From positions 124,001 through 188,000 of the forward strand of contig NZ_PVZF01000009.1 in NCBI RefSeq assembly GCF_003002055.1: 64,000 nt of DNA, read 5' to 3'. Positions 1 through 64,000 of this stretch are shown piece by piece (the first letter of the stretch is position 1; the number at the start of each line of letters is the position of its first letter). This stretch comes from Kineococcus rhizosphaerae (lineage in GTDB: Bacteria; Actinomycetota; Actinomycetes; Actinomycetales; Kineococcaceae). The position numbers were made by a program, and so were the translations under genes. The notes beneath the pieces are model-generated. The model searched no databases and was not told the origin of the DNA. It was given only the letters and a program-made list of their open reading frames with translations.

Positions 1-31
1 CGGCGGCGGTCGTCTCGTCCACGGCCCTCAC
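1..31 (-). CDS. possible 5' end of a gene running off the left edge
   Basis: A GTG on the minus strand (complement of 29-31) is preceded at about 9 bases by a purine-rich AAGGGG stretch that could serve as a ribosome binding site. The first ten codons read MRAVDETTAA and then leave the window. It would lie downstream of rmlD in the same direction, with 64 bases between. Too little is visible to assign a function, and it may not be a gene. Confidence 0.25.
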   Translation of the reverse strand, partial: MRAVDETTAA

Positions 32-95
32 CGTACGCCGCCCCTTGCGGCGCAGCAGGTCGCGGGGCGGACGCCGACCGCGGCCGGGGGCGGTC

Positions 96-944
96 TCAGT
101 CCCGGCCCAGCACCTCGCCGGCCGCGGCGCGCCACCGGCCCGCCCAGTCCCCGATCGGTTCGGCGAGGGCGCGCACGCCGTCCGTGCCCAGCACCGAGAA
201 GGCCGGCCGCGGCGCGGGGCGGACGAACTCGGCGCTCGTGACGGGTTCCACCTCCACGTCGTCCAGGCCCGCCGAGGCCAGGACCGTGCGCGCGAACTCG
301 AACCACGAGCAGCGTCCCGCCGAGACCGCGTGGTAGGTGCCCGCCGGGGCGCCGGCCTCGACCAGCCGCAGCGCCAGCCCGGCGACGTCGCGCGTCCAGG
401 TGGGCTGGCCGACCTGGTCGTCGACGACGGACAGGGCACCGCGCTCGCGGCCGAGGCGGACCATCGTCCTCGGGAAGCACGCGCCGTGCGCCCCGTACAG
501 CCAGGCGGTGCGCAGCACGAGCGCGTCGGCGCCGGAGGCCCGCACGGCCCACTCCCCCGCGGCCTTGGTGCGCCCGTAGGCGCTGCGCGGGGCGACGGGC
601 GCGTCCTCGGCGTAGGGCTCGCTGGCCGTGCCGTCGAAGACGTAGTCGGTGGACACGTGCACGAACCGGGCGCCGGCGGCGCGGGCGGCGTCGGCGAGGG
701 TGCGGGCCCCGACGGCGTTGACGGCGAACGCGGTGGCCTCGTCGGTCTCGGCGGCGTCCACGGCCGTGTACGCGGTGGCGTTCAGGACGACGTCGGCGTC
801 GCGCACGAGGGCGCGCGCGGCCGACGCGTCGGTGACGTCGAGCTCGGCGCGGGTCAGGGCGGACACCTCGTGCCCGGCCGAGCGCAGGACGTCGACGACG
901 TCCGTGCCGAGCATCCCGCCCGCTCCCGCCACGATCCAGCGCAC
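96..944 (-). CDS. rfbD: dTDP-4-dehydrorhamnose reductase RmlD
   Basis: This enzyme should reduce dTDP-4-keto-L-rhamnose to dTDP-L-rhamnose, the last step of the rhamnose donor pathway, in the cytoplasm. The 282-residue product is normal length. It starts with a Rossmann fold glycine motif (GAGGMLG, residues 7-13), has STDYVFDG at 98-105 and the SDR catalytic pair Tyr123/Lys127 in YGRTK. The GTG start follows a good GGAGGGAG ribosome binding site. The gene is divergent from rmlC with only 90 bases between. rmlA and rmlB are not in the window. The family assignment is firm. Confidence 0.93.
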   Translation of the reverse strand: MRWIVAGAGGMLGTDVVDVLRSAGHEVSALTRAELDVTDASAARALVRDADVVLNATAYTAVDAAETDEATAFAVNAVGARTLADAARAAGARFVHVSTDYVFDGTASEPYAEDAPVAPRSAYGRTKAAGEWAVRASGADALVLRTAWLYGAHGACFPRTMVRLGRERGALSVVDDQVGQPTWTRDVAGLALRLVEAGAPAGTYHAVSAGRCSWFEFARTVLASAGLDDVEVEPVTSAEFVRPAPRPAFSVLGTDGVRALAEPIGDWAGRWRAAAGEVLGRD

Positions 945-1021
945 GTGTGCTCCCTCCGGGGTACGACTGTCGGCCGCAGCCTACGGTGACCGCACGATCA
1001 CGCACAGCCCGCCTCTCTCGG

Positions 1022-1027
1022 TAGTCT
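1022..1027 (+). promoter_or_regulatory. -10 box of a leaderless promoter for rmlC
   Basis: TAGTCT fits the actinobacterial TANNNT -10 consensus and lies 7 bases before the GTG of rmlC. There is no purine-rich ribosome binding site between. This spacing would place the transcription start at or next to the start codon. Confidence 0.5.
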
Positions 1028-1034
1028 CCGCCGC

Positions 1035-1655
1035 GTGCAGACACGAGAACTCGCCGTCCCCGGCGCCTGGGAGTTCACCCCCCGACAGTTCGGCGACGAG
1101 CGCGGGACGTTCATGGAGTGGTTCACCGCGGGGTCCTTCAGCGCCGGGCCCGGTCACGACCTGACCCTGGCCCAGGCGAACTGCTCGGTCTCCGCCGCAG
1201 GGGTCCTGCGGGGCGTCCACTACGCCGACGTGCCTCCGGGACAGGCGAAGTACGTGTTCTGCGCGGCCGGCGCCGTGCTCGACGTCGTCGTCGACCTGCG
1301 CGTCGGGTCCCCCACCTTCGGCACGTGGGACGCGGTCGTGCTCGACGACGTGGACCGGCGCGCGGTCTACCTGTCCGAGGGGCTCGGGCACGCGTTCCTG
1401 TCGCTGGCCGACGGTTCGACCGTCGTCTACCTGTGCTCGCAGGGCTACGCCCCCGGGCGCGAGCACGGCGTGCACCCGCTGGACCCGGCCCTGGGGATCG
1501 ACTGGCCCACCACCGGCCGCGACGGGCGGCCGCTGGAGTTCACACTGTCCGGCAAGGACGAGCAGGCCCCCACGCTGCAGCAGGCCCTGGAGGCCGGTGC
1601 GCTGCCCCGGGCCGAGGACGTCGAACGGTTCGTGGCCCGGCTGCGCGTCAGCTGA
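1035..1655 (+). CDS. rfbC: dTDP-4-dehydrorhamnose 3,5-epimerase RmlC
   Basis: The product should double-epimerise dTDP-4-keto-6-deoxyglucose at C3 and C5 on the way to dTDP-rhamnose. The 206-residue protein is a single cupin. RGVHY contains the catalytic His62, Lys72 follows in the substrate pocket, and the His119 region (LGHAFLSL) and Tyr132 match the family. The GTG start sits 7 bases after a TANNNT hexamer and lacks a ribosome binding site, which suggests a leaderless mRNA. It is divergent from rmlD, so the two genes probably share a control region. The 3' end overlaps the end of the convergent GT gene by 8 bases. Confidence 0.93.
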   Translation: MQTRELAVPGAWEFTPRQFGDERGTFMEWFTAGSFSAGPGHDLTLAQANCSVSAAGVLRGVHYADVPPGQAKYVFCAAGAVLDVVVDLRVGSPTFGTWDAVVLDDVDRRAVYLSEGLGHAFLSLADGSTVVYLCSQGYAPGREHGVHPLDPALGIDWPTTGRDGRPLEFTLSGKDEQAPTLQQALEAGALPRAEDVERFVARLRVS

Positions 1656-2778
1656 GCCCGAGCAGGTCGCGCCAGCGCTGCCCGCGCGCGGCCCACGTGT
1701 GGCGCCCGGCGAACTCCCGCCGGGCGTCCGCCGCGGACGGGTCGTCACCGGCGGCCGCCGCGAGCGCGGCCGCGCCGAACGCCGCCGGGTCGGTGACGAG
1801 GTCGTCGACGACGCTCACCCCGGGGGCGTCCAGCCAGTCCAGCGCCTCCAGCCGGGTGGAGACGACGGGCAGCCCCGCGGCGAGGTACTCCAGCACCTTC
1901 AGCGGGAAGCTCGCCTGGTTGAACTCCGAGAGCGTGTACGGCATCAACCCCACCGAGGCGCGCGCCAGGACCTGCGAGACCTCCTGCGGCGCACGCGGTC
2001 CCAGCCAGTGGACCCGGGGGTGCTCGAGCAGTCCGCGCCAGGCGGCGTCCTGGGTGAAGGTGGGCTGGCGGGGACCGACGACGACGAGGTCGAGGCCGGC
2101 CTCGACGACGGCGCGGAAACCCCCGAGGTCGATGCGGTCGGAGACCATCCCGAGGAACACCGCGAACGGGGCCGCCGGCAGGTCCGGGTTCCCGGCGCCC
2201 GGCGCGGACAGTTCCGCCCCGGCCGGCACGAGGCTGGCCCGCCGTCCGGAGTCGGCGCACAACCGCTGCAGGCGGGGCGAGACGACGACCACCTCGTCGG
2301 CCAGGGCGAGGCTGCGCTCGCGCCCGCGGCGCAGCCGCTCGGCGGGGACCCCCACCAGCCCGGCCCCGGCGACGTAGTCGTCCTTGACGAGGAACGCGGT
2401 CCGGGCCCCCAGGACGCGCGCGAGCGCCTGCAGCGGCCGGCCCACGTTCTGCGCCGAGGCGAAGGCCAGGGGGCGACGGCGCTCGCGCAGCACCGCGGCC
2501 AGGACCGTCGCGGCCACGATCGGGGCGTTGAGGTGGTGCAGGCCGCGGCGGCGGCTGGCGGGCGGCACCCACGGCGTCACGACGCGCACGCCGTCCGGGG
2601 CGGGCACGGGGGGCCGGCGCAACCGCAGGCCGTCGGCGCGGGTCCAGACGGCCGTGGGGGGCTGGACGAAGAGCACGTCGTGCGTGCGCGACAGCTCCGC
2701 CGCCAGCCGCTGCTCGTAGAGGCGGTGCCCCTCGAAGGCGGTGCTGGACAGCACGGTCACCAGAGGCCGGCCGCTCAC
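1648..2778 (-). CDS. glycosyltransferase, GT4-like
   Basis: A 376-residue GT-B type glycosyltransferase. The N-terminal half has the Rossmann-like start VTVLSSTAFEG and a segment resembling other polysaccharide GTs. The C-terminal half carries LMPYTLSEFNQASFPLKVLEY, where acidic residues correspond to the EX7E donor-binding region of GT4-like enzymes. The GTG start overlaps the upstream stop by four bases (GTGA), so it is translationally coupled as the third gene of a PPT-GT-GT operon. Donor and acceptor cannot be deduced. The long open frame upstream of this start is a shadow of the neighbouring gene. Confidence 0.85.
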   Translation of the reverse strand: MSGRPLVTVLSSTAFEGHRLYEQRLAAELSRTHDVLFVQPPTAVWTRADGLRLRRPPVPAPDGVRVVTPWVPPASRRRGLHHLNAPIVAATVLAAVLRERRRPLAFASAQNVGRPLQALARVLGARTAFLVKDDYVAGAGLVGVPAERLRRGRERSLALADEVVVVSPRLQRLCADSGRRASLVPAGAELSAPGAGNPDLPAAPFAVFLGMVSDRIDLGGFRAVVEAGLDLVVVGPRQPTFTQDAAWRGLLEHPRVHWLGPRAPQEVSQVLARASVGLMPYTLSEFNQASFPLKVLEYLAAGLPVVSTRLEALDWLDAPGVSVVDDLVTDPAAFGAAALAAAAGDDPSAADARREFAGRHTWAARGQRWRDLLGLS

Positions 2779-3842
2779 GCCGCCTCCCGGACCAGGCGGG
2801 CCAGGTCGGCGGCCATCCGCGCGGTCGAGAACCGTTCGCGCACCCGGCGCGCGGCGGCGCGTCCCATCGCCGCGGCGCGGTCGGGGTCGGCCAGCAGCTG
2901 CGTGACGGCCGCGGCGAGCGCGCCGGCGTCCCCGGGCGGCACGAGCAGGCCCGTCTCGCCGTCGGCGACGTAGTCGGCCATGCCGGGGGTGGCGCTGACC
3001 ACGACGGGCACGCCGCAGGCCATGGCCTCCAGCGAGGCCGTCAGGCCCGAGCAGTGCACGTTCGGCACGAGCGGCACCACGACGACGCGGGCCCGCCGGT
3101 ACACCTGCTCGCGCAGCGCGACGTGGTCGAGCTGGACGGTGCGGCTGCGCGGGCCCGCCGGCAGCGGCCGGCTGGTGGCGGCGGTCAGCTCGGCGGCCGG
3201 GGCCGTGCGCAGGACGCGCGGCCAGGCGGCGGCCAGCGTCGCGTAGTCGCGGTGCCGGTCGTTGCCGACCGAGGCCACCAGCTGCCCCGCGGGCGGCTCG
3301 TCGCGCTCGGTCCAGAAGTCGGTGTCGACGCCCTGCGGCACGAGCCGGACCTGCGGGGCCCGCAGGCCCCAGCGCTCCAGCACCGGCAGCTGGGCCGAGG
3401 ACAGCACGAACAGCCGTCCCGCCCGGGGCAGGTAGCGTCGCGTGATCGCCTGCGCCGCAGCCGATCCCCCGTCGGTCGCCCAGACGACGCCGGAGACCAC
3501 CGGGCGGGAGCGGCCCGCCGCGGCCAGGGCGGGGACGCCCAGGCGCTCCTCCCACGTCAGCAGCGGGTCCGTCCCGCGCCAGGACGGGCCGGCGAAGCGC
3601 AGGCCGTCGAACAGCTTGCCGGACAGGCGCTCCAGCGGGCGCGGGACGCCGACGTCGAGCAGGCGCGGCGCGAGGTCGTGCGCGGCCAGCCGGTCCAGGC
3701 CGTAGGGGAAGCGGTCCGGGACGAGCCCGGCGGCGTGGCGCTGGGGCCAGCCGCGGGTGTGGGCGGAGGCGACCGCCACGTCGACCGCGAGGTGTGCGCG
3801 GGTGCCCCGCGCGGTCCCGGCGGTGTCGGCCTGCGCGCTCAC
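2775..3842 (-). CDS. glycosyltransferase family 4 protein
   Basis: A 355-residue glycosyltransferase with a typical GT4 C-terminal nucleotide-sugar site: CSGLTASLEAMACGVPVVVS, containing the conserved acidic residue of the E-X7-E region, followed by the DGETGLLVPPGD loop seen in many GT1/GT4 enzymes. RLVPQGVDTDFW is also a family signature. The GTG start overlaps the end of the upstream PPT gene by four bases and its own end overlaps the next GT the same way, so the three form one operon transcribed from about 4900. Cytoplasmic or membrane-peripheral EPS assembly is inferred. The sugar is unknown. Confidence 0.88.
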   Translation of the reverse strand: MSAQADTAGTARGTRAHLAVDVAVASAHTRGWPQRHAAGLVPDRFPYGLDRLAAHDLAPRLLDVGVPRPLERLSGKLFDGLRFAGPSWRGTDPLLTWEERLGVPALAAAGRSRPVVSGVVWATDGGSAAAQAITRRYLPRAGRLFVLSSAQLPVLERWGLRAPQVRLVPQGVDTDFWTERDEPPAGQLVASVGNDRHRDYATLAAAWPRVLRTAPAAELTAATSRPLPAGPRSRTVQLDHVALREQVYRRARVVVVPLVPNVHCSGLTASLEAMACGVPVVVSATPGMADYVADGETGLLVPPGDAGALAAAVTQLLADPDRAAAMGRAAARRVRERFSTARMAADLARLVREAA

Positions 3843-4900
3843 CCGGCGGCCCGGACCTGCTCGGCGCCGCCGAACTCCCGCAGCAGCTCGCGCGCGGCGT
3901 CGACCGCCTCGTCGGCGCCCGAGGCGGTGCGGGTCAGGACGCTCTCGGACGTCCACGCCTCGCGGAAGTCGGCGATCTTGCCGTAGGAGTTGTCCAGCAC
4001 CACGTGCGGGATCCCCAGCAGCAGGCACAGGACGTGCCCGTGCAGGCGGTCGGTGACGATCACCCGGGCGCGGCTGAAGGTGCGCACCCCCGCCTGCAGG
4101 TTCTGGCGGGCCATCGCGTCGTAGGTGGCGCGCAGGACCGGCTGGGTCAGCCGGGACGTGGCGGCCGTCTCCACCCGGCGGACGGCACCGATCGTGCGGC
4201 GCTTGAGCCGCCAGGCCCGGTGGTCGAACGCGTGCCTGCCCCAGTCGGTCACGGGCAGCCCCGCGGCGCGGAACGTCGCGGCGTGCCCGACCCCCTCGCG
4301 GTCGTCGCGCATGAGGCACAGGACGTCCACCTCGGCGGGCGCCGTCCGCTCCAGCGGTCCCAGCCCGAAGGCCGCGTCGGGCACGAGGCCGACCGCGGCG
4401 TCGGGGAACCTGCGCCGCGCCTCGTCCAGCGAGCGCCGGTCGCGGACCATGAGGTGCAGGTCGGGGTGGGCGCGCAGGGCCCGGGAGCCGTCGGATCCGG
4501 TGTCGTCACCGGCGGCGGAGTCGGAGTACCAGATCGACTGCGGCAGCTGCACGATGCGCTGCCGGGGGAACCGGCGGGCGACGTCCTCGCGGAAGCGCTG
4601 GTAGTCGGGCCACACGTCGCCGAAGTTCCCGCCGCCGTGCAGCATCAGGGGCCGGGAGCCGTTGCGGGCGCGCAGGGCGGCCGGGACGAGGGAGTGGTGC
4701 TCGCAGGCGTAGTCGACGCCGACGCCGGCCCGGGCCAGCAGGGCGCGTTCACCGAGCCAGATGAGGGAGTCCCCGACGTTCTTGTGGCCGGGGAAGTCCA
4801 GCAGCGCGGCGCGCTCGGAGCCGAGCGCCGCGGTCACGGCGTCCTGCCAGGCGGTGCCGAGGCGGTGGACGAGGGCCGCATCCGATCGGGTGACGGTCAT
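3839..4900 (-). CDS. polysaccharide pyruvyl transferase family protein
   Basis: A 353-residue member of the PF04230 family, which adds pyruvate ketals from phosphoenolpyruvate to sugars of exported glycans (for example CsaB, ExoV). The N-terminus has DFPGHKNVGDSLIW, then MLHGGGNFGDVW in the middle, and near the C-terminus TDRLHGHVLCLLLGIPHVV and NSYGKI, all hallmarks of the family. The gene is the first of a three-gene operon with two glycosyltransferases. Its ATG follows a TANNNT hexamer by 6 bases with no ribosome binding site, so the mRNA is probably leaderless. It is closest within the window to the C-terminal half of the fusion protein at 58968-61217. Confidence 0.9.
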   Translation of the reverse strand: MTVTRSDAALVHRLGTAWQDAVTAALGSERAALLDFPGHKNVGDSLIWLGERALLARAGVGVDYACEHHSLVPAALRARNGSRPLMLHGGGNFGDVWPDYQRFREDVARRFPRQRIVQLPQSIWYSDSAAGDDTGSDGSRALRAHPDLHLMVRDRRSLDEARRRFPDAAVGLVPDAAFGLGPLERTAPAEVDVLCLMRDDREGVGHAATFRAAGLPVTDWGRHAFDHRAWRLKRRTIGAVRRVETAATSRLTQPVLRATYDAMARQNLQAGVRTFSRARVIVTDRLHGHVLCLLLGIPHVVLDNSYGKIADFREAWTSESVLTRTASGADEAVDAARELLREFGGAEQVRAAG

Positions 4901-4906
4901 GCCGGG

Positions 4907-4912
4907 AGTGTA
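4907..4912 (-). promoter_or_regulatory. -10 box of a leaderless promoter for the PPT-GT-GT operon
   Basis: Read on the minus strand this is TACACT, six bases before the ATG at 4900, with no ribosome binding site between. It would drive the operon ending at 1648. Confidence 0.5.
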
Positions 4913-5019
4913 GGGGGACGAACACTGGCGGTGACCGGAGCGGGTGAGGTCGTCGCCTCGATGACGGAGCGCAACCGGTGTGCGACGATGCGCGCACCGC
5001 CGCCGACGGAGGGAGACAC

Positions 5020-5925
5020 ATGTCGACGCCCGAGTCGGCGCCGCGCACCACGAGCACGACGCGAGAGCCCGCCACGCCGGCGCCCTTCGTCGACGTGGTC
5101 GTCCCCGTCAAGGACGACCCGCGGCTGGTGGGGTGCGTGCAGGCCCTGCTGACCCAGGACCACCCGGCCGACCGGTTCCGGGTCATCGTCGCCGACAACG
5201 GCTCCGCCGCGCCGCGCCTGGACCTGGCCGACCTCGACCCGCGCGTCAGCGTCGTCGTCGAGACCCGCCCCGGCTCCTACGCCGCGCGCAACACCGCGGT
5301 CCGCCAGGCCCGCGGCGACGTCCTGGCCTTCACCGACTCCGACACGCTGCCGGACCCCTCGTGGCTGTCCAGCGCCGTGCGGGCGCTGGGCTCGGGGGCC
5401 GACATCGTCGCCGGCCGGGTCAGGGTCTACCCGCGCGACCCCGCCCGTCCCCACCCCGTCGAGGCCTTCGAGGTCGTCAACGCCTTCCGGCAGGACCGCA
5501 CCGTGCCGCGCGGCTTCGCCGTGACCGCCAACGTCGTGGTGCGCCGGGAGGTCTTCGACGCCGTCGGCCCCTTCGCCGACGCGCTGCCCTCGGGCGGGGA
5601 CGCGGAGTGGTGCGGGCGGGCGATCGCCGCCGGGTACCGGCTCACCTACGTCGAGGACGCCGTGGTGGCCCACCCGGCCCGGGAGTCCTACGCCGAGGCG
5701 TGGCGCAAGCTGTGCCGGGTGCAGCTCGGGCGGCAGCTGCGGGTCCGCGGCGGGGAGGACCCGCCCGGCGCCCTGACGCTCAAGGCCTTCGCCCCGCCCC
5801 TGGGGTCGCTGGCGCGCGCGGTGCGGGCCCGGGAGCTGTACGGGGCCCGCGCCCGGGCCGCGTACGTCGTCGGGGCGTTCTACATGCGCTACGGGCGCGC
5901 CGCCGCCGCCGTGAAGTACCGCTGA
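5020..5925 (+). CDS. glycosyltransferase family 2 protein
   Basis: A 301-residue GT-A fold enzyme. VDVVVPVKDDPRLVGCV opens the nucleotide-binding fold, FTDSDTLPDPSWL carries the DXD-like metal/nucleotide motif, and GGDAEWCGRAIAAGYRL plus VVAHPARES resemble the GT2 acceptor-side ED and His motifs. I chose the ATG at 5020 because a strong GGAGGGAG site lies just upstream. An ATG 42 bases earlier is in frame but has no such site. No membrane segments are evident. The gene stands between the rml/PPT genes and the lasso-like locus, and its substrate is unknown. Confidence 0.88.
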   Translation: MSTPESAPRTTSTTREPATPAPFVDVVVPVKDDPRLVGCVQALLTQDHPADRFRVIVADNGSAAPRLDLADLDPRVSVVVETRPGSYAARNTAVRQARGDVLAFTDSDTLPDPSWLSSAVRALGSGADIVAGRVRVYPRDPARPHPVEAFEVVNAFRQDRTVPRGFAVTANVVVRREVFDAVGPFADALPSGGDAEWCGRAIAAGYRLTYVEDAVVAHPARESYAEAWRKLCRVQLGRQLRVRGGEDPPGALTLKAFAPPLGSLARAVRARELYGARARAAYVVGAFYMRYGRAAAAVKYR

Positions 5926-5950
5926 GACCGCCCCGGACCCAGGACGACCC

Positions 5951-7924
5951 GTGAGCACCGCACCCGCCGGCACCGCCGCCGACGCGCACGACGCGCCCCG
6001 CCCCGCCCCGCCGGCCCGCGTCGACGGCCTGAGCATCGCCCGCGAGCGCCGCGCGCGCCGCCGCCGGCTGCGGTCCCTGCCCGCCCTCGTGGTGGAGGCC
6101 CTGCGGCTGTGCTGGAGCGCCCGGCGCCGCGACCTCGTCCTGGTGTTCGGCGTGCAGCTGCTCGGCGCGCTGCTGCTGGGGGTGCAGGTCCTGGTGGGGC
6201 GCGAGGCCCTGACCCGGGTGTTCTCCGGCGGTGCCGGTGGTGCTGGTGCCGGCACCGGCGGTGACCTGCTGCCGCTGGTCGGGGGCCCGCTGCTGGCCCT
6301 GGGGGGTCTGAGCGTCGTGGCGGGGCTGGCCGGTGCGGTCCGCGGTCAGCGCATGCGCCTGCTGTCCGAGGCCGTGCAGCGGGCGGTGTGGCGCCGCGTG
6401 GTGGACACGACCACGACCGTCCCCCTGGACCGCTTCGACGACCCGGAGTTCTACGACCGCCTGCAACGGGTCTCGACCAACGCCGTGTCCCGGCCGGTGG
6501 GGGTGGCCCAGGGACTGGTGTCGATCCTGGGGGGCGCGGTCGGCGCGGTCGGCCTGGTCGTGGCGCTGTGGGCCATCGACCCCCTGCTGCTGCCGCTGCT
6601 CCTGCTCGCCGGGGTCCCGGTGTTCCTGGTCTCGCGCCGCGGGGGGCGGCTGGAGTTCGACTTCGCGGTCGCGCAGTCGGGGCCGTACCGGGTGCGCAGC
6701 TACCTGCGCTCGGCGCTGACCGGGCGGCGCGAGGCCAAGGAGGTCCGCGCCTACGGCCTGGCGGCGCCGCTGGGTGCGCGGTACGAGCGCCTGCTGCAGG
6801 AGTACGAGGACGCGCTGACGCGGCACGTGGGCCGGCGCATGCGGTTGTCCCTGCTCTCGCAGGTCCTGACGGCCGCCAGCGTGGTCGGCACGGTCGCCGT
6901 CCTGCTGTGGCTGGTGGACTCCGGGCGCCTGTCGCTGGCCGACGCCGGGGCGGCCGGGGCGGCCGCCCCGCTGCTGGCCTCGCGGCTGCAGTCGCTGGCC
7001 GGCGGTGTCGGCACCGTGCTGGAGGCCGGCCTGTTCCTGGACGACCTGCGCGGGTTCCTGCGGCTGGGCACCCCGGCCGGACGGGGCGCGCAGGGGCCGG
7101 CGGCGCTCGAGCCGCTCGTCGAGCTCGAGGTGGACGGCGTCGGGTACCGCTACCCGCAGAGCGCGGGACCGGCGCTGAGCGGGGTGTCGCTGCGGGTCCG
7201 CCGGGGCGAGGTGGTGGCGCTGGTGGGCGAGAACGGGTCGGGCAAGACGACCCTGTCCAAGCTGCTCGCCGGGTTGCTGCCCCCGGGCGAGGGGACGATC
7301 CGCTGGAACGGGACGGACGTCGCCGCGCTGGACCCCGCCGCGGTGCGCGAGCACGTCGCGGTCGTGTTCCAGGACTTCGTGCAGTGGCAGTTCTCCGCGC
7401 ACGACAACATCGCGGTGGGACGCCCGGACCGGCCCGACGAGGCGGGCGCGGTGCCGGCCGCGGCGGTCCAGGCGGGGGCGGACGCGCTGCTGCGCAGGCT
7501 CCCGGGGGGGTACCGCACCCTGCTGAGCGCCGAACTGGCCGGCGGGGTGGACCTGTCGCTGGGGCAGTGGCAACGGGTGGCCCTGGCCCGCGCGTTCTAC
7601 CGGGGGGCGGGCCTGGTGATCCTCGACGAGCCGACGGCGGCGCTGGACGCGCGCGCCGAGGCCGAGCTCTTCGCGGGGATCCGCGAGCTGATGAGCGGGC
7701 GGACGGTCGTGCTGGTGTCCCACCGGTTCTCCAGCGTGCGCGAGGCCGACCGCATCGTCGTCCTGCGCGAGGGCCGGGTCGACGACACCGGGACCCACGA
7801 GGAGCTGCTGGCGCGGGGCGGCCTGTACGCCGAGCTGTACACCCTGCAGGCGCAGGCCTACCTCGACGAGGGGACGGCGCGCGCGGGCAGGGCCCCCACC
7901 GGCCGGCACGCGGCCCACCGGTGA
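5951..7924 (+). CDS. ABC transporter with fused permease and ATPase, RiPP exporter candidate
   Basis: A 657-residue half-transporter. The first 370 residues are a hydrophobic ABC membrane domain; the rest is a complete nucleotide-binding domain with Walker A GENGSGKTT (about residue 428), a Q-loop (VVFQDFVQ), the signature degenerate as LSLGQWQ, Walker B VILDEPTAALD and the H-loop VSHRF. Type II lasso loci (paeninodin type) carry such an exporter (D), which would pump out and give immunity to the mature peptide. It lies 25 bases after a GT2 gene and 38 bases before the B1 gene. A role in glycan export is possible but the neighbours favour the peptide. Confidence 0.85.
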   Translation: MSTAPAGTAADAHDAPRPAPPARVDGLSIARERRARRRRLRSLPALVVEALRLCWSARRRDLVLVFGVQLLGALLLGVQVLVGREALTRVFSGGAGGAGAGTGGDLLPLVGGPLLALGGLSVVAGLAGAVRGQRMRLLSEAVQRAVWRRVVDTTTTVPLDRFDDPEFYDRLQRVSTNAVSRPVGVAQGLVSILGGAVGAVGLVVALWAIDPLLLPLLLLAGVPVFLVSRRGGRLEFDFAVAQSGPYRVRSYLRSALTGRREAKEVRAYGLAAPLGARYERLLQEYEDALTRHVGRRMRLSLLSQVLTAASVVGTVAVLLWLVDSGRLSLADAGAAGAAAPLLASRLQSLAGGVGTVLEAGLFLDDLRGFLRLGTPAGRGAQGPAALEPLVELEVDGVGYRYPQSAGPALSGVSLRVRRGEVVALVGENGSGKTTLSKLLAGLLPPGEGTIRWNGTDVAALDPAAVREHVAVVFQDFVQWQFSAHDNIAVGRPDRPDEAGAVPAAAVQAGADALLRRLPGGYRTLLSAELAGGVDLSLGQWQRVALARAFYRGAGLVILDEPTAALDARAEAELFAGIRELMSGRTVVLVSHRFSSVREADRIVVLREGRVDDTGTHEELLARGGLYAELYTLQAQAYLDEGTARAGRAPTGRHAAHR

Positions 7925-7950
7925 GCCGTGTCGCAGCGTGTTCGTGCCCT

Positions 7951-7956
7951 TACGCT
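7951..7956 (+). promoter_or_regulatory. -10 box of a leaderless promoter for the lasso-like B1-B2-C genes
   Basis: TACGCT lies 6 bases before the GTG at 7963, with no ribosome binding site. It suggests the processing genes have their own promoter in addition to read-through from the ABC gene. Confidence 0.45.
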
Positions 7957-7962
7957 GTGCCC

Positions 7963-8232
7963 GTGAACGAGGCGCAGCAGGTCGCGGTGCGGTCCGAGGA
8001 ACTGGCGTGGAACGAGGTCGACGACCAGATCGTGGTCCTCGACACGACCACCTCGACCTACCACGCGGTCTCCGGCGCGGGAGTCGCCCTGTGGCCGCTG
8101 CTCGTGGAGGGCACCACGCGCGCGGACCTGCTGGAGGTCCTGCGGCGCACCTACGACGTCCCCGGGGACCGGGCCGCAGCCGACCTCGACGCCTTCCTCG
8201 ACGCCTGCACGCCGCTGCTGCGGACGGTGTGA
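7963..8232 (+). CDS. PqqD-like RiPP recognition element, lasso B1 protein
   Basis: An 89-residue protein with the size and pattern of PqqD/RRE domains, which bind the leader of a ribosomal peptide precursor and hand it to the processing enzymes. The central IVVLDTTTSTYHAVSGAGVALWPLL matches the family beta strands and first helix, and the C-terminal helices include LDAFLDACTPLL. The GTG start is placed 6 bases behind a TANNNT hexamer. It is followed one base later by the B2 gene. In lasso biosynthesis B1 binds the YxxP leader motif, which both precursors at 10995 and 11165 carry. Confidence 0.85.
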   Translation: MNEAQQVAVRSEELAWNEVDDQIVVLDTTTSTYHAVSGAGVALWPLLVEGTTRADLLEVLRRTYDVPGDRAAADLDAFLDACTPLLRTV

Positions 8233-8233
8233 G

Positions 8234-8650
8234 GTGCGGCCCGCGACCTCCCTGCGCCGTCTGCGGCGGCGGGCGGTGCGCCGCCTGCGCCGCCGCCTGG
8301 GGCTGGTCCGGCACGGCGGGCTGAGCGCGGCCCGCTGGGCGGACCGCTCGCTGCGGGCCGTGCGCCGGGAGCTGCCCACCGACGGTCTGCGCACCCGGGT
8401 CGTCCCGCCCCCGGACCTGCCCGGCACCGGCCTGGAGGCCGTGGAGGCCGTGCTGCGCCGGCGCGGGGCGACGTGCCTGCAGCGCTGCCTCGTCGTGCAG
8501 GCCTGGCTGCTCGCGCACGGGCAGCCGCGCGAGGTCGTCGTCGCGGCGTCGGTGAGCGACGGGTTCGCCGCGCACGCCTGGCTCGACGGCCACGACGAGG
8601 ACGAGAGCGCGACCTACCGCGAGCTCACCCGCGTGCCGGCGCGCGGGTGA
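8234..8650 (+). CDS. lasso peptide biosynthesis B2 protein, leader peptidase
   Basis: A 138-residue transglutaminase-like cysteine protease of the lasso B2 family (PF13471). The catalytic Cys81 (or the nearby Cys85) lies in ATCLQRCLVVQAWLL, His114 in AAHAWLDG, and an Asp follows at 118 or 121, giving the Cys-His-Asp triad. The N-terminal 45 residues are strongly basic. It should remove the leader from the precursor with help from the RRE protein. The GTG begins one base after the B1 stop, and its stop overlaps the start of the cyclase gene by four bases. This is the expected B1-B2-C order for split-B lasso loci. Confidence 0.88.
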   Translation: MRPATSLRRLRRRAVRRLRRRLGLVRHGGLSAARWADRSLRAVRRELPTDGLRTRVVPPPDLPGTGLEAVEAVLRRRGATCLQRCLVVQAWLLAHGQPREVVVAASVSDGFAAHAWLDGHDEDESATYRELTRVPARG

Positions 8651-9846
8651 GCCCGGCCCCGTCCCCGCACGTCCCCCCGTCCCCGCACGTCCCCCCGGAC
8701 CGGCTGGGCCCGCTGGAGACGGTGTGGGGCATGCCGATCGGCGCCCAGCCGGGGGTGCGGCCACTGGCGCCGGACTCGGAGCTGACGCTGCGCGCCGCGC
8801 TGGAGGAGGCCGTGCTCCCCGCGCTGCGGCGGGCCCCGTGCGTCGTGAGCTTCTCCGGCGGCCGGGACTCCTCGACGGTCCTGGCCGTGGCGACCTCGGT
8901 GGCCCGCCGCGAGGGCCTGCCCGACCCGGTCCCCTACACGCACCGCTTCCCGCACGTGCCGGACTCCCACGAGGACGAGTGGGCCGAGCTCGTCGTGCGC
9001 CACCTGGGCCTGCGCGAGTGGCAACGACCGGCCTGGCACGACGAGATGGACGTCCTGGGTCCCTTCGCCCGCACCGTCCTGCGGCGCGACGGCGTGCTGC
9101 CGCCGTTCAACGGCCACCTGCACGAACCCGTCTTCGCCGCCGCGCGCGGGGGGTCGGTGCTGACCGGCATCGGCGGCGACGAGCTGTTCTCGCAGGTCTC
9201 GCGCTACCCGGTGGTGCGGCTGCTGGCCCGGCGCGCACCGCTGAGCCCACGGGCCCTGCCGCGGGCGGCGTTCTCGGCGCTGGCCCCGGCCCCGCTGCGG
9301 GCCCGGCGGGCCGGGCGGCACCTGCCGCTGGACTTCGGGTGGCTGCGCCCGGACACGGCGCGCCGGCTGCGGGCGGCCGTGGCCCGGCACACGGCCTCCG
9401 AACCGCTGCGCTGGGACCGGGCGGCGCGCCGGTGGCTGTGGCCCAGCCGGGTCCTGCACGTGGCCGGGGCCGCCAAGGAACGCATGGCCGCCGCCCACGA
9501 CGTCCACGTCAGCCACCCCTTCTCCCGCCCCGCCACGCTGCGCGCGGCGGCGGTCGCCTTCGGGTGGGCCGGGCCCCGCGGGCGGGCCGGGGAGCTGCTG
9601 CGCCACGTCGGGGACCTGCTGCCGCGCGCGCTGTGCGAGCGCGAGAGCAAGGCCGGCTTCAACGGCGCCTTCTGGACCGCGACGGCCGCGTCCTTCGCGC
9701 AGCGCTGGACCGGGGTGGGCGTCGACGCGGACCTGGTCGACCCGGAGGCGCTGCGCGCGGAGTGGGCCGGCCCGGACCCCGACCTGCACTCGGTCACCCT
9801 GCTGCAGCACGCGTGGCTGGCGCAGGAGGGCCCGGCCGCGCGCTGA
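8647..9846 (+). CDS. asparagine-synthetase-like lasso cyclase (C protein), short form
   Basis: A 399-residue ATP pyrophosphatase-type protein of the asparagine synthase family. The PP-loop SFSGGRDSS is at residues 68-76. GIGGDELFS and a Lys/Glu-rich C-terminal segment (CERESKAGFNG) match lasso C proteins and AsnB. It lacks the roughly 200-residue N-terminal glutaminase domain that many lasso cyclases retain. In lasso pathways this enzyme adenylates an Asp or Glu side chain and closes the isopeptide ring. The GTG overlaps the B2 stop (GTGA). Residues 6-17 contain a short repeat (PSPHVP twice) encoded by a near-perfect DNA duplication. Confidence 0.86.
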   Translation: MSPAPSPHVPPSPHVPPDRLGPLETVWGMPIGAQPGVRPLAPDSELTLRAALEEAVLPALRRAPCVVSFSGGRDSSTVLAVATSVARREGLPDPVPYTHRFPHVPDSHEDEWAELVVRHLGLREWQRPAWHDEMDVLGPFARTVLRRDGVLPPFNGHLHEPVFAAARGGSVLTGIGGDELFSQVSRYPVVRLLARRAPLSPRALPRAAFSALAPAPLRARRAGRHLPLDFGWLRPDTARRLRAAVARHTASEPLRWDRAARRWLWPSRVLHVAGAAKERMAAAHDVHVSHPFSRPATLRAAAVAFGWAGPRGRAGELLRHVGDLLPRALCERESKAGFNGAFWTATAASFAQRWTGVGVDADLVDPEALRAEWAGPDPDLHSVTLLQHAWLAQEGPAAR

Positions 9847-9884
9847 GGTCCCGCGCCGGTTCGCCGCACGGTCGCGGCGCGGGC

Positions 9885-10835
9885 TCAGCCGTCCCGGCGG
9901 ACCGGGGAGCCGCGCTCGCCGAGGGCCAGCAGGTGCCCGGCCAGCAACCGCGCGGCGTCGTCGGCGACCTCCAGGCGCCGGGGCCGCAACAGGCGCACCG
10001 TCGGCAGGCTGAGCAGGCGCAGCGGAGCGCGCTCGTCGGCCGGGGGCAGGCGCAGGGCCAGGGCGTGGGTGAGGGCCGGCCACCGCTGCGGCAGCGGCAC
10101 GTCCTGCACGGCCGGGGCGTCGGCCCAGCCGAGGTGGACCAGGCCCGCCAGCTCCAGGTCCCCCGGGGGCAGCCGGACCGGGACCTCGACCCGCCAGCGC
10201 CGCCGGCGCCCGACGACCCCGATGTCCTGGCCGGCGCCGTAGTGCTCGGCGCTCTCGCGGCGCAGGTCCACGCAGCGCGGCCCCGGCAGCACCCGCAGCC
10301 CGTCGAGCACGAGGACGTCGTCGGCCACGAGGTCCAGCCCGGCGCGCACGAGGGAGTACATGGCCGTGCTCTTGCCCGCGCCGCGGTCCCCCAGCACCGC
10401 CCAGACCCGCCCGCCGACCACGACGGCCCCGGCGTGCAGGGCCACCCGGCCCTGCCACCAGGCGACGGTGGCGGCCGTGGCCGCCAGGTAGGGGTGGACG
10501 ACGGCCGCGTCGTCCGGCGGGGGGCAGGCCGTGAACGTGGTGGTCGCGCCGAGGCGGTCGACCTCCACGTTCCCCTCCCCCATCGGCAGGACGGCCCGGT
10601 CGGGCCCCACGACCGTGCGCACCGGTGGCGGGACGCGCTCGAGCGCCACCCGCCGCACGCTCCACGTCGTCTCCCCGCCGCGCGCGGGGTGCAGCAGCCG
10701 GGCGGCGCCGGCGAGGTCCGGCAGGGCCAGTCCGTAGGCGACCGGGGCGGTGCTCATGGGGGCAAGGGAAGCAGGCCGCTCCTGCGGCCACGGCACCGGC
10801 TCCCGCTCCGGCGCAGCGGGCCGTCCCCCCGGCAC
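9885..10835 (-). CDS. HPr kinase-like protein, lasso peptide kinase candidate
   Basis: A 316-residue protein related to the C-terminal P-loop domain of HPr kinase/phosphorylase. It has Walker A GDRGAGKST at about 149-157, LHAGAVVV before it, and LVADDVLVLDG after it, which fits the Walker B/acidic region of HprK. Such kinases occur in type II lasso clusters (paeninodin, PadeK), where they phosphorylate the C-terminal serine of the precursor. It is convergent with the cyclase gene and divergent from the precursors. The GTG at 10835 has AGGAG 8 bases upstream; an ATG at 10757 is an alternative start without a clear site. Confidence 0.8.
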   Translation of the reverse strand: MPGGRPAAPEREPVPWPQERPASLAPMSTAPVAYGLALPDLAGAARLLHPARGGETTWSVRRVALERVPPPVRTVVGPDRAVLPMGEGNVEVDRLGATTTFTACPPPDDAAVVHPYLAATAATVAWWQGRVALHAGAVVVGGRVWAVLGDRGAGKSTAMYSLVRAGLDLVADDVLVLDGLRVLPGPRCVDLRRESAEHYGAGQDIGVVGRRRRWRVEVPVRLPPGDLELAGLVHLGWADAPAVQDVPLPQRWPALTHALALRLPPADERAPLRLLSLPTVRLLRPRRLEVADDAARLLAGHLLALGERGSPVRRDG

Positions 10836-10994
10836 CCGCCCTGCTCCTACACACCGTCCAGGTGACTTCTACGGACAGTACGCAGAGAGCGTGACAGTGC
10901 AGTAACCTCACGAGCACCGGGCGTGACTCCCGGCCCGATGCACCGCCGCACCGCCGCACCGCCGAACGACGACGCCGACGCCCTGGAGGTCCCC
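10836..10994 (+). promoter_or_regulatory. divergent control region between the kinase and precursor genes
   Basis: This 159-base gap separates the kinase start from the first precursor. It holds TANNNT hexamers in both directions: TAACCT at 10903-10908 on the plus strand and TACTGT (complement of 10875-10880) on the minus strand. No convincing -35 boxes are seen, so exact promoters are uncertain. An in-frame upward extension of the first precursor exists (from 10923) but lacks a ribosome binding site. Confidence 0.3.
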
Positions 10995-11141
10995 GTGGCC
11001 GAGCAGTACTCCGCTCCTCGCCTGACCACGCTCGGCTCGCTGGCCGAGCTGACCCTGCGGAACAAGAAGTTCGGCACCCGCAGCGACGGCGACTTCTTCT
11101 GCGAGGACGACACCGCCACCCCGCTCTACACCGTCTCCTGA
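10995..11141 (+). CDS. lasso-like RiPP precursor A1
   Basis: A 48-residue precursor. The leader has the Y-x-x-P motif (YSAP, residues 5-8) that lasso RREs recognise, then LTTLGSLAELTL, matching the LGS-ELT leader end seen in actinobacterial lasso-type precursors, with Thr20 at the usual -2 position. The core would begin at Arg22: RNKKFGTRSDGDFF, then one Cys and an acidic EDD, ending LYTVS. Its last residue is Ser, the known target of lasso HprK-like kinases. The GTG has GGAGG five bases upstream. The next gene is a paralogous precursor, 23 bases on. The mature structure is not deducible. Confidence 0.85.
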   Translation: MAEQYSAPRLTTLGSLAELTLRNKKFGTRSDGDFFCEDDTATPLYTVS

Positions 11142-11164
11142 CCCGATCCCGAGGAGGAACCCCC

Positions 11165-11326
11165 GTGACCCAGCCCTACGTGGCCCCCACCCTCACGACG
11201 CTCGGCTCGCTGGCCGACCTCACCCTGCAGACCGGCAAGCAGTTCGGCGCCAAGAGCGACGGGGACTTCCTCAACGGCAAGTCCGTCTACACGGTCTCCT
11301 GCGGGTGCGAGACCGGCATCAACTGA
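11165..11326 (+). CDS. lasso-like RiPP precursor A2
   Basis: A 53-residue paralogue of A1. The leader keeps Y-x-x-P (YVAP, residues 5-8) and LTTLGSLADLTL. The core starts QTGKQFGAKSDGDFL and shares K-x-F-G-x-[KR]-SDGDF and YTVS with A1, but then continues with an extra CGCETGIN tail. The GTG follows a strong GAGGAGGAA site. Only small or chemically similar changes separate the cores in the shared block, which argues for selection. Thr20 is at the expected -2 leader position. The first core acid is at about position 11 by that rule, beyond the usual 7-9. Confidence 0.85.
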   Translation: MTQPYVAPTLTTLGSLADLTLQTGKQFGAKSDGDFLNGKSVYTVSCGCETGIN

Positions 11327-11354
11327 GCCCCGCCCTGGACCGCGGCACGCCCGG

Positions 11355-11389
11355 AGGTCCCCGCCGCGCCCACCGCGCGGCGGGGACCT
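11355..11389 (+). terminator. strong hairpin after the precursor genes
   Basis: A perfect 14-base-pair GC-rich stem (11355-11368 with 11376-11389) and a 7-base loop lie 28 bases after the A2 stop. There is no T tract, as is common in actinobacteria. The hairpin's right arm contains the GGGGACC that would be the ribosome binding site of the next gene if it starts at 11392. Confidence 0.6.
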
Positions 11390-11391
11390 TC

Positions 11392-12489
11392 GTGCGCTCG
11401 CTGCTGCGCGGCGAGCAGGCCTCCCCCCGCGGCGTGACCCCCGAGGCGCTGGGCCGCGTCGTGCACCTGCACCGCGTCGGGCCCACCGTCGACCACCTGC
11501 TGCGGACCGCGCCCGACGCCGCCGCCCTGGCCCCGCTGCGGGCCGGCACCCGGCCCGCCCTCGTGGCCCAGAGCGCCCGGCAGCTGCCGGTCCAGCTGGA
11601 CCTGCGCACCGTCGAGACCGCCCTGCGGGGCCTGGCGTGGGCCGTCGTGAAGGGGCCGGCCGTGGCCCGCACCCTGTACGGGCGCACCCCCCGGGAGTTC
11701 CACGACCTCGACGTCGTCGTCTCACCGGCCTCCTTCGGCGAGGCCCTGGGCCGCCTCGAGGCCGCCGGCGCCCGCCCCATGGACCCCGACTGGGCCGGCA
11801 TCCGCGCCGCCCGCGCCGGCGAGATCGCCGTGGCCCTGCCCCACGGCACCTTCCTGGACCTGCACTGGCACCTGGTCAACCGCCCCCACCGGCGCACCCG
11901 CTTCACGCTCGACGTGGACGCCATGCTCGGGCGCGTGCGCAGCGACGTCCTGCTCGGCACCCGCGCACCGCTGTTCGACGCCACCGACCAGCTGCACCAC
12001 CTCGCGCTGCACGCCTGCCTGTCCGGGGCCTGGCGGTTGCTGTGGTCCCACGACCTGCGCCTGGCCGCGGCCGCCTGCGACGACGCCGGCTGGGACGAGC
12101 TGGTCGCGCGCGCCCGCGCCGCCGGCACCGGGCTCGCGGTCGCGCTGGCCCTGGCCCGCGCGCGGCAGGTCCTGGCCGCCCCCGTGCCCCCCGTGGTCCT
12201 GCGGCGGCTGTCCGCGGGCCGGGGCGGGGACCAGTGGCGCGCCGCGGGGACCCTGTGGACCGCCGCGCTGCCCCCCCACCGGCTGGTGTCCGCCCGCCGC
12301 AACGGTGCCGTCGTCTACCAGAGCACCGCCGGCTCGGGGGTCGCGAGCCTGGCCACCCTGGCCGCCGAGACCGCCCGGCGCCTGCGGGTCGGTCCTCCTC
12401 GCCCCCCGGCGCAGGTGGTCCTCCCGCCGGACGACCCCCGCGCCGCGCGCGAGGGGTACCTGGCCGACGTGGCGTCCGGAACCGCCTGA
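11392..12489 (+). CDS. nucleotidyltransferase-family protein of the lasso-like locus
   Basis: A 365-residue member of the uncharacterised nucleotidyltransferase family found in type II lasso clusters (PadeN-like, PF14907). It begins with LLRGEQASP and LHRVGPTVDHLL, has the catalytic-type motif FHDLDVVVSP, then LDLHWHLVN and a helical C-terminus. Family members have been proposed to modify the peptide, but no reaction is firmly established. I place the start at the GTG at 11392, which has GGGGA just upstream. A GTG at 11305 inside the A2 gene is in frame but has no site. It is the last gene of the lasso-like locus. Confidence 0.78.
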   Translation: MRSLLRGEQASPRGVTPEALGRVVHLHRVGPTVDHLLRTAPDAAALAPLRAGTRPALVAQSARQLPVQLDLRTVETALRGLAWAVVKGPAVARTLYGRTPREFHDLDVVVSPASFGEALGRLEAAGARPMDPDWAGIRAARAGEIAVALPHGTFLDLHWHLVNRPHRRTRFTLDVDAMLGRVRSDVLLGTRAPLFDATDQLHHLALHACLSGAWRLLWSHDLRLAAAACDDAGWDELVARARAAGTGLAVALALARARQVLAAPVPPVVLRRLSAGRGGDQWRAAGTLWTAALPPHRLVSARRNGAVVYQSTAGSGVASLATLAAETARRLRVGPPRPPAQVVLPPDDPRAAREGYLADVASGTA

Positions 12490-12522
12490 GGCGTCGTCCG
12501 GACGGAGCAGGACCGCGACTCG

Positions 12523-12552
12523 TTGAGACCTCTCAGCCACGCACGGTAAGTT
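12523..12552 (+). promoter_or_regulatory. candidate promoter for the flippase gene
   Basis: TTGAGA (12523-12528) and TAAGTT (12547-12552) are separated by 18 bases, a plausible housekeeping-sigma arrangement. It lies about 75 bases before the mini-ORF and flippase start. Confidence 0.35.
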
Positions 12553-12625
12553 CACGCCGCCACAGCGCTCACTCTCAGCACCCGCGCGAGTGCGCGCCGC
12601 ACCACCGTCCGAGGAGGCCCCACCG

Positions 12626-12661
12626 ATGTCCACGCACCGAGCAGACGAGGCGCACCGGTGA
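12626..12661 (+). CDS. 11-codon leader mini-ORF coupled to the flippase gene
   Basis: An ATG with an excellent GAGGAGG ribosome binding site opens an 11-codon reading frame (MSTHRADEAHR) whose TGA overlaps the GTG of the flippase by four bases. The flippase GTG itself has no good site. This looks like a translational coupling leader, or the remains of an original start in another frame. Expression as a stable peptide is not implied. Confidence 0.4.
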   Translation: MSTHRADEAHR

Positions 12662-14190
12662 GCCCTGGCCCGTCCCTGAGGTCCGCCACGGCCTCCGGCG
12701 TCGCGTGGAACGCGGTGCAGATGTGGGCCGTGCGCGCCACCACGGCGCTCGCCTTCATCGTCATCAGCCGGCAGCTGCAGCCGTCGGAGTTCGGGCTGGT
12801 GGCCCTCGCGATGTCGGTCATCGCCGTGCTGCAGCTGCTCAGCGACTCCGGGATGGCGAGCTTCCTCATCCGCCAGGAGGAGCTGGACGAGCACAGCCGC
12901 AGCACCGCGTTCTGGACCAGCGTCGTGCTGGCCGTCGTGCTGGCCGGCGTGCTCGTGCTGCTGTCGGTCCCCGTGTCGGGCTGGTTCGGCGAGCCCGACC
13001 TGGCCCCCGTCCTGCAGGTCCTGAGCATCGGCATCGTGCTGACGGGCGTCAACAGCGTGCCCACCGCGCTCCTGCGGCGCGACCTGCGGTTCAAGACGCT
13101 CGCGGTGCGCGGGACGGTCGCCACCCTGGTCGGCTCGGTGGTCGCCATCGTCCTGGCCCTCCTGGGCGCCGGCGTCTGGGCCCTGGTCGCGCAGAACCTC
13201 GTGCGCGGCGTCGTCGGCATCGTCATCCTGTGGACGTCCGTGCAGTGGCTCCCCCGCGTCCTGCCGCGCTGGACGACCGCGCGCTCGATGCTCGCCTTCG
13301 GGTCCAAGCTCCTGACGATCGACCTCATGCGGCAGGTGCAGAACCGCGGTGAGGAGTTCACCCTGGCCGGCGTCGGGGGGTCGACGACGCTGGGGTACTG
13401 GTCGGTGGCCACGCGCCTCATGCGGATCGTGACCGAGACCGGGTCCTCCGTGATCAGCTCGGTGACGCTGTCGACGTTCAGCCGCCTGCAGAACGACCGC
13501 GACCGGCTGCACCGCGCCTACCGGACGAGCATGACCGCGGCCGGGCTGGTGATGTTCCCCGCCCTGCTGTTCATGGCGGCGGCGAGCCCCGACCTCGTGC
13601 CCTTCCTGCTCGGCCAGCAGTGGGCGACCACGGCGACCGTCGCCCAGATCACCGCCCTCACCGCGGCGTTCAGCACCTTCGGCTACTTCGACCGCCAGGT
13701 GTTCATCGCGGTGGACCGGCTGCGGCCGGAGGTGGTGCTCGTCGCCGCCACCGTCGTGGCCCACCTCGCGATCGTGGTGGTCCTGGCCCGCTACGGGCTG
13801 GTGGTGCTCGCGTGGGGCCTGCTGGGCCGCACCCTGCTGACCCTGCCCGCGCGGCAGGTCCTGCTGCACCGGGTGGCCGGCACGCCGTACCGGACCGTCG
13901 TGCTGCCCTGCCGGGTCCTGCTGGCCTCGGCGGTGATGGGTGCGCTCGTCGCCGGGCAGCTGTGGCTGTGCGCGGACCTGGCCCAGTGGCTGCGGCTGCT
14001 GCTGGCCGTCGTGGTCGCCGCGCTCACCTACCCGCTGGCCCTGCTGGTGCTCGCCCGCCCCGCGGTCGAGGAGTTCCGCGGCGACGCGGCGCGCATCCTG
14101 TCGCGGGTGCGGCGCACCCCGCGCCGGCCCCCGGCCGCCGACGCGGTGGACGAGCTGGTCGTCCCGGACGCCCCGGTCAGCCGGCCCTGA
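12658..14190 (+). CDS. Wzx-type polysaccharide flippase
   Basis: A 510-residue integral membrane protein of the MOP superfamily (oligosaccharide flippase/lipopolysaccharide biosynthesis protein). It begins SGVAWNAVQMWAVRATTALAFIVISRQLQPSEFGLVALA, the usual first segment of such flippases, and shows about 12-14 hydrophobic helices with a cytoplasmic C-terminal tail rich in Pro and Arg. It would move lipid-linked repeat units across the membrane. The GTG overlaps the stop of an 11-codon leader frame. It is about 30-40% alike by eye to the second flippase at 61214, sharing motifs such as FLSTAFW/STAFW and SVPTALL. The two genes sit in separate EPS loci. Confidence 0.88.
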   Translation: MSPGPSLRSATASGVAWNAVQMWAVRATTALAFIVISRQLQPSEFGLVALAMSVIAVLQLLSDSGMASFLIRQEELDEHSRSTAFWTSVVLAVVLAGVLVLLSVPVSGWFGEPDLAPVLQVLSIGIVLTGVNSVPTALLRRDLRFKTLAVRGTVATLVGSVVAIVLALLGAGVWALVAQNLVRGVVGIVILWTSVQWLPRVLPRWTTARSMLAFGSKLLTIDLMRQVQNRGEEFTLAGVGGSTTLGYWSVATRLMRIVTETGSSVISSVTLSTFSRLQNDRDRLHRAYRTSMTAAGLVMFPALLFMAAASPDLVPFLLGQQWATTATVAQITALTAAFSTFGYFDRQVFIAVDRLRPEVVLVAATVVAHLAIVVVLARYGLVVLAWGLLGRTLLTLPARQVLLHRVAGTPYRTVVLPCRVLLASAVMGALVAGQLWLCADLAQWLRLLLAVVVAALTYPLALLVLARPAVEEFRGDAARILSRVRRTPRRPPAADAVDELVVPDAPVSRP

Positions 14191-15016
14191 CCACCCGGCG
14201 GCGCACCGAGCGTCCGACCTGGCCGGCGAAGTGGACCCAGGCCCTGGCGCCCCCGGTCCCCTCCAGCCCGAACTCGGCCACCTGCCGACCCGAGACGGGA
14301 CGCCCGCGCGGCACCCTCGACAGGCCGGAGTGGTTCTCCCCCGTCCCGACCGTGTAGACGGCGCCGGGGAAGGGCAGGGCCCGCAGGGGTTCTCCGCGCG
14401 CCGCGGAGTGAGCGACGCTCGCGCGGTGGGAGCCGAGCAGGTCGCGGACCAGGAAGGTCCCGAGCCGCGCGGTGAGCTCGTCCTGGCCCGCCGAGGGCGC
14501 CGGGAGGTCGGCGGGCAGGCCGAACGCCCGGTTGGCGAGGATCTCCGAGGTCCCGCACCGCTCGTTGAACCCGTCCACCGCCGTGATCAACCCGGTGCGG
14601 TCGGACAGGACGTAGCCGTGCTCGACGTACCACCCGGCCTCGGTCGGGCGGTCCGCCGACCACCCCGCGAGGCGCCTGCTGACGAAGTCGTCGGCGTCCA
14701 CCTTCATCACGTGGTCCGGACGGTGGCGTTGCGCGGCCAGGAGCGCCACCGCGAGCTTCGTCCCCTTGTCGCGCAGCACGGCGTCCCTGCCGGTCATCGG
14801 GCCGGGCGTGTCGACCGGCGGGGGGAAGTCGACCCGGACGAACTCCACGCGCGGGTCGAACCGTCCTGCGGGGATCTCGTTGCAGGCCACCACGACCGCG
14901 AACTCGTCGTGGTCCTGGCGGCAGACCGAGCGCAGCGTCCGGCGCAGGAGGTGCTCGACCCGCGAGTAGTCGGCCGAGTTCCGCGGGTGCCGCAGCGAGG
15001 TGATGAAGGCCAGCAC
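14177..15016 (-). CDS. glycosyltransferase family A protein
   Basis: A 279-residue protein with LAFITSLRHPRNSADY at its start, FAVVVACNEIP, and HVMKVDADDFVSRRLAGW, which supplies an acidic DADD motif like the DXD of GT-A glycosyltransferases. NRAFGLPADLP and GENHSGL occur in related EPS-associated proteins annotated as family A GTs. The GTG start has a fine GGAGGAAT site. Its 3' end overlaps the end of the convergent flippase gene by 14 bases. It is divergent from the GT4 gene at 15228. The substrate is unknown. Confidence 0.75.
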   Translation of the reverse strand: MLAFITSLRHPRNSADYSRVEHLLRRTLRSVCRQDHDEFAVVVACNEIPAGRFDPRVEFVRVDFPPPVDTPGPMTGRDAVLRDKGTKLAVALLAAQRHRPDHVMKVDADDFVSRRLAGWSADRPTEAGWYVEHGYVLSDRTGLITAVDGFNERCGTSEILANRAFGLPADLPAPSAGQDELTARLGTFLVRDLLGSHRASVAHSAARGEPLRALPFPGAVYTVGTGENHSGLSRVPRGRPVSGRQVAEFGLEGTGGARAWVHFAGQVGRSVRRRVVRAG

Positions 15017-15227
15017 GGGGATTCCTCCGACGGTCGGGTGGGCAGGGCGAGCACCGCGGACCCTAGTGGCCGGGACCGGCCGCACATCACCCGGTCGCCC
15101 GATTCGGACACTCAACGTGTGCGATCGAAGTCGGCCAGTGACCAGTCGTGTAGCCTGCGCACCGTCGGCGATCAGCGAGGTCCGCCACTGCTCAACGCTC
15201 GCAGACCACCGGAGGGAGTCGACTGCC

Positions 15228-16412
15228 GTGGAGATCGACGTGCGGACCGCGGGGACCGCGGCGCCGACCCCGGTCCGGTCCCCCGGACCGACGGCGACGG
15301 CCGACCAGCGCCCCCCGCGCACCGCGCTGGTCGTGGCCGACGACCCCCGTCACGGCCTCAACCGCTACGCGGGGGTCCTGGACGCGGCGCTGCGGGCCGC
15401 CGGCACCGGGACGTCCACCGAGGTCGTCCGCCGCGGATCGGTCGCGAGCGCGGTGCGCGCGGCGCGGCGGGCACGACGGGCCGACGTGGTGCACCTGCAG
15501 TTCACCGACCGGTACTTCGGGTCGGCCGTCCGTCAGTTGCCGGTCGTGCTCACCCTGCGGCTGGCCCTGCTCGGCCGTCCCGTGGTGGTGACCGCCCACG
15601 ACTTCCACACCCCGCGCCGCGAGGTGCTCGCCGCGCGTCCGCGCTCGGGCCGCGCCCGGCTGCGCGCCGCCGCGGCCGACGCCACCGCCCGCGCGCTGCT
15701 GGGGTCGGCCTCCCTCGTCCTGACCTGCACCGCAGCCGAGCAGGACAAGTGCGCGTGGACGCGGCCGCGACGCAGCGCCGTCGTGCCGCACTACGTGGAG
15801 GACGTGGCGCGCGAGCGGGTCGACGACGAGCGCACCGACGACGCGACGATCGTCGTGGCGGGTTTCATCCACCGCCGCAAGGCCCAGCACCTCGCCGTCG
15901 AGGCGCTGGCCCACCTGCCCGGTTTCCGCCTCGTCCTGGCCGGCAGCGCCGACGGGCGGGCCCGGCAGTACCTGCACGACGTCCTGCGCACCGCCGCCGA
16001 GCTCGGGGTCGAGGACCGGGTGAGCGTGACCGGGTACCTGGACGACGACAGCATGCTGCGCGTCCTGCGCCGCGCCCGGGTGGCCCTGGCCCCCTACGAG
16101 AGGATCGCCGCGTCCGGTTCCATCGCGACCGTGGCCGCGGTGGGCGTGCCGCTGGTGGTGCGCGCCGGCGACGCCGTCGGCGACCTCGTCGAGGCCTGCC
16201 CGTCGGCGGTGCGCACCTTCGCCGGCGACGACCCGCGCGCCGTCGCGGCCGCCGTCCTGGCCACCACCGCCGAACCCCTGGCGCAGCAGCGTGCGGAACT
16301 GTCGCGCTACTCCGCGCAGCGCGGCACCGACGTGACCGCCCGACGGCACGTCGACCTCTACCGCACGCTCTCGTCCCCCCGCCGCGCACGACCTCTGGAG
16401 AACCGACGGTGA
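15228..16412 (+). CDS. glycosyltransferase family 4 protein
   Basis: A 394-residue GT4-like enzyme. The N-terminal domain contains DDPRHGLNRYAGVLDAAL, VVHLQFTDRYFG and VVVTAHDFHTPRRE; the C-terminal domain has VVAGFIHRRKAQHLAVEAL and APYERIAASGSIATVAAVGVPLVV, a donor-site segment. The GTG start follows GGAGGGA at 10 bases. The stop overlaps the GTG of the downstream PPT by four bases, so the two are coupled. A TAGCCT hexamer at 15151-15156 may be its -10 box. Sugar specificity cannot be read from the sequence. Confidence 0.85.
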   Translation: MEIDVRTAGTAAPTPVRSPGPTATADQRPPRTALVVADDPRHGLNRYAGVLDAALRAAGTGTSTEVVRRGSVASAVRAARRARRADVVHLQFTDRYFGSAVRQLPVVLTLRLALLGRPVVVTAHDFHTPRREVLAARPRSGRARLRAAAADATARALLGSASLVLTCTAAEQDKCAWTRPRRSAVVPHYVEDVARERVDDERTDDATIVVAGFIHRRKAQHLAVEALAHLPGFRLVLAGSADGRARQYLHDVLRTAAELGVEDRVSVTGYLDDDSMLRVLRRARVALAPYERIAASGSIATVAAVGVPLVVRAGDAVGDLVEACPSAVRTFAGDDPRAVAAAVLATTAEPLAQQRAELSRYSAQRGTDVTARRHVDLYRTLSSPRRARPLENRR

Positions 16413-17572
16413 CGACACCGGGAACGACCGTCTGCGGGTTCTTCGGACACCACAACCTCGGCGACGAGGCCATCCTCGCCGGGTTGTGCGACGCCCTGGA
16501 CGCGGCGCGGCCGGGTGAGCGGACGCTGGCCCTGACCGCCGACCCGCGGGGGACCCGCCGGGACTTCGGCATCGACACCGCCTACTTCCGTCCCGCCGCC
16601 CCGCGCAGCTCCCGGCTGCCCAGCGCACGGCCCGCGGCGGAGGGTCTGCGCCTCGTCGAGACCCTGCGGTCGCGGGACGGTTTCCTCCTCGGCGGGGGCG
16701 ACCTCCTGCGGGACTCCCCCACCCAGGAGGTCGTGGGCCGGTGGCTGAAACCCCTGCGCTGGGCCCAGCGGCTGGGGCGCCGGACGGCCGTCGTGGGCGT
16801 CAGCGTCGGCGACCTGTGGAAGAGGAGTTCCGAGGACGCGCTGCGCCGGGCGCTGGACGGGACGAGCTTCGTCGTCACCCGGGACGTGCCCTCCACGGAG
16901 CGGCTGCGGGCGCTCGACCTGCAGGTGCCGGTCGAGACCGCGCCCGACCTGGCGCTGCGCGTCTTCACCCCCGACGACGGCGGTTCCCTCGCCGACCCGG
17001 CGGCCCCGAGGGTCCTGGTCTCGGTGCGCGGTCTGGCCGACCGGGGCGACGCGGCGGCGAGCGCCGCGCACGAGCACGCCCTGCGGACGCTGGCCGAGGT
17101 GCTCGACGGCCTCGTCGACGACGGCGCCCGGGTGGAGCTCGTGCCCTTCCGCAGCCTGCCCGGGCAGTTCCAGCCCGTGGACGACGACTACGTCGCCTCG
17201 CTGGAACTGGCGCACCGGGCCCGCAACGGCCACCGGTTCACGGTGCACCGCGACGTGCCCACGGTGGACGCCCTGCGGGACCTGCTGCGGGGGGCCCGCC
17301 TGGTGGTCGGCATGCGCCTGCACAGCGTCATCATGGCCGTCGGCCTCCAGATCCCCGTCCTGGCGATCTCCTACGACCGCAAGGTGCGGAACTTCTGCCA
17401 CGAGGTCGGGCTGTCGGAGGCGTGCTGGGACTCGGCCGACGTCGAGGCGTCCGTCCTGGGGCGGGCCGCCCGGGCGGCCCTGGCCGGGCCGGTGCGCACG
17501 ACGACCGCGGCCGCGGCGTCCTACCGGGCCCGCTCCGAACTGGTCGTGGACAGGCTCCGCGCCTGGGGCTGA
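16409..17572 (+). CDS. polysaccharide pyruvyl transferase family protein, CsaB-like
   Basis: A 387-residue PF04230 member and a distinct branch from the one at 3839. It has GFFGHHNLGDEAILAGL at the N-terminus, GFLLGGGDLLRD in the middle and ARLVVGMRLHSVIMA followed by PVLAISYDRKVRNF near the C-terminus. This pattern is like CsaB, which pyruvylates cell-wall or EPS sugars using phosphoenolpyruvate. It overlaps the upstream GT4 gene by four bases. Its last 52 bases overlap the end of the convergent GT at 17521. Cytoplasmic action on lipid-linked repeats is inferred. Confidence 0.88.
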   Translation: MTTPGTTVCGFFGHHNLGDEAILAGLCDALDAARPGERTLALTADPRGTRRDFGIDTAYFRPAAPRSSRLPSARPAAEGLRLVETLRSRDGFLLGGGDLLRDSPTQEVVGRWLKPLRWAQRLGRRTAVVGVSVGDLWKRSSEDALRRALDGTSFVVTRDVPSTERLRALDLQVPVETAPDLALRVFTPDDGGSLADPAAPRVLVSVRGLADRGDAAASAAHEHALRTLAEVLDGLVDDGARVELVPFRSLPGQFQPVDDDYVASLELAHRARNGHRFTVHRDVPTVDALRDLLRGARLVVGMRLHSVIMAVGLQIPVLAISYDRKVRNFCHEVGLSEACWDSADVEASVLGRAARAALAGPVRTTTAAAASYRARSELVVDRLRAWG

Positions 17573-18621
17573 GCCCGGCGGCGGGCCAGGAGCCCGGTCG
17601 CGAAGTCCGCGTGGTCGCGCGCGACGGTCTCCCACCGGTGGCGGGTCAGGTCCGGCCCGCCCCGCCGGGGCCTGGCCTCCAGCGCGGCGTGCAGCACCTC
17701 GGGGGTCAGCGGACCCTCGAACGTCCGCAGCCACCCGGGACCGACCTCGGCGCCCAGTTCCTCGAAGACGGCGGTGCGCCGGGCCAGGACGGGCCGGCCG
17801 GCCGACAGGCACAGCAGCACCGACCCGGAGTTGAAGACGGAGCGGAACGGCAGGACCGTCAGGTCCGCGGCGGCCAGGACGTCGTCCACCCCCTCCTGGG
17901 GCAGTTCCTGCAGCAGCAGCGTGACGCGGTGGTCGGCGAGCTCGGACAGGGTGCGGCGCAGGCCGGGGTCGTCGCAGCCTCCCGCCACGACCAGCCGCAG
18001 GGACGGGTCCGGGGAGGCGACGACGGCCGCGACGAGGTCCTCGACCCCCTTGTAGGGCTTGATGCGCCCGACGGCCGCGAGCACCGCGTGCCCGGCGTCC
18101 AGGCCCAGGCGTGCTCGCGCGGCCGCCCGGTCGGGACGTCCGAGCACCGGCTCGTAGGTGCCGTGGGCGACGACGCGGTGGGGTGCGCGGGCGAGGACGG
18201 GGAAGGCGTCCTCGACCTGGGCGACCCCGGTGGCGGACAGCGAGATCCACCCGTCCACCAGGCGCGGGAACGTCTGCCAGAGGAGGCGCTGCAGCAGCGG
18301 GCGGGACCCGTCGTGGGCGCGCAGGTTGTGCAGCGTCCACACGACCGGCACGTGGGCGCGGCGGGCCCGCAGGACGTGCACGTACGTCCTGGCCAGCCGT
18401 TTGAGGGCGTACCCGGTGCGCGGTGAGTGCAGGGGCATCTCGGGCCAGTGGACGTGGACCACCGACCGGTCGTCGAACGGCCGGGTGCCCAGGTGCACCA
18501 CGTCGTGCCCCTGCTCGCGCAGGGCCCCCACCAGCAGCGACAGGTACGGGTTCACCATGGGCCGGTCCGGGCTGGGCTGCAGGTGGATCGTCAGGGGGCG
18601 GGCCCCGTCGGGGGTGGTCAC
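17521..18621 (-). CDS. glycosyltransferase, GT4-like
   Basis: A 366-residue protein with HVHWPEMPLHSPRTGYA, VPVVWTLHNLRAHDG and AAVGRIKPYKGVEDLV, a standard GT-B glycosyltransferase layout, and a donor-site segment FRSVFNSGSVLLCLSAGRPVLA. The GTG start has GGAG nine bases upstream and lies 5 bases after the stop of the O-antigen-ligase-like gene, so both belong to one minus-strand operon (Wzz, Wzy, GT). The C-terminus overlaps the convergent PPT gene by 52 bases. The sugar it transfers is unknown. Confidence 0.85.
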   Translation of the reverse strand: MTTPDGARPLTIHLQPSPDRPMVNPYLSLLVGALREQGHDVVHLGTRPFDDRSVVHVHWPEMPLHSPRTGYALKRLARTYVHVLRARRAHVPVVWTLHNLRAHDGSRPLLQRLLWQTFPRLVDGWISLSATGVAQVEDAFPVLARAPHRVVAHGTYEPVLGRPDRAAARARLGLDAGHAVLAAVGRIKPYKGVEDLVAAVVASPDPSLRLVVAGGCDDPGLRRTLSELADHRVTLLLQELPQEGVDDVLAAADLTVLPFRSVFNSGSVLLCLSAGRPVLARRTAVFEELGAEVGPGWLRTFEGPLTPEVLHAALEARPRRGGPDLTRHRWETVARDHADFATGLLARRRAQPQARSLSTTSSERAR

Positions 18622-18626
18622 GGGTG

Positions 18627-19988
18627 TCAGCTCCGGGCGGGGGGTCGCGGGGGGACGGCGCGCGCACCGGCCCGCGAGGCGAGCAGGCCGAGCACGACGG
18701 TGAACACGAGCGTGGGCTGCGGGAACGAGGTCAGGTCGCTGGTGAAGGCGCCCATGAGCACGACCCCGAGGACGGCCAGCAGGGAGCGGTTGAGGCTGCG
18801 GTCGGCCGCGTCGGCGGCCAGCACGCTGCGGTCCCAGGCGACGGCGCCGGCGACGAGGAACAGCAGGGCGAGGACGACGACGCCGACGGCGCCCCCGCCG
18901 ATGAGCGTGCCGAGCCAGGTGTTGTCCAGGTACACCCCGCCGGTCTCGGGCCGGTAGACCCCGGAGCCGAGGCCGAGGACGGGGTGCTCGCGGAACAGCT
19001 GCTCGACGAGGACGTAGTCGTCGAGGCGGCCGGTGACGCTGTTGTCCTGGCCGGCCTCGCTGAAGATCAGCTGCAGGGACCCGGCCAGGGCCGGGGCGAG
19101 CACGAACAGCAGCAGGACCCCGGCCCCGGCGGCGACGAGCGCCCCCACCTTCTGGGCCGCCGGCCAGATCGAGACGGCCACGACGGCCGCGATGGCCAGG
19201 CCGAGGATCGCGGTGCGCGAGACGGCCAGCGGCACACCGGCCACGAGGACCAGGCTGGCCAGCCCGGACGCGCGGCGGCGGGCGGCGGTCGCTCCGTGGC
19301 GGGCCAGGTGCAGGGCCAGCGGCAACGCCGCCGTGGTGGCCAGGGAGAACTCCAGGGGGTGCTCGCCGGTCCCCCGGGCGCGCAGGAACTCCAGCCTGCT
19401 CACCGCCCGCAGCGTGGGGGTGTTCTCGACCAGGGGCGTCGAGCGGACCAGGGAGGCCCAGTCGAGGACCCCGGCCCACGACAGCGCGCCCACGACGACC
19501 GAGAAGGTCGCCCCCACGACGATCCAGCCGACGATCCGGTCGACGTCGCTGCGCTCGCGCACGAGCATCCACGTGTAGAAGGTGACTCCGGTGATCCCCA
19601 GCGCGCCGACCAGGGAGCGCAGGGCACCGGCGCTCTGGGCGGCGTCCAGCGGCTGCGAGAGCGCGACGCCGTAGCTCCAGACGGCGGCGGCGAGGTAGAG
19701 CACGACGGCTCCGCCGACCAGGGACCAGCGCGGCTCCCCGTCGTCGCTGCGACGGCGGCGCGAGCCCACGAAGGTCAGCGCGGCCAGGGCGAGGCACACG
19801 AGGGAGAACAGGCGCGCGGGGGTGCCGTTGGAGTTCAGCGGCCCCGGGACGACGAAGTTGCCGGGGAAGAGGAAGGCGCACACGACGACGGCGACCGGCA
19901 GCCAGGCCACGGGCACCGGTCGCGGGCGGTGCGGGGTGTGCCGGGTGGGGTCGGCGACGGTCCGGGCGAGGGCGGTGAACAGGCTCAC
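18627..19988 (-). CDS. O-antigen ligase/Wzy-like polymerase
   Basis: A 453-residue polytopic membrane protein with about 11-12 hydrophobic segments and one long periplasm-facing loop typical of PF04932 (O-antigen ligase and Wzy polymerases). The loop includes TPLVENTPTLRAVSRLEFLRARGTGEHP and the later GLGSGVYRPETGGVYLDNTWLGTLI, which resembles the H/NxxxxxxxxxxG region of the family. It would polymerise EPS repeats at the outer face of the membrane. The GTG is the second gene after the Wzz-like gene, with stop and start 8 bases apart. A paralogue is at 52394. Confidence 0.82.
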   Translation of the reverse strand: MSLFTALARTVADPTRHTPHRPRPVPVAWLPVAVVVCAFLFPGNFVVPGPLNSNGTPARLFSLVCLALAALTFVGSRRRRSDDGEPRWSLVGGAVVLYLAAAVWSYGVALSQPLDAAQSAGALRSLVGALGITGVTFYTWMLVRERSDVDRIVGWIVVGATFSVVVGALSWAGVLDWASLVRSTPLVENTPTLRAVSRLEFLRARGTGEHPLEFSLATTAALPLALHLARHGATAARRRASGLASLVLVAGVPLAVSRTAILGLAIAAVVAVSIWPAAQKVGALVAAGAGVLLLFVLAPALAGSLQLIFSEAGQDNSVTGRLDDYVLVEQLFREHPVLGLGSGVYRPETGGVYLDNTWLGTLIGGGAVGVVVLALLFLVAGAVAWDRSVLAADAADRSLNRSLLAVLGVVLMGAFTSDLTSFPQPTLVFTVVLGLLASRAGARAVPPRPPARS

Positions 19989-19995
19989 GCCGTGC

Positions 19996-20820
19996 TCACG
20001 GGCGACGTGCGGTGGAACCGCCGGCGTGCTCGTGGTCGCGCTGCGCGCGCTGGTCGTCGGCGGCGCGCACGTCGAGGTCGCGGGCCGGGGTGGCCTGCGG
20101 CAGCGGGCCCGAGCCGGCCCCGGCCGGCGCGCCCGGCTGCGCCGCGGCGCCGCGGCGCCGGGCGCGGCGCGAGGACAGGCCGCGGGCGAGGGCGGAGAGG
20201 ATCGCGTCCAGGGCCACGACGAGCACGACCCCGGCGGCCAGCCCCCCGAGCCCGATGGCGCCGACGGCGCGGGCGCGGTCGGGGTAGGTCTCCACCGGAC
20301 CGTCGGTCGGGGTCGACTGGATGATGACGAACAGCCCGTTGTCGGGGGCCTGGACCGCGTGCTGGACGTCCAGCAGCTGCCGGGCGCCGGCCTGCAGGGC
20401 GGCGGCGATGACGGCGGCCCCCTGGTCGGGGGTGTCGGTGGCGGCGCTCACCGTGAAGTAGGTGCGGTTGCCCGTGGTGCCCGAGGCGTCGGCGGCGGAG
20501 AACCGGGCCCCGGGGAACGGGGTCATGAACCCGGCCTGGACGGTGTCGGTGTTCAGCGACGCCGAGACGGTGGCCGCGAGCGTGCTGGCCCCCCCGGACA
20601 GGGCGAACGGGTTCCGGGTGCCGGGCTCGGTGCCGGGCACGTTCTCCGGCAGCGGCGTCGAGAGCGCGACGCTGGGGGTGACGAGGAAGGTCGCGGAGGT
20701 CTGGTACTGCGGTGCGGCCTGGTTCCAGGCGCCCCGGGCGAAGTAGGCGACCAGGGCCAGGACCACCACGGTGAGGTACCAGCGGTGCAGCAACGTCCTG
20801 GTCAGCGATCCGATCGTCAC
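19996..20820 (-). CDS. Wzz-like polysaccharide chain-length/export protein
   Basis: A 274-residue protein with a short cytoplasmic start, a transmembrane helix (WYLTVVVLALVAYFARGAW), an outside domain with YQTSATFLVTPS and a second helix near 195-220 (AVGAIGLGGLAAGVVLVV), followed by a basic tail. This is the two-helix layout of Wzz/capsular chain-length proteins. There is no attached tyrosine kinase domain. The GTG start has GAGGAGA five bases upstream; the longer frame upstream is not needed. First gene of the Wzz-Wzy-GT operon and divergent from the beta-helix lipoprotein gene at 21061. Confidence 0.82.
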   Translation of the reverse strand: MTIGSLTRTLLHRWYLTVVVLALVAYFARGAWNQAAPQYQTSATFLVTPSVALSTPLPENVPGTEPGTRNPFALSGGASTLAATVSASLNTDTVQAGFMTPFPGARFSAADASGTTGNRTYFTVSAATDTPDQGAAVIAAALQAGARQLLDVQHAVQAPDNGLFVIIQSTPTDGPVETYPDRARAVGAIGLGGLAAGVVLVVALDAILSALARGLSSRRARRRGAAAQPGAPAGAGSGPLPQATPARDLDVRAADDQRAQRDHEHAGGSTARRP

Positions 20821-21060
20821 TGCAGTCTCCTCGGCCTCGAACGCGATCCGGTCGGAGGTGGCCCGTGCGGGCACCACCCTTCTTCCCCCCGCTGGACGCG
20901 GAGAGCATTGCACAATCAGCAGTGCGTAGCGAACACCCGGATCCACTAGGCCGTTCGTGGACGCCTACGATGACCGGGAGCCAGCCGCGGGCTGACTCCG
21001 ACCGCCCGGCCAGCGGTGTCCTCGACGACGAGCACGCCGGACGCACATCGAGAGGTGACC

Positions 21061-22008
21061 GTGCCCGCGCTCCGCCCGTCCCCGCCACGCCCCCTGCCCG
21101 CTCCTCCCCCCGCCCCCTCACCCGCTCCCCTGCCGGCGTTCCTCCTGGCCGCCGTGCTGGTGCTGCTCGCCGGGTGCACCGGCGGCGCCGACGAGCCGGC
21201 CGACCCCCACGCCGACCAGCGGGCGCGGCTGGCCCGGCAGGCCCGGGCGCTGGGCATCCCCCTCGGCTTCCCCGGCCCGGACACCACCGGGGTGCCGCTG
21301 GGCACGGTGCTGCAGGAGTCCGGCTCGCTGTCGGCGACCCGGGACGGCCAGGTCGTCGAGAACCTCGACGTGGACGGCTGCCTGTCGATCAAGGCCGACG
21401 ACGTCGTCGTGCGCAACGTGCGCATCCGCTGCAGCGGCAAGGAACGGGCCATCACCATCGAGGGGGCCCGCACGGGGATCGTCGTGGAGGACTCCGAGAT
21501 CGACGGCGGGGGCTCCACGCAGGTCGCGATCGGCTGGGGCGGGTACACGCTGCGCCGGGTGGACGTCCACGGGGTGAACGACGGGCCCCGCCTGGGCAGC
21601 GCGACGACCGTGGAGGACTGCTGGATCCACGACATGGTCCGCAAGGACGGTTTCCACTCCGACGCCCTGCAGTCCAACGGGGGCAAGGGCATCGTCGTGC
21701 GCCACAACACCCTCACGCCCAAGCAGACGTCCACCGGCGACGTGCTGAACTCCGCGATCCAGCTCGGCGCGGAGAACGACGGCGGCACGCTGTCGGACGT
21801 GACCGTCGAGGACAACTACCTCGACGACGGGAACTACAGCGTCAACGTCCGCGACGACGACGGAGTCTCCGGCATCGTGCTGCGCGACAACGTTTTCGGC
21901 ACGTCCGCCCGGTACGGCCCGGTCATCGCGCCCCGGGGCAAGGTGGAGGTCGACGCGTCCAACACCACGCGCGGCACGACCACCGGGGTTAAGACCGTCG
22001 AACCGTGA
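21061..22008 (+). CDS. lipoprotein with right-handed beta-helix repeats
   Basis: A 315-residue exported lipoprotein. The N-terminus is Pro-rich, then AFLLAAVLVLLAGC gives a lipobox with the Cys at about residue 38. The rest shows repeated turns such as VVVRNVRIRCS, GIVVEDSEIDGG, YTLRRVDVHG, TVEDCWIHDM and VTVEDNYLDDG, the pattern of right-handed parallel beta-helix (pectate-lyase-like) proteins. It is a paralogue of the protein at 23557. Such proteins often bind or cleave polysaccharides, but no lyase catalytic residues can be confirmed. The GTG at 21061 follows GAGAGG. Confidence 0.82.
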   Translation: MPALRPSPPRPLPAPPPAPSPAPLPAFLLAAVLVLLAGCTGGADEPADPHADQRARLARQARALGIPLGFPGPDTTGVPLGTVLQESGSLSATRDGQVVENLDVDGCLSIKADDVVVRNVRIRCSGKERAITIEGARTGIVVEDSEIDGGGSTQVAIGWGGYTLRRVDVHGVNDGPRLGSATTVEDCWIHDMVRKDGFHSDALQSNGGKGIVVRHNTLTPKQTSTGDVLNSAIQLGAENDGGTLSDVTVEDNYLDDGNYSVNVRDDDGVSGIVLRDNVFGTSARYGPVIAPRGKVEVDASNTTRGTTTGVKTVEP

Positions 22009-22042
22009 GCTCGCGTTCTACCTACAGCGCGTGACCGGCTGC

Positions 22043-22048
22043 TACGGT
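22043..22048 (+). promoter_or_regulatory. -10 box of a leaderless promoter for the GT2 gene
   Basis: TACGGT lies 6 bases before the GTG at 22055 and there is no ribosome binding site, as at other leaderless genes in this window. Confidence 0.45.
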
Positions 22049-22054
22049 GCGCGC

Positions 22055-22909
22055 GTGACCAGCGCCTCCCCTCCCGCGTTCACGGGCAGCGTTGTCATCC
22101 CGGCGCACGACGAGGGCCCGGTGATCGACCGGTGCCTGCGGCTGCTCGACGTCTCCCGCGGCGACCTCGAGGTCGTCGTCGTGGCCAACGCCTGCACCGA
22201 CGACACCGCCGAGCGGGCGCGGGCGCACGGGGTCGTGGTCGTCGAGACCGCCACCCCCGGCAAGGCCCACGCCCTCGACCTCGGCGACGAGCGCGCGACG
22301 GCGTTCCCGCGCGCGTACGTCGACGCCGACGTCAGCCTCGCCGGCGACGACCTGCGGCGCGTGCTGGACGTCCTGCGGGCCGGGCCCGCGCAGGCCGCCG
22401 CCCCGGCGCTGCACGTGGACACCTCGCGGTCCTCCTGGCCCGTGCGGGCCTACTACGCGGTGTGGACCGCCCTGCCCTACGTCACGGACGACCTCGTCGG
22501 CTCCGGCGTCTACGCCCTGTCCCGCCGGGGCCGGGAACGCTTCGGGCGCTTCCCCGCGGCCACGGGCGACGACACCTTCGTGCGCTCGCTCTTCCGGCCC
22601 GGTGAGCGGGTCAGCGTGCCCGGCACCCGCTTCACGGTCCACCCCCCGCGCACCCTCGCGGCCCTGCTGGCGATCAAGACCCGCGCCCGGTTCAGCGTCG
22701 CCGAGCACGCCGCCGCGACCGGGTCGGGCAGCGCCGCGCCCGCCTCGGCCGGTCGACGCCTGCTCGCCCGCCCCGACCTGTGGCCCGCCGTCCCCGTCTA
22801 CGCCGCGGTCGGGCTGGTGACGCGGCTGCGCGCCCGGCACCGGCTCGCCTCCGGTGCCGACGTGGCCTGGGACCGCGACACCACGTCGCGCGTCCCGGCC
22901 GCCCGCTGA
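22055..22909 (+). CDS. glycosyltransferase family 2 protein
   Basis: A 284-residue GT-A enzyme: SVVIPAHDEGPVIDRCLRLL at the start, VVVVANACTDDTAERA, PGKAHALDLG and YVDADVSLAGDDL with the DXD-type metal motif. LVGSGVYALSRRGRERFG and GDDTFVRSLF follow, as in GT2 proteins that act on lipid-linked or mycofactocin-like sugars; I would not go beyond GT2. The GTG at 22055 was chosen because of the -10-like TACGGT 6 bases upstream. The next gene (acyltransferase) starts 21 bases after its stop. Confidence 0.85.
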   Translation: MTSASPPAFTGSVVIPAHDEGPVIDRCLRLLDVSRGDLEVVVVANACTDDTAERARAHGVVVVETATPGKAHALDLGDERATAFPRAYVDADVSLAGDDLRRVLDVLRAGPAQAAAPALHVDTSRSSWPVRAYYAVWTALPYVTDDLVGSGVYALSRRGRERFGRFPAATGDDTFVRSLFRPGERVSVPGTRFTVHPPRTLAALLAIKTRARFSVAEHAAATGSGSAAPASAGRRLLARPDLWPAVPVYAAVGLVTRLRARHRLASGADVAWDRDTTSRVPAAR

Positions 22910-22930
22910 AGACCGACCCGAGGAGTCACG

Positions 22931-23431
22931 GTGCCCCCTTCGCTCAACAGGTTCCGCGCCGTGCGCAAGGTGCTGGTCGACGCCCGGCGGCTGGTCTACA
23001 CGCGGGTGTGGGGCATGGACATCCACCCCACCGCGACCTTCAGCCTCTCGGCCCGGTTCGACAAGACGTACCCGCAGGGCGTCCACGTGGGCGAACGCAG
23101 CTACGTGGCCCTGGAGGCCATCGTCCTGGCGCACGACATGACGCGCGCCAAGAAGACCCACACCCGCATCGGCCGGCACTGCTTCATCGGGGCCGGGGCC
23201 ATCGTCCTGCCCGGCGTCACGATCGGTGACGGGTCGATCGTCGCGGCGGGGGCCGTGGTGACCAAGGACGTGCCCCCGGCCTCCATCGTGGCCGGTTCGC
23301 CCGCCGTCGTGATCCGCTCCGGCATCACGGTCGGCCCCTACGGGCGGCTCCGATCGGAGCAACGGGCCCCCGCCCCGGAACACCCGGTGACGATCACGCC
23401 CCCGATGGTGCAGAGCACGCACGAAGGGTGA
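22931..23431 (+). CDS. left-handed beta-helix acyltransferase
   Basis: A 166-residue hexapeptide-repeat acyltransferase. [39 protein letters not shown] is the classic repeat block of the WcaF/LacA/NodL group, and HDMTRAK carries the usual catalytic His. It would acetylate or otherwise acylate an EPS sugar. The GTG follows GAGGAG. It sits directly behind a GT2 gene, which is common for decorating enzymes. The donor (probably acetyl-CoA) is inferred from the family. Confidence 0.88.
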
Positions 23432-23556
23432 CGAAACGCGATCCGCCGTCCCCCTGACGCCTCACCCGCGCAGAGGATGGCGGTGACGGGGTCCGCGACC
23501 CGATGCCTTGAGGGACACCACGTTCTTCGAGACAGCACCCCCGCGGAGGCACCACC

Positions 23557-24765
23557 GTGTTCACTGCCCGACGCACCCTGCGCACCACCCTGGCCGTGCT
23601 CGGCACCGCCGCCGTGATCGGCTCCGCGGCCCTGCCGGCCGACGCGGCGAGCACCAGCACCTGGATCGCCTACGCCGGCACGTCGGTGAACAACGCCCGG
23701 GTCCCCGCGAGCAGCGTGTCCCTCACGGTGCGCTCCCCGCAGCCCTTCGACACGGTGAGCTTCCTCGTCGGCGGCAAGGCCGTCAGCGGCACCGGGACCG
23801 CCACGCTCGGCAGCGACGGCGACTGGGTCTCCTCCGCCGCCGCGGACCTCAGCGGCTACTCGGGCAGGATCAGCCTCACGGCCCGGCTGACCCGCGGCAA
23901 GGCGAGCAGCAGCATCGCCAAGACCCTGCGCGTCGTCGACCCGGCCTCCACCCTGGGTTCCGGCAGCACCGGCACCTCGCAGCGCCCGACCCGGGCCGTC
24001 CGGACCCAGTACGGCGACGGCCGCCCGGGCGCCTTCACCACCGGCCTGCGCGGCGGCGCGGACCCGGCCCGCGTCCTGACCGGCGACCAGACCATCACCA
24101 CGGCGGGCACGGTGCTCGACGGCGTGACGATCAAGGGCTGCCTCGTGGTGAAGGCCAGCAACGTCACCGTGCGCAACAGCAAGGTCGTCTGCCACGCCCC
24201 GGGCCGCCAGCTGGCCGTGAACGTCGGCGACGGGGTCACCGGCTTCGTCGTCGAGGACTCCGAGATCGACGCCACGGGCACCGACGTCGGGATCGGCTGG
24301 GGGAACTACACGCTGCGACGGGTCAACGTCCACGGCTCCGCCGACGGCGCCCGGTTCGGCACGAACGTCACGATCGAGGACTCCTGGATCCACGACATGT
24401 CCCGCGCGGACGGCCTGCACTCCGACGCGGTGCAGACGACGTCGGGGGCGAACGTCGTGATCCGCCACAACACCCTGGACCCCTCCAGCGGCGGCGACCC
24501 GCTCAACTCGGCCGTCATGATCGGCACCGAGACCGGCCAGCGGGCGCTGAAGAACGTGCTCGTCGAGAAGAACTTCCTCGGCGGCGGCTCGTACACCCTC
24601 AACGTCCGCGGGGACGTGAACGTCTCGGGCCTGGTCGTGCGCGGCAACACCTTCGACGACAACAGCCGCTACGGCGCCATGATCGTGCCGAACGGCAAGG
24701 ACATCACCGTCTCGGGCAACACCATGGGCTGGACCGGCAAGGAGGTCACCGCCGACCGGTGGTGA
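23557..24765 (+). CDS. secreted right-handed beta-helix protein
   Basis: A 402-residue secreted protein. It has a signal peptide (basic RRTLRTT, hydrophobic LAVLGTAAVIGSAAL, cleavage after ADA near residue 30), then an Ig-like domain (about 35-130) and a beta-helix domain from about 180. The helix region repeats VTVRNSKVVCH, FVVEDSEIDATG, YTLRRVNVHG, VTIEDSWIHDM and VLVEKNFLGGGS, closely matching the lipoprotein at 21061. A role in binding or modifying the EPS outside the cell is inferred from position. The GTG start has GGAGG upstream. Confidence 0.83.
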   Translation: MFTARRTLRTTLAVLGTAAVIGSAALPADAASTSTWIAYAGTSVNNARVPASSVSLTVRSPQPFDTVSFLVGGKAVSGTGTATLGSDGDWVSSAAADLSGYSGRISLTARLTRGKASSSIAKTLRVVDPASTLGSGSTGTSQRPTRAVRTQYGDGRPGAFTTGLRGGADPARVLTGDQTITTAGTVLDGVTIKGCLVVKASNVTVRNSKVVCHAPGRQLAVNVGDGVTGFVVEDSEIDATGTDVGIGWGNYTLRRVNVHGSADGARFGTNVTIEDSWIHDMSRADGLHSDAVQTTSGANVVIRHNTLDPSSGGDPLNSAVMIGTETGQRALKNVLVEKNFLGGGSYTLNVRGDVNVSGLVVRGNTFDDNSRYGAMIVPNGKDITVSGNTMGWTGKEVTADRW

Positions 24766-24792
24766 CGGGCACGGCCGGGGGTGGCGCGGGGC

Positions 24793-26337
24793 TCAGTACG
24801 CCCCGCGCCCCCCGAACACGGCCTGCGCCGTCTTCGCCAGGATCATCACGTCGAAGGCCGGGGACCAGTTCTCGACGTACTGCAGGTCCAGGCGCGTCGA
24901 CTCCTCCAGGTCCAGGTCCGAGCGCCCCGACACCTGCCACAGGCCCGTCAGCCCGGGCTTGACGAGCAGCCGGCGCCGCAGGTCGTCACCGTACTCGGCG
25001 ACCTCGCGCGGCAGCGGCGGGCGCGGGCCGACCAGCGACATGGACCCGCCGACGACGTTGAACAGCTGCGGCAGCTCGTCCAGGGAGTAGCGGCGCAGCC
25101 GCGCCCCGACCCGGGTGACCCGGGGGTCCTGGTGCATCTTGAACAGCAGGCCGTTGCCCTCGGACTGGTTGCGCAGGTCGATGAGCAGCCGCTCCGCGTC
25201 GACGACCATCGAGCGGAACTTCACCATGGAGAACTCGCGGCCGTCGCGGCCGACGCGGGTCTGGCGGAAGAAGACCGGCCCGGGCGAGTCCAGCTTGATG
25301 AGGACGGCGACCAGCAGGAACAGCGGCGAGAGCAGCAGCAGGCCGGCCAGGGCGCTGCCGCGGTCGAACAGCGCCTTGCCGGCGTGGCGGATGCCGTGCA
25401 GCTCGGGGCGCTCGACGTGCAGCAGCGGCAGTCCCGAGACGGGGCGGATGACCACCCGCGGCCCCACGATGTCGGTCAGCGCCGGGGCGACGACGAGGTC
25501 GGCCCGGGTCCCCTCGAGCTCCCAGCCGAGCGTGCGCAGCACCGGGCCGTCCAGCTCGGGGCAGGTCAGGGTGGCCACCACGTCGACGTCGAGGTCCTGG
25601 GCGACCTCGGCGATCTCCTCCAGGGTCCCCAGCACGGGCACGCCGAGCGCCTCGAGCTCGGCCGACGCCTCACCGCCCGGCGTGCAGGCGCCGTCGACGC
25701 GCAGCCCGTGGTCGGTGTTGCGGCGCACCTGCCGCACGAGGGAGGCCACCGCGTGCGGGTGCCCCGCGACCAGCGTGGACTGCATGCACTCCCCCGCCGC
25801 CCGGCGCAGGTGCAGGTAGCGGCGGACCGCCAGTCGCGCCCCCACGGTCAGCAGGCCGGCGGCCGGCAGGGCGACGACGACGAACCCGCGGGCGACGTCG
25901 AGCTGGAACGCCCACGATCCGGTCCCGACGAGGGCCACGACGGTGGTGCCGGCCAGCAGGACCCGCTGGAACTCCTCGGACCCCACCCCCAGGAAGCGGG
26001 GCTCGTAGGCCCGGAACAGCAGCATCGAGACGACCCAGACGGGCGGCAGCAGCACCATCGTCCACGCGGCCGAGGGGCCGGTGGAGCCCAGCCCCGCGTC
26101 CCCGAAGCGGACGACCCAGCCGAGCAGCGCCCCCAGGAGGGCGGCGACGACGTCCGAGACGACGATCGTCCGGACGTACTCGCGCTGCCACGGGGACCGG
26201 CGGCCCGCGCGCACGGTCCGGGCGGCCTGCGGCGGACGCCCCAGCGGCGGCAGGAACCCGGAGGGGCCGGGAGCGGTGTCGTGGATGGTGGTCCGTCGTC
26301 GCTGCGTCGGCAGCAGGCGGACTTCTTCAGCAGCCAT
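24793..26337 (-). CDS. polyprenyl glycosylphosphotransferase, WbaP-like
   Basis: A 514-residue initiating enzyme of EPS assembly. It transfers a sugar-1-phosphate from UDP-sugar to undecaprenyl phosphate at the inner membrane. The N-terminal half has four to five membrane helices and a CoA-binding-like (Rossmann) domain; the C-terminal PF02397 domain shows SPGPVFFRQTRVGRDG, MVKFRSMVVDAE and SLVGPRPPLPREV, then PGLTGLWQVSGRSDLDLEE. The ATG start has GGGAGGG four bases upstream; the longer frame upstream is not coding. It is the only such transferase seen here, so it may serve both EPS loci. Confidence 0.92.
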   Translation of the reverse strand: MAAEEVRLLPTQRRRTTIHDTAPGPSGFLPPLGRPPQAARTVRAGRRSPWQREYVRTIVVSDVVAALLGALLGWVVRFGDAGLGSTGPSAAWTMVLLPPVWVVSMLLFRAYEPRFLGVGSEEFQRVLLAGTTVVALVGTGSWAFQLDVARGFVVVALPAAGLLTVGARLAVRRYLHLRRAAGECMQSTLVAGHPHAVASLVRQVRRNTDHGLRVDGACTPGGEASAELEALGVPVLGTLEEIAEVAQDLDVDVVATLTCPELDGPVLRTLGWELEGTRADLVVAPALTDIVGPRVVIRPVSGLPLLHVERPELHGIRHAGKALFDRGSALAGLLLLSPLFLLVAVLIKLDSPGPVFFRQTRVGRDGREFSMVKFRSMVVDAERLLIDLRNQSEGNGLLFKMHQDPRVTRVGARLRRYSLDELPQLFNVVGGSMSLVGPRPPLPREVAEYGDDLRRRLLVKPGLTGLWQVSGRSDLDLEESTRLDLQYVENWSPAFDVMILAKTAQAVFGGRGAY

Positions 26338-26456
26338 GGAACCCTCCCGCGTCGTGGCCGTTCGGTCACCCACGGCGGCGTGGGGGTGGCCAACTGCTCC
26401 GTCCGGACGACCCCGGGTGCCCGGGATCACTGCGGATGGGTTGGTCGGCGTGCCAC

Positions 26457-26462
26457 ATCGTA
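26457..26462 (-). promoter_or_regulatory. candidate -10 box for the WbaP-like gene
   Basis: Minus-strand TACGAT about 120 bases before the ATG, with a TTGCGG 19 bases further upstream. The spacing is long, so this is only a suggestion. Confidence 0.25.
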
Positions 26463-26556
26463 GCTTCGCATCACCCGTTCGCCGCAACCCCCTCACACAG
26501 GAGACACGAGCGTGCACTGGACACGGGCACGAACGCAGCGAGGAGCGGGAACGACG

Positions 26557-26588
26557 AAGGCCCCCACCGGTCTCCCGGTGGGGGCCTT
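26557..26588 (-). terminator. strong hairpin downstream of tRNA-Ala
   Basis: A perfect 14-base-pair stem (26557-26570 with 26575-26588) and a 4-base loop, 10 bases past the 3' end of the minus-strand tRNA gene and followed on that strand by a T-containing stretch. It should end the tRNA transcript. As an inverted repeat it could also act in the other direction. Confidence 0.75.
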
Positions 26589-26595
26589 CTCGAAG

Positions 26596-26670
<75 letters not shown>

Positions 26671-26754
26671 TTGCTGCTGACCGAACTTCACCGCCCGATC
26701 ACTCGCGGCGACGAAGAAGAGGTTACCAGCCCTGGCGCCCGCAGCGGACCACCG

Positions 26755-27507
26755 CTACTGGTTGACGACCTGGGCGTGCTCGCGCAGGTCGATCACCCGG
26801 GTCTGCTCGACGTCCGCCTCGAGGAGCCGGGCCGCCGCGACGGCCGGCGAGACGGGGTCCCACGTCCGGGCCCGGTCCTTGAGCAGGTACGTGGGCAGCG
26901 GCACGGGGACGGGCTCCCACCCGCGGTCGCCCGCCAGCGGGGACGGGCGCTCGTCGCGCTGGACGGGCACCGAGACCGCGCGGGGCTGGCGCACGGCCGG
27001 CAGGACCACCGTCGCCGGGACCGCGACCGGAGCGGGCGACGCCGCCCCGTGCCGGCCCAGCGCCCCCACGACGAGCAGCAGGCCGAGCGTGGGCACGGCA
27101 CCGGACCACCACGGCGCGAGGCCGGCCACGACGAGCGCCCACCCGAGTAGGGTCAGCGCCGCGATCGTGCCGAGCAGGCGACGGCGCCGGGCGACCACCC
27201 GGGAGTTGTTGCGCCGCAGCGGCTTCAGCGGAAGCTTGACGGGAACGGCCTGCGTCGCAACGGAACCGGCGCCACGGCCCAGGACCGGGCGCGACGAGGA
27301 ACTCGCCACGGCCGCGTTCACCGCCGCGGCGGCCAGGGCCTGACCGACCGGTGCCGCACCGCGGCGCACGACGACGCGCATCGCGTCCGAGTCCCGGTCC
27401 GCCTGGCGCGCCGAGGCCGTCCGCCGGTGCTTGCGGATCTGGTCCGGCAGGACGTGGGCCGCCACCAGGGCGATGATGACGAGGAAGATCAGGCTGCTGG
27501 CGGGCAC
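26755..27507 (-). CDS. SepX/GlpR-like membrane protein
   Basis: A 250-residue protein with an N-terminal helix (SSLIFLVIIALVAAHVLPDQIRKHR), a basic low-complexity linker, a second pair of helices (GTIAALTLLGWALVVAGL, AVPTLGLLLVVGAL) and a soluble C-terminal part with RTWDPV. The layout and the neighbours (RimJ-type acetyltransferase, mogA, moaC, moeA, galU, 5-FTHF cyclo-ligase) match the actinobacterial locus of SepX/GlpR, a divisome-associated protein in Streptomyces. The GTG at 27507 is 7 bases behind TACCGT, implying a leaderless transcript. Function is by context only. Confidence 0.65.
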   Translation of the reverse strand: MPASSLIFLVIIALVAAHVLPDQIRKHRRTASARQADRDSDAMRVVVRRGAAPVGQALAAAAVNAAVASSSSRPVLGRGAGSVATQAVPVKLPLKPLRRNNSRVVARRRRLLGTIAALTLLGWALVVAGLAPWWSGAVPTLGLLLVVGALGRHGAASPAPVAVPATVVLPAVRQPRAVSVPVQRDERPSPLAGDRGWEPVPVPLPTYLLKDRARTWDPVSPAVAAARLLEADVEQTRVIDLREHAQVVNQ

Positions 27508-27514
27508 GGTCGAA

Positions 27515-27520
27515 ACGGTA
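27515..27520 (-). promoter_or_regulatory. -10 box of a leaderless promoter for the SepX-like gene
   Basis: TACCGT on the minus strand, 7 bases before the GTG at 27507, without a ribosome binding site. Confidence 0.45.
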
Positions 27521-27608
27521 GGCCGCACACCGGGCCAGACCGCGCAACGCGACGGTGTGTCGCGCCGCTGAATTCGTGGGGAACCCCTGGGGGATCGTCG
27601 CCGCGGCG

Positions 27609-28205
27609 TCAGCGCGCCCGGGACGCCTCGTACCGGGCCAGGACGCCCTCGGGGACCTCACCCGCGGTGAGGGCGAAGGTCCGGTGGTCGCGCCACGAAC
27701 CGTCGATGTGCAGGTAGGCCTTGCGCAGGCCCTCGTCACGCATCGCGAGTTTCTCCGCGACCCGCAGCGAAGCGGCGTTCTCGGGCCGGATGTTCACCTC
27801 GATGCGGTGCAGCCGAAGGGGTCCGAAGCAGTGGTCGGCCACGAGGGCGAGCGCCACGGGGATGGTTCCGCGACCGGCGACGCGGCGGTCGATCCAGTAC
27901 CCGACGTGGGCCGAGCGCAGTGAACCCCAGGTGATCCCCGAGACGGTGATCTGCCCGACGAGGTTCCCGTCGAGTTCGACCACGAACGGCAGCATGCGCC
28001 CGGCGCGGGCCTCGCGGGAGAAACCCCGGACCATCTGCGGGAAGCTCGGCGCGGGACCGCTGCCCTCGGGGGACGTCGCCTCCCACGGCCGCAACCACGA
28101 GGCGTTCGCGGCGCGCACCGAACGCCACACCGCGGCGTCGCGGCGGCGCAGCGGCCGCAGCCGGACCGGGCCCCGGCGCAGTTCCACGGGCCAGCCGGCG
28201 GTCAC
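27609..28205 (-). CDS. GNAT family N-acetyltransferase, RimJ-like
   Basis: A 198-residue GNAT protein of the RimJ/RimL group, which acetylates protein N-termini or small amines with acetyl-CoA. VRLRPLRRRDAAVW starts the fold, VGQITVSGI and VGYWIDRRVAGRGTIPVALALV hold the acetyl-CoA-binding R-x-x-G-x-G/A type loop, and LHRIEVNIRPENAASLRVAEKL is the diagnostic C-terminal motif. The GTG overlaps the mogA stop by four bases, making it part of the galU-moeA-moaC-mogA operon. The substrate is unknown. Confidence 0.88.
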   Translation of the reverse strand: MTAGWPVELRRGPVRLRPLRRRDAAVWRSVRAANASWLRPWEATSPEGSGPAPSFPQMVRGFSREARAGRMLPFVVELDGNLVGQITVSGITWGSLRSAHVGYWIDRRVAGRGTIPVALALVADHCFGPLRLHRIEVNIRPENAASLRVAEKLAMRDEGLRKAYLHIDGSWRDHRTFALTAGEVPEGVLARYEASRAR

Positions 28206-28702
28206 GGCCGCACCACCCGGGGGTGGTCGCCGCCGTGGAGCTGGTCGACGGCGTGCCGCAGGAACCCCGCGAGGACGGCGACGCCGTCGCGCGCGCCCCC
28301 GCTGGACCCGGGCAGGTTCACGACGAACGTGCGCCCGGCGACCCCCGCGATGCCGCGGGACAGGACGGCGGTCGGGACGCCCGCGGCCGCGCCGGCGGCC
28401 CGGATCGCCTCCGGCACGCCGGGGACCTCGTGGTCGACGACCCGGCGGGTGCGTTCGGGGGTGAGGTCCAGGGGGCTGAGCCCCGTGCCGCCGTTGGTGA
28501 CCACGACGTCGTACCCGGCGGCGACGGCGTCCCGCAGCGCCTCCTCGACGGGGTCGCCGTCGGGCACGACGACGGGGCCGTCGACGGTGAACCCCATGCC
28601 CCGCAGGCCCTCGACGACGATCGGGCCGGACGTGTCGGCGTACACCCCCGCCGAGGCCCGGTTGGAGACGGTCACGACGAGGGCGGTGGGTTCAGCGCTC
28701 AC
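28202..28702 (-). CDS. molybdopterin adenylyltransferase, MogA/MoaB family
   Basis: A 166-residue protein that should adenylate molybdopterin before Mo insertion. It has ALVVTVSNRASAGVYAD, VVVTNGGTGLSPLDLTPERT (the conserved GGTG-substrate loop) and VVNLPGSSGGARDG at the C-terminal end. I start it at the GTG at 28702, in the middle of a longer frame, because the conserved fold begins there. It overlaps the moaC 3' end by 11 bases. Mo-cofactor genes moaC and moeA lie immediately upstream. Confidence 0.9.
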   Translation of the reverse strand: MSAEPTALVVTVSNRASAGVYADTSGPIVVEGLRGMGFTVDGPVVVPDGDPVEEALRDAVAAGYDVVVTNGGTGLSPLDLTPERTRRVVDHEVPGVPEAIRAAGAAAGVPTAVLSRGIAGVAGRTFVVNLPGSSGGARDGVAVLAGFLRHAVDQLHGGDHPRVVRP

Positions 28703-29186
28703 CGTCGACGCTCCAGTCCCCCGAACGGCCACCGCTCTTGGCGGTCACGCGCACGCCGTCGAGGACGGTGCGCCGGTCGACGGCCTTGACCATGTCGACG
28801 AACGTGAGGCCGGCGACGACGACGCACGTCAGCGCCTCCATCTCGATGCCCGTGCGGTCGGCCGTGCGCACCGCGGCGGTGATCCGCACCCGCGGGTCGT
28901 CGGGGTCCGGCACTGGTTCGACCTCGACCTCGACGGCGTGCACCGCCACGGGGTGGGCCAGGGGGATGAGGTCCGGGGTGCGCTTGGCCGCCTGCAGGCC
29001 CGCGATCCGCGCCACGGCCAGGGCGTCGCCCTTGGGCAACCCGCCGTCGGCGATGAGCTCCAGCACCCGCGCCGAGCAGCGCACCCAGCCCTCGGCGCGG
29101 GCCTCGCGCGCCGTGACGGGTTTGGCGGAGACGTCGACCACCCGGGCGTGGCCGGCGTCGTCGAGGTGGGTGAGGCGCTCGTTCAC
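28692..29186 (-). CDS. moaC: cyclic pyranopterin monophosphate synthase MoaC
   Basis: A 164-residue enzyme of Mo-cofactor biosynthesis that forms cyclic pyranopterin monophosphate from the MoaA product. HLDDAGHARVVDVSAKPVTAREA, LPKGDALAVARIAGLQAAKRTPDLIPLAHP and the C-terminal GIEMEALTCVVVAGLTFVDMVKAVDR are near-invariant MoaC segments. The GTG overlaps the moeA stop by four bases. moaA is not in the window. Confidence 0.95.
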   Translation of the reverse strand: MNERLTHLDDAGHARVVDVSAKPVTAREARAEGWVRCSARVLELIADGGLPKGDALAVARIAGLQAAKRTPDLIPLAHPVAVHAVEVEVEPVPDPDDPRVRITAAVRTADRTGIEMEALTCVVVAGLTFVDMVKAVDRRTVLDGVRVTAKSGGRSGDWSVDGER

Positions 29187-30469
29187 GGCGTGTCCTGGGA
29201 TCGGGGGGCGGGGGCGGGCAGCGGTCCGAGCAGGATGCACTCGACCTCGTCGCCGGGCTCGACGACGCCGACGCCCACGGGCACGACCGCCAGGCACGTC
29301 GCGCGGGCCAGGGCGGTCACCAGGTGCGAGCCGTGGCCCGAGACGGGCTCGACGACGAAGCGCCCCCGCTCGTCGCGCGTCCACGCGGCGCGCACGTACT
29401 GCTCCTTGGCCGGCGGTGACGTCCAGCCGGCACCGGCGACGGCCGTGACGCGCGGGCGCTGCGGGTCCGGGCCCTCGTCGCCGAGCATGCGGCGCAGCGC
29501 GGGCCGCACGAAGACCTCGAAGGACACGAACGAGCTCACCGGGTTCCCGGGCAGCGTGAAGACGGGGACGGCCTGCTCCCCCAGGGTCCCGCAGCCCTGG
29601 GGCATGCCGGGCTGCATCGCGATCCGGTCGAACCGCACGGCGTGCTGCCCGGACGCGGACAGCACCTCCTTGACGGTGTCGTAGGCCCCTTCGCTGACCC
29701 CGCCGGAGGTGACGACGACGTCGGCGCGCACGAGCTGGTCGTCGAGGACGCCGGCGAGCTCGCGGGCGTCGTCGGCCACGACCCCGACGCGGTAGGCCAG
29801 GGCCCCGAGGTCCTCGACCGCGGCGGTGAGCAGGTACCCGTTGGCGTCGTGCAGCTGGCCGCGGGCCAGCGTCACGCCCGGTTCGACGACCTCGGTGCCG
29901 GTGGACACGACGACGACGCGGGGCCGGGGCCGCACGCGCACCCGGGCCCGGCCGATCGCGGCCAGGACGCCGACGTGCCGGGGCTCCAGCCGGGTCCCGG
30001 CCTCCAGCACGAGCACGCCGGCCTCGACGTCCTCCCCGGCGCGGCGGACGTGCTGGCCCTCGGCGGGGACCCGGGTGATGCTCACGTGCGCGACGCCGCG
30101 GTCGGTCCACTCCACGGGCACGACGGCCTCGGTGCCCTGGGGGACGGGGGCCCCGGTCATGATGCGCGCCGTGGTCCCGCCGACCAGGCGCAGCGCGTCG
30201 GGCCGCCCGGCGGCGATGTCGCCGACGACGGGCAGCCCGACGGGGTGCTCCTCGCTCGCCCCGGCCACGTCGCGCAGCCGGACCGCGTACCCGTCCATGG
30301 CGGAGTTGTCGAAGGCGGGCAGCGGTCGCGGGCTGACGACGTCCTCGGCCAGCACGCAGCCGAGGGCGTCGCGCAGGGCGAGGTCGAGGGGCGGCAGCGG
30401 CCGCACCAGGTCCAGGCAGGCCTGCCGGTGCGCCGCAACGGTGGTCAGGGTGTCACCAGCGGGGCTCAC
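29183..30469 (-). CDS. moeA: molybdopterin molybdenumtransferase MoeA (gephyrin-like)
   Basis: A 428-residue protein that inserts molybdate into adenylated molybdopterin. FDNSAMDGYAVR, GTTARIMTGAPVP, VSTGTEVVEPG, VVTSGGVSEGAYD and FTLPGNPVSSFVSFEVFVRP are the expected MoeA motifs in order, with domain IV at the C-terminus. The GTG start lies 18 bases after the galU stop, so galU-moeA-moaC-mogA-rimJ form one minus-strand operon. Length is normal. Confidence 0.94.
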   Translation of the reverse strand: MSPAGDTLTTVAAHRQACLDLVRPLPPLDLALRDALGCVLAEDVVSPRPLPAFDNSAMDGYAVRLRDVAGASEEHPVGLPVVGDIAAGRPDALRLVGGTTARIMTGAPVPQGTEAVVPVEWTDRGVAHVSITRVPAEGQHVRRAGEDVEAGVLVLEAGTRLEPRHVGVLAAIGRARVRVRPRPRVVVVSTGTEVVEPGVTLARGQLHDANGYLLTAAVEDLGALAYRVGVVADDARELAGVLDDQLVRADVVVTSGGVSEGAYDTVKEVLSASGQHAVRFDRIAMQPGMPQGCGTLGEQAVPVFTLPGNPVSSFVSFEVFVRPALRRMLGDEGPDPQRPRVTAVAGAGWTSPPAKEQYVRAAWTRDERGRFVVEPVSGHGSHLVTALARATCLAVVPVGVGVVEPGDEVECILLGPLPAPAPRSQDTP

Positions 30470-30487
30470 ACCCTGAACACTGTCACG

Positions 30488-31426
30488 TCAGGCCTGCGCA
30501 GCCGCACCCGGCGCGGGCATGTCCCGGACGTACTCCGCGAGCCAGTCGCGCAGCTCGCCGCCGATGTCCTCGCGCTCGCTGGCGAGGCGCACGACGGCCT
30601 TGATGTAGTCGAGCTTGTCGCCGGTGTCGTAGCGGCGTCCGCGGAAGACGACGCCGTGCACGCCGTAGCCCGGGCCCTCGCCCTGGGCGAGCACCTGCAG
30701 GGCGTCGGTGAGCTGGATCTCACCGCCCTTGCCGGGCGGGGTCTCGCGCAGCACGGCGAAGACGGCCGGGTCGAGCAGGTAGCGGCCGATGATGGCCAGG
30801 TTGCTGGGGGCCTCCTCGGTCTTGGGCTTCTCGACCAGGCCGGAGACCTTGACGACGTCCTCCTGGCCCGTGGGCTCGGCGACGGCGCAGCCGTAGAGGT
30901 GGATCTGGTCGCGCGGGACCTCCATGAAGGCCACGACGCTGCCGCCGTGCTCCTCGCGGACCTTGATCATGGTGTCCAGCAGCGGGTCGCGGGGGTCGAC
31001 GATGTCGTCGCCGAGGAGGACGACGAACGGCTCGTCGCCGACGTGCTGCTCGGCCACGGCCACGGCGTGCCCGAGGCCCTTGGGGTCGCCCTGGCGGACG
31101 TAGTGGACCTGACCGAGGTCGGTGGACTCCTGGACGCGGGCGAGCTTGGCCTGGTCCCCCTTGGCCTCGAGGCCGACCTCGAGCTCGACGTTGCGGTCGA
31201 AGTGGTCCTCCAGGGACCGCTTGTTGCGGCCGGTGATCATCAGGACGTCGGTGAGCCCGGCCCGGACGGCCTCCTCGACGATGTACTGGATGGCCGGGGT
31301 GTCGACCACCGGCAGCATCTCCTTGGGCATCGCCTTCGTGGCCGGCAGGAAGCGGGTGCCCTGCCCGGCGGCGGGGATCACGGCCTTGCGCACCGTGCGG
31401 CCCGGACGCGCGTCACGTTCAGTCAT
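30488..31426 (-). CDS. galU: UTP-glucose-1-phosphate uridylyltransferase GalU
   Basis: A 312-residue nucleotidyltransferase that makes UDP-glucose, a donor for the EPS sugars. VIPAAGQGTRFLPATKAMPKEMLPVVD holds the nucleotide-binding loop and catalytic Lys, and VVLLGDDIVD, LVEKPKTEEAPSNLAIIGRYLL and GEIQLTDALQVLA follow. The ATG at 31426 has TAGCCT 7 bases upstream and no ribosome binding site, suggesting a leaderless promoter at the head of the galU-mo operon. Confidence 0.95.
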   Translation of the reverse strand: MTERDARPGRTVRKAVIPAAGQGTRFLPATKAMPKEMLPVVDTPAIQYIVEEAVRAGLTDVLMITGRNKRSLEDHFDRNVELEVGLEAKGDQAKLARVQESTDLGQVHYVRQGDPKGLGHAVAVAEQHVGDEPFVVLLGDDIVDPRDPLLDTMIKVREEHGGSVVAFMEVPRDQIHLYGCAVAEPTGQEDVVKVSGLVEKPKTEEAPSNLAIIGRYLLDPAVFAVLRETPPGKGGEIQLTDALQVLAQGEGPGYGVHGVVFRGRRYDTGDKLDYIKAVVRLASEREDIGGELRDWLAEYVRDMPAPGAAAQA

Positions 31427-31433
31427 GCGCCGG

Positions 31434-31439
31434 AGGCTA
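31434..31439 (-). promoter_or_regulatory. -10 box of a leaderless promoter for galU
   Basis: Minus-strand TAGCCT, 7 bases before the ATG at 31426. No ribosome binding site intervenes. Confidence 0.5.
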
Positions 31440-31593
31440 CCGCCCGGGCAGGGCCGGGCACCGCCTGCTGTCGCGCGTGGTCCGTGCGGGGGACGTTCGG
31501 CCCTTCCGCGCGGCCCGCCCGAGGAGGCACACTCGACGGTGAGGACGCGCCCGAAACCCCTCGTCAGCGCCGTCCGGCACTCCAGGAGCCGCC

Positions 31594-32226
31594 GTGCCCG
31601 CCGAAGACACCGTCCCCCACCCCGCCGACGTCGCGACGGACACCCTGAGCGTGCACGCCGACGTCCTCGAGGTCGAGGCCCGCAAGCGCGCGCTGCGCCG
31701 CGGGGTCCGTGCCCGTCGCCGGGCCCGCGACGAGGAGACGGCCGCGGCCGTCGACGCCGGGGTGGCCCGGGTCCTGGTCTCCTGCCCGTTGCTGGCCGGG
31801 GCCCGCCGCGTGGCCGTGTACTCCTCCCTTCCCGGCGAACCGGGGACGCGGGCCCTGCTGGCCGAGCTGCGCCGCCACGACGTGGAGGTCCTGCTGCCGG
31901 CCCGGCTGCCCGACGACGACCTCGACTGGGACCTGCGCCCGGCCCGCGCCGACGCCCCCGGCCACCTGGGGGTGCACGCCATCGCCACGGCCGACCTCGT
32001 CGTCGTCCCGGCCCTGGCCGTCGACACCGCCGGCCGCCGGCTCGGGCAGGGCGGCGGCAGCTACGACCGCGCGCTGCGACGGGTCCCCGCGCGGGTGCCG
32101 GTCGTGGCCGTCGTGCACGACGAGGAGCTGCTCGACGCCGCGGTCGCGCCCCTGCCGACGCTGCCGCACGACCGGCTGGTGCAGGCCGTGGTGACCCCCA
32201 CCCGGTGGCTCTGGCTGGCGGCCTGA
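31594..32226 (+). CDS. 5-formyltetrahydrofolate cyclo-ligase
   Basis: A 210-residue ATP-dependent enzyme that turns 5-formyl-THF into 5,10-methenyl-THF in folate metabolism. KRALRRGVRARRRA starts the catalytic domain, VAVYSSLPGEPGTRALL and the C-terminal VVPALAVDTAGRRLGQGGGSYDRAL carry the phosphate loop and family signature. The GTG has AGGAG five bases upstream. It is divergent from galU, a common actinobacterial arrangement. Confidence 0.92.
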   Translation: MPAEDTVPHPADVATDTLSVHADVLEVEARKRALRRGVRARRRARDEETAAAVDAGVARVLVSCPLLAGARRVAVYSSLPGEPGTRALLAELRRHDVEVLLPARLPDDDLDWDLRPARADAPGHLGVHAIATADLVVVPALAVDTAGRRLGQGGGSYDRALRRVPARVPVVAVVHDEELLDAAVAPLPTLPHDRLVQAVVTPTRWLWLAA

Positions 32227-32332
32227 CCCCCGGGGCGGCCCTCCCCCGCCCACGTTCCGTGGTTCACTGTGCGCGCGTCGACGGTGACGATGAGTTGCGG
32301 ACCGTTGAAGAGGAACCTGTGGAGGACCGGGC

Positions 32333-33295
32333 ATGAACGTCGACGTCTCGATCGTCATCGTCACCTACAACGCGCCCGAGTGGATCGCGCAGTGCCTGGA
32401 CTCCCTGACCGGTGCGGGACGCCCGAGCGCGTCCTTCGAGGTCATCGCCTTCGACAACGCCTCCGGCGAGCAGACCCGGGAGCTGCTGCGCGCGCGGGCG
32501 GCGACGACGCCCGAGCTGCGCGTGCACTTCCACCCCGACAACCTCGGCTTCGCCGCGGGCGTGAACCGCGCGGCGCAGATGGCCGAGGGGCGCCACGTCC
32601 TGCTGGTCAACCCCGACGCCGTCGTCCTGCCCGACGCCGTGGACCGGCTGCTGGCGTTCCTGGACGAGGACCCCACGCGCGGCGTCGTCGGCGGTCGCGT
32701 CCTGTACCCGGACGGGACGGTGTCCCTGACCAGCTGCTTCGCGCAGCCCACGCTGTGGAGCTGGTTCTGCTACGCGACGGGCCTGTCGACCGCGTTCAAG
32801 CGCAGCCCCGTCTTCGACCCCGAGTCCCTGGGCCGCTGGGACCGCGACAGCGTCCGCGACGTCGACATCATCAGCGGCGCGTTCCTCCTGACGACGACGC
32901 CGACCTGGCGCCGCCTCGGCGGGTTCGACGAGAAGTTCTTCATGTACGGCGAGGACGCCGACCTCAACCGCCGCGCCGTCGACGCCGGCTTCCACCCCGC
33001 GGTCACGCCCGACGCGGTCGTCGTCCACGCCGGCGGGAAGTCGTCCTCCACGAAGACGGCCAAGCAGCGGCTCCTGCTGCGCGGCAAGGCCGAGTACGCC
33101 CGCAAGCACTGGTCCGCCCCCCGGGCGCGGCTGGGGATCGGGCTGCTGGCCACCGGCGTCGCCCTGCGGTCGGTCGGGGAGACCGTGCTGGGCCGCGGGC
33201 GGACCTGGCGGCCGCTGTGGGACGAGCGCGCCGACTGGGGGCAGGGGTGGCCGGCCCGCCTGGACCTGCGGGGCGAGCGGACGCCCGCGTCCTGA
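32333..33295 (+). CDS. glycosyltransferase family 2 protein, rhamnosyltransferase-like
   Basis: A 320-residue GT2 enzyme. VSIVIVTYNAPEWIAQCLDSL, VIAFDNASGEQTRELL, NLGFAAGVNRAAQMA, LLVNPDAVVLP and GAFLLTTTPTWRRLGGFDEKFFMYGEDADLNRRA are the full set of motifs of the WbbL-like rhamnosyl/galactosyl transferases of actinobacteria. The ATG follows GGAGGACC. It is not next to other EPS genes but would use dTDP-rhamnose or a similar donor; the acceptor is not deducible. Confidence 0.9.
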   Translation: MNVDVSIVIVTYNAPEWIAQCLDSLTGAGRPSASFEVIAFDNASGEQTRELLRARAATTPELRVHFHPDNLGFAAGVNRAAQMAEGRHVLLVNPDAVVLPDAVDRLLAFLDEDPTRGVVGGRVLYPDGTVSLTSCFAQPTLWSWFCYATGLSTAFKRSPVFDPESLGRWDRDSVRDVDIISGAFLLTTTPTWRRLGGFDEKFFMYGEDADLNRRAVDAGFHPAVTPDAVVVHAGGKSSSTKTAKQRLLLRGKAEYARKHWSAPRARLGIGLLATGVALRSVGETVLGRGRTWRPLWDERADWGQGWPARLDLRGERTPAS

Positions 33296-33330
33296 GGACG
33301 ATCCCGACGGGCCCCGGGGCCCGCTCGCGC

Positions 33331-33336
33331 TACGGT
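33331..33336 (+). promoter_or_regulatory. -10 box of a leaderless promoter for the antiporter gene
   Basis: TACGGT lies 5 bases before the ATG at 33342, with no ribosome binding site. Confidence 0.45.
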
Positions 33337-33341
33337 GCCCC

Positions 33342-34832
33342 ATGACCCTGGAGGACTTCAGCCGCGTCCTGCTGCTCGCCTCCGGCGTGCTGCTGCTGGC
33401 CGTGCTGGCGGTCCGCCTCTCGACCCGCACCGGTCTGCCCTCGCTGCTGCTCTACCTCGCCCTCGGGCTGGTCCTGGGCGAGGACGGCCTGGGCATCCCG
33501 TTCACCGACGCCGAGATCGCCCAGGTCCTCGGGTACGGGGCCCTCGTCCTGATCCTCGCCGAGGGCGGCCTGACGACGCGGTGGGACGCGATCCGCGGGG
33601 TCCTCGCGCCCGCGGGGGCGCTGGCGACGGTGGGCACGGCCGTCTCGATCGGGGTCGTGGGGGCCGGCGCGCACCTGCTGCTGCACACGTCCTGGCCCGT
33701 GTCCTTCCTGGTCGGGGCCGTGGTGTCCTCCACGGACGCGGCGGCGGTGTTCTCGGTGCTGCGCTCGGTCCCGCTGCCGCGCAGGCTCTCGGGGATCCTG
33801 GAGGCCGAGTCGGGGCTGAACGACGCCCCGGTGGTCATCGCGGTGCTGGCGCTGACGGAGGTCGCGGCCGGGCACTCCGACCACGCGTGGTGGTTCTTCC
33901 TGGGCGAGGCCGTGTTCGAGCTCGCCCTGGGCACGGCCGTCGGGGTGGGGGTCGGCGCGGCGGGCGCCTTCCTGCTGCGGCGCACCGCGTTGCCGAGCGC
34001 GGGCCTGTACCCGGTGGCGGTGCTGGCACTGGCCGTCGGCGCGTTCGCGGTCGCCGACGTCCTGCACGCGTCGGGGTTCCTCGCGACCTACCTGTGCGGT
34101 CTGGTCCTGGGCAACGCGCGGCTGCCGCACCGGCAGGCGACGCGGGGTTTCGCCGAGGCGTTCGGGTGGCTGGCCCAGATCGGGCTGTTCGTCATGCTCG
34201 GGCTGCTGGCCGACCCCTCGCGCCTGCCGGCCGCCCTGCTGGGCGCGCTGCTGGTGGGCGTGGTGCTGACGCTGTTCGCCCGCCCGGTCTCGGTGCTGGC
34301 CGCCCTGGCGTGGTTCCGGCTGCCGCGGCCCGAGCTGCTCTTCCTGTCGTGGGCGGGGTTGCGCGGGGCGGTGCCCGTCGTGCTGGCCACCGTGCCCGTC
34401 GTGGCCGGCATCAGCGGCTCGGAGCAGCTCTTCGACCTCGTCGTGGTCCTCGTCGTGGTCTTCACCCTCGTCCAGGCCCCGACGCTGGCGCCGCTGGCCC
34501 GTCGCCTCGGGCTGATCTCGGCCGCACCCACGCAGGAGCTGGACGTGGAGGTCTCGCCGCTGGGGACGTTGTCGGCCGACGTCGTGCAGGTGCGGGTGGG
34601 GCCCACGTCCCGGCTGCACGGCGTGGAGGTCTTCGAGCTGCGGCTGCCCAAGGGCGCCAACGTCAGCCTGGTGGCGCGCGAGGGCACGACGTTCGTCCCG
34701 CAGCCGCGCACGGTGCTGCGCCGCGGCGACGACCTGCTCGTCGTGACCTCCACCGCGGAACGGCGCCGCGTGGAGGAACGGCTGCAGGCGATCAGCCGGG
34801 ACGGCAAGCTCGCCGGGTGGCGCGACACCTGA
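33342..34832 (+). CDS. potassium/proton antiporter, CvrA/NhaP2 family
   Basis: A 496-residue CPA1-type cation/proton antiporter with about 12-13 membrane helices in the first 390 residues. AEGGLTTRWDAIRG, SSTDAAAVFSVLRS and ESGLNDAPVVIAVLAL match the conserved ion-site helices of NhaP2. The last 90 residues form a soluble RCK-C (TrkA-C) domain (SPLGTLSADVVQVRVG, LRRGDDLLVVTS). It would expel K+ or Na+ under alkaline or hyperosmotic stress. The start is probably leaderless. Confidence 0.92.
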   Translation: MTLEDFSRVLLLASGVLLLAVLAVRLSTRTGLPSLLLYLALGLVLGEDGLGIPFTDAEIAQVLGYGALVLILAEGGLTTRWDAIRGVLAPAGALATVGTAVSIGVVGAGAHLLLHTSWPVSFLVGAVVSSTDAAAVFSVLRSVPLPRRLSGILEAESGLNDAPVVIAVLALTEVAAGHSDHAWWFFLGEAVFELALGTAVGVGVGAAGAFLLRRTALPSAGLYPVAVLALAVGAFAVADVLHASGFLATYLCGLVLGNARLPHRQATRGFAEAFGWLAQIGLFVMLGLLADPSRLPAALLGALLVGVVLTLFARPVSVLAALAWFRLPRPELLFLSWAGLRGAVPVVLATVPVVAGISGSEQLFDLVVVLVVVFTLVQAPTLAPLARRLGLISAAPTQELDVEVSPLGTLSADVVQVRVGPTSRLHGVEVFELRLPKGANVSLVAREGTTFVPQPRTVLRRGDDLLVVTSTAERRRVEERLQAISRDGKLAGWRDT

Positions 34833-34902
34833 GGTCCCGCGACCGCCGCCCGGGCGCAGGAGCGGCGGGTGCGCTGGGCCCACGGGGGTGGCGCGCGCCG
34901 AG

Positions 34903-34908
34903 TACCAT
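34903..34908 (+). promoter_or_regulatory. -10 box for the zinc-ribbon gene
   Basis: TACCAT fits TANNNT and its last base is the first base of the CIRCE-like operator. A repressor bound to that operator would block the promoter. Confidence 0.4.
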
Positions 34909-34934
34909 TGGCACTCGAACACCCCGAGTGCCAG
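34908..34934 (+). promoter_or_regulatory. CIRCE-like HrcA operator
   Basis: TTGGCACTC and GAGTGCCAG are arranged as an inverted repeat separated by exactly nine bases. This matches the CIRCE element (TTAGCACTC-N9-GAGTGCTAA), and in its GGCACTC form the version used in GC-rich actinobacteria. It overlaps a TACCAT -10 box and ends 28 bases before the zinc-ribbon gene. The usual CIRCE-controlled genes are groESL and dnaJ/hrcA, so the target here is unusual. Confidence 0.8.
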
Positions 34935-34962
34935 TCGGGGTCCAGGAGATTGCGGAGAACAG

Positions 34963-35289
34963 GTGCCCACCTACGCCTACGCCTGCCAGTCCTGCGGACA
35001 CTCCTTCGAGGTCCGTCAGTCCTTCAGCGACGACGCCCTGACGGTCTGCCCGGAGTGCTCCGGTCAGCTGCGCAAGCTCTTCAACAACGTCGGCATCGTC
35101 TTCAAGGGCTCCGGGTTCTACCGCAACGACTCGCGCGGGTCGTCCAGCTCCTCGGAGAGCTCCTCGGGCTCGACGCCCGCCGCGAAGAAGGAGTCCGCCC
35201 CGGCGGCCTCGTCCGGCTCCTCGTCGAGCTCCTCCAGCTCCTCGTCGAGCTCCTCCGCCGGCTCGAGCGGGTCCACCTCCGCCGCCTGA
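34963..35289 (+). CDS. FmdB-family zinc ribbon protein with serine-rich tail
   Basis: A 108-residue protein. The first 50 residues are an FmdB-type zinc ribbon with two CxxC pairs (CQSCGHSF and CPECSG) and VGIVFKGSGFYRND. The remaining half is almost only Ser, Gly and Ala, including a run of Ser, and looks unfolded. The GTG has GGAG upstream in GCGGAGAACAG. Function of this family is unknown (a regulatory role was proposed for FmdB). The CIRCE-like operator just upstream suggests induction by heat or protein-folding stress. Confidence 0.88.
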   Translation: MPTYAYACQSCGHSFEVRQSFSDDALTVCPECSGQLRKLFNNVGIVFKGSGFYRNDSRGSSSSSESSSGSTPAAKKESAPAASSGSSSSSSSSSSSSSAGSSGSTSAA

Positions 35290-35387
35290 GCCGCCCGCCC
35301 GTGACGTCCCGGTGTCCACAGGCCGCCGGGACGGCGTGTCGTCCACAGCCGGGTCGGGCGCGGGCCCCGGCGGCCGCCGGTCGCGCC

Positions 35388-35393
35388 TAGCGT
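35388..35393 (+). promoter_or_regulatory. -10 box of a leaderless promoter for the SAF-domain gene
   Basis: TAGCGT lies 6 bases before the GTG at 35400, without a ribosome binding site. Confidence 0.45.
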
Positions 35394-35399
35394 CCGGGC

Positions 35400-36071
35400 G
35401 TGCCCGAGATCGCGACCGCTCCGCCCGCCCCGCTGGGTCCCCTCGACCGCCGTCGCCGGCGGCTGGGCCGCCGCTGGGCCTCGGCGGGGCTGGTGGCCGC
35501 CGCCGGCGGGGTGGCGGTCTCCGCGCTGGCGCCGTCCGCCCCCGAACTCGACGCGGTGCTGGTCGCCGCGCGCGACCTGCCGACGGGAGCGGTGCTCACC
35601 GCGGCGGACGTCGAACGCGCCGACCGTCCCGCCGACTCGCTGCCGGACGGCCTGCTCACGCCCGGCGCGGTCGTCGGCGCCGTGCTGGCCTCCCCCGTGC
35701 GCCGCGGGGAGGTCCTCACCGACACCCGGACCACCGCGGGTCCGCTGCTGACGGGGCAACCGGCGGGGACGGTCGCCACGACCGTGGACGTCGGCGACCC
35801 GGCCCTGCTCCCCTCGCTCGCCGCGGGGACCCGCGTGGACGTGCTGGCGCGCACCGAGGACCCCCTCACGGGTGCGGCGACGGGGGCGGACCGGATCGCC
35901 GTGGACGTCGTGGTCCTGCGCGTCCCGGCGCCGGCGGACGCCTCGGGCCCGCTCGGGGTGCCCGGCTCCCCGTCGTCGCCGGGGGCGTCCGTGCTGGTGG
36001 CGGTCGACGCGGCCACGGCCGCGCGGCTGGCCGCCGCGGCGGGGCACACCGTGCTGACGGTGCGCTCGTGA
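35400..36071 (+). CDS. SAF-domain membrane protein, CpaB-like
   Basis: A 223-residue protein with a basic start, one hydrophobic segment (ASAGLVAAAGGVAVSAL) and a SAF domain from about residue 45 (VLVAARDLPTGAVLTAADVERADRPAD). It continues with a RcpC/CpaB-type region (VDVLARTED). CpaB is part of Flp pilus assembly, but no other pilus genes are seen here, so the role is open. The GTG is 6 bases behind a TANNNT hexamer. Confidence 0.75.
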   Translation: MPEIATAPPAPLGPLDRRRRRLGRRWASAGLVAAAGGVAVSALAPSAPELDAVLVAARDLPTGAVLTAADVERADRPADSLPDGLLTPGAVVGAVLASPVRRGEVLTDTRTTAGPLLTGQPAGTVATTVDVGDPALLPSLAAGTRVDVLARTEDPLTGAATGADRIAVDVVVLRVPAPADASGPLGVPGSPSSPGASVLVAVDAATAARLAAAAGHTVLTVRS

Positions 36072-36073
36072 GG

Positions 36074-38167
36074 TCAGTCGCTGCCGGTGCGGGACGAGGG
36101 CACGGCCGCGGCCGGCCGGCCCTGGGCGCGCAGGAGGCCGAGCACGGCGCCGGCGGTCATGGGGTCACCGACGTGCTCGCCCTGCGCGCTGTGGCAGCCG
36201 AGGGCGGCCAGGACGCGCTGGGTGCCCGCGTCGGCCACCCCCTCGGCGACCACCCGCAGCCCGAGCTCGCGGGCCATCTGGATGGTCGAGCGGACGATGA
36301 CGGCCCGGGCCCGGTCCCGGGTCATCCCGGTCACGAAGCTGCGGTCGATCTTCAGCTCGTCGACCTCGAGGTCGGTGAGGTAGGTCAGCGAGCAGTGGCC
36401 GGTGCCGTAGTCGTCGACGGCCACGGCGCACCCGAGGGCCCGCAGGCGGCGCACGACGAGGCGGGCGCGCGCGGGGTCGGAGACGATGCCCGTCTCGGTG
36501 ATCTCGAGGACGACGGCGGAGGCGTCCACGCGGTGCCGGCGCAGTCCGTCGGCGACGAGCGTGGGCAGGTCGTGGTCGGTGAGCAGCCGGGCCGACAGGT
36601 TCACCGACACGGTGAGCCGGTGCCCCTCGGCGCGCCAGCGCCCGACGTCGGCCAGGGCCTGGTCGAGCACGACGGCCGTGACCCCCTCGACCAGGCCGGA
36701 CTGCTCGGCGAGCGGGATGAACCGGTCGGGCGCGACGGCCCCGAGGTCGGGGTGCCACCAGCGCACCAGCGCCTCCGCGCCCACGACGACCCCCGTGCGC
36801 GGGTCGACCTGCGGCTGGTAGCGCACGAAGAGCTCACCCCGGTCGAGGGCGCGGCCGAGGTCGCCGAGCAGCCGCAGCCGCTCGACGGAGTTCCCGTCGC
36901 GGGGCCCGGCGTAGGTGCACGCCCGGCCCCGGACCCGCTTGGCCTGGTAGAGGGCGACGTCGGCGCTGCGCAGCAGCGACGGCGCGCTCGTCCCGTGCTC
37001 GGGCGCCAGGGCCACCCCCACGCTGGCCGGCAGCAGCACCTGCAGGTCCCCCACCCGCAGCGGCCGGGACATCTCCTCGACCACGGCCAGCGCGAGCCCC
37101 TCGGCCTCGAGCCCGTCGGCGACGAGGAGGCCGAACTCGTCCCCGCCGAGCCGGGCGACGACGGCCCCGGCCGGGGCCTGCGCGACGAGCCGTTCGCCGA
37201 CCTCCCGCAGGAGGGCGTCGCCGACGGGGTGCCCCAGGGTGTCGTTGACGTCCTTGAAGTGGTCGAGGTCGACGACCAGCAGCCCCGGCCCGGTCCCGGC
37301 GCGGGCGGCCCCCCGCAGAGCGCGGGAGGTGGCCCCCAGCAGGGCGTCGCGGTTGGGCAGCCCGGTGAGGTCGTCGACCACCGCGCTGCGCTCGTGCCGG
37401 CGGGCGGCGGCGGCACCGACGAGGACGGCGCCCAGCGGGACGCAGACCAGCAGCAGCAGCCAGGGGCCACCCTCGGCGCTGACGGCCACGACCGGGGCGG
37501 AGGCGACGACGGCCAGGACCAGCAGGAGACCCGAGGACGGTCCGGGACGCACCAGGGACCGGGGGGCGCGCTCGAGGAGGCGCCAGCCGGCGAGGACGGC
37601 CCAGCACTGCACGAGCGAGCCCGCGACCGCGGCGGCCAGGACGGCGGGCCACCGGCCGGCGTCCGGCAGCGCCGGCCCGGTCGTCGTGCCCGCCCCGAGG
37701 AGCCCGGTGAGGACCAGGGCGCAGGTCAGGACCCCGGCGACCGAGGTGCCGGCTCCCACGACGACGGCCAGCGGCCCGGCTCCGCGGCGCACGTCGCGCA
37801 CGACCGCCGGGACCAGGCGCACCAGGAGGGCCAGGCAGAGGGGGCCGAGCGCCACCAGGGCGACCAGGAAGCCCCAGGACAGCGGCAGCGCCTCCCCGCG
37901 CCCCCCGGTGCGGGCCGTGACGGGCCGGGACTCGGCGGCGAGGACGACGAGGGCCAGCACGAGCGCGGAGGAGGAGACCGGCCACGGCGAGGGGGCGGCG
38001 AGCGCCGCCGCGCCCGCCGCGACGAGCAGCGCGACCGCCACCGCGCCGGCGACGGCGGCGGGCAGGTCGGTGAGCGCCGGGACGCGGGGCCGACCGTCGG
38101 GGCGGGCCTGACCGGCGGGGCGGGAGCGTCGCCGTGGGGCCGCGGGCGCGGTCGCCGAGCGCTGCAT
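36074..38167 (-). CDS. membrane-bound GGDEF-EAL protein (c-di-GMP cyclase/phosphodiesterase)
   Basis: A 697-residue protein with about eight N-terminal membrane helices, a GGDEF domain and an EAL domain. The GGDEF motif is intact (RLGGDEFGLL) and so is the EAL motif (GAEALVRWWHP); later catalytic segments EITETGI, VDDYGTGHCSLTYL and LKIDRSFV are present, so both activities are possible. It may set c-di-GMP levels that control EPS production. I start it at the ATG at 38167 with GGAAGGGG upstream. The stop is 3 bases beyond that of the convergent SAF gene. Confidence 0.92.
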   Translation of the reverse strand: MQRSATAPAAPRRRSRPAGQARPDGRPRVPALTDLPAAVAGAVAVALLVAAGAAALAAPSPWPVSSSALVLALVVLAAESRPVTARTGGRGEALPLSWGFLVALVALGPLCLALLVRLVPAVVRDVRRGAGPLAVVVGAGTSVAGVLTCALVLTGLLGAGTTTGPALPDAGRWPAVLAAAVAGSLVQCWAVLAGWRLLERAPRSLVRPGPSSGLLLVLAVVASAPVVAVSAEGGPWLLLLVCVPLGAVLVGAAAARRHERSAVVDDLTGLPNRDALLGATSRALRGAARAGTGPGLLVVDLDHFKDVNDTLGHPVGDALLREVGERLVAQAPAGAVVARLGGDEFGLLVADGLEAEGLALAVVEEMSRPLRVGDLQVLLPASVGVALAPEHGTSAPSLLRSADVALYQAKRVRGRACTYAGPRDGNSVERLRLLGDLGRALDRGELFVRYQPQVDPRTGVVVGAEALVRWWHPDLGAVAPDRFIPLAEQSGLVEGVTAVVLDQALADVGRWRAEGHRLTVSVNLSARLLTDHDLPTLVADGLRRHRVDASAVVLEITETGIVSDPARARLVVRRLRALGCAVAVDDYGTGHCSLTYLTDLEVDELKIDRSFVTGMTRDRARAVIVRSTIQMARELGLRVVAEGVADAGTQRVLAALGCHSAQGEHVGDPMTAGAVLGLLRAQGRPAAAVPSSRTGSD

Positions 38168-38424
38168 CCCCACCCCTTCCGTCACCGAGCCCGAGGGCCT
38201 GCCGGGACCTGCCGCAGGCCCCCCACCGGGGGACACCGGTCGAGGTTCCGCGCCCATCATGGGGTGGGTGACGCGCACGGCAGAAGGCTTGCCGCGGGTG
38301 GAGTTCGAACTTTCGACCCAGAGTGATTCTGGTTGAACCTTCAGTCAGCATCTTGTGTCCGACGGCAACACTTTCGTCACCCTCAGTGGGTCGTCGCCCT
38401 GCGGAGGCCCCGCCGCGCCCGGGG

Positions 38425-38628
38425 TCAGTCCCAGTGCGGAGGGCGCTGGGACAGGTACCAGTCGTCGTCGAAGCCCGACCCGGACCGCTCGCCCCAGCCC
38501 TCGTCCCGGTCGTCGGCGGACCGCTCGTCCTCCAGGGACACCTCGCGCTCCTCCTCGGGCTCGGGAGCCGGCTCGGGAACGGGCCCCGCGGCGGGTCCCG
38601 CGGCGGGTCCTGTCTCGCGGGCGTTCAC
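38425..38628 (-). CDS. small acidic protein coupled to the helicase-like gene
   Basis: A 67-residue, very acidic and Pro-rich protein ending in WYLSQRPPHWD, a C-terminal motif I recognise from small actinobacterial proteins encoded beside large helicase-like genes. The GTG overlaps the stop of the upstream 1244-residue gene by four bases (GTGA), so the pair is translationally coupled. No domain is recognisable. The longer frame upstream is a shadow. Confidence 0.7.
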   Translation of the reverse strand: MNARETGPAAGPAAGPVPEPAPEPEEEREVSLEDERSADDRDEGWGERSGSGFDDDWYLSQRPPHWD

Positions 38629-41600
38629 GACGCGTCCGCCTCGGCCGGCACGGGCGTGCGGTCCTCGTCCCGCACGTCCACCGCCCCGTCGGCGGGCTCC
38701 GCGGGTCCGGCCCGGTCGAGGTCGACGACCCACGGCAGCTCGTGACCGGCGTCGGCCAGCGTGTCCCGCCACAGCGCGGCGAGACGGCCCGCCTCGGCGT
38801 CCGCGTCGGCGAACACGTCGGCCGTCAGGACCCGCACGTAGCGCCAGCCGCGGCGCTCGAGCTCGGTGGGGCCGTCGACCTCACGGTCCACGACGTCACC
38901 CGCGGCCCAGGCCGCGTCGTCGAGCTCGACGGCCAGGGCCGGCCCGACGCCGGCGCGGGCCCGCTCGTCGCGCACGACGAGCGCCAGGCGGTGCGACGCG
39001 CCGACCTCGCACTCCACGGGCAGGCCCACGCGGCGGCAGGCCGCGGCGAGCGCCCGCACGACCGCGTCGGCCCCCGGGCGGTCCGGCGCCGACCCGCCCG
39101 GCTCCTCGGCCAGCAGCTCGTCGCGCTCCCAGGCGACGGCCGTGCGGGCGAGCAGGTCCCGGCCGTCGGCGAGGTCGTCCTCGCCGGTGCGCCCGGCGCT
39201 CCAGCCGGAGTCGTCGAGCACGAGCGTCGTGCGCAACCGGCTGCGCGTCAACGCCATCCACGCCTCGGCCCGCCCCGTGGGGACGCCGTCGCCGCCCTCG
39301 CCCGCAGCGCCCAGGGCCGGGCCGTTCAGCACGGCGTCGGTGACGACGAGGACGTGGTCGCGGCGTTCACCGGTCCAGCGCACGGGGGTGCCGACGAGCA
39401 GGGGCTCACGGCCGACGGCCAGCGGGAGCTCCTCCTCCAGCGCCTGCCGCCGGACGGTGTCGGCGAGCAGCTCGGCGCCGGCCGCGTCGGGCACGACGAT
39501 CCCCAGCGACTCCTCCGGGTGGGCGCGCAGCGCGGCCAGGGCCGTGTCCAGCACCAGGTCCACCAGGGCGTCCGGACCCCGCCGGGCTCCCGGCGGCCGG
39601 TCGGACGTGCGGGCGGTGGCGCGTCCGTCGCGGCCCGGGCCGGGCAGCGACGTCTCGGCCACGGGCACCGGGACGGCCGACAGCAGGGTGTCGTCCAGGA
39701 GGGCGTGCTGACGGTCCAGCCGCAGCGTGGGCAGCACGGCCCCGACGTCGGCGAACAGGCTCTGGGCCACCGGCCGGGACGGCGACTGCTCGTCCCGGGC
39801 GGTCGCCACGTCGGCGGGGCCGGGCAGGTCGGGGTCACCGACGACGAGGACGCGCACGCCGCGCGAGAGCGCCGGCAGCGCCGAGGACGTCGTCGTGGCC
39901 TGCGCCCCGAGGACGACGAGCAGGTCGGCGTCCTCGACCCGCTCGGCCAGGGCGGCCACCCCGGCGGTGGACAGCGCCGTGACGGGCAGCAGGTCCGCGT
40001 CGGAGGTCCTGGCCCGGGCGTCGAGGTCGGCCCGCACCGCCGCGGCCCGCACCCGGCGCCGGGCCGCCACGGCGAGCTGCAGCTCGTGGCGCGCCGAGCG
40101 CAGCGCGGCCGCCTCCCCCGTCCCGACCAGCGGGTCGACCATGGAGACGGCGTCCAGGACGCCCGACCACCAGGCCGCTTCGACCTCCGAGGGCAGGTGC
40201 AGGCTGCCGGGGCCCGTCCAGCGCGCCCGCAGGTCCTCCAGCAGGCCGTCCCAGCCGGCCGCCTCGAGCTCCTCGAGCAGCACGGTGCGCCGCGGCAGGG
40301 GCTCCAGCGCCGCCGCGTCGGCCGCGAGCGCCCGCAGCAGCGTGGTGAGCTCGGGCAGCTGGACCTCCAGCAGCGACGCCGCCCCGAGCCCGGTCCAGGT
40401 GCGTTCGGGCAGGACCAGGGCGAGCTCGGTCAGCTCGTGCCGGACGGCGTCCACGGCCGCGGCGAGGGCGTCGAGGTCGTCGGGGACGCGGGGGGCGTTG
40501 TCCCGCACCGACACGCGCTGCCAGCGCAGCCGCTGGGAGCGGGCGGCCTGCAGCCAGTCGTGCAGGGTCGGCAGGTCCTCGGCGCTGACCTCCGGGCGCA
40601 GCAGGGCCCGGGCCTCGCGCCGCAGCCGCCAGCGGCGCACCCAGCCCTGGCGCACCTCGTGCTCGCGCCGCCACTGCGCGGTGGCCGTGGCCGCGGCCAC
40701 GTCCCCCAGCGACTGCGCGAAGACCTCCGGGCCGAAGCGGTCGACGGTGGCGCGCACGCCGGCGAGCAGGTCCGTGCGGTCGACGGCCTCGGCCACCGAG
40801 GCCGCTCCCCGCAGCCCCGCCGCGTCGCAGACGGTCGCCAGCAGGGCCCGCAGGGCGGGCAGCCGCTGGCCCAGGAGGTCCTCGACCCGGCCCAGGGCCC
40901 GGGCCGCCGCCTCGGGCGTGCGCAGGGCCGCGCCCGCCCACGGCGTGGTGCCGGGCCCGACGGTGAAGGCCCCGAGCTCGACGGCCTCGACGACCGCGTC
41001 CTGCCAGTGGGCGAGGTCCTCGCGCGAGCAGGCCGTGAGGGCCTGCCCGCGCAGCCGGCGGCTGGTCGTGGGGGGCTGGGGCCGTTCGGCCAGCGTCAGC
41101 AGCGCCTCCACGGCCTCGGCGGCGCTGACGGCCCACGGTTCGCGCAACCGGTGCAGCGCGCGGGCGTGCTCGTCGAGCACGGTGGCCGGGCCGCCGACGT
41201 CGGGGTCGGCGCCCGGGGTCCGGTCGGTCAAGCAGCGGGCCTCGAGCTCGCGGCGCGCCGCCGCCCGCTGCAGGCCGGCGTCGTCGGCCGAGTCGTCCAG
41301 GTCGGCGACCAGGTGCAGCAGCAGGCGCCCGAACCCGTTGTCGCGCAAGCGCTCGTCGACGGCGCGGCGGTCGGCGGCGGAGTCGGCGACCAGCAGGACC
41401 CGGCGACCGGCGGCGACCTCGGAGGCGACGACGGCCGCGGCCACCTGGGTCGCTCCGGTGCCCGTGGGGGCGTGCAGCCGCAGGTCGTGCCCGGCCAGGA
41501 CGGCCTCGACGGCCTGCCGCTGCGCCGGGTCCAGGCAGAACCCCTCGGCGGCGGGCGGCACCCGCTCGTCCCCGGCCAGCGGGGGCGGCGCGGCCACGGC

Positions 41601-42359
41601 GCGCTGCTCGGCGATGGCCGCCACGACCCGGTGCTCGCGCGCGAGCGCCCCCCGCCGGCGCAGGTCGGCCAGCAGGTCGGCGCCGGGGTCGGCGAAGGTG
41701 CCCAGCAGCAGCCGGCGCTCGACCCGCAGACCGCGCACGCCGGTGAGCTGGCGGCGCAGCTCGTCCATCGCCGGGTTGGGGTCGAAGCCCCAGTGGGCCC
41801 CCACGGCGGTGGCGATGCGCCGGGTGTCGAGGTCGACGCCGAGCTCGCTGCGCACGACCCGCACCAGGACGGGGTTGACGATGACCTCCGGCGCCAGCTG
41901 CACCACGAAGTCGTCGAGGGCCTCGGTCGCCGGCGTCAGGGTGCAGCGGCGCAGCAGGACGGGCGTGCGCCGCGGCGCGCGCAGGGTCGACGGGAGGACC
42001 GCCTCGGCCAGCTCGCGCGCGTCGGCCTCCTCGGCCAGCGACCAGCCGGCGGTGCCGACGGCCACGGCCAGCGACCGCGTGCCCCGCTGCGCCAGCAGCG
42101 CCCCCGCGAGCCGGTGGGTGGTGCGGGCACGGCGCCGGGCCTCGGTGAACGCCCCGGACTCGCGCACGAGGCTGCTCAGCGGGGCGGGCCCGCCCGCGAG
42201 CAGCTGGGCCAGGCCGGAGGGGTGGGCGGTGGTCAGGTCCAGCACGGCGTCCGTCCCCACGGGGCAGTCCAGCAGCGCGGACGTGCCCCCCAGGGCCTGC
42301 GCCTCCGCCCACCAGCGCCGCCGCGTGGAGTCGGGACCGGTCGCGGCAGAAGACGTCAC
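38625..42359 (-). CDS. helicase-like protein with degenerate P-loop and C-terminal nuclease-like domain
   Basis: A 1244-residue protein resembling superfamily 1 helicases. The region around residues 293-303 corresponds to Walker A but reads APTGTGATQ, lacking the catalytic Lys. The expected later motif region (DLLVVLGAQATT; VLVVGDPDLPGP) is also modified, while LDRQHALLDDTLLS and AWMALTRSRLRTTLVLDD keep helicase-like order. The last 130 residues (PVECEVG, ALAVELDDAAW, RGWRYVRVLTADVFADAD) look like a Vsr/PD-(D/E)XK-type fold. It may be a DNA-binding or nuclease protein without ATPase activity. The GTG is probably leaderless (TAACCT, 7 bases). Confidence 0.75.
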   Translation of the reverse strand: MTSSAATGPDSTRRRWWAEAQALGGTSALLDCPVGTDAVLDLTTAHPSGLAQLLAGGPAPLSSLVRESGAFTEARRRARTTHRLAGALLAQRGTRSLAVAVGTAGWSLAEEADARELAEAVLPSTLRAPRRTPVLLRRCTLTPATEALDDFVVQLAPEVIVNPVLVRVVRSELGVDLDTRRIATAVGAHWGFDPNPAMDELRRQLTGVRGLRVERRLLLGTFADPGADLLADLRRRGALAREHRVVAAIAEQRAVAAPPPLAGDERVPPAAEGFCLDPAQRQAVEAVLAGHDLRLHAPTGTGATQVAAAVVASEVAAGRRVLLVADSAADRRAVDERLRDNGFGRLLLHLVADLDDSADDAGLQRAAARRELEARCLTDRTPGADPDVGGPATVLDEHARALHRLREPWAVSAAEAVEALLTLAERPQPPTTSRRLRGQALTACSREDLAHWQDAVVEAVELGAFTVGPGTTPWAGAALRTPEAAARALGRVEDLLGQRLPALRALLATVCDAAGLRGAASVAEAVDRTDLLAGVRATVDRFGPEVFAQSLGDVAAATATAQWRREHEVRQGWVRRWRLRREARALLRPEVSAEDLPTLHDWLQAARSQRLRWQRVSVRDNAPRVPDDLDALAAAVDAVRHELTELALVLPERTWTGLGAASLLEVQLPELTTLLRALAADAAALEPLPRRTVLLEELEAAGWDGLLEDLRARWTGPGSLHLPSEVEAAWWSGVLDAVSMVDPLVGTGEAAALRSARHELQLAVAARRRVRAAAVRADLDARARTSDADLLPVTALSTAGVAALAERVEDADLLVVLGAQATTTSSALPALSRGVRVLVVGDPDLPGPADVATARDEQSPSRPVAQSLFADVGAVLPTLRLDRQHALLDDTLLSAVPVPVAETSLPGPGRDGRATARTSDRPPGARRGPDALVDLVLDTALAALRAHPEESLGIVVPDAAGAELLADTVRRQALEEELPLAVGREPLLVGTPVRWTGERRDHVLVVTDAVLNGPALGAAGEGGDGVPTGRAEAWMALTRSRLRTTLVLDDSGWSAGRTGEDDLADGRDLLARTAVAWERDELLAEEPGGSAPDRPGADAVVRALAAACRRVGLPVECEVGASHRLALVVRDERARAGVGPALAVELDDAAWAAGDVVDREVDGPTELERRGWRYVRVLTADVFADADAEAGRLAALWRDTLADAGHELPWVVDLDRAGPAEPADGAVDVRDEDRTPVPAEADAS

Positions 42360-42366
42360 GCCTCCA

Positions 42367-42372
42367 AGGTTA
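42367..42372 (-). promoter_or_regulatory. -10 box of a leaderless promoter for the helicase-like gene
   Basis: Minus-strand TAACCT, 7 bases before the GTG at 42359. A GGAGG lies between but too close to the GTG to be a good ribosome binding site. Confidence 0.4.
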
Positions 42373-42447
42373 GGCGTCGCGGACCGGTGATCCGGTCAGG
42401 CGCGACCGGCCGGCACCCGCCCGGGCGAAGGGCCCGGCGGGGCCGGC

Positions 42448-44160
42448 TCAGCCCAGGGTCTCGCTGGCCCCGTCGCGCATCGAGGGCACGACCCGGGCGG
42501 GGCCCTGCCCGCGCGAGAACGCCACGAGGGTGACGTCGTCGCGGGCCCGGCCGCCGCTGTGGCGCCGCGCCACGTCGAGCGCCTCGTCGACGAGGGCCTG
42601 CGGGGTCAGCTCCGGCAGCCGTCCCAGCGCCTTGAGGACGCCCGCGATGCCCAGCTCGTCCGTGCTGCCCGTGGGACGGGCCTCGGTGAGCCCGTCGGTG
42701 AACACGACGAGCAGCGATCCGGGGGCCAGGGAGGCGGTCCGCGTCCGCCAGCTGCCCGGCTCGTCGAGGTGCAACCAGGACAGCAGGGGGCCGGTGGGCT
42801 CGAGCTCGGTGACCACCCGCACCCCGTCGCCGTCGTCGGCGCGCAGCACCAGCGGCGCCGGGTGCCCGGCGTTGGCGTACGTGACCGTGCCCGAGTCCGG
42901 GTCGACGACCACGACCACGCAGCTGGCGAACCGCTCGGCCTCGTCGGAGAACACGCGCGCGGCCATCGCCAGCGCCAGGTCCGGTTCGGGGGCCAGGTGC
43001 AGCGCGGCCTCCAGGAGCCGCTTGAGCTGGATGGCGACGATGCCGGCCCGGGCGCCGTGGCCGGACACGTCGGCCACGACGACCGCGAACCGGCCGTCCT
43101 TCAGGGGCAGCACGTCGTACCAGTCCCCCGCCAGCAACCCCTCGGCCGGGCGCAGCGCGGCCGCCGAGGACCACCCGGGCACGACGGGCAGGTCGTGCGC
43201 GGTCAGCTGGTCGCGGACCTCCGCCACCAGGGGCTGCCCCTGCTGGAGGGCCTCGCGCGCCGAGACGGCGTCGGCGAGCTCGTCGAGGATGCGCCGGCGC
43301 ATCGTCTCGGCCGAGGCGGCGACGGCGGCCAGCTCGGGCGGGCCGGGCAGCGAGACCGGGGTCTGCAGGTCGCCGCCGCCGACCCGGAGCAGCTGCTCAG
43401 ACAGCGACCCGAGCGGGTGGATGACCCAGCGGCGGACCAGGTAGAGCACCGCGGGGACCAGGAGCAGGGAGACGGCGGCGACGACGAACTGGATCTCGCG
43501 CGCACGGTTGCGTTCCGCCACGGCCTGGTCGCGCTCACGGTCCTGCAGGGTCCTGAGCGTGGTGTGCAGGGGGTCCAGGTCGCGGTAGAAGGTCAAGAAG
43601 GCGGCGGCCGCGGGCTCGTCGGCGATGGAATCGCTCAGCCCCTGAGCGTCCGCCCTCTGTTTGTAGTCGCCCTGCGCGTCGACCTGGGCGCGCCAGTCCG
43701 CGGCGTCGGCCAGCACGACCTCCAGCTCCTGGCGCACGACGGGGTTCTCCTCGCGCCCGGCGGCGGCCACCAGCACCGCACGGGTGTCGTCGTACTTCTG
43801 CAGCAGCTCCCGGCGCGCCGCACCCTGGGTCCGCAGCCGGTCCAGGGTGGAGGCCGTGATGTAGAGCTGGTGGGTCGACTGGGCCTCGACCATGGTCCGC
43901 TGCAGGGCGTCCACCTGCTCGACCAGCCGACCTGCCGCGCTGGAGGTCTCGGCGGCCTCGTTCTGCGCTCCCCGCAGGGCGCTGCCCAGCAGCAGGACGG
44001 TCAGGACGAGGACGATCACGAGGAACGCCCCGCCCATGACCGAGACGCGCCGCTGCAGCGACGTGCGGGTCATGAGGCGGTGCCACGCGCTGGTCACGGC
44101 CACCAGGTCCGCCACCCCCTCGTCCGCGCACCGGTGGCGATCACCGGCGGGTCGGCTCAC
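42448..44160 (-). CDS. membrane SpoIIE-type protein phosphatase with HAMP domain
   Basis: A 570-residue sensor phosphatase. A first helix (GGAFLVIVLVLTVLLLGSAL) is followed by an extracellular four-helix CHASE3-like region, a second helix (FVVAAVSLLLVPAVLYLVRRWV) and a HAMP segment. The C-terminal PP2C/SpoIIE domain has GDWYDVLPLKDGRFAVVVADVSGHGARAG, TVTYANAGHPAPLVL and FTDGLTEARP, with metal-binding Asps in place. Such phosphatases act on anti-anti-sigma factors in partner-switching pathways. No partner kinase is in the window. The GTG start lacks a well-spaced site. Confidence 0.88.
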   Translation of the reverse strand: MSRPAGDRHRCADEGVADLVAVTSAWHRLMTRTSLQRRVSVMGGAFLVIVLVLTVLLLGSALRGAQNEAAETSSAAGRLVEQVDALQRTMVEAQSTHQLYITASTLDRLRTQGAARRELLQKYDDTRAVLVAAAGREENPVVRQELEVVLADAADWRAQVDAQGDYKQRADAQGLSDSIADEPAAAAFLTFYRDLDPLHTTLRTLQDRERDQAVAERNRAREIQFVVAAVSLLLVPAVLYLVRRWVIHPLGSLSEQLLRVGGGDLQTPVSLPGPPELAAVAASAETMRRRILDELADAVSAREALQQGQPLVAEVRDQLTAHDLPVVPGWSSAAALRPAEGLLAGDWYDVLPLKDGRFAVVVADVSGHGARAGIVAIQLKRLLEAALHLAPEPDLALAMAARVFSDEAERFASCVVVVVDPDSGTVTYANAGHPAPLVLRADDGDGVRVVTELEPTGPLLSWLHLDEPGSWRTRTASLAPGSLLVVFTDGLTEARPTGSTDELGIAGVLKALGRLPELTPQALVDEALDVARRHSGGRARDDVTLVAFSRGQGPARVVPSMRDGASETLG

Positions 44161-44256
44161 ACCTTGTCATCCCCGGGCCCCGAGGTGTCACACGTGTCGG
44201 CCGTCCGGGGGGTTCCCGGGCGCGCGCCGAGCGTGCGGACGCGGTAGGGCTGAGGG

Positions 44257-45018
44257 GTGAACGACTCCCGCTGGCCCTCCGACCTGGTCCTCGTCCGGCA
44301 CGGGCAGTCGACGGGGAACCTCGCCGACGCCCACGCCCGTTCCACCCACGCCGAGGTGGTCGACGTCGCCGAGCGCGACGCCGACGTCCCCCTGTCCGCC
44401 CTCGGCGTGGCGCAGGCGCAGGCCGTGGCGCGCTGGCTGGCGCAGGACCCGCAGGCCCCGCCCGTGCCCGAGGTGGTCGTCGCCTCCCCGTACCTGCGGG
44501 CCCGGGACACCGCTGAGGCGATCGTCCGCGGGCTGCACGAGCAGGGGGTGGACCTGCCGTTGCGCACCGACGAGCGGCTGCGCGAACGCGACCTGGGCTG
44601 GTGGGACGGCCTGACGGGCCGGGGGGTGCGGGCCCGGTTCCCCGAGGAGGCCGAGCGCAGGCGCCGCATCGGCAAGTTCTACTACCGCCCCCCGGGCGGG
44701 GAGAGCTGGTGCGACGTGGCGCTGCGGGTGCGCAGCGTCCTGTCGACGCTGCGCGAGGACCACCCGGGGCAGCGGGTCCTCGTCGTCTCGCACCAGGCGG
44801 TGATCATGAACTTCCGGCTGGTGCTGGAGGACCTCGACGAGCCGACACTGCTGCGCCTGGACGCCGAGGAGCCGCTGGCGAACTGCTCGGTGACCGCCTA
44901 CCGCGGCGACGGCGGGCGCCCCGTCCTGGACCGCGCCGGGGACGTCAGCGCCGTCCGCGACGTGCGGGTGACCGACGACCCGGTGGACGACGAACCCCGA
45001 GGGGCGGTGGCGCGGTGA
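44257..45018 (+). CDS. histidine phosphatase family protein
   Basis: A 253-residue phosphoglycerate-mutase-like phosphatase. LVLVRHGQSTGN has the RHG motif with the phospho-accepting His, ASPYLRARDTAEAI holds the second Arg, LRERDLGWWDG carries the acidic residue and VVSHQAVIMNFRL the second His. The substrate is not deducible from these motifs. Its stop overlaps the GTG of the NAD(P)HX dehydratase gene by four bases. Confidence 0.9.
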   Translation: MNDSRWPSDLVLVRHGQSTGNLADAHARSTHAEVVDVAERDADVPLSALGVAQAQAVARWLAQDPQAPPVPEVVVASPYLRARDTAEAIVRGLHEQGVDLPLRTDERLRERDLGWWDGLTGRGVRARFPEEAERRRRIGKFYYRPPGGESWCDVALRVRSVLSTLREDHPGQRVLVVSHQAVIMNFRLVLEDLDEPTLLRLDAEEPLANCSVTAYRGDGGRPVLDRAGDVSAVRDVRVTDDPVDDEPRGAVAR

Positions 45019-45917
45019 GCGCGACGGGCGCGGACGGGGCGGTCACCGTCACCTCCGCGGTGCTGCGCGAGTGGCCGCTGCCCGCCCCGGGGGTCGGCAA
45101 GGAGTCGCGCGGGCGGACGGTCGTGGTCGGCGGCAGCACGCGCACGCCCGGGGCGGTGCTGCTGGCCGCGGAGTCGGCGGTGCGCGCGGGGGCGGGCAAG
45201 CTGCAGGTGGCGACGACGCGCGACACGGCGACCGCGCTGGGCGTCGCCCTGCCCGAGGCCCTGGTGCTGCCGCTGGCGCAGACGCCCGGCGGGGGGATCG
45301 ACCCGTCCGCCGGCACCGACGAGGAACTGCTGGACCTGGTGGGCGGCGCGCACGCGGCGCTGCTGGGCATCGGGGCGATCGGCGAGGACGACGTGCGGGC
45401 GCTGCTGGAGGCGCTCGTGCCCCGGGTGGACGACGGCGTCGTGGTGCTCGACGCCCTCGGCCTGGCGCCCGTGACGGCCGACGCGACCTTCCTGCACCAC
45501 CTGCGGGGCCGGGCGGTCCTGACGCCGAACCTCAGCGAGCTGGCCATCGTCCTGGGTGCCGCGCCCGAGGAGGTGGAGGCCGACGTGGGCGCCGCGACCC
45601 GGGAGCTGGCCCGGCGCAGCCGCTGCACGGTCGCGGCCGGTGGCGGCGAGTCGTGGATCGCCGACCCCGACGGCCGGTGCTGGCGCGACCCCTCCGGGGG
45701 TGTCGGCCTGGGCGTGTCGGGGTCCGGGGACGTGCTGGCGGGCATCGTGACGGGCCTGTGCGCCCGTGGCGCGGACCCGACGCAGGCCGCGGTCTGGGGT
45801 GCGCACCTGCACGGTCGTGCCGGTGACCGGCTCGCCAGCGCGGTCGGCCGGCTCGGCTTCCTCGCCCGGGAGCTGCCGGCTCAGGTGCCGGCCGTGCTCG
45901 CCGAGATCGAGGTCTGA
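45015..45917 (+). CDS. nnrD: ADP-dependent NAD(P)H-hydrate dehydratase
   Basis: A 300-residue ribokinase-fold enzyme that repairs damaged NAD(P)HX back to NAD(P)H using ADP. RTVVVGGSTRTPGAVLLAAESAVRAGAGKLQVAT starts the domain, then VLTPNLSELAIVLG and GLGVSGSGDVLAGIVTGLCARG, where the GSGD Asp is catalytic. The separate N-terminal epimerase domain (NnrE) is absent, so this is the stand-alone form. GTGA overlap with the phosphatase gene. It ends 1 base before the convergent gene at 45919. Confidence 0.92.
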   Translation: MSATGADGAVTVTSAVLREWPLPAPGVGKESRGRTVVVGGSTRTPGAVLLAAESAVRAGAGKLQVATTRDTATALGVALPEALVLPLAQTPGGGIDPSAGTDEELLDLVGGAHAALLGIGAIGEDDVRALLEALVPRVDDGVVVLDALGLAPVTADATFLHHLRGRAVLTPNLSELAIVLGAAPEEVEADVGAATRELARRSRCTVAAGGGESWIADPDGRCWRDPSGGVGLGVSGSGDVLAGIVTGLCARGADPTQAAVWGAHLHGRAGDRLASAVGRLGFLARELPAQVPAVLAEIEV

Positions 45918-45918
45918 C

Positions 45919-46338
45919 TCAGGCCAGCAGCGCGGCGGCGCTGGCGACGACGTCGGCGGTCGGGACCTGGAGCTGCCAGGTCGTCGCCGAACGGTTGTCG
46001 CAGGCGTCGGGGTCGCCGCCCGCGCCGGCCCACGTCTGGGGCTGGGCGGTGACCTTCCACGCGGCGCTGCCCCGCTGGCGCGCGCGGGCCGCGAGCCCGG
46101 CGTCACCGGCGCGCTGGGCGGCCTCGGCGAGGACGTCCACGGCGCGACCGAGGGAACGGGCGTCGTAGAAGGACAGGGTCAGGCCGGTCTCGGCGGCGGA
46201 GGTGGAGACGAGGATGCACCCGGACTCCTGGAGCGCCACGGCGAGGGCGGCGACGGCGGCCTGCTCGCGCGGGGCGCGCCGCGGGGCGGGGACCCGGTGG
46301 GTGCCGGCGCCGGCGGTGCGGGTGGTGGTGACGGACAT
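45919..46338 (-). CDS. hypothetical protein
   Basis: A 139-residue protein with no domain I recognise. The N-terminus is basic and Thr-rich, the middle has helices (EQAAVAALAVALQESG, VDVLAEAAQRAG) and the C-terminus reads TWQLQVPTADVVASAAALL. The ATG at 46338 was chosen because GAGGAG lies nine bases upstream. A TACACT hexamer (complement of 46441-46446), inside a GAGTG-N4-CACTC inverted repeat, may be its -10 box. Confidence 0.7.
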   Translation of the reverse strand: MSVTTTRTAGAGTHRVPAPRRAPREQAAVAALAVALQESGCILVSTSAAETGLTLSFYDARSLGRAVDVLAEAAQRAGDAGLAARARQRGSAAWKVTAQPQTWAGAGGDPDACDNRSATTWQLQVPTADVVASAAALLA

Positions 46339-46600
46339 GCGGGACGACTCCTCGAGTGACGGCAGCGGCCGGGTGTCGGAGTCCCCGTCGACTGCGCCCG
46401 ACACCCGAACGAGCCATCGGTCGGTGTTCCTTGCGCCTTGAGTGTAGGCACTCCGTTCGGGCGATCCCGACCACACCCCCCGCGTGTTCGCTTGCAGCAC
46501 AGGCCGTTTCCAACTACCGGGCGTCGTAGTTCGGGGATGTCGAACGAACCGGGACACCGTGCGACCGTCGCCCCGGCGAGCCCGGTAAGGTGAGGACAGC

Positions 46601-46673
46601 GCCTCTATAGCTCAGGGGATAGAGCATCGGTTTCCTAAACCGTGTGTCGCAGGTTCGAATCCTGCTAGGGGCA
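46601..46673 (+). tRNA. tRNA-Arg (anticodon CCT)
   Basis: A 73-base cloverleaf. The acceptor stem pairs GCCTCTA with TAGGGGC, the anticodon loop TTCCTAA gives CCT, and the T arm contains GGTTCGAATCC. The 3' CCA is not encoded. It reads the Arg codon AGG. Confidence 0.95.
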
Positions 46674-46743
46674 CCGCGCCACGACGCCGGCCGGAGCGCC
46701 GGCACGGATCCCCGCCGCCCCGCGAGGACGACGGGGCCCCGCC

Positions 46744-49700
46744 TCACCCCCCGGCGGCGATGTCCACCCACCCGAGCTTGCCGTTCGTCCCGCCGATGCC
46801 GTCGAGCGTGAGCCGGCCGTCGGCCACGACCACCCGGGCGCTCGCGGTGAAGAAGCGGGTGGTGGACGTCGGCGTGGTGGGCGCGAGCACCGTGACCTGA
46901 CCGGGCTGGCCGCGCTCGGCCGTCACCGCGTACGTCGAGTTGAACGCGGTGGCGTCCCCCACGCCGACCGTGACCGTGTAGGTGCCGTTGGGCAGCGCGT
47001 ACTCCCAGGTGCCCCGGGTCTGCGCCGTCGCCTGGGACAGGATCAGCGTGTCCGAGCGCTGGTCCGGCGAGGAGGCGGACCCGCGCACGCGCCCGTTGCC
47101 GACGAGCGAGAGCGGCTGCCGGCTGGTCTCCCCGACCCAGCCGTAGCCCCGGGTGGTGTCGTAGGCCTGCCCGTAGTCGCGCACCGAGTCGGCGGCCAGG
47201 GGGCCGGTCTGCGTGGTGAAGTCGACGCTGGCCCCGCCGAACCCGCTGGCGGGCACGACGTCCACGAAGTCGAGCTTGGTGTTCGTGCCGCCGGTGGCGT
47301 CCAGCGTCAGCCTGCCGTTCGTCACGGCGACCCGGGCGGTGCTCTTGCGCCACGGCGTGGACGACGTGGGCACGAAGCCGTCGACGACGACCTTCTCGCT
47401 GCTCGTGCCGCCCTGCGCGACGATCCGGTGCCGGGAGTTGGTCGCCGTGGCGTCCCCCACGACCACGGTCACGTCGTAGGTGCCGTCGGGCAGCGTGGTG
47501 ACCCAGCGTCCCGGGGTCGTGTTCCCGCTGCCGGCGGGCGCCTGCACCAGGATGAACGAGGTGTAGCGGACGTCCGGTGCGGCGCTGGAGGTGCGCACCC
47601 GGGTGTTGGCGCTCAGGTCCAGCGGGTTGCCCGCCAGGTCCTGCCACCCGCGGGTGCCGTCGAAGGGCGCCCCCGCGTCCCGGCTGTACCCGTCGGCCAG
47701 CGTCGCGGTCTTCGGCTGGAAGCTCACCTTCAGGCTCGTGCTGGCCGGCTGCGCGGGTTTGAGCAGGGTGATCGCGCCGCTGGTGAGGTCCGTCTCGTTG
47801 AGGTACTCCGCGACGTAGACGACGCCGCTGACCGGGTCGGTGACCACGCCGAGGGGGTTGGTGAAGACGAGCCGCTGCCCGGGGGCGTCGGCGTCGGCAA
47901 TGGTGGCGGAGGAGACGGGCTTGCCGGCGGAGTCCAGGCTCACCGCGAGCAGGTCGTCACCGTTGGAGTACTCGGAGACGATGAAGCTGCCGCGCAGCTT
48001 GCCGCCGAAGGCGCCGGTGCTGCGGTACTCCGCCGCCCCGTTCGGCGAGCGGTGCACCCCGAGGTTGAGGTCGGGCGACTGCCAGTCGGCCTCGGGCCTG
48101 GTCCCCACGGGGTACTGCCGGACCTCCCAGGGGTCGACGCCCGAGGTCGGGTTGGCCCCGTTGAGCGCGTAGTGGCCGGTGGAGGGGTTGGGGTGGCCGT
48201 AGTACTTGCCGGCGACGATGCGCGTGAAGAAGTCCGCGTAGGCGGGGACGTCCTCGAGGTGCGGGGACGCCCCGTCGGGCGAGGCCGGGGTGTTGCCGCC
48301 GTCCGCGGACTCGTTGACCGGCGCGTAGAGCTTGCCGTTGGAGGCCCAGACCAGGGTGTAGGGGTTGCGGACCCCGGAGGCGTAGACCTTCACCGGGGCC
48401 CCGGCGGCGCCGGGCCGGTAGCCGACCGCGGGGGCCGACCCGTCGGCCGGAGCCGGGTCGGAGGTGTCCGTGTTGACGTTGACCGCCACTCCCGGCCGGA
48501 AGAGCGTGGTGTCGTGGACGTCGGCGACGAGGATGGCCGCCGACATCGGCTGCTCCCCGCGGTCGCCCCAGTAGACGTCGGTGTCCCCGTAGGCGGTGTT
48601 GGCGCCCTGGGCGATGTAGAGGCGGCCGTCGGGACCGAACGCGAGGCCGTTGGTCATGTGGTCGTACCGCGAGCGCGGCAGGCCGATGATCACCGGGCTG
48701 GCCGTCGCGGCGCTGAGCGCGCCCCCGCTCTTCAGCCGCAGCAGGGAGACCGCCCCGGAGGAGCGGGGCGCGTCCTCGGCGATCCCGTAGTTGTTGGTGA
48801 CGTAGAGGGCCGTGGGGTCGGCGGGGTCGAAGGCGAGACCGGTGATGATCCGGTCGCCGAAGGGCTGGACGGTCTCGGGGGCGGACAGGGTGCCGTCGGC
48901 GGCCCGGGCGTAGCGGACCAGGGACCCCGTGTAGGTGCCGACGTAGAGGCGCCCGTCGGGTCCCAGGGCCATGACGGAGGGTTTCGCGACGCTCGTCGTG
49001 GCCGCGCGGCGGAAGGCGTAGGGCGAGACCGGTGGTGAGCTGTTGTCGGTGCGGAACGCGCTGGAGTAGCTGAGGAACGCCTGCCCGTCCTTGGTGCGCA
49101 GCGCGGTGGTGGTGCGCACGGTGTACTTGGTGTTGGCGGAGAGGTTGCGCGCGGGGGTGAAGCTGATGGTGCCGCCCGCCGCGTCGCTGTTCAGCGTCAG
49201 CGGGACGTCGCCGTCGGGGCCGACCAGGTGCACGCTGGCCGCGGTCGTCGTGTCGTCCACCGGCTCGGTGATGGCGAGGCTGACCGAGGTGTCGAGCCGG
49301 ACGCCGGTCGCCCCGTCCGCGGGCAGCGTCGAGGTGATGCGCGGCGCCGGGACGGCGGGGGTCGCGGTGGACGGCTCCAGGGTGAGCGAGGTGAGCTTGG
49401 TGTTCACCCCGCCCGTCGCGTCGACCGTGAGGCGGCCGTCGTCGACGGCGACCACCACGGTCGCGCTCGCCGTCGGCTGGGCGGCCGTGGGCACGAAGTC
49501 CTTCACCGCCTCGACGCCCTCCACGCTCACCCGGTGGGTGCTGTCCAGGCAGCAGTACGCCCCGGTCGCGGTCTTGCCCGTGTCGCCCACGCCGACGGTG
49601 ACCGAGTACACCCCGTCGGGCACGCTGTACTCCCAGCGCCCGCCCGCGACGACGAGCCCCGAACCGCTGGGCCGCTGCAGGTGGATGAACGAGTTCTCGG

Positions 49701-49989
49701 GGCTGGTGCCGGTGCGCTGGCGCGTCTCGGCCGACAGGTCCACCGGGGTCTCGTCCGCGAAGCGGACCCATCCGTAACCGCGGGTCGCGTCGAAACCCAG
49801 GCCGGTGTCGGTCGTCCAGCCGGCCACGGCCGGCGAACTCGCCGGCGCGAAGTCGATCTGCGCGGTCGTCGGCGGTGCGGCCGCCGCGGTGGTCGCCGCG
49901 GTGATGGCCGACGCGCCGACGAGCCCGGACGCGGCGAGCGCCGCGCCCAGGACGGTCAGCGCTCTGCCGGTGCGCCGGTAGGCACCCAT
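46744..49989 (-). CDS. large secreted multidomain carbohydrate-binding/beta-propeller protein
   Basis: A 1081-residue secreted protein. After a signal peptide (GRALTVLGAALAASGLVGASAI, cleavage near AAA) come a malectin-like module (about 45-220) with WEYSVPDGVYSVTVGVGD, an SbsA/Big_5-type Ig domain (PADGATGVRLDTSVSL), a beta-propeller like the sorbosone/glucose dehydrogenase or NHL group (LAFDPADPTALYVTNNYG, GLAFGPDGRLYIAQG, VRNPYTLVWASNGKLYAPVNE) and two more malectin-like modules. The ATG has GGGGGAG upstream. The same module occurs in the protein at 56101. Likely EPS- or wall-binding; enzymatic activity is uncertain. Confidence 0.85.
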   Translation of the reverse strand: MGAYRRTGRALTVLGAALAASGLVGASAITAATTAAAAPPTTAQIDFAPASSPAVAGWTTDTGLGFDATRGYGWVRFADETPVDLSAETRQRTGTSPENSFIHLQRPSGSGLVVAGGRWEYSVPDGVYSVTVGVGDTGKTATGAYCCLDSTHRVSVEGVEAVKDFVPTAAQPTASATVVVAVDDGRLTVDATGGVNTKLTSLTLEPSTATPAVPAPRITSTLPADGATGVRLDTSVSLAITEPVDDTTTAASVHLVGPDGDVPLTLNSDAAGGTISFTPARNLSANTKYTVRTTTALRTKDGQAFLSYSSAFRTDNSSPPVSPYAFRRAATTSVAKPSVMALGPDGRLYVGTYTGSLVRYARAADGTLSAPETVQPFGDRIITGLAFDPADPTALYVTNNYGIAEDAPRSSGAVSLLRLKSGGALSAATASPVIIGLPRSRYDHMTNGLAFGPDGRLYIAQGANTAYGDTDVYWGDRGEQPMSAAILVADVHDTTLFRPGVAVNVNTDTSDPAPADGSAPAVGYRPGAAGAPVKVYASGVRNPYTLVWASNGKLYAPVNESADGGNTPASPDGASPHLEDVPAYADFFTRIVAGKYYGHPNPSTGHYALNGANPTSGVDPWEVRQYPVGTRPEADWQSPDLNLGVHRSPNGAAEYRSTGAFGGKLRGSFIVSEYSNGDDLLAVSLDSAGKPVSSATIADADAPGQRLVFTNPLGVVTDPVSGVVYVAEYLNETDLTSGAITLLKPAQPASTSLKVSFQPKTATLADGYSRDAGAPFDGTRGWQDLAGNPLDLSANTRVRTSSAAPDVRYTSFILVQAPAGSGNTTPGRWVTTLPDGTYDVTVVVGDATATNSRHRIVAQGGTSSEKVVVDGFVPTSSTPWRKSTARVAVTNGRLTLDATGGTNTKLDFVDVVPASGFGGASVDFTTQTGPLAADSVRDYGQAYDTTRGYGWVGETSRQPLSLVGNGRVRGSASSPDQRSDTLILSQATAQTRGTWEYALPNGTYTVTVGVGDATAFNSTYAVTAERGQPGQVTVLAPTTPTSTTRFFTASARVVVADGRLTLDGIGGTNGKLGWVDIAAGG

Positions 49990-50217
49990 GTGTTCTCCCC
50001 CGAATCCCCCGCCGAGCACGGTGGCCGCACGAGTTTCCACGGCGCTGATCGGCTCGGTCGGGACGACGGTAGCGAGGCCGCGCGGGCAGGAGAAGGACAT
50101 CGGGGGAATCGGCGGCTACCGCCGATCGAGTGAACTACTCACGGTCCACAGTTGGTCACTCAGAATGGTTCTCGTGGTGCCCGCCGGGGGAGGAACCGGC
50201 CCGGCGCACGACCGGGC

Positions 50218-51186
50218 TCAGCGCCGCAGGCTCACCCGGGGCAGGTCGGCCCGCGACACCCCCTGGGCCGGGACGAGGCTCTTCGGGCGGCAGCAGGCGG
50301 GCGAGCAGAAGGTGTACATGACGACGAGGCGGTCGACCGTCTTGGCGTGCCCCCCGCGGTGCAGGCCGAGGGTGTCGGCCCAGGCGACGTCCCCCGCCCG
50401 GCCCAGCGCCTCGACCATCACCGGCTCCTCGAACGTGGCGTCGATCAGTTCGTCCTCGACGCGGAACCCGATGCCGTCCCACTGCGACGGCAGTTTGATC
50501 TTGCGGCCCTGCGGGGTGTTGGTGCCCTTGACGTACCGGAGCGGACCGGCACCGGCGGGCACGTCGTCGACGTAGAGGAACGCCTTGAGGATCTTGGTGT
50601 CCTCCAGCAGGTCGCGGTGCCACTTCTGGGACTTCGAGGCCGGCGCGTCCGTGGCCAGGTTCTGCCAGACGTTGACGTCGTGCAGGCGGACCCGCGTCTC
50701 GAAGTACGCCTCCGCGATGCCCAGGACCTGCTCCTGCAGGGCGAACTGCACCAGCGGGTCCCTCGGGTCCACCTCCGGTCGGGTGCCCAGGAGCTCGACC
50801 AGGTAGTCCTTGGAGCGGGCACCCACCCCGTCGCGGGCGAGGGCGGCCCGCCGCTCCTCGATCACCGTGGCGTGCTCGGCCTTCAGCGCACGGACGCGGT
50901 CCTGGACCCGGTCGAGGAGCGCCGCGTCCGGACCGAGCAGCGCGCGGCTGTCGGCGACGATGACGCCGTCGCGCCGCAGGGTGCGCACCACGTCCTGGGC
51001 CGGGGCCGACAGGGCCGGGGGGTTCTGCCGGTACCGCAGGGTGGAGACGAGGTTGAACCCGTAGCGGGACACGACCGGGTTCTCGCAGCGCACCCTCCGC
51101 CACGCCTGCCCCAGCGACCGACGCGCCTTGCGGAAGACCTGGGGAACCTCACCGGTCGCCCCCTGAGCCGACACCTCTGCCACCAC
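50218..51186 (-). CDS. phytanoyl-CoA dioxygenase family protein
   Basis: A 322-residue Fe(II)/2-oxoglutarate dioxygenase of the PhyH family. WHRDLLEDTKILKAFLYVDD gives the His-x-Asp metal pair, and DTLGLHRGGHAKTVDRLVVMYTF the distal His and the Arg for 2-oxoglutarate, so it should be active. Members hydroxylate lipids, amino acids or small metabolites; some lie in natural product or glycan loci. The start is one of two adjacent GTG codons (51186 or 51183) behind GGAGG. Its role here is unknown. Confidence 0.82.
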   Translation of the reverse strand: MVAEVSAQGATGEVPQVFRKARRSLGQAWRRVRCENPVVSRYGFNLVSTLRYRQNPPALSAPAQDVVRTLRRDGVIVADSRALLGPDAALLDRVQDRVRALKAEHATVIEERRAALARDGVGARSKDYLVELLGTRPEVDPRDPLVQFALQEQVLGIAEAYFETRVRLHDVNVWQNLATDAPASKSQKWHRDLLEDTKILKAFLYVDDVPAGAGPLRYVKGTNTPQGRKIKLPSQWDGIGFRVEDELIDATFEEPVMVEALGRAGDVAWADTLGLHRGGHAKTVDRLVVMYTFCSPACCRPKSLVPAQGVSRADLPRVSLRR

Positions 51187-51710
51187 GTCCTGCCTCCGCC
51201 CGCTCCACGACCCGTTGCCGATCCCTGCGTCCGGCGGAGTTCCCGGCAGGACGGCGCGGCAGCCGGCCGAGGGCCAGCCCCGACCGTTCGCCCCGACCTG
51301 TCGTCCCCCCGGGCGGACCACGTGTCACACCCGCGAGGGGGATTCTAGGTGGCCACCCACCGCCCGTGGGCGCGCTGTCACGGAGCAGTTCGCGAACAGT
51401 GACCGAAGACCTTCCGGACTGAAACTCTGAGTGGTGGATCAGTCACTCAAACGACAATATTTCGGGCCCCCGCCCCGCGCACCGGACCCGCCACCGCCGC
51501 CGCGTGACCAAGACCACGCGCCACCGACCTCGCGACGGGACCACGCGCTGCCCGCCGACGGCGCGCAGGCCGCCTCGAACGCCGCCCGACGACGGCACGT
51601 GCCGATACGCTCCGAGCGACCCCGGTGCCCACCGGGTCGATCCCGCCTGCACCCGGCGGCTGCTCGTGATCACCGAGTCGCCGGGGCCGACGACTGGGAG
51701 GTCCCCCCAC
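51187..51710 (+). other. intergenic region between the dioxygenase and Wzz genes
   Basis: A 524-base divergent gap. It is less GC-rich around 51420-51475 and holds an inverted repeat GAGTG-N10-CACTC (51429-51448) next to AATATTTCGGGC. Reading frames that run through it look non-coding: Arg/Pro/Thr-rich, without ribosome binding sites. It probably carries the promoters for both neighbours. Confidence 0.5.
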
Positions 51711-52394
51711 GTGAGCATCGGTGAGTTCCTGATCGCCCTGCGCCGCAGACGCGCGCTGGTCGTTGTCCTCCTCCTGCTGCCCCTGGTGGCGGCGGTGGTG
51801 TTCTCCCTGGTGCGGGGGAAGACCTACGAGGCGACCGCGCAGGCCTTCGTCAGCACGCCCTCCAGCGTCGCGGCACCGGACCAGGTGGTGCAGGGTTCGC
51901 AGTTCGCGCAGACCCGCGCGGAGTCCTACGCCCTGCTCGCCCGCACGGAGACCGTCACCGGTCCCGCCATCACCTCGCTCGGGCTCAAGCTCACCCCCCA
52001 GCAGCTGGCCCGCGAGATCTCGACGTCGGTCACCCTCGACACCGTCATCATCGACATCACCGTGGAGGACACCTCCGCGCAGCGGGCCGCCGACATCGCC
52101 AACGCCGTCGGCAAGCAGCTGGTGAGCGCCGTCGGCACCCTGGAGGCGCAGAGCGGCGCGACGAGCCCCGTCGCGGTGACCATCGTGCAGCCCGCCACCG
52201 CGCCGACCTCCCCCGCCGGCCCGGGCTGGCTCCTCGTGCTGGGGCTGGGCCTGGTCGCCGGGCTGGCGCTGGCCGTCTGCGGCGCCCTCGTCGCGGAGTC
52301 CCTGGCCGCCTCGCGCGCCCGCGCGGTCCCCGCCGGGACCTCACTGCGGGGTGAGGGCGCGCCGCGGGAGACCCGCGCCGGCAGCGGCAGCTGA
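51711..52394 (+). CDS. Wzz-like polysaccharide chain-length protein
   Basis: A 227-residue two-helix protein: IGEFLIALRRRRALVVVLLLLPLVAAVVFSLV begins the first helix, then YEATAQAFVSTPS and a coiled middle, and a second helix at about 170-195 (GWLLVLGLGLVAGLALAVCGAL) with a short basic tail. No kinase domain is fused. The GTG follows GGGAGG at nine bases; a longer frame to 51504 is not supported. Its stop and the ATG of the Wzy-like gene overlap by one base (TGATG). Paralogue of the protein at 19996. Confidence 0.85.
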   Translation: MSIGEFLIALRRRRALVVVLLLLPLVAAVVFSLVRGKTYEATAQAFVSTPSSVAAPDQVVQGSQFAQTRAESYALLARTETVTGPAITSLGLKLTPQQLAREISTSVTLDTVIIDITVEDTSAQRAADIANAVGKQLVSAVGTLEAQSGATSPVAVTIVQPATAPTSPAGPGWLLVLGLGLVAGLALAVCGALVAESLAASRARAVPAGTSLRGEGAPRETRAGSGS

Positions 52395-53701
52395 TGGCGG
52401 CGCCCGTCTCCTCGGCGCCGCAGGCGCCACCGCGCCCCTCCGCGGGAGCCCCGGGGGGTCCCGGGGTGGCGACGGGGACCGGGCCCCTGCCCACGCTGCA
52501 GCGCCCCCCCGCCCGGCACGGCACGCTCGCCTTCGTCCTGGCGTTCGCCGCGGTCGTCGTGAACCTGCTGGACGTGTGGGTCTACCCCACGGCGACCAGC
52601 GACGCCGTCGGCATCAAGGCCGCCGGGATCCGGGTCACCGACCTGCTGGCCGTGGCCGCGCTGGCGATCGGGGCGGTCAACGTCCTCGCGGGCCGGGTCG
52701 CCCTGCCGCGGCCCGTGGTCCTGCCCCTGGTCCTGGTGACCGCGGCGTGGACGGCGGGGACGGTCGTCGGCCTGGCCAACGGCCACGACGGCCGGCTGAT
52801 CTTCGGCCAGTGGCACCTCGTGCTCTACGTCTGGGCCCTGCTCGTGGCGTGGGCCGGGGCGCCCGACGCGCTGCTGCGACGCGGCGAGGTCCTGCTCCCC
52901 TGGCTGACGCTCGTCGTGGCCGTCGGGCTGGTGCTGACCGGCGGCGGCGGCGACCCGTACACCGTGGTCGCCGCCGTGGCCGCCGTCGCCCTCGTGCGCA
53001 GCCGGCTGCTGGTCGCGCTGCCCCTGCTCGTGCTGGCCGTCGTGCTCGTCGGCCTGGGCGGCCAGCGGGCCGCCCTGCTGTTCTCGCTGCCGCCGCTGGT
53101 GCTCGCCGTGCTGCTGCGGGTGCGCAGCCGCCACCCGTCGCGGCGCGCGCTCGGGGTCAGCGCCGCCGTCACCGCCGTCCTGGCCCTGGTGGGACTGGCG
53201 ACGGCCGGCACCGTCGCGACCTTCGTCTCCAAGGTCGTGGACGCGACCTTCCGCCGCACGGGGAAGGTGGAGTCGAGCCACTCGCGGCTGGACCAGGCCA
53301 CCATCGCGCTGCGGGAGATCCGCGACTCGCCCTGGCTGGGGCGGGGACTGGGCTTCGAGTACAAGCTCTACGACCGGCCCACCAACCGCTCGGCGATGAC
53401 CGCCCTGACGCACGACGTGTACCTCGACCTGCCGCTGCGCCTGGGGCTGGTGGCCACCGGCGTGCTGGTCGTGGTCCTCGCGGTGTGCGCCCTGCAGGTC
53501 CTGCTGCGCCTGCCGCGGCTGCTGCCGCTGCAGGTCGCCGCGCTGGGGGTGCTGCTGGGCCTGCTCGGCAAGGGCGCGGTCGAGTCGATCCTCGACAAGC
53601 CCCGCCTGATGCTCCTCGTCGCCTGGCTCGTGGTGACCGTCCTCACCGCGCGGCGCACCCTGCCGCACGCCACCTCCCCGGAGACCGTCGCGACCCGCTG
53701 A
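52394..53701 (+). CDS. O-antigen ligase/Wzy-like polymerase
   Basis: A 435-residue polytopic membrane protein with about 10-11 helices and a long exposed loop that includes SSHSRLDQATIALREIRDSPWLGRGLGFEYKLYD, the segment expected for PF04932 polymerases. It would join EPS repeat units at the outer membrane face of the plasma membrane. The ATG overlaps the Wzz stop by one base. Strong hairpin terminator 14 bases after its stop. Confidence 0.82.
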   Translation: MAAPVSSAPQAPPRPSAGAPGGPGVATGTGPLPTLQRPPARHGTLAFVLAFAAVVVNLLDVWVYPTATSDAVGIKAAGIRVTDLLAVAALAIGAVNVLAGRVALPRPVVLPLVLVTAAWTAGTVVGLANGHDGRLIFGQWHLVLYVWALLVAWAGAPDALLRRGEVLLPWLTLVVAVGLVLTGGGGDPYTVVAAVAAVALVRSRLLVALPLLVLAVVLVGLGGQRAALLFSLPPLVLAVLLRVRSRHPSRRALGVSAAVTAVLALVGLATAGTVATFVSKVVDATFRRTGKVESSHSRLDQATIALREIRDSPWLGRGLGFEYKLYDRPTNRSAMTALTHDVYLDLPLRLGLVATGVLVVVLAVCALQVLLRLPRLLPLQVAALGVLLGLLGKGAVESILDKPRLMLLVAWLVVTVLTARRTLPHATSPETVATR

Positions 53702-53714
53702 GCGTTCGCCCACC

Positions 53715-53754
53715 CGCCCGCGGTGCGCGTCCCGCCGGACGCGCACCGCGGGCG
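53715..53754 (+). terminator. 18-base-pair hairpin terminator after wzy-like gene
   Basis: A perfect 18-base-pair GC-rich stem (53715-53732 with 53737-53754) and a CGCC loop, just after the stop at 53701. There is no T tract, as usual for actinobacterial intrinsic terminators. Confidence 0.7.
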
Positions 53755-53775
53755 CGACCACGGCACCGCCCGCCG

Positions 53776-53811
53776 CTGCGGACGTCACTGCGGACGTCAC
53801 TGCTGACGTCG
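53776..53811 (+). repeat. 12-base tandem repeat, three copies
   Basis: CTGCGGACGTCA is repeated at 53776 and 53788 and, with two changes, at 53800. Each copy centres on the palindrome GACGTC. It lies outside any supported gene. Confidence 0.7.
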
Positions 53812-54207
53812 CTGCAGGTGCCGCCGACCGGCGGGTGAGACCGGTCTGCCGGGTCGGGGCGCGACGGGCGGGTGACGCGCGCCGGGCCCGCGGTGCCGGC
53901 CGGTCCCGGACGGTGGAGCCGTGGCCCGCCCCGGCCTGGACGTCTCGACGCCCGTCGCGCCCGGACGTCCTGCGGCGCAACCGGTCCCGGGCCGGCGCAC
54001 CACCGCGGTACGGACCGTCCACCGACCACTGCTGGACCACCGGGTTCCCGCGGACATACCGCACAGTCGATCGAGAAACCACGTCATCCGCGTGTGAAAT
54101 AACTCTCGTACCCCTTGATCACCACCGGCGCACCCCTGCTGACCTGCGACGAAGTAGTTGAACGCGCGCCGTGAGTCCGTCGATCGTGACGCCTCCGGGG
54201 GGCGAAA

Positions 54208-54237
54208 TGGTCACGCAAACTAGCGATCTGGTCACTC
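54208..54237 (+). promoter_or_regulatory. paired TGGTCAC sites upstream of GH26-like gene
   Basis: TGGTCACGC and TGGTCACTC start exactly 21 bases apart, two helical turns, about 170-200 bases before the ATG at 54408. This could be a regulator-binding pair; similar boxes occur near 50153 and 51440. Confidence 0.35.
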
Positions 54238-54407
54238 TTTCGGGCAGATTGCCACCCGATCGGGCTAACCGATCACATTCGACGCCGCACCCAGCGGCAC
54301 ACCGAGTGCGACGCGGTGACGCGGGGAAGGGCTGTGCGGTCAGGGGGGGGCAAGGCCGAGTGCAACCGTTCTCCGGCGCGTCGCTCTCCTGAACCCGGAA
54401 GAGAGCC

Positions 54408-55832
54408 ATGCCCCTCCTCACGCCATCCTCGACGTCCCGAGACGACAGGCCCACCGGCACCACGACCACCCGTCCGCTGCGCACCGGCGCGCGGACCGCT
54501 CTCGCCGCCCGGTTCGGCACGGCGCTCGCGGTGGCCGGCACCCTGCTCGCCGGGGCCGTGCTGCAGGCCCCGCCCGCCCAGGCGGGGACGGGCACGCTGC
54601 ACGGGGCGTTCGTCCGCCCGGCGACCGACACCGGCGCCTTCGCCAGCCTGACGGGCCGCAAGCTGCAGCTGGTGACCGGGTTCCTGCCCGAGACCAGCTG
54701 GTCGCAGATCACCGACCCCTACCCCATGAACCAGTGGAAGGGGAAGGGCTACCGGATGCACTGGTCGGTGCCGATGCTCCCGGACTCGGGGGCCTCCATC
54801 CAGACCGGCGCCACCGGTGCCTACAACAAGTACTTCGTGAAAGTCGCCCAGAACCTCGTCAACACCGGCCAGTCCAACGCCATCGTGCGCCTGGGGTGGG
54901 AGATGAACTGCTCCTGCCAGACGTGGAGCGCGAAGAACGACCCCACCTCGTACATCAAGTACTGGCGGCAGGTGGTCAGCGCGATGCGTGGCGTGTCGGG
55001 GCAGAAGTTCACCTTCCTCTGGGCCCCCGGCAGCGGGAACTCCCTCGGGACGTTCGACACCGACCGGGCCTACCCCGGGGACGCCTACGTCGACGCGATC
55101 GGCGCCTCCCTCTACGACCACAGCGAGAACTTCGCCCCCTCGGACTACGTGGGGCGCTGGGGCCACTTCTACGACCAGGACTACGGCCTGAAGTGGCTGG
55201 CGAGCTTCGGCAAGCAGCACGGCAAGCCGATCGCCCTGGCCGAGTGGGGGCTCAGCAGCCTCTCCAGCGGGTGGGGCGGCGGCGACGACCCGTACTTCAT
55301 CAAGAAGGTCTACGAGTACGTGGCCACCAACAACGTCCTCTTCGAGAGCTACTTCAACTACGACCCCAGCAGCGCCGAGCGGCACCGGATCACGGGCAGC
55401 ACCTTCCCCAAGGCCAAGGCGCAGTACGCGCAGCTGTGGAAGCAGGGTTTCGTCGCGAGCGCGACGGCCACCTCCACCGGTCGCGTCGCCACCTCGAGCG
55501 ACGTCCTGCAGTGGACGAAGAACTCGGACCGTTCGGGGACCGCCTACGCGCTCTCGGGCGCCTCGATCCACGACTTCGCCTACGTCACGGCCAAGGTCTC
55601 CTCGTCGCAGGCCAGCCGGGTGAGCTTCTACCTGGACAAGGCGACCTCGAGCACGCCGACGCACAGCGAGTCCGACGCCCCGTTCGACCTGTACGGGGTC
55701 TCGGCCATCTCCGGGCGCGCGAACCCGCTGGACGGTTCGGCGCTGAGCGCGGGCACGCACACCCTGACCGTCGTGATCACCGACTGGAAGGGCGCCAAGC
55801 GGACCGTCTCCTCGACGTTCACCGCGGGGTGA
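54408..55832 (+). CDS. secreted GH26-like glycoside hydrolase
   Basis: A 474-residue secreted protein with a signal peptide (FGTALAVAGTLLAGAVLQ, cleavage after AQA near residue 60). The catalytic domain has IVRLGWEMNCSC, a match to the GH26 acid/base Glu site, FLWAPGSGN, YPGDAYVDAIGASLYD and IALAEWGLSS, where the second Glu would be the nucleophile. About 110 C-terminal residues form an extra beta-rich domain. GH26 enzymes cut mannans or related glycans; here the likely target is the cell's own EPS. ATG start with GGAAGAGAG upstream. Confidence 0.82.
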   Translation: MPLLTPSSTSRDDRPTGTTTTRPLRTGARTALAARFGTALAVAGTLLAGAVLQAPPAQAGTGTLHGAFVRPATDTGAFASLTGRKLQLVTGFLPETSWSQITDPYPMNQWKGKGYRMHWSVPMLPDSGASIQTGATGAYNKYFVKVAQNLVNTGQSNAIVRLGWEMNCSCQTWSAKNDPTSYIKYWRQVVSAMRGVSGQKFTFLWAPGSGNSLGTFDTDRAYPGDAYVDAIGASLYDHSENFAPSDYVGRWGHFYDQDYGLKWLASFGKQHGKPIALAEWGLSSLSSGWGGGDDPYFIKKVYEYVATNNVLFESYFNYDPSSAERHRITGSTFPKAKAQYAQLWKQGFVASATATSTGRVATSSDVLQWTKNSDRSGTAYALSGASIHDFAYVTAKVSSSQASRVSFYLDKATSSTPTHSESDAPFDLYGVSAISGRANPLDGSALSAGTHTLTVVITDWKGAKRTVSSTFTAG

Positions 55833-55835
55833 GGT

Positions 55836-55870
55836 CCGCGCCGGGGGTCCCGACAGGACCCCCGGCGCGG
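55836..55870 (+). terminator. hairpin terminator after the GH26-like gene
   Basis: A 15-base-pair GC-rich stem (55836-55850 with 55856-55870) and CGACA loop begin 3 bases after the stop. Confidence 0.7.
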
Positions 55871-56100
55871 CCGGGTCGTGGCGGCGGCAGGACGACCGGT
55901 GGGCCGCACCGCGGGGGCGTTGTCCGCCGCCGTACAAACTCTCCGCGCTGGATCACTTGCTCTGCGTGAGATGGATCAGGGTGTTGCTCACATCTGAGGG
56001 ACGGATGCACTGCGACCGGTGACCAGGACCACCCGAACGCAGTACCGTCAGCCTCGCGAGCGGCCTCTGCAGCGGGCCGCCCCGGACACCGGAGGGCATC

Positions 56101-58821
56101 ATCACCTCGACGCGCGACCGCGGCACGCGGTACCGACTCACGATCGCCGCGACCGCGGCAGGCACCGTGCTCCTGCCGATGGTCCACGCCTCGGCAGCCG
56201 GCGCGGCCACGGTCGACCCGAGCACCCGCACCAGCGCGCGGGTGAACTTCCAGAGCCAGGCCGCCACCGCGCCCGCCGGTTACACCGCGGACTACGGACA
56301 GGCCTGGAGCGACACCACGGGGTCCGGGTGGCTGGACGACAACACCTCCGCGCCCGCCTCCCTGGTCGGCAACGGCCGCCAGCGCAACTCGAGCGTCTCG
56401 CCGGACAAGCGCTACGACACGTTCATCCAGATGCAGCAGACGACGGCCTCCACCGGCGGCACGCTGACCCCGGGCCGGTGGGAGTACGCCCTGGCCAACG
56501 GCACGTACGACGTGACGGTCGCCGTCGGGGACGCCACCGCCTACAACTCCACCTACACGATCACCGCCGAGCCGGGGACCCCGAACGCCGTCACCGTGAT
56601 CGACGCCGTCAAGCCCACCTCGGCGGCCCCCTTCACCACGGTCACCAAGCGCGTGACCGTCTCCGACGGCCGCCTCACGCTCTCCCCGCGCGGCGGCGTC
56701 AACACCAAGATCGACTTCGTCGACGTGGTGGCCGTGCCGAGCACCCCCACCGACACCACCGCGCCGGTCGCGACGGTCTCCCTGGCCGGTGACCAGGACG
56801 GCACGGGCGCCTACACCAGCGACGTCACCGTGACCGCCGGCGCCACCGACGAGGCCGGCGGCAGCGGGGTCGCGGGCATCACCTACTCCCTCGACGGCGG
56901 TCCCGCCCTGCCCTACAGCGGCCCGTTCGCGGTCGCCGACGCCGGCGCGCACTCCCTGACCGTCACGGCGACCGACGGGGCGGGCAACACGGGGACCGCC
57001 ACGACCTCCTGGACCCGCGCCACCAGCGAACCGGCCGGCACCCTCGTGGTCAGCTCGCCCGACGACGCGGTGCTCGGGCTGCCCACCTCCCGGCTGATCT
57101 TCAGCACGGTCAAGTCGCGCCCGACCCCGCCCGCGCGGGCCTTCACCTTCACCAACACCGGCGGCACCGCCCTGACCCTGTCCGGGCTGGCCACGGGCGG
57201 GGAGGACGCGAGCAGCTTCGCGCTGGCCCCGGGGCAGCCCAGCAGCGTCACGGTGCCCGCGCACGGCACGACGAACGTGCAGGTCGTCTTCACCCCGACC
57301 GACCCGACGAACTGCCCGACCTCCACGAACACCACGGCCATCGCCGACATGATCCGCAAGGCCACCCTGACCTACACCACCAGCAGCGGTGCCGGGTCGG
57401 TCGACCTGTCCGGCGTCGTCACCTGCAACGTCGAGGGCAACAACGAGCCCACCCTGCAGCAGGTCACCGACAGCCTCGGCTACAACGTCAAGACCTACCG
57501 GACCTACGGCAACGAGCGCTTCCTCGGCGCGCAGCGCTACCAAGCCGGCTCGGACGAGGTCTACAGCCCGTACTTCACCGCGGCCACGCCGGGGACGCCG
57601 GTCACCCTGACCCCCGTCGCCCACTACGGCAGCCGCAACACCGCGGCCTCGGGCTACGGGCGCACCGGGTGGATCGCGCAGGGCGCCGTCGGCGCCACGG
57701 CGTGCAGCTCCACCTGCAAGCAGCTGTTCACCTTCCCCGGTGACACGTCCTCCTCCTACACGGAGAACCAGAAGCTGATGCCGGCCGTCACCGGCACCAC
57801 CTCCTTCACGCCCACCGGCGGCTTCGGGCTGTACCACGGCGACTACGGCGACGTGAACTACACCGACGACGGCTTCAACCTGGCGCGCACCACCACGGGC
57901 GCCACGATCAGCCCGGCGCACTACGTGCACAGCATCCGCGTCTACCCCGCCTACACGGCCGACCGGACCCTGATCCCCGGCACCTGGATCGTGGGCGTCG
58001 ACATCACCCGGGTGCCCGCGTACAAGAACAACGACTTCGAGGACGTCGTGTTCGTGCTGCGCAACGCCACACCGGCCGTGCCCGCGGCCCCCCAGCCCGG
58101 CGCGGCCACCACGGTGAACCTCGCCGCCGGCGGCACCGTCGGCAGCGGCTGCCAGGTCACCGGCTTCGACGGCGTCGTGCCGAACACGGCCGGCACCCAG
58201 TGCAACGCGGCGAACCTGGCGTTCACCTCCGCCGGCCTGCAGATGACCTCCACCGCCGGGCAGTTCCCGAACGGCAACCAGCAGAACGCGTTGTACAAGT
58301 CGTTCGACGCCTCCACCGGCCCGTTCACCGTCACGGCCCGGGTCAAGGGGCCGATCACCACCCTGTCCCAGCCCTACCAGCAGGTGGCGGCGTTCTTCGG
58401 CCCGGACCAGAGCAACTTCGTCAAGGCCGAGATCGAGTACCAGGGCACCGGCACCGACCCGCACGCGACGTTCTTCTTCGACGAGAAGGGGACGGCGAAG
58501 ACGATCGCCACCACGTCGCTGCCCGGGGTGACCTCGGCCAGCACCGTGGACCTCATCATCAAGGCGAACACCAGCGTGCCGGACCCGATCGCCTCGACGT
58601 CGGACCCGAACAAGGTGCGCGGGTACCCGCTCGACCAGGTGTCGGTGTACTACTCGATCGACGGCGGGGCCGCCGTGCAGATCGGCACCGCGCCGGTCAG
58701 CCCCGCCGACGTCTCGAAGTGGTTCAGCCGCTCGGCCCGGGCCGGGGTCCTGGTCTCCGGCGGGGGCAGCAGCACCCCGTACACGGCGACGTTCTCCCGC
58801 TTCGCCGTCACCGCCGGCTGA
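56101..58821 (+). CDS. large secreted multidomain protein with malectin-like and Ig-like domains
   Basis: About 906 residues from a proposed ATC start at 56101. No ATG, GTG or TTG exists in frame between the stop at 56020 and the GTG at 56167, yet the signal peptide (basic RDRGTRYR, hydrophobic LTIAATAAGTVLLP, then ASAAGA) only fits the upstream start, which has GGAGGG at a good distance. After it come a malectin-like module (45-215), an Ig-like domain (HYR/OmpL47 type), a choice-of-anchor-like domain (GTLVVSSP to about 430), a unique middle part and a C-terminal concanavalin-like domain (about 700-905). Confidence 0.8.
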   Translation: MTSTRDRGTRYRLTIAATAAGTVLLPMVHASAAGAATVDPSTRTSARVNFQSQAATAPAGYTADYGQAWSDTTGSGWLDDNTSAPASLVGNGRQRNSSVSPDKRYDTFIQMQQTTASTGGTLTPGRWEYALANGTYDVTVAVGDATAYNSTYTITAEPGTPNAVTVIDAVKPTSAAPFTTVTKRVTVSDGRLTLSPRGGVNTKIDFVDVVAVPSTPTDTTAPVATVSLAGDQDGTGAYTSDVTVTAGATDEAGGSGVAGITYSLDGGPALPYSGPFAVADAGAHSLTVTATDGAGNTGTATTSWTRATSEPAGTLVVSSPDDAVLGLPTSRLIFSTVKSRPTPPARAFTFTNTGGTALTLSGLATGGEDASSFALAPGQPSSVTVPAHGTTNVQVVFTPTDPTNCPTSTNTTAIADMIRKATLTYTTSSGAGSVDLSGVVTCNVEGNNEPTLQQVTDSLGYNVKTYRTYGNERFLGAQRYQAGSDEVYSPYFTAATPGTPVTLTPVAHYGSRNTAASGYGRTGWIAQGAVGATACSSTCKQLFTFPGDTSSSYTENQKLMPAVTGTTSFTPTGGFGLYHGDYGDVNYTDDGFNLARTTTGATISPAHYVHSIRVYPAYTADRTLIPGTWIVGVDITRVPAYKNNDFEDVVFVLRNATPAVPAAPQPGAATTVNLAAGGTVGSGCQVTGFDGVVPNTAGTQCNAANLAFTSAGLQMTSTAGQFPNGNQQNALYKSFDASTGPFTVTARVKGPITTLSQPYQQVAAFFGPDQSNFVKAEIEYQGTGTDPHATFFFDEKGTAKTIATTSLPGVTSASTVDLIIKANTSVPDPIASTSDPNKVRGYPLDQVSVYYSIDGGAAVQIGTAPVSPADVSKWFSRSARAGVLVSGGGSSTPYTATFSRFAVTAG

Positions 58822-58967
58822 TCAACCACCCGGCACCACCTGCACCACCGCACCACCGCGCCGCCGTCGTCGCGCCGTCACAGCCCGGCACCGCGGGAGG
58901 ACCTCCCGCGGTGCCGGTGACCACCGACAACCCACGACCGCTGCGGAGGCACCCCCTGAGAAGCGTC

Positions 58968-61217
58968 ATGGTCACCAAGTTCACGCCCTTCCCCGCCGAC
59001 GGCGGCGGCAAGCTGCGCTCGCTGGCGGTGCTGCGCCGGCTGGCCTCGATGGGCCCGACGACGCTGTGCTGCTTCGCCGACGGCACCGGTGACGCCGACG
59101 CCCTGCGGGCGGAGGGCATCACGGTGCACGAGGTGCCGTGGACCCCCGGGCCCCTCACCGTGGCGAAGGGGATCCTGCCCGCGGGCAGCCTCTCGGCGGC
59201 CCGCTTCCACGACGCGCGCCTGGCCGCCGTGGTCCGCGAGCAGGTGGCCCGGCAGCGGCCGGACCTGCTGCAGGTGGAGTACTCCCAGCTCGCGCCCCAC
59301 CTGCGCGCCGAGGGCGCCAGGGTGCGGGCGCTGGACTGCCACAACGCGGAGGCCGCCCTCGTCGCCAGTTACGCGGCCTCGGCGCCGCCCCTGCGCAAGG
59401 TGGCGGCCCTCGTCGAGGCCCGCCTGCTCGAGCGCGTGGAGCGCGCCGGTCTGCTGGCGGCCGACCTCGTCTCCGTGGTGAGCGCCAAGGACGCCGAACG
59501 CCTGCCGGTGCAGCCGCGCCGGCTGGTCACCGCGCTCAACGGCTGGGAGCCCCGCCCCCTGCTGGAGCCCGCGAGCGACCCCGTGGCCGTGTTCGTCGGC
59601 GTGCTCGGCTGGCAGCCGAACGCCGACGCCGCCCAGTGGCTCGCCCAGCAGGTCTGGCCCCACGTCCGGGCCTCCCTGCCGCAGGCCCGGGCCTCCCTCG
59701 TGGGGCGCAACCCCTCCCCCGCGACGCTCGCCCTCGCCGGCGACGGGCTGACCGTCACCGGCACCGTCCCCGACGTGCAGCCCTACCTGCAGCAGGCCCG
59801 CGTCGCGCTGGCCCCGCTGCGCGCGGGGGGCGGCACGCGGCTGAAGATCCTCGAGGCGCTGGCCGCGGGCCGCCCCGTCGTGGCCACCTCGGTCGGCGCC
59901 GACGGGCTGGAGGACCTCGTCGGGTCCGGGGTGGTCGTCGCCGACGACCCGCGCGAGTTCGCGGCCCGCGTCGTGGAACTGCTCGACGACCCCGCACGGG
60001 CGCAGGACCTCGGGCGCGCGGGCGCCGCCGCCGTGGCGGACCGCTACAGCTGGGACCGGGTGCTGACCCCCTGGGCGGACGCCGTGCAGGAGCTCGTCGC
60101 CCGCGCCGACCCCGAACCGCCCCGGGCCTCCCCCGCCCGCACCCTGCCCCGTCCCCGACCGGGGCAGGCCCTGGCCGGCGACGGCGTCGCCGGGTCGGCG
60201 TCGACGGTGATCACCGACCTCCAGCAGTCCACCCTGGCCGCCTTCCGGCCGCTGCTGGAGGGCCGCGACGTGGCGCTGCTGGACTTCCCCAACCACAGCA
60301 ACTGCGGGGACAGCGCCATCTGGCGCGGGGAGGTCGCCGTCGCCGAGGCCCTGGGGTGCCGGGTGGTGTACCGCTGCGAGACCGGCACCTACCGGCGCGA
60401 GGACATCGCCAGGCTGCCGGAGTCCACGGCCGTCCTCCTGCACGGCGGGGGCAACTTCGGCGACCTGTGGCCGCACTTCCACGCCTTCCGCGAGCGGGTC
60501 ATCGCCGACTTCCCCGACCGCCGCATCATCCAGATGCCGCAGTCCATCCACTTCCAGGACCCGGCCGCGCTGCGCCGCACGCAGCAGCTCATCGCCGCCC
60601 ACCGCGACTTCGTGCTCGTGGTCCGCGACCACCAGAGCCACGCCCTCGCGCGCACGTCCTTCGACTGCCAGGTCCTGCTCGCCCCGGACATGGCCTTCAT
60701 GCTGGGCGCCCGTCCCCGCACCCACGCCGCGACGCAGCCGATCCTGGCCCTGGCGCGCACCGACCACGAGACCCTCGGCGAGGCACTGGACCCGGTGGCC
60801 CGGGCCGAGGGCCTGAACCCCGTCGACTGGGGCCGGCCGCGCCCGCCGGCCCACCACCCCGAGGGGTTCCTCATCCGGCTGGACCTCGGCCTGGACCGGT
60901 TGCCGCCGCCGCTGCGCACCCTCGGGCTCCTGGAGCGCCGGCAGGGGTGGATCTACGAGTGGCAGGCGGAGAAGCAGCTCCAGCGGGGTCTGGAGCACCT
61001 CAGCCGTGGGGAGGTCGTGGTGACCGACCGGCTGCACGCGCACCTGCTGGCGGAGCTGCTGGGCATCCCGCACGTCGCCATGGACTCCGGCTACGGCAAG
61101 ATCCGCAGCTACCACGAGACGTGGCTCGCCGACTCCCCCCTGGCCCACGTCGAGACGACGGCCAAGGGGGCCGTGGAGAAGGCGCGCCAGCTGAGCGAGG
61201 AACTGGTCGCCCGGTGA
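58968..61217 (+). CDS. glycosyltransferase-polysaccharide pyruvyl transferase fusion protein
   Basis: A 749-residue fusion. Residues 1 to about 385 are a GT4 glycosyltransferase: FTPFPADGGGKLRSLAVL, LLQVEYSQLAP, VFVGVLGWQPNADAAQWL, PLRAGGGTRLKILEALAAGRPVVAT. After a Pro/Arg-rich linker, residues from about 425 are a complete PPT domain: LLDFPNHSNCGDSAIW, VLLHGGGNFGDLW, VVTDRLHAHLLAELLGIPHVAMD. The frame is continuous. ATG at 58968; an in-frame CTG at 58956 has a better-placed GGAGG. The stop overlaps the flippase GTG by four bases. Confidence 0.87.
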   Translation: MVTKFTPFPADGGGKLRSLAVLRRLASMGPTTLCCFADGTGDADALRAEGITVHEVPWTPGPLTVAKGILPAGSLSAARFHDARLAAVVREQVARQRPDLLQVEYSQLAPHLRAEGARVRALDCHNAEAALVASYAASAPPLRKVAALVEARLLERVERAGLLAADLVSVVSAKDAERLPVQPRRLVTALNGWEPRPLLEPASDPVAVFVGVLGWQPNADAAQWLAQQVWPHVRASLPQARASLVGRNPSPATLALAGDGLTVTGTVPDVQPYLQQARVALAPLRAGGGTRLKILEALAAGRPVVATSVGADGLEDLVGSGVVVADDPREFAARVVELLDDPARAQDLGRAGAAAVADRYSWDRVLTPWADAVQELVARADPEPPRASPARTLPRPRPGQALAGDGVAGSASTVITDLQQSTLAAFRPLLEGRDVALLDFPNHSNCGDSAIWRGEVAVAEALGCRVVYRCETGTYRREDIARLPESTAVLLHGGGNFGDLWPHFHAFRERVIADFPDRRIIQMPQSIHFQDPAALRRTQQLIAAHRDFVLVVRDHQSHALARTSFDCQVLLAPDMAFMLGARPRTHAATQPILALARTDHETLGEALDPVARAEGLNPVDWGRPRPPAHHPEGFLIRLDLGLDRLPPPLRTLGLLERRQGWIYEWQAEKQLQRGLEHLSRGEVVVTDRLHAHLLAELLGIPHVAMDSGYGKIRSYHETWLADSPLAHVETTAKGAVEKARQLSEELVAR

Positions 61218-62785
61218 CGGCCCCGTCGGACCCCTCGGCCCCGGAGGCGGGCCCGGCGTCGCCCGAGGCCCCCGCGACCGGGCGGGCGCACGGCGTGGGC
61301 GCGCGCGCGATGCGCGGCGCGCTGTGGTCGGTGCTGGAGAAGTGGGGTTCGCGCCTCACCCAGCTGCTCGTCTTCGTGCTGCTGGGCCGGCTGCTGGACC
61401 CGACCGTCTTCGGGGTGATCGCGCTCGCGTCCGTGGTGCTGGACCTGGTGCGCATCCTCGTCGACCAGGGTTTCAGCCAGGCCATCGTCGTGGAGAAGGA
61501 GCCCGACCGGGCCTTCCTGAGCACCGCCTTCTGGGTGGGTCTGGCCACCTCGGCGGCCCTGACCGCGGCGATGTTCTTCACCGCCCCGCTCGTGGCGGAC
61601 TTCTACGACGAGCCGCAGCTGGTGGGCGTCCTGCGCTGGCTCTCCCTGGGCTTCGTGCTGCAGGCCGCCTCCAGCGTGCCGACGGCCCTGCTGTCCCGGG
61701 AGTTCAGGTTCCGCGAGCTCGCCCAGCGCCGTCTGGTGTCCGTCTTCCTGGGGGGCCTGGCCGGGGTGGTGCTCGCCGCCTGCGGGGCGGGCGTGTGGAG
61801 CCTGGTCACCCAGACCCTGGTCACCACGGGCAGCGCCGTCGCCATCCTCTACGCGGCGACGCGGTTCCGCCCCAGCCTCACCTTCGCCCGCGGGCACTGG
61901 CGGCGGCTGGTGCGCTTCAGCGGTGGCGTGCTCGGGGTCGACCTCATGACCTGGCTGGTGAACAACGTCGACAAGCTCATCGTGGGCGCGGTGCTGGGCA
62001 CGAAGGCGCTGGGGTACTACTACATCGCCTGGCGCATCCTCATGCTCGTCACCGAGGTGATGACGGGGGTGATGTCCGCCGTCGCGCTGCCGGTGTTCTC
62101 CCGGATGAGCGACGACCGGGAGCTGACCGTCCGGGCCCTGTTCCGGGCCACCAAGCTCTCCGTCTCGCTCGCCGCGCCGATCTTCATCGCCGTCCTGGTG
62201 CTGGCTCCCGACCTCGTCCCGGTGGTCTTCGGGTCCCAGTGGCGCGACGCGGTCCCGCTGACCCAGGTCCTGAGCGTGGTCGGCCTGGTGTACTCCGTCA
62301 CCTTCTTCGACCGCAGCGTGCTGTACGCCGCGGGACGGCCCGGTCTGGAGCTCATCGTCTCCGCGGCCACCGCGGCGGGGACGGCGGCCGCCGCGTTCGT
62401 CGGCTCCCAGTGGAGCCTGATGCTCGTGTGCGTCCTGCTCGCGGTCCGCTCCTACGGCCTGTGGCCGTTGCGCCTGACGTTCCTGCACAAGGTCACCGGG
62501 CTGTCCGTCGCGCGGTACCTCCTGCAGTGGGTGCGCCCGGTGCTGGCCACCGCGCCGGCCGCCGGTGCCGGCCTCGCCGTCCGCGCGCTGCTGGACGACA
62601 CCTACCCGGTGCTCCGGCTGGTCCTGGCCGGGACGGCGATGGGGGCGGTCTTCCTGCTGGCGCTCCTGGTCATCGACCGCCGCTTCGTGCGCGAGACCGC
62701 CTCGATGCTCCGTTCGGCCGGACGGCGTCGGGGCGGCGGCGGTGCCCCGGCCCCGGTGACCGCCCCGGCCGGGGCGGAGGGCTGA
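61214..62785 (+). CDS. Wzx-type polysaccharide flippase
   Basis: A 523-residue MOP-superfamily flippase, paralogous to the one at 12658. After a 30-residue Pro/Ala-rich start comes RGALWSVLEKWGSRLTQLLVFVLLGRLLDPTVFGVIALA and about 14 membrane helices. SSVPTALLSREFRFRELAQRR and SGGVLGVDLMTWLVNNVDKLIVG are typical internal segments. It would flip lipid-linked repeats of the second EPS locus. The GTG overlaps the fusion gene stop (GTGA), and its stop overlaps the next gene's CTG. Confidence 0.88.
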   Translation: MTAPSDPSAPEAGPASPEAPATGRAHGVGARAMRGALWSVLEKWGSRLTQLLVFVLLGRLLDPTVFGVIALASVVLDLVRILVDQGFSQAIVVEKEPDRAFLSTAFWVGLATSAALTAAMFFTAPLVADFYDEPQLVGVLRWLSLGFVLQAASSVPTALLSREFRFRELAQRRLVSVFLGGLAGVVLAACGAGVWSLVTQTLVTTGSAVAILYAATRFRPSLTFARGHWRRLVRFSGGVLGVDLMTWLVNNVDKLIVGAVLGTKALGYYYIAWRILMLVTEVMTGVMSAVALPVFSRMSDDRELTVRALFRATKLSVSLAAPIFIAVLVLAPDLVPVVFGSQWRDAVPLTQVLSVVGLVYSVTFFDRSVLYAAGRPGLELIVSAATAAGTAAAAFVGSQWSLMLVCVLLAVRSYGLWPLRLTFLHKVTGLSVARYLLQWVRPVLATAPAAGAGLAVRALLDDTYPVLRLVLAGTAMGAVFLLALLVIDRRFVRETASMLRSAGRRRGGGGAPAPVTAPAGAEG

Positions 62786-62787
62786 CC

Positions 62788-63816
62788 CTGCGCCGCAGGA
62801 CCCTGCTGGCCGCCGTCGCCGGGACCGTGGTGCTGGGCAGTGCCGTGACGCTGGCCGTCACCGGGGACGGATCCCCGGAGGCGTCCGTCCGGCCGTCCTC
62901 GGAGCGCTCGGGACTGCCGTGGCCGAGCGGCGGGTCGGACGACGCGGGGATCGCCGAGTTCGAGCGCTGGCGCGGCCGGCGGGCGGACGTGCGGGTCATG
63001 TGGAACAGCACGAGCACCTGGGCCGAGGCCGAGCCCGCGCAGGGTCTGCGGGAGGCGCGGGAGCAGGGCGAGCCGCGGCTGATCAGCTACGCCGTCCCCC
63101 TCGTCACCGAGGAGTCCGGGCAGGACCTGCGGGCCTGCGCCGCCGGGGCCAACGACCGGCGCTTCCGCGTCATGGCGCGCAACGTCGTCGACAACGGTTT
63201 CGGCTCGGCGATCGTGCGGATCGGGTGGGAGGGTTCGGCGAGCTGGTACCCGTGGGGGGTCACCAACCCCGTGAACGGCGGGGTGCAGGAGGCGCAGCGC
63301 GCGTTCCGGGAGGGTTTCCGCCGCTGCGCCGCCGCGTTCCGCGAGGTCGCCCCGGACGTGCGCATCGAGCTGAACTACGGCTCGGCCCGCGGCCGGACCA
63401 ACGTCGCCGACGTCTACCCGGGGGACGAGTACGTGGACGTCGTCGGCAACGACGTGTACCTGTCCCCGGACGTCCGCAGCGCCCAGGACTGGCAGCGGGC
63501 CTGCCGCGCCGGGACCGCCGAACGGCCGGTGGGTCTGCAGCGGTACGCGGAGTTCGCGCGCGCGCACGGCAAGCTCTTCGCCGTGGCGGAGTGGGGGCTG
63601 GACACCACCGAGGCCCCGGACGCCGACGCGGTGGCCTACGTCGAGGGCATGGCGCGCCTGTTCCGCGACCACCGCGACGTCCTGGCCTACGAGGGGTACT
63701 ACAACCGCACGAACGACGCGGCGGCACCGTGCAGGTTCCGTCTCGACGAGGGCTGCAACCCCGCGGCGGCGGCCGCCTACCTGCGCCTGTTCGGCGCCGC
63801 GGCCACCGCCGCGTGA
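62788..63816 (+). CDS. secreted GH26-like glycoside hydrolase
   Basis: About 342 residues if translation starts at CTG 62788. That codon lies 7 bases after GGAGG and gives a clean signal peptide (RRRTLLAAVAGTVVLGSAVTLAV). No ATG or GTG lies in frame upstream; the first GTG falls inside the hydrophobic part. The domain has IVRIGWEGSA (acid/base Glu site), YPGDEYVDVVGNDVYL and FAVAEWGLDT (nucleophile Glu), matching the protein at 54408 but without its C-terminal domain. It would act on exported polysaccharide. Another CTG at 62782 overlaps the flippase stop. Confidence 0.8.
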   Translation: MRRRTLLAAVAGTVVLGSAVTLAVTGDGSPEASVRPSSERSGLPWPSGGSDDAGIAEFERWRGRRADVRVMWNSTSTWAEAEPAQGLREAREQGEPRLISYAVPLVTEESGQDLRACAAGANDRRFRVMARNVVDNGFGSAIVRIGWEGSASWYPWGVTNPVNGGVQEAQRAFREGFRRCAAAFREVAPDVRIELNYGSARGRTNVADVYPGDEYVDVVGNDVYLSPDVRSAQDWQRACRAGTAERPVGLQRYAEFARAHGKLFAVAEWGLDTTEAPDADAVAYVEGMARLFRDHRDVLAYEGYYNRTNDAAAPCRFRLDEGCNPAAAAAYLRLFGAAATAA

Positions 63817-63824
63817 CCACGACG

Positions 63825-63858
63825 ACGGCGGTCGCCGGGGTTTCCCGGCGACCGCCGT
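63825..63858 (+). terminator. hairpin terminator at the end of the second EPS operon
   Basis: A perfect 15-base-pair stem (63825-63839 with 63844-63858) and GTTT loop, 8 bases past the stop at 63816. Confidence 0.7.
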
Positions 63859-63965
63859 GGTGGTGCCGCGCCACCGGACCGGGTCCTGGTCAGGAACCCG
63901 CCGGTGACGCCGTGCGCAGCACCCTGTACCGGCGCGTCAGCGTCTGGGCCGGTCCTGCGGCTGGG

Positions 63966-64000
63966 TCAACCTACCGTCGTGCCGCCGACGGTGAAGGTCG
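63966..64000 (-). CDS. possible 3' end of a minus-strand gene entering from the right edge
   Basis: Read on the minus strand, the last 35 bases give TFTVGGTTVG and a TGA at 63966-63968, a plausible beta-rich C-terminus. The other frames also stop soon. Only this fragment is visible, so the gene is a guess. It would face the operon that ends at 63816. Confidence 0.25.
   Translation of the reverse strand, partial: TFTVGGTTVG

Follow-up and report, generated by a model that had tools for sequence, protein, structure and literature searches.

A lasso-leader gene cluster with a stand-alone cyclase in Kineococcus rhizosphaerae as a candidate for ring closure on a lysine side chain

The window analyzed here, a stretch of 64,000 nucleotides from Kineococcus rhizosphaerae, contains a lasso-family RiPP gene cluster, and we lean, with some reserve, towards a lasso-family pathway in which the cyclase uses a Lys side chain for ring closure. 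Such a ring is proposed because a Lys and an Asp at a fixed distance replace the usual lasso ring positions; the genes, their motifs, the phylogenetic branch of the cyclase and the Lys-Asp spacing, on which this explanation builds, are observed directly. Lasso rings are described in passages of PMC10368454 and PMC13352647 as formed from the N-terminal amine of the peptide.

Every gene that the first-pass annotation had assigned to the locus was recovered by profile or sequence comparison. On the forward strand, the ABC exporter (D; 5951..7924; PF00005, E 3.1e-30) is followed by B1, a PqqD-like RiPP recognition element (7963..8232; PF05402, E 1.4e-11; NF033530 under its cut-off), the leader protease B2 (8234..8650), which scored 27.8 bits against Transglut_core3 (PF13471, cut-off 26) and 22.3 bits against the lasso B2 model NF033537, below its cut-off of 33, and C, a stand-alone asparagine-synthetase-type cyclase of 399 aa (8647..9846; PF00733, E 1e-16), whose GTG start codon overlaps the B2 stop. 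The divergent HprK-like kinase K lies on the reverse strand (9885..10757) and matched Hpr_kinase_C (17.5 bits, cut-off 33.3) and TIGR04352, both under cut-off. The precursors A1 (10995..11141) and A2 (11165..11326), each preceded by a Shine-Dalgarno-like GGAGG, scored 20.8 and 19.4 against the "lasso RiPP family leader peptide" model NF033521 (cut-off 19). They are followed on the forward strand by NT, a PF14907 uncharacterised nucleotidyltransferase (E 5.1e-27, above cut-off) listed at 11305..12489 with an uncertain start; its true start is probably later, downstream of 11326, since the listed one overlaps A2 and homology to the counterpart in a second genome of the genus (L010) begins at residue 18. 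The locus holds both a recognition element and a Cys protease with conserved Cys and His, as lasso peptide clusters do, the Cys, His and Trp columns being invariant among 104 aligned B2 proteins (gapped rows aside). It likewise holds the kinase and nucleotidyltransferase of kinase-type lasso clusters, the kinase being recognized by the sub-cutoff profiles together with a Walker A GKS and an Asp-Asp pair kept throughout 111 aligned K proteins, and NT by its PF14907 match, with a D-x-D conserved in 79 aligned rows.

The neighbourhood comparison found related loci with co-conserved genes: L009, L010 and L011, three further genomes of the genus, carry the same set, with two precursors in L009 and L010 and one in L011. 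Identity of the ABC exporter to these three is 85, 77 and 49%, and A1 and A2 are 92% and 91% identical to their L009 counterparts. Moreover, C is present in 4 of 12 genomes of the family, and among 117 loci collected via C, a set that includes cut contigs and some repeated genomes, profiles detected K in 112, B2 in 109, B1 in 105, NT in 80 and the ABC protein in 70; one alignment scan, capped at 150 relatives of which the best 80 were kept, gave 79 loci. This recurrence across genus, family and collected loci indicates that the gene set is more than a chance assembly. The exopolysaccharide surroundings recur less widely, as the glycosyltransferase adjacent to the ABC gene and a flippase are found in L009 and L010 and are absent in L011. 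Plasmids and viral contigs, when searched, yielded no relative.

We take the gene set to resemble the paeninodin cluster, and of the proposed match to type II (paeninodin-like) lasso clusters the gene content, including kinase and nucleotidyltransferase, was borne out, while cores of the usual lasso form were not supported. The Bradymonas bsf lasso cluster, as described in parts of PMC10368454, comprises A, B1, B2, C, ABC, kinase and nucleotidyltransferase genes and has this gene set and the YxxPxL leader in common with the window. However, bsf has a Gly1-Asp8 pair and Ile at -2, whereas the window precursors have Thr at -2, lack an acid at 7-9 and carry an internal Lys fixed relative to Asp (PMC10368454). 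Metanodin, in the portions of PMC12670498 that deal with it, departs like the window from the usual ring-forming residue 1; it closes its ring through the N-terminal amine of Asn1, with a Thr as the second residue ahead of the ring, whereas the Lys of the window's branch lies 2-8 (once 17) residues further in than this Asn1.

The cyclase itself carries an SGGRDSS ATP loop as well as PFNGHLH and TGIGGDE motifs, and its structure model (pLDDT 92.9) retrieved asparagine, carbapenam and beta-lactam synthetases in Foldseek; 8sue, 1ct9, 1q19 and 1mb9 share the synthetase-domain fold at 14-18% identity and a TM-score of about 0.4. These synthetases carry a glutaminase or glutaminase-like N-terminal domain, which, unlike them, C lacks: no Pfam match to GATase was obtained, including the whole open frame 8233-9843. 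A glutaminase-like N-terminal domain on an asparagine-synthetase-type cyclase is also defining for lasso peptides, so that in C only the synthetase domain itself agrees with that definition. The first-pass annotation was right about this absence and mistaken in implying that it is a peculiarity of the locus: fewer than 150 aa of open frame precede the ATP loop in 90 of the 117 loci, 26 further loci with a readable loop gave Asn_synthase and no GATase when scanned whole, and the domain is thus absent from all 116 loci that could be checked (L149 could not be judged), which makes up a whole branch of lasso-leader loci without it. Nor are two precursors a distinguishing feature, as many collected loci have two. 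Other macrolactam-forming families lie further away. The albusnodin/ikarugamycin-family macrolactam cyclases (NF033561) are of asparagine-synthetase type, but their model spans 561 positions against the 399 aa of C and is matched weakly by the relatives of C; at E 1e-60 it found matches in 5 of 98 genomes of the class, the window's genome being without one. Graspetide rings are made by ATP-grasp ligases, by which that class is recognized, and a scan of 10 proteins from 4978 to 14190 gave no match to such a ligase. Graspetides are, like the proposed product of the window, side-chain macrolactams (PMC13097080).

Both leaders contain the lasso motif YxxPxL (YSAPRL/YVAPTL) and a Thr at -2, from which core positions were counted. 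The leader of A1 ends in Thr-Leu and its core, RNKKFGTRSDGDFFCEDDTATPLYTVS, has Lys3/Lys4 and Asp10; the A2 core, QTGKQFGAKSDGDFLNGKSVYTVSCGCETGIN, has Lys4 and Asp11. A reading of the two as ordinary lasso cores is not supported, since neither has Asp or Glu at 7-9 and the first Asp is residue 10 in A1 and 11 in A2. What they share with all precursors recovered from the window's cyclase branch is a Lys that is followed 6 or 7 residues later by an Asp (24 of 24), 23 of them found with the Lys limited to the first 16 residues and L107a (Lys18-Asp24) via a wider limit. Within the branch the distance from the leader Thr to the Lys varies, with Lys at 3-9 and Asp at 9-15 except in L107a, where the two stand at 18 and 24. 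In the first scan the spacing occurred in 24 of 25 cores, against a mean of 5.1 (sd 1.8) in shuffled cores and 0 of 10,000 shuffles as high, a result inflated by the 7 of 24 branch cores that come from the window's genus; L107b, which adjoins a second cyclase outside the branch, was set aside from the 25. The rule was formulated post hoc and only two loci tested it afterwards: L058 and L147, found with the leader HMM, fit with K4-D10 and K4-D11. Where a core does have an acid at 7-9, the spacing is near chance (11 of 93; 505 of 5000 shuffles as high).

The main rival, which we consider unlikely, puts the cleavage site right in front of the Lys: after a cut at X|Lys, made by B2 or by a different protease, the alpha-amine of Lys as residue 1 would form a lasso ring with the Asp. 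Spacings of 6 and 7 equal rings of 7 and 8 residues (22 and 25 atoms), sizes known for lasso peptides. Nevertheless, several different residues precede the Lys (N, G, D, H, P, F, T, Y), and an alpha-amine ring needs no Lys; the 96 precursors from elsewhere in the tree, a set without the basal rows L056, L100 and L118, begin with G, A, Q, E, T, S, V or R and never with Lys. Branch leaders moreover keep their Thr although it would no longer stand at -2; this retention is partly by construction, as the first precursor filter required Thr/Ser near -2, and the HMM-found L058 and L147 have the Thr as well. A larger N-terminal ring, in which core residue 1 would bond through its alpha-amine to Asp10/Asp11, is improbable: 10-residue rings may exist, as the L159-L161 cores outside the branch start with Gly1 and show their first Asp at 10, but the branch Asp ranges from 9 to 24 at a constant Lys spacing of 6 or 7, and Gly/Ala is no longer favoured at residue 1 in the branch (2 of 24, compared with 71 of the 96 precursors outside it). 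Those 96 carry Asp/Glu at 7-9 in 87 cases, as in lasso peptides, whereas such an acid is absent in 19 of 24 branch precursors; the five that have it (L061, L088, L090, L091 and L096) could possibly form an ordinary lasso ring.

The window's cyclase branch comprises 20 rows in the main tree (support 97/84), which was built from 74 rows chosen by hand out of 118 cyclase rows, with near-copies thinned and some divergent or precursor-less rows omitted, among them L097, whose precursor is missing at a contig end; in a quick tree of 117 of the 118 rows (L108_1 was too short) it comprises 21 (SH-aLRT 89). All 21 keep the N and H of P-x-N-x-x-x-H, which also occur in L059, L072, L100 and L112. Across the 118 short-cyclase rows, the column equivalent to AsnB Glu348 holds I, F, V or A in every one of the 21 branch rows and, in the other 97, Glu in 77, another residue in 18 and a gap in 2. 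Loss of this Glu was rejected as a sure marker of Lys use, as longer lasso-type cyclases vary too: six loci, with L189 and L192 showing one gene between them, gave five genes that read D in three cases, Y in one and F in one; three of these pass the family cut-off, and L191 yielded no motif. Furthermore, Lys-Asp pairs at 6-7 accompany some cyclases that lie outside the branch and retain the Glu of TG-x-GGD (L055, L074, L104, L107b, L159 and L108, the last counted by eye), so that either the branch cyclase features are unneeded for the pair or some pairs are due to chance. In favour of the rule, the three basal cyclases L056, L100 and L118 come with a spacing of 6 as well. Branch-profile searches at E 1e-70 of partly overlapping genome sets (phylum, 396; class of G858, 66; order of G340, 117; family of G340, 294; class of G850, 154) gave no further branch member beyond the window's genome and G340. 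For the new cyclases, motif and cores served as the basis of judgement. Of 16 cyclase rows read, 14 had Glu, one Gln and one Tyr, the Tyr row (L167) being a frame with a stop and without a core passing the filter, and the other 15, about seven of which repeat counted loci, belonging to loci with cores that have an acid at 7-9.

Following the preferred reading, ring closure on the Lys side chain, B1 would bind the YxxPxL leader, as its family suggests, and B2 would cleave after Thr(-2)-X, in line with the kept Thr. C would then adenylate the Asp 6-7 residues past the internal Lys and join it to the Lys epsilon-amine, putatively Lys3 or Lys4 to Asp10 in A1 and Lys4 to Asp11 in A2. The outcome would be a macrolactam of 26 or 29 atoms, close to the sizes computed for Asp rings of 8 and 9 residues (25 and 28 atoms). 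Its N-terminal tail would be short and free, and its C-terminal tail might be threaded or not. The prediction of an 18 Da mass loss stands, for a ring different from that first envisaged. With 18.011 Da lost and a cut after Thr-Leu, the computed monoisotopic neutral masses are 3051.403 for A1 and 3292.513 for A2, or 3131.370 and 3372.479 when a phosphate is added; a cut in front of the Lys would give 2781.259 for A1 (at Lys3) and 3006.385 for A2, and a disulfide would lower the A2 values by 2.016. K may phosphorylate a Ser, perhaps the C-terminal one, and the ABC protein would export the product. Alternatively, the Lys-Asp pair could be a recognition or other modification motif, with C making another bond or no ring, for example in a pathway ending in phosphorylation. 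The HprK-like kinase in 112 of 117 loci would suit this; yet C retains its ATP-binding loop and synthetase fold and the B2 Cys and His are invariant, and we regard it as improbable.

Judged from sequence, it is about an even call whether the stand-alone cyclase branch, observed to date in Actinomycetota, turns lasso-leader precursors into Lys(side chain)-Asp macrolactams, lasso-like peptides whose N-terminal tail would be free. The same reading would, with equal reserve, describe a RiPP subclass that combines an asparagine-synthetase fold with an internal Lys nucleophile and in which threading from either end is possible. If true, a cyclase branch using an internal Lys would free the N-terminus, allow the ring to carry a tail on either side, and account for precursors that the ring-position rules do not fit; its small cyclases (about 340-400 aa) would be useful for studying nucleophile choice in lasso cyclases.

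The locus at 5951-12489 of the window comprises eight genes encoding an ABC exporter, the RRE protein B1, the leader protease B2, the cyclase C, a divergent HprK-like kinase (K), the two precursors A1 and A2 and a PF14907 protein. Both precursors scored above the threshold of NF033521, a curated model for lasso leaders, and relatives share the genes, which bears out the lasso-family RiPP locus proposed in the first-pass annotation. The start codon of C overlaps the stop of B2, and the PF14907 frame, if read from its first GTG, runs over the end of A2 (11305-11326); since homology in the related locus L010 begins later, the true start of the PF14907 protein is probably downstream. In a Pfam scan C matched PF00733 as a stand-alone synthetase domain, and Pfam detected no glutaminase domain in it, the whole open frame included. 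The AlphaFold model of C (pLDDT 92.9) matched asparagine, carbapenam and beta-lactam synthetases (TM-score near 0.4; identity 14-19%).

With C as query, 8 of 59 genomes matched, and a profile at E 1e-25 matched 20 of 394 genomes of the class and 20 of 396 of the order, the own genome included each time; the genus sample covered 11 members, again with the own genome, and a scan of named genomes gave at least 79 loci. From these collections 117 loci were taken, including the window, some genomes being present twice. Matches to HMMs built from these loci were found for K (112), B2 (109), B1 (105), the PF14907 protein (80) and the exporter (70). Gaps aside, three of these proteins look intact: Cys and His of B2 are invariant among 104 rows, Walker A and Asp-Asp of K nearly invariant among 111, and D-x-D of the PF14907 protein invariant among 79. 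The open frame before the ATP loop is shorter than 150 aa in 90 of the 117 loci, and none of the 26 loci with a longer frame, L149 being left out as the 117th, has a glutaminase domain. Two precursors are frequent as well. The two features initially regarded as odd, the precursor pair and the cyclase lacking a glutaminase domain (absent from all 116 of 117 loci checked), are thus not odd: the short cyclase is a shared trait of a kinase-type lasso family that is widespread, chiefly in Actinomycetota. In six loci of Amycolatopsis and Prauserella (L098, L099, L102, L115, L119, L126), each cluster has two precursors and a pair of short cyclases, the second of which carries Asn in TG-x-GGD.

In a tree of 117 cyclase rows the window falls within a 21-row branch (SH-aLRT 89), of which 20 rows stayed together (97/84) in a careful tree built from 74 selected rows. 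Besides the genus of the window and genome G340, the branch includes Solirubrobacterales, other Thermoleophilia, Acidimicrobiaceae, Modestobacter, Blastococcus, Nocardioides, Rhodococcus and Jatrophihabitans; further genome searches found no new members. N and H of P-x-N-x-x-x-H are present in 21/21 branch cyclases and also outside the branch in L059, L072, L100 and L112. Branch cyclases lack the Glu of TG-x-GGD, whose column corresponds in the alignment to AsnB Glu348 (residue number counted there). This loss was considered as support for a ring on a Lys side chain and given no weight, because longer lasso-type cyclases vary there, showing D, Y or F. In the branch kinases (9885-10757 in the window and K of 17 related loci), two columns with Gly in 97-98% of the rows having a letter there are gapped in 18/18.

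The leader has the form YxxPxxxxxGxxxxxT with the Thr fixed in place; the precursor filter allowed Ser (rare) instead, and cores were numbered from two residues past Thr. Asp or Glu occurs at core positions 7-9 in 93 of 122 unique precursors. Lys stands 6 or 7 residues before Asp in 23 of the 29 precursors without this acid (shuffled controls: mean 5.7, sd 1.9, with 0 of 5000 reaching 23), and in 11 of the 93 with it, which is near chance. All 24 precursors recovered for the branch contain this Lys-Asp pair, for example RNKKFGTRSD (A1), QTGKQFGAKSD (A2), GCNKDYVGSD, TGCYWNKQFGGTD and MPIIHKNAGSGD, the Lys lying at core positions 3 to 9 and once at 18. The spacing is 7 in A2, the second core of L010, L011, L053 and L147, and 6 in the rest of the branch; A1-type cores, with two Lys, show both spacings. 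The pairs of L058 (K4-D10) and L147 (K4-D11) come from precursors missed in the first pass and recovered by a leader HMM that carries no core information and was run after the prediction had been noted; the third such branch locus, L097, is ended by the contig end. The canonical loci held: of 16 cyclase rows read from the further searches, 15 (about 7 of them repeats) belong to loci whose cores carry an acid at 7-9. The sixteenth, L167 (6493-7590), is without a core: one TAG breaks the short cyclase frame, TG-x-GGD carries Tyr, and a nearby leader-like peptide lacks the usual Thr.

These cores suggest, with somewhat better than even confidence, that the branch cyclases close a ring between the Lys side chain and Asp. 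Such rings are computed at 26 or 29 atoms for spacings of 6 or 7, near the 25 and 28 atoms of 8- and 9-residue Asp rings. Five of 24 branch cores have both the pair and an acid at 7-9, which counts against this reading. Closure on the N-terminal amine seems improbable because the distance from cut to Asp, expected to be near constant, varies from 9 to 24. Cleavage directly before Lys, making it the new first residue, is rather doubtful, though less so: Thr would not need to keep its place, the residues preceding Lys would be expected to be constrained, and the residue need not be Lys, which is never residue 1 outside the branch (0/96). Gly or Ala is residue 1 in 71 of 96 precursors there, a preference lost within the branch (2/24). 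The Lys-Asp pairs found next to non-branch cyclases (L055, L074, L104, L108, L107b, L159) may represent further origins or chance.

Other cores differ in their own ways. Those of L104 (7708-7881) and L108 (7658-7825), ..CKYGHGADN and ..CKYGYGADN, are related, with cysteines and a spacing of 6, and adjoin Glu-type cyclases outside the branch. L159 (7179-7322, 5573-5728), L160 and L161 have cores such as GRQTPGPKKDNSVW and GKVPTGPQRDN, in which residue 1 is Gly and Asp first appears at 10, and are candidates for 10-residue lasso rings. The very short, nearly tail-less cores of L075 (9268-9351), L077 (6160-6243 and 6356-6439) and L087 (5018-5107), for example TIVIVAQGETS with 11 residues and Glu9, probably form a simple macrocycle, not a lasso.

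Paeninodin is phosphorylated at its C-terminus. Cores frequently end in Ser, both in the branch (18 of 25, counting L107b) and outside it (81 of 96 precursors), which would fit paeninodin-like phosphorylation. For the related BsfK, PMC10368454 describes phosphorylation of Ser3 instead.

No lasso-family ring closed on lysine was found in the literature searched, which included passages of PMC13352647, PMC10368454 and PMC12670498, subscription papers and preprints being outside its scope; a second isopeptide bond is mentioned for lariocidin in PMC13352647. Unlike those of known lasso peptides, the window precursors have no acid at core positions 7-9, and C has the synthetase domain only instead of two domains. 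Judged from its genes, the locus would work like a lasso pathway apart from these two features. It is a genuine, conserved lasso-family locus in which the genes are ordinary and the cores unexpected.
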